DNA of 14,282 bases, taken from contig JAFSZQ010000043.1 of assembly GCA_017458885.1 (NCBI GenBank), positions 1-14,282 of the forward strand. Direction: 5' to 3'. Position numbers and translations under genes: made by a program. Source of the DNA: Oscillospiraceae bacterium (GTDB lineage: Bacteria; Bacillota; Clostridia; Oscillospirales; Oscillospiraceae). Below, in pieces: positions 1 through 14,282 of this stretch (position 1 is the stretch's first letter; every line of letters starts with the position of its first letter). The notes under the pieces are model-generated. The model saw only the letters and a list, made by a program, of their open reading frames with translations, had not been told where the DNA came from and ran no database searches.

Positions 1-935
1 CCGGCGATGTCGCTGCCAAGCGTCACCCATACGCCCTCACGGAGCATGGTGCGGATCGGCGCGACGCCGGAGCAGATGTTGATGTTGCTGCCCGCGCAGT
101 GGGCGACCACCACGTTGTGGCGCAGCAGCGCCTCGCGCTCCCGCTCGTCGGAGTGGACGCAGTGCGCCATGACCGTGTGATCCTTCCAGAGCCCGTATTT
201 GGCGTAGGTCTCCCAATACTGGTCGCAATCCGGGTGCAGCTCCTTGACGAAGGCGATCTCCCCGCCGTTTTCGGAGAGGTGGGACTGGACGTACAGCCCG
301 CGCTCCTCGCTCAGCTTGCCGAGCCATGCCATCAGTTCATTGGTGCACGACGGTGTGAAGCGCGGTGTGAGGATGGGCTTGATGTGCGCAAAGCGCTTGC
401 ACTCGTCCAGCCAGCGCAGTGTCTCGCGCTTGCTCTCCTCGGTCGTCTCCTGAAGCGACGCGCCGCCGTTGCGATCCATGTTCACCTTGCCGACGTAGCC
501 CGTCACGCCCGCGCGTTCCAGCTCCTCCATGAGGATGAGTGTCGCGTCCGTGTGCAGCGACGAGAACATGCACACCCGCGTCGTGCCGCCGGTGATGAGA
601 TCGTTGGCAAGGCGGCGATAGGTGCGGCGGGCGTAGTCGTTGTCCGCAAAGCGTGCCTCGGTCTTGAACGTGTAAGTGTTGAGCCACTCCATCAGCGGCA
701 GATCCATGCCCATGCCGAGCATGGGGTACTGCGGCGCGTGGAGGTGCATATCCACGAAGGACGGCATCAGCAGTTTGTCGCCGTAGTCGATATACTCCGC
801 GTCCGCGCGCTCCGGCGCGGCGGGGAGCAGATCAGTCAGGTTTCCCCGGTCGTCCAGCACCAGCGCGCCGTGCGGCAGCGTGACCAACTCGCCCAGCTTG
901 GGAGAGTAGACAATATTTCCTTGTAAAATTTTCAC
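1..935 (-). CDS. guaD: Guanine deaminase, N-terminal ~311 residues (3' end outside window)
   Basis: Amidohydrolase-superfamily enzyme expected to deaminate guanine to xanthine in the cytoplasm (purine salvage or catabolism). The reading frame stays open from a GTG at 935 to the window edge. Metal-site motifs are in order: the HxH pair at H64/H66 inside FVDMHLHAPQYP, which is the guanine-deaminase version with APQYP; H219 in QSHLSEN; H258 in MAHCVH; and D309 in LGSD just before the edge. Other family blocks are the SSLHTDAT region (~125-132) and VAHCAGSNINI (~278-287). The family is usually about 420-450 residues, so roughly a quarter is missing. An in-frame TGA at 953-951 limits the start. 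GTG at 935 has only a weak ribosome site, and TTG at 944 is an alternative. A good promoter lies just upstream. Related deaminases such as cytosine or S-adenosylhomocysteine deaminases are less likely given the APQYP motif. Confidence 0.9.
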   Translation of the reverse strand, partial: MKILQGNIVYSPKLGELVTLPHGALVLDDRGNLTDLLPAAPERADAEYIDYGDKLLMPSFVDMHLHAPQYPMLGMGMDLPLMEWLNTYTFKTEARFADNDYARRTYRRLANDLITGGTTRVCMFSSLHTDATLILMEELERAGVTGYVGKVNMDRNGGASLQETTEESKRETLRWLDECKRFAHIKPILTPRFTPSCTNELMAWLGKLSEERGLYVQSHLSENGGEIAFVKELHPDCDQYWETYAKYGLWKDHTVMAHCVHSDEREREALLRHNVVVAHCAGSNINICSGVAPIRTMLREGVWVTLGSDIA

Positions 936-968
936 AAAAACCAACTCGTTTCATAAAATGTCATCGTC

Positions 969-997
969 ATAGTAGCACAAAACAGAGTGGGTTGCAA
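969..997 (-). promoter_or_regulatory. Sigma-A-type promoter for guaD
   Basis: Read on the minus strand: -35 TTGCAA (992-997), exactly 17 nt spacer, -10 TACTAT (969-974). The predicted transcript starts near 962, giving a leader of about 27 nt before the GTG at 935. No riboswitch can fit in so short a leader. Confidence 0.65.
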
Positions 998-1001
998 GCA
1001 C

Positions 1002-1030
1002 ACATATTTCGGCGGCGGGGCGCATAGGTT
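1002..1030 (+). promoter_or_regulatory. Sigma-E-like sporulation promoter for spoIIP
   Basis: ACATATT (1002-1008), a 14-nt spacer, then CATAGGTT (1023-1030). This resembles the mother-cell sigma-E pattern (ATATT-like -35, about 14 nt, CATAnnnT -10) and differs from sigma-A elements. It fits the mother-cell timing of spoIIP in Bacillus. It lies just 4 nt from the -35 of the divergent guaD promoter. The assignment is by pattern only. Confidence 0.5.
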
Positions 1031-1060
1031 TGTCCGAGAAACCGATCCCGGAGGTACCCT

Positions 1061-2218
1061 ATGAAAAGACGGCTTTGGCGCCGCGTGCTGCGCGGCGGCG
1101 TATCCCTTGCGCTGGCGCTCACGACGCTATGGGCGGTGGCGGCCGCCGCGCCGGCGGAGAGTCTGGACGAGGCGGCGCGCGCGTTCGGCGGCAGCGCACT
1201 GCCGATGGCGCTTGTGCGCTTTGAACGCGGCGCGTTTTTCTCCGACCCATCGCTGTCGGCAGAAGCGCTGGCAGCATTGCGGAGCGTTCCGCTGCTGTAT
1301 GCCGTCCGCGATAAGGCCGCGCCTGTTCGGAGCATTGACGAGACCGAGGAAAACGTGCCAGCACCGGTGCGGGAGGAGTCGGATTCCTATGCAGAGGATG
1401 CATCAAATGCATCGCTGCCGGAGCTCATCGTGCGCGACAACGGCGTGCCGTCCACGACGCTGCGCCCCACCGATCCGTCGGGCTTTCTGGTGAAGGGCAG
1501 CGTCTACGTCCACAACACTTCCGCCGCGTCGCTGACGCAGAGCGATCTGGACGGCGGTTTTTCCGCCGTGCTGACGGACGAAGCGCCGCAGGTGCTGATC
1601 GTCCACACCCACGGCTGCGAGGCGTACACGATGCCGTCCGGCGAGGAGTACGTCGAAAGCGACGACCACCGCACGCTGGACGAGGCGTACAACGTCCTGC
1701 GCGTCGGCGACGAGATCGCGCGCGTGCTGGAGGACGCGGGCGTCGGCGTGCTGCACGACCGCACGCTCCACGACTACCCGAACTACTCCGGCTCCTACGA
1801 CCGCTCGCTCGCGACGGTGAAGCAGTACCGCGCGGACTACCCGAGCCTCGTCTACGTCCTCGACGTGCATCGCGACGCGGTGGCGGACGAGGCGGGGCGG
1901 CAGTACAAGCTGCTGTGCGCCGAGGAGCCGAACGCGGCGCAGCTCGAGTTCGTCGTCGGCTCCGACGGCGGCGGGCTGGAGCACCCCGACTGGCGCGAGA
2001 ACCTCAAGCTCGCCTGCGCGGTGCAGTCGGCGCTTTTGAACGAATACCCGACGCTGATGCGCCCCATCGTCGTGCGCAACTCGCGCTACAACCAGCAGGT
2101 CACGACCGGCTCGCTGCTGCTCGAGGTCGGCACGGCGGGCAACTCGCTCGAGGAGGCGCTCAACGCCGCGCGGCTGTTCGCGGCGGGCTTCGCGAAGACG
2201 ATACAGGGCAGAAAATGA
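1061..2218 (+). CDS. spoIIP: Stage II sporulation protein P (SpoIIP), peptidoglycan amidase/endopeptidase
   Basis: Cell-wall hydrolase of the DMP (SpoIID-SpoIIM-SpoIIP) machine that thins septal peptidoglycan and drives engulfment of the forespore. The 385-aa protein has a basic N-terminus and a hydrophobic segment (~12-30) acting as signal anchor. A low-complexity acidic linker (~85-120) follows, then the SpoIIP domain from about 175 to the end. Family landmarks are HTHGCEAY (182-189; many relatives have HTHATESY), the RTLDEAYNVLRVGDE block (~204-218), HDYPNYSGSYDRSL (237-250), DVHRDA (268-273) and NQQVTTGSLLLEVGTAGN (344-361), which include the presumed metal and catalytic His/Glu residues. 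The ATG at 1061 has a strong GGAGGT site 5 nt upstream. The gene is monocistronic, with a sigma-E-like promoter before it and a terminator immediately after. Its presence marks the organism as a likely spore former. Confidence 0.95.
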   Translation: MKRRLWRRVLRGGVSLALALTTLWAVAAAAPAESLDEAARAFGGSALPMALVRFERGAFFSDPSLSAEALAALRSVPLLYAVRDKAAPVRSIDETEENVPAPVREESDSYAEDASNASLPELIVRDNGVPSTTLRPTDPSGFLVKGSVYVHNTSAASLTQSDLDGGFSAVLTDEAPQVLIVHTHGCEAYTMPSGEEYVESDDHRTLDEAYNVLRVGDEIARVLEDAGVGVLHDRTLHDYPNYSGSYDRSLATVKQYRADYPSLVYVLDVHRDAVADEAGRQYKLLCAEEPNAAQLEFVVGSDGGGLEHPDWRENLKLACAVQSALLNEYPTLMRPIVVRNSRYNQQVTTGSLLLEVGTAGNSLEEALNAARLFAAGFAKTIQGRK

Positions 2219-2242
2219 GGGCTGCTTTCGCAGCCCTCATTT
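2213..2242. terminator. Bidirectional intrinsic terminator between spoIIP and pgcA
   Basis: Perfect hairpin with an ATGAGGGCTGC arm (2215-2225), TTTC loop (2226-2229) and the complementary arm (2230-2240), extendable by two A-T pairs on each side. The left arm overlaps the spoIIP stop codon (2216-2218) and the right arm ends 3 nt before the pgcA stop (2244-2246). On the minus strand the stem is followed by TTTTCT, a fair U-tract; on the plus strand only by TTTGT. It should stop convergent transcription from both sides, probably better for pgcA. Confidence 0.8.
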
Positions 2243-2243
2243 G

Positions 2244-3968
2244 TCATACCAGCGTCTTCACCCACGCGCCGTATTTCTCCAGGCGCGCGTCGCGCTCGGC
2301 GGGGTCTTTGCCCCGCGTGAGGAGATAGACCTTGATCTTCGGCTCCGTGCCGGACGGGCGGACGACGACCGCCGTGCCGTCTTCGAGGTCGTAGCGCAGG
2401 ACGTTGGAGCCCTTGAGCTCCATCGGCTTCGCCGCGCCCGTTTTCGCATCGGTCTCGACGCCGCTCTCGTAGTCGCGGCGGGAGACGACCGCGACGCCCG
2501 CGATCTCCGCCGGCGGCTGCGCGCGGAGCGACGCCATCAGCGCCGCCATCTTCTCCGCGCCGTCCACGCCCGGCATGACGAGGTTGTGCGTCGCCTCGCC
2601 GTACCAGCCGTACTTCTCGAAGAGCTCCTGCAGCGCGTCGAAGAGCGTCTTGCCCCGCGTGGCGTACCACGCCGCCATCTCGGTGATGAGCAGGGAGGCG
2701 GTGACGGCGTCCTTGTCGCGGACGTAGTGCCCGATCATGTAGCCGTAGCTCTCCTCGTAGGAGAAGACGACCGTCTTCTCGTGCGCCGCCTCGAGCTTGC
2801 CCATCTTCTCCGCCATGAACTTGAAGCCCGTGAACGTGTCGTAACAGGCGACGCCGTAGCTCTCCGCGACGGCGCGCGCCATCTCGGTCGTGACGATGCT
2901 CTTGAGCGTCGCGGCGTCGGCGGGCAGCGTGCCGGCGCGCTTCATCGCGCCGAGCAGGTAGTCCAGCAGCAGCACGCCCATCTGGTTGCCGCTGACAGGC
3001 TTGAACGCGCCCTCATCGTCGCGCACCATCACGCCCACGCGGTCGCTGTCGGGGTCGGTGCCGATGATGAAGCTCGCGCCCTCCTTCTTCGCAAGGTCGA
3101 TCGCGAGGTAGAAGCCCTCGGGGTTCTCGGGATTCGGGGAGGCGACGGTCGGGAAATCGCCGTCGATCTTCATCTGCTCCGGCTCGCAGAGGATATGCTT
3201 GACGCCGAGGCGGCGCAGCGCCTCCGGCACGAGCTTGTAGCCGCAGCCGTGGAACGGCGTGTAGACGACCTTGAACTCGTCCGCGACCTTGGCGACGCTG
3301 TCGTAGTCGTTGACCATCTTCATGACCTCTTCGAGGAACCGCTTGTCGCAGTCCTCGCCGAAGATCGTGATCATGCCGCTTTTGACCGCCTCGTCGAAAT
3401 CCATGGTCCTGGGGCCCGTGAAGACGTCGATGTGCTCGAGGTTCCTCGCGATGGCGTCGGCGTGCCGGGGCGGGAGCTGCGCGCCGTCCTCCCAGTAGAC
3501 CTTATAGCCGTTGTACTCCTTGGGGTTGTGGCTCGCGGTGACGTTGATGCCCGCGATGCAGTGGTACTCGCGCACGGCAAAGGACAGCTCCGGCGTGGGG
3601 CGGAGCGCGTCGAACAGGCGCACATGGACGCCGTTCGCCGCCATGACGCACGCCGCCGCCTTCGCGAACTCGTAGCCGTGGTTGCGGCAGTCCATGCAGA
3701 TCGCGACGCCGCGGCGCTTCGCGTCCTCGCCCTCTTTCCCGATGACCTCGGCGAAGCCCTGCGTCGCCCAGTTGATGATGAAGCGGTTCATCTGGTGCAG
3801 CCCCAGCTTCATCGTGCCGCGCAGACCCGCCGTGCCGAACGCGAGCGGCGCGTAGAAACGCTCCTTGATCTCCTGCTCGTCGTTTCGGATGGCCTCCAGC
3901 TCGGCGCGCTCCTCCGCGGTCAGCGCGGGCGAGGCGAGCCACTTCTCGTATTCTCTGCGATAGTCCAA
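2244..3968 (-). CDS. pgcA: Alpha-phosphoglucomutase (PgcA-type phospho-sugar mutase)
   Basis: Interconverts glucose-1-phosphate and glucose-6-phosphate, feeding UDP-glucose, glycolipid and wall-polymer synthesis. The 574-aa product has the family's four loops: catalytic serine loop TASHNP (144-149, phospho-Ser146), metal loop GTDPDSDR (303-310; D305, D307, D309), sugar-recognition loop EESYGY (405-410) and phosphate-binding loop RPSGTEP (537-543). FGTAGLRG (44-51) is also typical. The length matches Bacillus PgcA (about 580). The start chosen is TTG at 3968, with AAGGAGG 9 nt upstream, giving MDYRREYEKW as in relatives. The open frame runs on to 4235, but that extension overlaps rlmH and looks like antisense translation. 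The gene follows rlmH by 14 nt and is probably the last gene of the walJ-rlmH-pgcA transcript. Phosphomannomutase activity is possible as a side reaction. Confidence 0.93.
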   Translation of the reverse strand: MDYRREYEKWLASPALTAEERAELEAIRNDEQEIKERFYAPLAFGTAGLRGTMKLGLHQMNRFIINWATQGFAEVIGKEGEDAKRRGVAICMDCRNHGYEFAKAAACVMAANGVHVRLFDALRPTPELSFAVREYHCIAGINVTASHNPKEYNGYKVYWEDGAQLPPRHADAIARNLEHIDVFTGPRTMDFDEAVKSGMITIFGEDCDKRFLEEVMKMVNDYDSVAKVADEFKVVYTPFHGCGYKLVPEALRRLGVKHILCEPEQMKIDGDFPTVASPNPENPEGFYLAIDLAKKEGASFIIGTDPDSDRVGVMVRDDEGAFKPVSGNQMGVLLLDYLLGAMKRAGTLPADAATLKSIVTTEMARAVAESYGVACYDTFTGFKFMAEKMGKLEAAHEKTVVFSYEESYGYMIGHYVRDKDAVTASLLITEMAAWYATRGKTLFDALQELFEKYGWYGEATHNLVMPGVDGAEKMAALMASLRAQPPAEIAGVAVVSRRDYESGVETDAKTGAAKPMELKGSNVLRYDLEDGTAVVVRPSGTEPKIKVYLLTRGKDPAERDARLEKYGAWVKTLV

Positions 3969-3982
3969 TGCCGTGCTCCTCC

Positions 3983-4465
3983 TTATTTGTGGTATTTTGT
4001 CCCTGCCTGTATCTGATACGCGCGGTAAAGCTGCTCGAGCAGCATCACCCGCGCGAGGTGGTGCGGGAACGTCATCCGCGACATCGAGAGCCGCAGGTCG
4101 GCACGCGCCTTCACGCGCTCCGAAAGCCCGAAGCTCCCGCCGATCACGAGCGCGACCTGCGACACGCCGCGCGCGGCGTAGCCCGCGAGCGTCTCGGACA
4201 GCTGCTCGCTTGAAAGCTCCGCGCCCTCGACGCACAGCGCGACGACCGCGCCGCCGCGCGGGAGCCGCTCCAAAACGGCGTCCGCCTCACGCTCCAGCGC
4301 CGCCGCGATCTCGGCGGGGGAGGGGTCGTCGGGCAGACGCTGCTCCGGCAGCTCGAGCAGCGTCAGCTTGCAGTGCCGCGCGAGCCGTTTTTGATATTCG
4401 GCGCAGGCGTCGGCGTAGAACTTCTCCTTCAGCTTGCCTACGCAAAGGACAGTGATGCTCTGCAT
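3983..4465 (-). CDS. rlmH: 23S rRNA (pseudouridine1915-N3)-methyltransferase RlmH
   Basis: SPOUT-class methyltransferase that uses S-adenosylmethionine to methylate pseudouridine 1915 in helix 69 of 23S rRNA on assembled 70S ribosomes. It acts as a dimer in the cytoplasm. The 160-aa length is exactly that of the family. The N-terminus ITVLCVGKLKEKFY is typical. The knot region has VIGGSFGLSERV (107-118), which binds SAM, then SMSRMTFPHHLARVMLLEQ (127-145), and the protein ends in the conserved YHK that reaches the target base. The ATG at 4465 lies inside the 3' end of walJ (28-bp overlap), implying translational coupling. A GCGAGG ribosome site lies about 9 nt upstream. The walJ-rlmH adjacency mirrors the yycJ...rlmH neighbourhood of Bacillus. 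Confidence 0.95.
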   Translation of the reverse strand: MQSITVLCVGKLKEKFYADACAEYQKRLARHCKLTLLELPEQRLPDDPSPAEIAAALEREADAVLERLPRGGAVVALCVEGAELSSEQLSETLAGYAARGVSQVALVIGGSFGLSERVKARADLRLSMSRMTFPHHLARVMLLEQLYRAYQIQAGTKYHK

Positions 4466-5223
4466 ACGGTATGCGCCTCGCTTATCGTGTCTCTCGGCGC
4501 GACGCCGAGGCGGACGGGGCAGCCCGCCGCCTGCAGCCGCCGCGCGACGGCGTACTCCGCCATCGCGGGCGTGTTGTTCTCGGCGGAGAGGTGCGCGAGC
4601 AGCACGTCGCGCGCGCCGTGGCGGGCGCAGTGGAGCGCGAACTCCGCCGCCGCGTCGTTCGAGAGATGCCCATGCTCGCCCAAAATGCGCCGCTTCAGAT
4701 GGTAGGGGTACGGCCCGCTTTGCAACGTCCCGACGTCGTGGTTGGCTTCGAGGAGCAGCAGCTCCACGCCCGTGAGCACGCGCGCGGCGTCCTCGGTCAC
4801 ATAGCCCGTGTCCGTCAGCGCGCCGAACGAGCCGTCCGGCGCGTCGATGCGGTAGTCCACGCTGTCCGCCGCGTCGTGGGACGTGCGGAACGTGCGGATC
4901 TCCAGCCCCCCGACGGCAAAGGCGTCGCCCGCGTCGAAGATGCGCAGCCGCGACGCTTCGCAGCGCAGGAGCCGCGCGGTGCCGCGGCTGGCGTAGACGG
5001 GGACGGCGCAGTGCTTCGTCAGCGTGGCGAGCCCGCCGACGTGATCCGTGTGCTCATGCGTGACGAGCACGGCGTCCAGCTCGTCCGGCGTCATGCCGAG
5101 CCGCGCGAGGGACTGCGCGATGCGCCGCGCGGAGATGCCCGCGTCGAGCAGCACCGCCGCGCCGCCGCCGCGGATCAGCGCGGCGTTGCCGCTCGAAGAG
5201 CTGGCGAGTGTGTAACATTCCAT
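4438..5223 (-). CDS. walJ: WalJ/YycJ metallo-beta-lactamase-fold nuclease
   Basis: MBL-fold hydrolase of the YycJ/WalJ group. Bacillus homologues have been described as 5'-3' DNA exonucleases linked to mismatch repair and to cell-wall/division coordination; the role here is inferred. The 261-aa protein opens with the group signature LASSSSGNAALI (6-17). It carries the two-metal HEHTDH motif (56-61), SHDA (115-118), D138 in LTDTGY, H186 in GHLSN and HLSAENN (211-217). There is no signal peptide, so it is cytoplasmic. ATG at 5223 is the natural family start, but no Shine-Dalgarno sequence precedes it. Instead a promoter sits so close that transcription should begin at or next to the ATG. The 3' end overlaps rlmH. 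In Bacillus this gene closes the walRKHIJ operon; here it lies apart from walRK on the other strand. Confidence 0.9.
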   Translation of the reverse strand: MECYTLASSSSGNAALIRGGGAAVLLDAGISARRIAQSLARLGMTPDELDAVLVTHEHTDHVGGLATLTKHCAVPVYASRGTARLLRCEASRLRIFDAGDAFAVGGLEIRTFRTSHDAADSVDYRIDAPDGSFGALTDTGYVTEDAARVLTGVELLLLEANHDVGTLQSGPYPYHLKRRILGEHGHLSNDAAAEFALHCARHGARDVLLAHLSAENNTPAMAEYAVARRLQAAGCPVRLGVAPRDTISEAHTVCRASLSFA

Positions 5224-5229
5224 GGCAAC

Positions 5230-5258
5230 AGTGTAGCACAGGGGAGGGGATTAGTCAA
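5230..5258 (-). promoter_or_regulatory. Sigma-A promoter giving a leaderless walJ transcript
   Basis: On the minus strand: -35 TTGACT (5253-5258), 17-nt spacer, -10 TACACT (5230-5235). The usual 6-7 nt from -10 to the transcription start lands on or beside the A of the walJ ATG (5223). The -35 box overlaps the MATE stop codon (5255-5257). The absence of any ribosome-binding site agrees with a leaderless message. Confidence 0.65.
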
Positions 5259-6592
5259 AGGGATTTCACCGTCCGCGCGCTGTACGCTCCCTCGATCCCC
5301 ACCAGCAGCACCCAGCCGGAGGCGACGGCGACGCAGACGCCGTAGACGCCCCACAGCGGGATGAGCAGATACGACAGCACAACGCGCAGCACCACCTGCA
5401 GCAGCGACGCGATCATCGTCAGCCGCAGCCGCCCGACGCCGCGGAAGTAGCCCTGTATCACCTCGCCGAGGAACGCGAACAGGTAGAGGAACGCCATCGT
5501 GCCCGTATAGCGCGCGCCCGCCGCAATCACGTCCGCGTTGTCCGAGAACAGGGCGATGATCTGCGGCGCGAACAGGCGCGTCGCCGTGCCGAGCACGGCG
5601 AGCAGCGCGAGCTCCGCGCCCACGCCCGCGCGGTAGAAGCTCCGCACCCGCGCGCGGTCGCCGTGCCCGAGGTTCTGCGAGATGCCCACGACCATCGCCG
5701 CGCTGACGCCCTGCGAGAAGCAGAACAGGAACTGCTCCACGCGCAGGCTCATGTTGTAGCCCGTGACCGACGCGCCGCCGAGCGGCGTCAGCATCCCCTG
5801 CACGAGGAAGCGCCCGATCATCACCACCGCCTGCTGCAGCGCCGCCGCCCAGGCGTAGCCCAGAATCGTGCCGCCGAGCTTCGCGTCGAAGCGCAGGTCT
5901 TCCCGCGCAAGACGCAGCGGCGGCGTGCGCTTTTGGGCGTAGACCATCAGCCACACGGTCGAGACGATCTGGCAGAACACCGTCGAGCAGGCGACGCCGA
6001 AGACGCCGAGCCGCAGCGCGCCGCACAGCAGCAGGTCCAGCGCCGCGTGCAGCACGGACGAGACGAGCAGCACGACGAACGGCGTGCGGGAGTTGCCGCA
6101 GGAGCGCAGCACGGCGGCGTAGTAGTTGTAGAGGAAGCAGAACGCCAGCCCGCCCAGGATGACGCGCAGATAGCGCATCGCCTCCGCGACGGCGGCGGCG
6201 TCCGTGCCCTGCGCGCGCAGGATGGGTTCGGTGAACGCGAAGCCGAGCAGCGCGAGCAGCAGCGTGACGCCCACGCCGCCGAGCAGCGCCGTGGCGTGCA
6301 CGCGCCGCAGGCGTTCGTAGTCGCCCGCGCCGCAGAGCTGCCCGACGAGCACGCCGACGCCGATGCTCCCGCCGAGGAGCAGCGCGTAGAGGATGTCCAT
6401 GACGGGCGAGGCGACGCTGATGCCCGCAAGCGGCAGATCGCCGAGGAACTTGCCGACGACCATCGCGTCCACGATGTTGTAGAGCTGCTGGAAGACGTTG
6501 CCGAGGATGATGGGCGCGGCGAACGCGAGCAGCGTCGGCAGCGGCGCGCCGAAAAGCAGCGCGTCGCTCTGTTGTGTCGTCCGGTCGCTCAC
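5255..6592 (-). CDS. MATE family multidrug/cation efflux transporter
   Basis: Inner-membrane antiporter of the MATE family (NorM/DinF-like), expected to export cationic or aromatic compounds using a Na+ or H+ gradient; the substrate cannot be told from sequence. The 445-aa length and the repeated hydrophobic segments fit 12 transmembrane helices. The start of the first repeat carries the typical PIILGNVFQQLYNIVDAMVV block (27-46) with GKFLG after it, and the second repeat has a related block near QQAVVMIGRFLVQG. The start chosen is GTG at 6592, with an AAAGGGGGG ribosome site upstream. The open frame continues to an ATG at 6673, but those 27 extra residues run through the promoter and are not MATE-like. 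It has its own promoter and is followed 31 nt later by walJ, so some read-through into walJ-rlmH-pgcA is likely. Confidence 0.9.
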   Translation of the reverse strand: MSDRTTQQSDALLFGAPLPTLLAFAAPIILGNVFQQLYNIVDAMVVGKFLGDLPLAGISVASPVMDILYALLLGGSIGVGVLVGQLCGAGDYERLRRVHATALLGGVGVTLLLALLGFAFTEPILRAQGTDAAAVAEAMRYLRVILGGLAFCFLYNYYAAVLRSCGNSRTPFVVLLVSSVLHAALDLLLCGALRLGVFGVACSTVFCQIVSTVWLMVYAQKRTPPLRLAREDLRFDAKLGGTILGYAWAAALQQAVVMIGRFLVQGMLTPLGGASVTGYNMSLRVEQFLFCFSQGVSAAMVVGISQNLGHGDRARVRSFYRAGVGAELALLAVLGTATRLFAPQIIALFSDNADVIAAGARYTGTMAFLYLFAFLGEVIQGYFRGVGRLRLTMIASLLQVVLRVVLSYLLIPLWGVYGVCVAVASGWVLLVGIEGAYSARTVKSL

Positions 6593-6624
6593 GCCCTCGC
6601 CCCCCTTTCCGCGCGTCCCTATGG

Positions 6625-6653
6625 GTTTTATCACAGATCGCGCCGGATTGCAA
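6625..6653 (-). promoter_or_regulatory. Promoter for the MATE transporter
   Basis: On the minus strand: -35 TTGCAA (6648-6653), 17-nt spacer, -10 TAAAAC (6625-6630), with a TGA immediately before the -10 that supplies an extended -10 TG. The leader to the GTG at 6592 would be about 27 nt. It sits just downstream of the ssrA terminator, so the MATE unit starts independently. Confidence 0.5.
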
Positions 6654-6670
6654 CGGCGAAGCCGCGCCGC

Positions 6671-6706
6671 CAAAACAAAAGACGCCTTACGGCGTCTTTT
6701 GTTTTG
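6671..6706 (-). terminator. Intrinsic terminator of ssrA
   Basis: Stem GACGCC / GGCGTC (6691-6696 with 6681-6686) around a 4-nt loop, followed on the minus strand by TTTTGTTTTGG. The A-rich stretch before the stem is complementary to the T-tract, making a 17-bp perfect palindrome (6670-6686 with 6691-6707). Its outer end includes the last bases of the encoded CCA at the tmRNA 3' end, so termination follows directly after mature tmRNA. Confidence 0.9.
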
Positions 6707-7054
6707 GTGGAGGCGAGGGGAGTTGAACCCCAGTCCGAAAGTGCTTTAACAGGACTTTCTCCGGGCGCAGTCCGGTTTTAAGGCTTCCCCCCGCGCAAGG
6801 ACGCCGGACAGACCTTGCGTTTCGGTAGAGTCATGATGCGTGGGCGGGTCAACTCTTTCCCGCCTCACGGACGCCGCTGAATGACGCCTTCCCCGAGCCG
6901 CGGCGCTTTCAGGTCAGACGGCTGCCGCAATCAGGCGGCAGCAAGAACAGTTTCGTTGTTGTTCTTTAATTTATAAGTTGCCCGTTTTATGGCGGTCAGG
7001 CGCCGCCGCCCGCTGATCCTGCCTCCACACCCCCGTCGAAACCGGTACGCCCCC
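6705..7054 (-). ncRNA. ssrA: Transfer-messenger RNA (tmRNA)
   Basis: Rescues stalled ribosomes together with SmpB and tags the unfinished protein for proteolysis. On the minus strand the 5' end reads GGGGGCGTACCGGTTTCGAC, the tmRNA hallmark. The 3' end has a T-arm GGGGTTCAACTCCCC and CGCCTCCACCA. GGGGGCG pairs with CGCCTCC as a 7-bp acceptor stem with one G-U, leaving discriminator A and an encoded CCA. The length of 350 nt is typical of one-piece tmRNA. A pseudoknot-like GGCGG...CCGCC lies near the 5' side. The tag frame runs to a TGA at 6933-6931 and its coded end is NNNETVLAAA. The exact resume codon is uncertain: AAC at 6963 or the AAG before it. The last Ala codons form a GCTGCCGC/GCGGCAGC stem with the stop in its loop, as in helix 5. 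It lies 38 nt after ppiB with no visible promoter of its own. Confidence 0.96.
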
Positions 7055-7060
7055 GCGCGA

Positions 7061-7077
7061 GCGGCGCAAAGCGCCGC
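7061..7077 (-). other. GC-rich hairpin between ppiB and ssrA
   Basis: GCGGCGC - 3-nt loop - GCGCCGC, a perfect 7-bp stem starting 7 nt before the 5' end of mature tmRNA. No U-tract follows, so it is not an intrinsic terminator. It may guide 5' processing of a ppiB-ssrA precursor or stabilise the ppiB message after cleavage. Confidence 0.4.
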
Positions 7078-7092
7078 GAGCGAAACGCTTCG

Positions 7093-7620
7093 TTATTCGG
7101 GCAGCTTCTCCGGCGCGGGATAGTCCCCGCCGAGCGTGTCCACGCGGATGCGCCTGATGGTCTGCGGCCGCTTGGGCTTGTCGGTGTACATATCGCGGTC
7201 CACACGGCTGATCTCGACCGCCTTCTCCGCGTTGCCCGTGATCTTGCCGAACGCGGCGTACTCCCCGTCGAGGTGCGGCGCGTCCGCGACCATGATGAAG
7301 AACTGGCTGCCCGCGCTGTCGGGCGCCATCGTGCGCGCCATGGACAGCACGCCGAGCGTGTGCTTGAGGTCGTTCGGGTGCCCGTTGGACGCGAACTCGC
7401 CGCGGATGGCGTAGCCGGGGCCACCCATGCCGGTGCCCTGCGGACAGCCGCCCTGGATCATGAAGCCGGGGATGACGCGGTGGAAGACAAGTCCGTCGTA
7501 GTAGCCGCTGTTCGAGAGCGCGATGAAGTTGCGCACGGTGTTCGGCGCGAGCTCGGGGTACAGCTCGCCGGTCATCACGCCGCCGTCCTCCATCTCGATG
7601 GTCACAAGAGGGTTGCTCAT
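7093..7620 (-). CDS. ppiB: Peptidyl-prolyl cis-trans isomerase, cyclophilin type
   Basis: Cytoplasmic cyclophilin that speeds cis-trans isomerisation of X-Pro bonds during protein folding. The 175-aa single-domain protein has no signal peptide. It carries the active-site block FHRVIPGFMIQGG (46-58; catalytic Arg48 and Phe53), the glycine-rich loop GTGMGGPGY (62-70), and the substrate pocket AGSQFFIM (103-110; Gln106, Phe108). The tryptophan of human CypA that binds cyclosporin is replaced: the local sequence is APHLDGEYAAFGKI (114-127), common in bacterial members. The ATG at 7620 overlaps the smpB stop as ATGA and has AAAGGAG 9 nt upstream, so it is coupled to smpB. The frame extends further upstream, but only through sequence antisense or out of frame with smpB. 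ssrA follows 38 nt downstream. Confidence 0.95.
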   Translation of the reverse strand: MSNPLVTIEMEDGGVMTGELYPELAPNTVRNFIALSNSGYYDGLVFHRVIPGFMIQGGCPQGTGMGGPGYAIRGEFASNGHPNDLKHTLGVLSMARTMAPDSAGSQFFIMVADAPHLDGEYAAFGKITGNAEKAVEISRVDRDMYTDKPKRPQTIRRIRVDTLGGDYPAPEKLPE

Positions 7621-8090
7621 AGTCGATTTCTCCTTTCCCGCATCGCGCGGTCGATCTGGCGCTTGGCGTCGCGCTGCGCCGCCGCCTCGCGCTTGTCGTA
7701 GTTCTTCTTGCCCCTGCACACGCCCAGCTCCACCTTCACCCGCGCGTCCTTGAAGTAGACCGAGAGCGGCACAAGGGCGTAGCCGTCCTGCGCGGCGAGC
7801 GCGGCGAGCTTCGCGATCTCGCGCTTGTGCAGCAGCAGGCGCTTGGGGCGGTCGGGGTCGTGGTTGAAGATGTTGCCCTTTTCGTAGGGCGAGATGTGCA
7901 TACTGTGCGCCCACGCCTCGCCGTTCTTGGCGATGACATAGCTGTCCTTGAGGTTCAGCGTGCCCGCGCGCACGGACTTGACCTCGGTGCCGCGCAGCTC
8001 CACGCCCGCCTCGTATTTGTCCTCGACGAAGTAGTCGTGGTACGCCTTGCGGTTGTTCGCCACGACCTTGACGCCCTGCTTCTCCGCCAC
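7617..8090 (-). CDS. smpB: SsrA-binding protein SmpB
   Basis: Small basic protein that binds the tRNA-like domain of tmRNA, brings it to stalled ribosomes and mimics the missing anticodon arm. The 157-aa length matches Bacillus SmpB. Landmarks are NRKAYHDYFVEDKYEAGVEL (13-32), GTEVKSVRAGTLNLKDSYV (34-52), HMHISPYE-type sequence (64-70), HDPDRPKRLLLHKREI (77-92) and the lysine/arginine-rich C-terminal tail (GKKNYDKRE onward, 127-135) that enters the mRNA channel. The start chosen is GTG at 8090, 8 nt after AAAGGGGG. A second GTG 9 nt upstream is too close to that site, and an ATG at 8132 lies too close to the predicted transcription start. First gene of smpB-ppiB-ssrA, so the protein and its RNA partner appear to share a transcript. 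Confidence 0.96.
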   Translation of the reverse strand: MAEKQGVKVVANNRKAYHDYFVEDKYEAGVELRGTEVKSVRAGTLNLKDSYVIAKNGEAWAHSMHISPYEKGNIFNHDPDRPKRLLLHKREIAKLAALAAQDGYALVPLSVYFKDARVKVELGVCRGKKNYDKREAAAQRDAKRQIDRAMRERRNRL

Positions 8091-8122
8091 GGCGGACACC
8101 CCCTTTCGGCGACGCTTACGCC

Positions 8123-8151
8123 ATTTTACCACAATCCCGCCGCGCGCACAA
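8123..8151 (-). promoter_or_regulatory. Promoter for the smpB-ppiB-ssrA unit
   Basis: On the minus strand: -10 TAAAAT (8123-8128) with TGG directly before it (extended -10), 17-nt spacer, weak -35 TTGTGC (8146-8151). The start is predicted near 8116, leaving about 25 nt before the smpB GTG. No better candidate was seen for smpB, ppiB or ssrA. Confidence 0.6.
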
Positions 8152-8220
8152 GCTCATCTTGCGCTTTTCAATAATATTCCCCCGCCCGTGCAAGTTTCAG
8201 TAGAAATTTTCCGAAAAGTG

Positions 8221-8229
8221 TGTTATGCT
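8221..8229 (+). promoter_or_regulatory. Candidate extended -10 promoter for the GDPD-nudix-walR unit
   Basis: TGTTATGCT is an extended -10 (TG, one base, TATGCT) in the AT-rich stretch before the GDPD gene. The -35 region 17 nt upstream is TAGAAA, a poor match, so recognition would rest on the extended -10. The leader to the GTG at 8268 would be about 32 nt. TATAAA at 8243-8248 is another possible -10. Confidence 0.4.
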
Positions 8230-8267
8230 ATTTCGGATAGGATATAAAGTTAAGGGGGAATCTTCCC

Positions 8268-9245
8268 GTGGCAAGAAAATCATCCGTCCCGAGCGTTATC
8301 TTTTTCAAGCGCCTGATCGCGGCGACGCTGGCGTTTCTCATTCTGTCTCTCACGGGGTTGAGCGTGTTCTTCGGCGTCCGTCTGCGCCAAACGGGCGCGC
8401 GGCTGGACGAATACGTCGCCGAGGAGGAGGCGGAACGCCTGCGCAACCTGATCCCGCCGGAGAAGGAAAAGCCGGAGGGCGAGCGCGACGCGACGGAGAT
8501 CCTCGCCGAGAACAAGATCATCGCCCACGCGCTCGGCAGCGTGGACGGGCTTTCGGAGCTGAACTGCCTCGAGGGCTTCCTCGCGGGCTACGCGGCGGGC
8601 ATCCGCGTATTCGAGACCGATCTGCGCATGACCTCGGACGGGCGCGTCGTGCTGCGGCACGACTGGCGCGGCAGTCTGCAGGAGGGGATCGGCGAGACGC
8701 ACGTCCCCACGCTGGAGGAGTTCCTCGCGACGCCCATCCTCGGGCAGTACACGCCGATGTCCTTCCAAGACCTGCTGCTGCTGATGGAGCAGTACCCCGA
8801 CGTGTGCATCGTGACCGACACGAAGTTCCTTGAGCCGGAGGCCGTCGCCGACCAGTTCCAGGCGATGGTCTACGACGCGCAGAAGCTGGGCTTGAGCTAC
8901 CTCTTCGACCGCATGGCGATCCAGGTCTACTCGCCCAGCCACTTCGGCATCGTGGAGAGCGTCCACCACTTCCCGCACTATATCTACACGCTCTATCAGG
9001 ACTACTTCGAGGCGGACGAGGCTTCGTTCCGCCGCAAGGCGGACTTCGCCAAGGAGAACGGCATCGAGGCGATCACGATGTGGAGCTACCTGTGGGAGGG
9101 CAACTGGAAGGCCATCGCCGACTACAGAGGTCTGAATATCTACGTCCATACGGTCAACGAGATCGAATCCGCGGAGTGGGTGATGAGCCTCGGCGTGAAC
9201 GCCATCTACACCGACATCCTCACGCCCGCCGATCTGGAGGACTGA
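8268..9245 (+). CDS. Membrane-anchored glycerophosphodiester phosphodiesterase family protein
   Basis: GDPD/PI-PLC-like TIM-barrel enzyme expected to cleave a phosphodiester such as glycerophosphodiesters, with the barrel probably outside the membrane. The 325-aa protein has one N-terminal transmembrane segment (~14-36) after a basic start. A charged linker (~40-80) follows, then the catalytic domain. Likely active residues are H87 in IIAHALG, E116 and D118 in FETDLRMTSDGR, and H131 in LRHDW. The first motif is HALG, not the classic HRG, so the usual arginine is absent; that variant is seen in one bacterial branch of the family. The C-terminus has the typical strand pattern YVHTVNE...GVNAIYTD (~301-318). 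The start is GTG at 8268 with AAGGGGG 9 nt upstream. It is first in a tight run: the nudix gene begins 4 nt after its stop, walR later. The true substrate is unknown. Confidence 0.85.
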   Translation: MARKSSVPSVIFFKRLIAATLAFLILSLTGLSVFFGVRLRQTGARLDEYVAEEEAERLRNLIPPEKEKPEGERDATEILAENKIIAHALGSVDGLSELNCLEGFLAGYAAGIRVFETDLRMTSDGRVVLRHDWRGSLQEGIGETHVPTLEEFLATPILGQYTPMSFQDLLLLMEQYPDVCIVTDTKFLEPEAVADQFQAMVYDAQKLGLSYLFDRMAIQVYSPSHFGIVESVHHFPHYIYTLYQDYFEADEASFRRKADFAKENGIEAITMWSYLWEGNWKAIADYRGLNIYVHTVNEIESAEWVMSLGVNAIYTDILTPADLED

Positions 9246-9249
9246 CGCC

Positions 9250-9792
9250 GTGGACGCGGCGGAGAAAACGCTCGCCTCGCGTCTGGTCTACGACGGGCGC
9301 GTCCTGCGCCTGCGCGTGGACACCGTGGCGCTGCCCGACGGGCGGGAGGCGCTGCGCGAGGTGGCGGAGCACCCGGGCGGCGTCGCCGTCGTCGCCATCG
9401 ACGGCGAGGGCCGCGTGCTGACGGTGAAGCAGTACCGCTATGTGTTCTCCCGCGTATTGGAGGAGCTCCCCGCGGGCAAGCTGGAGCGCGGCGAAGACCC
9501 GCGCGCGGCTGCGCTGCGCGAGCTGAAGGAGGAGACCGGCGCGACGCCGGCGCGCTTCACGGCGCTCGGCGAGCTGATCGTCTCCCCGGGCGCCTACGGC
9601 GAGGTGCTGCACCTCTACCTCGCCGAGGAGCTGACGTTCGGCGCGCCGTCGCCGGACGAGGACGAATATCTGGAGCTGGTCAGAACGCCGCTGGACGAGC
9701 TGGCGCGCCGCGCGCTCTCCGGCGAGCTGACCGACGCGAAGACCGTCGCGGGCATACTGAAGGTGTACGCGCTGCGGCGGCTGGGACGGTGA
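9250..9792 (+). CDS. nudF: Nudix hydrolase, probable ADP-ribose pyrophosphatase
   Basis: Cytoplasmic pyrophosphatase predicted to split ADP-ribose into AMP and ribose-5-phosphate. The 180-aa length is usual for the NudF group. The complete Nudix box spans G76-A98 (G, five residues, E82, seven residues, R90-E91-L92, then E94-E95 and G97), and EELPAGKLERGEDP (71-84) is the version found in ADP-ribose pyrophosphatases. SPGAYGEVLHLYLAEEL further on matches the family's substrate-specificity region. The GTG at 9250 uses a GGAGG at the very end of the GDPD gene, 4 nt after its stop, so it is likely co-translated. walR starts 18 nt downstream. A link to wall regulation is only positional; the pair may feed walR transcription. 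Other nucleoside-diphosphate sugars cannot be excluded as substrates. Confidence 0.9.
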   Translation: MDAAEKTLASRLVYDGRVLRLRVDTVALPDGREALREVAEHPGGVAVVAIDGEGRVLTVKQYRYVFSRVLEELPAGKLERGEDPRAAALRELKEETGATPARFTALGELIVSPGAYGEVLHLYLAEELTFGAPSPDEDEYLELVRTPLDELARRALSGELTDAKTVAGILKVYALRRLGR

Positions 9793-9810
9793 TCGGACAG
9801 GAGGCGTCTG

Positions 9811-10515
9811 TTGGAACAGAAAAAGCGCGTCCTCATCGTGGAGGACGAGAAGAATATCGTGGACATCATCCGCTTCAACCTGAACCGCGAGGGCTACGAG
9901 ACGCTCGAGGCGTACGACGGCGAGACGGGTCTTGCGCTTGCGCGCGCGGAAAAGCCCGACCTCATCCTGCTCGACGTGATGCTGCCGAAGCTGATCGGCT
10001 TCGACGTGTGCAAGGCGCTGCGCGGCGAGGGCGACAACGTCCCTGTCATCATCCTGACCGCGCGCGAAGAGGAGGAGGACAAGGTGCTCGGTCTGGAGCT
10101 GGGCGCGGACGACTATATCACCAAGCCCTTTTCGATGCGCGAGCTGATCGCCCGCGTGCGCGCGAACATCCGCCGCACGGCGATGGCGGCGCCGTCCGCG
10201 CCGGAGCGCGGCATGAGCGCCGGCGGCGCGCTGACGATCGACACGGCGGCGAACCAGGTCTACAAGAACGGCGCGCCGGTGGAGCTGACGCTGCGCGAAT
10301 ACGAGCTGCTGACGTTCCTCGCGAGCCACCCCGACAAGATCTTCTCCCGCGTTGACCTGATGGAGCAGGTGTGGAACTACGGCTACGTCGGCGACGACGC
10401 CCGCACGGTGGACGTGACGGTGCGCCGCCTGCGCGAGAAGATCGAGGACGACCCCAGCGAGCCGGCGTATATTTTGACGCGCAGGGGCGTGGGGTACTAT
10501 TATTCGGCACGTTGA
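9811..10515 (+). CDS. walR: WalR-like OmpR/PhoB-family response regulator
   Basis: DNA-binding response regulator; in Firmicutes WalR controls autolysins and wall metabolism and is usually essential. The 234-aa protein has a receiver domain (1-~118) with acidic pair E11-D12, phospho-acceptor D55 in LLDVMLP, switch residues T83 and Y102, and K105 in TKPF. A winged-helix domain follows (~135-232) with VDVTVRRLREKIEDDPSEP and a TRRGVGYYY end, very like Bacillus WalR. The identification also rests on walK, walH-like and walI-like genes downstream; PhoB/PhoP is the alternative. The start is TTG at 9811, with AGGAGG 6 nt upstream. It is 18 nt after the nudix gene and shows no promoter of its own, so it is probably read from the GDPD promoter. 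A 411-bp insert separates it from walK. Confidence 0.9.
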   Translation: MEQKKRVLIVEDEKNIVDIIRFNLNREGYETLEAYDGETGLALARAEKPDLILLDVMLPKLIGFDVCKALRGEGDNVPVIILTAREEEEDKVLGLELGADDYITKPFSMRELIARVRANIRRTAMAAPSAPERGMSAGGALTIDTAANQVYKNGAPVELTLREYELLTFLASHPDKIFSRVDLMEQVWNYGYVGDDARTVDVTVRRLREKIEDDPSEPAYILTRRGVGYYYSAR

Positions 10516-10534
10516 AGGTACGAACGCGACCCCA

Positions 10535-10562
10535 TTTCTTCTTTCTCTTGCGAAAGAAGAAA
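10535..10562. repeat. Left end of the element, also a local palindrome
   Basis: TTTCTTCTTTC (10535-10545), loop TCTTGC (10546-10551), GAAAGAAGAAA (10552-10562): perfect 11-bp arms. Because of this symmetry the right end of the element matches it both inverted (longer, including the non-symmetric loop) and directly (about 15 nt, GAAAG-AAGAAACGG). In RNA it would form an AU-rich hairpin 20 nt after the walR stop codon. Confidence 0.7.
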
Positions 10563-10865
10563 CGGTGTCGCCCGCCAAAGAGAGAAAACGCTTTTGCGGC
10601 GGCGTTTCTGATGACTTATGGATTTCCGTGTCTAATTTCCGCTGTTTGCCCGTACGGGTTGGCATTTGCTACCCCTTATTCGACGTTGTCGTAAAGCGAA
10701 GAGACGCAACAACGCGCTGGTATCCCAAAGAGCGGCAGCGGACCGTAGACGCACCGTCAAATCGTCTCACGGGAAACAGCGTCGCATAGGCACAGAGGCG
10801 TTGCCGGTCAGCACAATGCCGGTAAGCGTCTTTCCTTCTACGGAAGTCTGAAACCAATTCATCCG

Positions 10866-10886
10866 TTCGCAAGAGAAAGGAAGAAA
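10866..10886. repeat. Right inverted repeat of the element
   Basis: TTCGCAAGAGAAAGGAAGAA plus one further A. The reverse complement matches 10535-10554 except for a single inserted base. It ends 40 bp before the walK start, just upstream of the ribosome-binding region. Confidence 0.65.
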
Positions 10887-10926
10887 CGGTTTCAGGAATC
10901 GCCCTGCGAGGAAAGGAGGCGTCCCC

Positions 10927-12702
10927 ATGTTCCGCTCGCTGCACATGAAGCTGGTCATGATCCTCGTGCTGCTCGTCACGTCGCTGATGGCGGTCGTGGG
11001 CGCGTTCCTGATGACCAGCGTCACCAACTTCTATATCGACGACTTCTATACGCAGATGAACGAGGCGTTCTCCGACGCCTCGTTTTACGCCGCGCTGGAG
11101 ACCGAGGCGGCGCAGGAGGACGGCGAGCAGCGGCTCCAGTCGCTGCTCGAGCTTTATGCCGGCACGCTCGGCATCGACTCGCGCAACCGCAACTACTACA
11201 TCCTCGACGCCGACAGCGGCGCGTTCCTCGCCGGCAGCGACGAGACCGCGGGCGCGGCGCTGGAGCAGACCGCGAACATCCTCGCCGCGCGCAACGGCGA
11301 GGTCGGCTCCGAAAGCGACCTCGCCGCGGGCTACATGGACGTGGCGGTGCCCGTCTCCGGCGGCGACAACCACTTCATCGTTTACATCCGCGACGACCGC
11401 GCCACGGTCTCCGAGCTCAACGGCGAGCTGCTGCTCATCATTTTGCAGGCGCTGCTGGTCGGCCTGCTGGTGTCCGTGCTTTTGAGCTTCCTGCTCGCCA
11501 AGACCATGATCGACCCCATCGAAAAGCTGACCGAGGGCGCGGAGCGCATCGCGGGCGGCGACTTCGACGAGGAGCTGGCGGTGGAGTCCAACGACGAGAT
11601 CGGCATCCTCACGACCACGTTCAACGACATGGCGAGCGTCCTGCACGACACGCTCGACGCCGTGGAGAACGAGCGCAGCAAGCTCGACGCGCTGTTCCTG
11701 CACATGACGGACGGCGTCGTCGCCTACGACGGCGTGGGCAAGCTCATGCACTGCAACCCCGCCGCCGTCGCGCTGCTGGATCGCGCGCCGGAGGAGTGCG
11801 TCTACGCCGACCTCTTCGAGCCGATCTGCCCGTTCTCCCGCGTGATGGCGATGCGCCGCGGCGACTACGCCGAGGCGGAGCTGACCGTCGGCGAGCGTTC
11901 GGTGGAGCTGTACTTCGCGACGTTCTCCGACGAGGAGGCGGGCGGCGTGCTGATCGTGCTGCACGACGTGACCGAGCGCCGCCGCACGGAGGAGCGGCGC
12001 AAGGAGTTCGTCGCGAACGTCAGCCACGAGCTGCGCACGCCGCTGACGAACATCCGCTCCTACGCCGAGACCATCCGCGACGCGGAGGGCGGCATCCCGC
12101 GCGAGACGGAGGACGGGTTCCTCGACATCATCATCAACGAGGCCGACCGCATGACCCACATCGTGCAGGACCTGCTGACGCTCTCGCGCCTCGACTCGGG
12201 GCGCACGGAGATGGTCATGGCGCGCTTCGCCTTCGGCGACGCGATCGACGCCGTGCTCCGCTCCATCGCGCTCGAGGCGCGGCGGCACGGGCACACGCTC
12301 ACGAACGACCGCCCCGAGCATCTGCCGCTCATCATGGGCGACCGCGGGCGCGTCGAGCAGGTCATGCTGAACATTTTGAGCAACGCCGTCAAATACACGC
12401 CCGACGGCGGGCACATCCGCGTCACCGCGGGCGACGCGGGCGACAAGGTCTGGATGGAGGTCGCGGACGACGGCATCGGCATCCCGAAGGGCGACCGCGA
12501 CCGCATCTTCGAGCGGTTCTACCGCGTGGACAAGGCGCGCTCGCGCGAGTCCGGCGGCACGGGGCTGGGGCTGTCCATCGCGTCGGAGATCGTGCAGCGG
12601 CACAACGGCTCGCTCGCCATCGTCGACCGGGACGGCCCGGGCACGACCGTGCGGCTGGAGCTGCCGGTGTCGCAGGCGGAAGGGCAGGAAGCACTGCTAT
12701 GA
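10927..12702 (+). CDS. walK: WalK-like sensor histidine kinase
   Basis: Membrane histidine kinase expected to phosphorylate the WalR-like regulator in response to cell-wall state. The 591-aa architecture is TM1 (~8-30), an extracytoplasmic sensor domain (~31-167), TM2 (~168-192), HAMP (~193-245), a PAS domain (~252-350), the dimerisation/phospho-acceptor helix with FVANVSHELRTPLTN (361-375; H367), and the ATPase domain. That domain has the N box around N486, DDGIGIP (514-520), FERFYR (529-534 region) and GGTGLGLS (543-550). The HAMP-PAS-HisKA order is that of WalK. PhoR is the closest alternative, but walH/walI-like genes follow. The ATG at 10927 has AAAGGAGG 7 nt upstream. The stop overlaps the next gene as ATGA. 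Separation from walR by the repeat element is unusual, since the pair is commonly only tens of bases apart. Confidence 0.92.
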   Translation: MFRSLHMKLVMILVLLVTSLMAVVGAFLMTSVTNFYIDDFYTQMNEAFSDASFYAALETEAAQEDGEQRLQSLLELYAGTLGIDSRNRNYYILDADSGAFLAGSDETAGAALEQTANILAARNGEVGSESDLAAGYMDVAVPVSGGDNHFIVYIRDDRATVSELNGELLLIILQALLVGLLVSVLLSFLLAKTMIDPIEKLTEGAERIAGGDFDEELAVESNDEIGILTTTFNDMASVLHDTLDAVENERSKLDALFLHMTDGVVAYDGVGKLMHCNPAAVALLDRAPEECVYADLFEPICPFSRVMAMRRGDYAEAELTVGERSVELYFATFSDEEAGGVLIVLHDVTERRRTEERRKEFVANVSHELRTPLTNIRSYAETIRDAEGGIPRETEDGFLDIIINEADRMTHIVQDLLTLSRLDSGRTEMVMARFAFGDAIDAVLRSIALEARRHGHTLTNDRPEHLPLIMGDRGRVEQVMLNILSNAVKYTPDGGHIRVTAGDAGDKVWMEVADDGIGIPKGDRDRIFERFYRVDKARSRESGGTGLGLSIASEIVQRHNGSLAIVDRDGPGTTVRLELPVSQAEGQEALL

Positions 12703-14006
12703 GACGCGGCACGGGCAACGGGGCGCGGCGGCTCGACCGCCTGCAAAACTGCATCATCGCGCTGCTGACGCTCTCGGCGGTCTTTCTCTTCGCGAGCCTG
12801 CCGCTGTTCGGCGCGCTCTCCGACCGGAGCCTCGTGGAGCTGGCGTGGGACCGCTTCCGCCGCGAGGCGTCCGCGCCCTCGGTGGCGGAGACGGGCGCGG
12901 CGGCGTTCTCGTTTCCGGTGCGCATCGTCTACGCGGGCGGCTTCTCCCGCGCGGGCGCGGACGCGATCACCACGGTCAGCGACGAGTTCGAGCGCGCGGG
13001 CGCGTACTTGGGCGAGGCGCTTGGCTCCGCCTACGGCGGCGCGCCGATCCGCGAGGCGGAGTTCCTCGCCGCGCTCGGCGGCGAGGGGCTGTACTTCGAC
13101 TTTGCCGCCGCGCTGACGCCCGACCTGCTCTCGGGGCTGCTCGGCGTCTCCGCGCCGGAGACGGCGCTGCCGAGCGTGCGGCGCGTGCTGCTCTCGCCGT
13201 CGGGAACGGCGGAGGTCGCGCTCTATGTGCAGGACGGCGCGGGGGAGAGCTACCGCTTTTCCACCGCCGCGAGCGGCGCGGCGCTGTCCGACTTCCTCGC
13301 CGCGCACGGCGGCAACGGCGCCGACTTCGCGTTCCTGCTCGGCGAGGCGTACGAGCAGTTGTCCCCCTACACGCTGATCCTGACCGATCCCGCGCCGCGC
13401 GGCGCGCTGACCGCGGCGAACGCGCTGCTCGAAAACGAGGACGCCTTCCTGCGGCGCGCGGAGTTCAACGCGCACACGGAAAACCGCTTCACCGAGTCCT
13501 CCGGCACCGTCATCGTGCGCGAGGCGTCGAGCGCGCTGTACCTGCGCCCCGACGGGACGGTGGACTATCAGGGCGGCGCGGTCGGCCCCGAATCGCTCTA
13601 CTTCGTCGCCTCCGCCGACGGCGCGCCCACGCTGTCCGAGGCGACCGCCGCCGCGCAGGCGCTCGTTGCCGCGCTGACGCAGGACCTGCTCGGCGACGCC
13701 GCGCTCTACCTGAGCGGCGCGCGCGAGGACGGCGGGGGCTTTGAGATCGACTTCGACCTGATGGCGGACGGCACGCCGCTGCGGTTCTCCGACGGCTCCC
13801 ACGCCGCGACCGTCGCGGTCGAGGGACAGTATATCACGGCGTTCACGCTCAAGGCGCGCAGCTACACGCTCGGCGGGGAAGACCCGCTGCTGCTCCCGTT
13901 CGCACAGGCGGCGGCGATCGCCCGTGTCTGGGACGGCGCGGAGCTGTTCGTCGCCTACGTCGATACCGGCGCGGAGAGCGTCCTGCCGGCTTGGATCGCG
14001 GAATAA
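12699..14006 (+). CDS. Putative WalH/YycH-like membrane-anchored regulator
   Basis: The 435-aa protein has a basic N-terminus, one transmembrane segment (~17-40) and a large domain expected outside the membrane. No catalytic motif is visible. In Bacillus, WalH (YycH) is a single-pass protein of about 450 aa encoded right after walK that modulates WalK through membrane contacts. Position, size and topology fit that role, but I did not recognise a decisive YycH signature, so the name rests mainly on context. The ATG at 12699 overlaps the walK stop (ATGA), with AGGAAG 8 nt upstream, so translation is coupled. The frame also runs upstream through walK as an out-of-frame extension, which I discount. 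The composition is very alanine- and glycine-rich, as expected at this GC. A WalI-like gene starts 23 nt later. Confidence 0.65.
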   Translation: MRRGTGNGARRLDRLQNCIIALLTLSAVFLFASLPLFGALSDRSLVELAWDRFRREASAPSVAETGAAAFSFPVRIVYAGGFSRAGADAITTVSDEFERAGAYLGEALGSAYGGAPIREAEFLAALGGEGLYFDFAAALTPDLLSGLLGVSAPETALPSVRRVLLSPSGTAEVALYVQDGAGESYRFSTAASGAALSDFLAAHGGNGADFAFLLGEAYEQLSPYTLILTDPAPRGALTAANALLENEDAFLRRAEFNAHTENRFTESSGTVIVREASSALYLRPDGTVDYQGGAVGPESLYFVASADGAPTLSEATAAAQALVAALTQDLLGDAALYLSGAREDGGGFEIDFDLMADGTPLRFSDGSHAATVAVEGQYITAFTLKARSYTLGGEDPLLLPFAQAAAIARVWDGAELFVAYVDTGAESVLPAWIAE

Positions 14007-14029
14007 AAAAGGAAAGGAGCTGACCGCGC

Positions 14030-14282
14030 GTGAAGACCTCGCGGCTGAAGACCATCGTCATCGCCATCCTCGCGCTGGTCAACGCCTTTTTGCTCGCGCT
14101 GCTTTTGAACCGCGGCGCGCAGGAGCGCGCCGCGCGTTCGCGCGCGGCGGCGCAGCTCGTGGAGCTTTACGCCGCGAGCGGCGTGGAGCTGCCCTCGGCG
14201 CTGATCCCGCGCGAGGCGGCGCGTCTCGCGCCCGCCGAGCCCGCCCGCAGCGCCGACGCGGAAAGCGCCTTTGCCGAGGCGC
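14030..14282 (+). CDS. Putative WalI/YycI-like protein, N-terminal ~84 residues (3' end outside window)
   Basis: Frame open from a GTG at 14030 to the window edge. It begins MKTSRLKTIVIAILALVN and has one transmembrane segment (~8-27), followed by a charged, alanine-rich stretch (~30-84). YycI proteins typically begin with a few basic residues and a K-T/I hydrophobic anchor of this sort, and follow yycH in the wal operon, where YycH and YycI together control WalK. AAAGGAG lies 10 nt before the GTG. The conserved C-terminal domain that would settle the assignment is outside the window, so the call rests on topology and gene order. Confidence 0.6.
   Translation, partial: MKTSRLKTIVIAILALVNAFLLALLLNRGAQERAARSRAAAQLVELYAASGVELPSALIPREAARLAPAEPARSADAESAFAEA

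Follow-up and report, generated by a model that had tools for sequence, protein, structure and literature searches.

The class II tract order of intrastrand triplex motifs, read as class IV on the complementary strand, consists of a pyrimidine tract, a purine tract that is its reverse complement, and a third purine tract that is the mirror of the second. The PIT / boxC / TM-ECO repeats are the closest described example. In the part of the account by Holder et al. (2015, PMC4666352) that we draw on, the main motif is G/C-rich and highly conserved in sequence, has short loops, and is not linked to mobile elements; a stable triplex of the E. coli motif in vivo is unsupported there. With the best-studied motif so highly conserved, its sequence can hardly reveal whether selection has acted on a triplex or on the letters themselves. 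Other repeats of related design are the MITEs and the REP/BIME and TIRtron families, the latter two with RAYT/TIRYT tyrosine transposases (Di Nocera et al. 2013, PMC3733652).

Here we describe a repeat from an Oscillospiraceae bacterium (assembly GCA_017458885.1) that lies between genes resembling walR and walK. On balance, we read the segment as one decayed copy of a foldback element that is both dispersed and mosaic, and the ends of which would have been kept able to form an intrastrand triplex by selection.

A dispersed repeat between walR and walK

The window is the whole 14,282-nt stretch of contig JAFSZQ010000043.1 that was analyzed. Within it, the two flanking genes were named by their best NCBIfam models (YycF and WalK), both of which scored below their cut-offs. 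The original prediction was that this gene pair is separated by a low-GC gap of about 352 bp with inverted ends. The gap is real, with walR ending at 10515 and walK starting at 10927, and the sequence at 10535–10555 is identical to the reverse complement of 10866–10886 save for one inserted base, the perfect inverted pair within these arms being 14 nt. A GC count of 29/60 at 10621–10680 was reproduced, and the element as a whole has 53% GC (walR, 65%; walK, 68%). The gap also appears to hold no gene, as had been stated, since its open reading frames are either short or long antisense frames of the flanking genes. The predicted limits needed revision: the inverted arms sit inside terminal hairpins (10526–10571 and 10848–10895), and the repeat extends over approximately 10520–10905. 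The parts of this copy and its flanks are as follows.

9811–10515, + strand: flanking walR-like response regulator, with Response_reg and Trans_reg_C domains
10520–10905 (outer limits approximate), unstranded: whole repeat copy between walR and walK, placed by homologous places in its own genome, by a profile and a covariance model of the ends, and by congener spacing
10520–10525, + strand: outer motif of the 5′ end, from the upstream composition of 70 anchored ends, among which this end's type is absent (missed by the anchor)
10526–10571, + strand: 5′ terminal hairpin, from family covariation; basal stem 10526–10533/10564–10571, pyrimidine arm 10535–10545, loop 10546–10551, purine arm 10552–10562
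10572–10576, + strand: linker of the 5′ end, from sequence
10577–10591, + strand: third (mirror) purine tract of the 5′ end, in which just 5 of the 9 positions tested fit its hairpin
10640–10688, unstranded: interior module common to other copies, from own-genome matches
10713–10781, unstranded: interior module common to other copies, most of it also present in congener G008 beside different ends
10826–10841, − strand: third (mirror) purine tract of the 3′ end, in which all 9 positions tested fit the outer pyrimidine arm
10842–10847, − strand: linker of the 3′ end
10848–10895, − strand: 3′ terminal hairpin, with a decayed inner arm (2 of 9 tested positions mispaired)
10896–10905, − strand: outer motif of the 3′ end
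10927–12702, + strand: flanking walK-like histidine kinase, with HAMP, HisKA and HATPase_c domains

The window's own copy is thus degenerate at both ends. At about 386 nt, non-coding and with inverted terminal repeats, it has the form by which a MITE is recognized. A separate strong, nearly perfect hairpin at 6667–6710 of the window has no visible likeness to the repeat and is possibly a terminator.

Seventeen places in the source genome match the segment, itself included, and seven of the 16 others do so at E 8.1e-52 or better. The source assembly is only 0.92 Mb (64% complete) and several of its contigs start or end inside copies, so the true copy number is probably above 17. Copies lie at or next to a terminus of contigs C67, C63, C152, C26 and C54, so assemblies seem to break at the repeat. 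When 60 genomes were searched with the DNA sequence, 11 gave matches, all of the same genus, two of which (G008 and G012) had interior pieces only. With a covariance model of the ends, at least 11 of the 18 genomes of the genus carried ends among the best first-look candidates. Among the genomes searched, the sequence form of this segment is confined to one genus. A 19-nt end pattern found 44 stretches in a named genome collection. Thirty-two came from seven assemblies labeled Oscillospiraceae, Ruminococcaceae or Clostridia, two of which are titled as sheep rumen or roe-deer abomasum; the 12 from other records scored below 23 bits with the end profile or were unscored, and look like chance. 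Phage and plasmid records gave no blastn match to the window's copy, and the single match of a pattern scan of viral_contigs (L087) was discarded because there is no hairpin there. Elements with two ends span 320–1253 nt in a list of 36, which includes some duplicate entries and some truncated where a contig stops.

Some of the larger elements hold small genes. The frames enclosed include an HTH_3 regulator beside a short protein (L037:1781–2292), similar short proteins at L066:2762–2935 and in L025, and a 188-aa protein with CxxC motifs and a membrane-family match below cut-off (L051:5353–5919). Other short proteins in larger copies (57 and 62 aa, and a 58-aa frame; L058 is among these loci) had no Pfam match over cut-off. 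An S10-Clostridia ribosomal leader was found at the Rfam gathering score at L058:4013–4084, outside the repeat.

Comparison of the walRK locus among congeners revealed the empty site. Of 17 congeners with walK, 16 have both genes, and the gap between the tblastn hits is 37–66 nt in 12 of these. That these 12 have no more than 66 nt here indicates that the segment is an insertion in this lineage. The remaining four gaps are 89, 136, 253 and 285 nt; the 253-nt gap of G006 carries the end of a different family member, and the other three hold other sequence. No family end was recognized in the 285-nt gap, which belongs to G009 (L089).

Other sites also vary between relatives. An 11-kb region of G002 has two sites that are missing in relatives: site 2 holds no element in G004, and site 3 holds none in G009, G006 or G000 (the source assembly) and a remnant in G004. 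At site 4 of the same region, the source assembly is short and other genomes have other sequence. Both G002 and G004 carry an element at each of two further sites. At one of them the middle of the element differs; at the other, the 3′ hairpin and its tract differ together while the interior is nearly identical. At this second site the 5′ tract differs too; that of G002, located at a contig start, misfits its hairpin. These sequence comparisons show interiors and ends to be exchanged between copies, the element being a mosaic. A second, different right end was present in 6 of the 11 G006 copies read. In this type, a triplex-type left end is followed on the right by a small AAAACC/GGTTTT hairpin, a CTTTT-type hairpin and a GC hairpin; it was seen at L134, L141, L143, L144 and L148 (G006) and at L044, L055, L069, L078 and L083.

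Co-variation of three tracts at the repeat ends

Read inward, each end consists of an outer motif and a basal stem of 8 bp, then a pyrimidine arm and a purine arm joined by a short loop, a linker of 5–6 nt, and a second purine tract. In its family form the outer motif, outside the hairpin, is roughly purine-rich and then has CG and T. The second purine tract mirrors the inner purine arm and is, equivalently, the straight complement of the outer arm; the ends thus show the class II/IV tract order. Profile searching gave 198 hits in loci of the genus, same-place repeats included, from which 106 distinct ends were parsed. The profile and covariance model used to find ends include the third tract, so that its A-richness is selected for and its G positions hardly at all.

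The two arms of the hairpin co-vary. Pairing was observed in 97.2% of cells (82.6% in shuffles); 140 cells had changed on both sides, compared with 40.3 in shuffles, and 6 on one side only. The covariation score was 0.487, compared with 0.196, and two of five hairpin measures (double-change pairs and number of pair types) were no higher than in shuffles.

The third tract follows the hairpin in mirror order. Among 74 distinct ends (5 unparsed ends dropped), the mean longest shared mirror run was 9.97, compared with 6.73 ± 0.19 after tracts had been reassigned among the ends; in direct order the mean was 7.74 (6.41 in shuffles) and in inverted order 3.65. In 29 further ends, fetched afterwards (12 unparsed ends dropped), the mirror run was 11.59, compared with 7.22 ± 0.39, and the direct run 8.62, compared with 6.63. 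That direct order also exceeds its shuffles, less strongly than mirror order, reflects the purine-richness of the tracts. In a fixed register, the tract and the outer arm agreed at 93.4% of positions at shift 0 and at 45.7–56.1% at shifts 1 to 4. Within-genome shuffles of 105 ends from 9 genomes gave 74.8% ± 1.5 (1000 shuffles; best, 80.6%), compared with 95.8% observed. Tract positions 1–2 do not follow the mirror rule, and they were excluded from the score after this had been seen. A match of at least 80% over 9 positions was found in 100 of the 105 ends. The five exceptions include the 5′ end of the window's copy; the 5′ end of L048, which lies at a contig start, also breaks the rule.

Position by position, T-A-A and C-G-G triples replace each other. 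All three strands agree in 893 of 945 cells; where agreement is broken, the odd strand is the tract in 34 cells, the inner arm in 12 and the outer arm in 6. The mirror relation is kept in 18 stem classes within the genus. In 15 elements with two different ends, the 30 comparisons gave the tract's own hairpin as the better fit in 28, with one tie and one case against. Because the tract follows its own hairpin, service to a long-range stem between the two ends was ruled out as the source of the mirror. A strict triple scan of the 848,289 bases fetched (overlaps included, hits not unique) gave 147 hits, all at these ends, and none in one resampling. Wobble, used as a strand test, showed base-adjacent types A-C and G-T both to be common (36 and 39 of 106).

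The same design in other genera and families

Searching 120 genomes of the family with the end model recovered ends in other genera, with 41 matches in the complete genome G117 and 38 in G158. A second model, applied to 394 genomes of the order with the best 12 candidates per genome, extended the range to at least 14 genomes in four families. Outside the genus, the basal stems and arms differ and the design is kept.

With the register fitted rather than fixed, 82 of the 87 matches examined outside the genus fit the mirror fully. The 87 comprised 36 of the 41 matches in G117, 28 of the 38 in G158, both of those in G095, and 21 of the 31 that belong to families f10, f15 and f19, with one place in G307 (L264, L275) counted on both strands; the single match in G036 was left out. 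The fit was full in 36/36 for G117, 28/28 for G158, 1/2 for G095 and 17/21 for the three families, where most arms have a single C and therefore give little power to separate mirror from direct order. Among the five misses, one was unparsed, three had one mismatch, and one was poor. Shuffled tails, generated for G117 and G158 only, gave a full fit in 0 of 1280. Together with the register shift and the within-genome shuffles, this rules out the mirror run as a chance product of purine-rich sequence. In G117, which has two stem classes, the tract of an end's own class matches at 10 of 10 positions and that of the other class at 7.

One locus of family f19 (L254) has no partner end visible in the stretch read, so the mirror can exist without a long stem. 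The G117 loci L206–L225 contain similar foldback elements of 500–870 nt, each with a terminator-like stem at mid-length and flanked, beyond its ends, by further small hairpins.

Explanations and comparison with known systems

An intrastrand triplex requires a mirror repeat, and copying gives direct or inverted repeats; this is the basis of the triplex reading. Each end would fold within one DNA strand into an intrastrand triple helix kept by selection, with the purine motif on the inward-reading strand and the pyrimidine motif on its complement. More speculatively, the folded, inverted ends might be recognized by a trans-acting enzyme that mobilizes or exchanges the element. The linker, as fitted outside the genus and partly composed of basal stem, is 9–20 nt, longer than the 1–6 nt of the ITxF loop rule. 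A/T-rich purine-motif triplexes are weak.

The alternative that survives best, though we think it rather unlikely, is a MITE-like element of the ordinary kind, with hairpins at its ends and a mirror tract that is kept for protein binding, by a mutational process, or by exchange of whole ends as blocks. Block exchange does occur, as at the orthologous G002/G004 site where the 3′ arm and tract have changed together; it spreads an existing relation but does not create that relation in 18 stem classes and once more in further genera, where the basal stems differ. Template switching yields inverted or direct copies, not mirror ones.

An RNA element, the transcripts of which would fold as a triple helix that protects or insulates neighboring messages, is less probable still. 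By eye, with genes unannotated, several copies begin right behind a stop codon or end just short of a ribosome-binding site, and RNA can form pyrimidine-motif triplexes according to the part of PMC4666352 used here. The same source, within that part, has purine-motif triplexes as impossible in RNA, and it is this version that what is, by eye, the likely sense transcript of L254 carries. G-U intermediates are also few in the hairpins (6 one-sided cells against 140 double changes), and Rfam 15 gave no match at the gathering score in the element, either in the window's copy, where the best was far below, or in the copies of seven loci. The RNA fold of the element is stabler than shuffles on both strands (z −4.6 and −4.1), which is expected of any foldback repeat and is no sign by itself of action as RNA.

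The original prediction had offered, beside a MITE-like family, a structured RNA at walRK that would govern the WalK:WalR ratio. Although operon position and the stable fold speak for it, this last alternative is highly improbable and largely refuted by congener spacing: the segment was not found between the two genes in any of the 16 congeners that carry both, and G006 has a different family member there. The gap showed zero promoter-like sites and a single terminator-like one, on the minus strand, which does not exceed shuffles. A single conserved walRK copy with compensatory changes was not what emerged; compensatory changes are present, but in the ends of the whole repeat family, and they involve three strands. 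The copy at walRK probably only lengthens the walR–walK gap. The mobile-repeat half of the prediction stood, with many dispersed copies with conserved ends in the source genome and its congeners, though with neither a target duplication nor an enzyme found.

As to mechanism, the inverted and structured ends, the dispersal in many copies and the empty sites are suggestive of a mobile element that is moved in trans; recombination or replication is a possible alternative route of exchange. We advance tentatively, as somewhat short of an even chance, the fuller proposal of a new foldback mobile element spread across an order of Clostridia, moved in trans, with ends that are recognized as folded single-strand DNA triple helices. 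On that proposal, the three-way co-variation of the tracts would be natural comparative evidence of a bacterial triplex under selection. Target duplications in 24 and 18 complete elements, the outer limits of which are uncertain, were nothing above random pairing. No transposase was recognized inside the elements examined, the largest of 1.25 kb, and no autonomous copy was found among them, the larger elements holding small frames. Y1 (HUH) transposase genes numbered zero in the element's own genome (64% complete), in 16 of 17 congeners (G004 included), and in G117 and G158; the exceptions were one partial match in G014 and one full match in G307, of another family. RAYT/IS200 mobilization was rejected because Y1 genes are wanting in element-rich genomes. 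Reverse-transcriptase mobilization was rejected as well: RVT_1 is absent from G117 and G158 and has no consistent presence in the genus (4 of 11 repeat-bearing genomes; 5 of 7 others).

The repeat resembles MITEs in short size, inverted ends, dispersal, empty sites in relatives and the non-coding window copy, and differs from them in its mosaic interiors and hairpin-shaped ends, and in that no target duplication, parent element or transposase was found. Since it works like a MITE and fails the duplication test, we call it MITE-like. Like pneumococcal BOX elements, it is a mosaic of exchangeable modules, a likeness at the level of description. With REP/BIME and TIRtron repeats, as covered in the part of Di Nocera et al. 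(2013, PMC3733652) used here, it shares palindromic, extragenic, often paired inverted units; it differs in its longer, variable hairpins and in the element-rich genomes G004, G117, G158 and its own, where no Y1 transposase was found.

Triplex motifs at the ends of mobile elements had no earlier report among the literature matches listed, and the placement of the motif at repeat ends, together with the three-way co-variation, appears to be new here. Because the mirror is kept while the letters change, matched and mismatched natural variants are available as ready-made test constructs. The PIT / boxC / TM-ECO repeats, in what we draw on of PMC4666352, and the present repeat are both intergenic, multi-copy and variable between relatives, and both place a pyrimidine tract, a purine tract and a third purine tract on one strand as class II, with class IV on the other. 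The present motif is set apart by being A/T-rich, by its position at inverted repeat ends, by a basal stem and a longer linker, and by tracts that co-vary.
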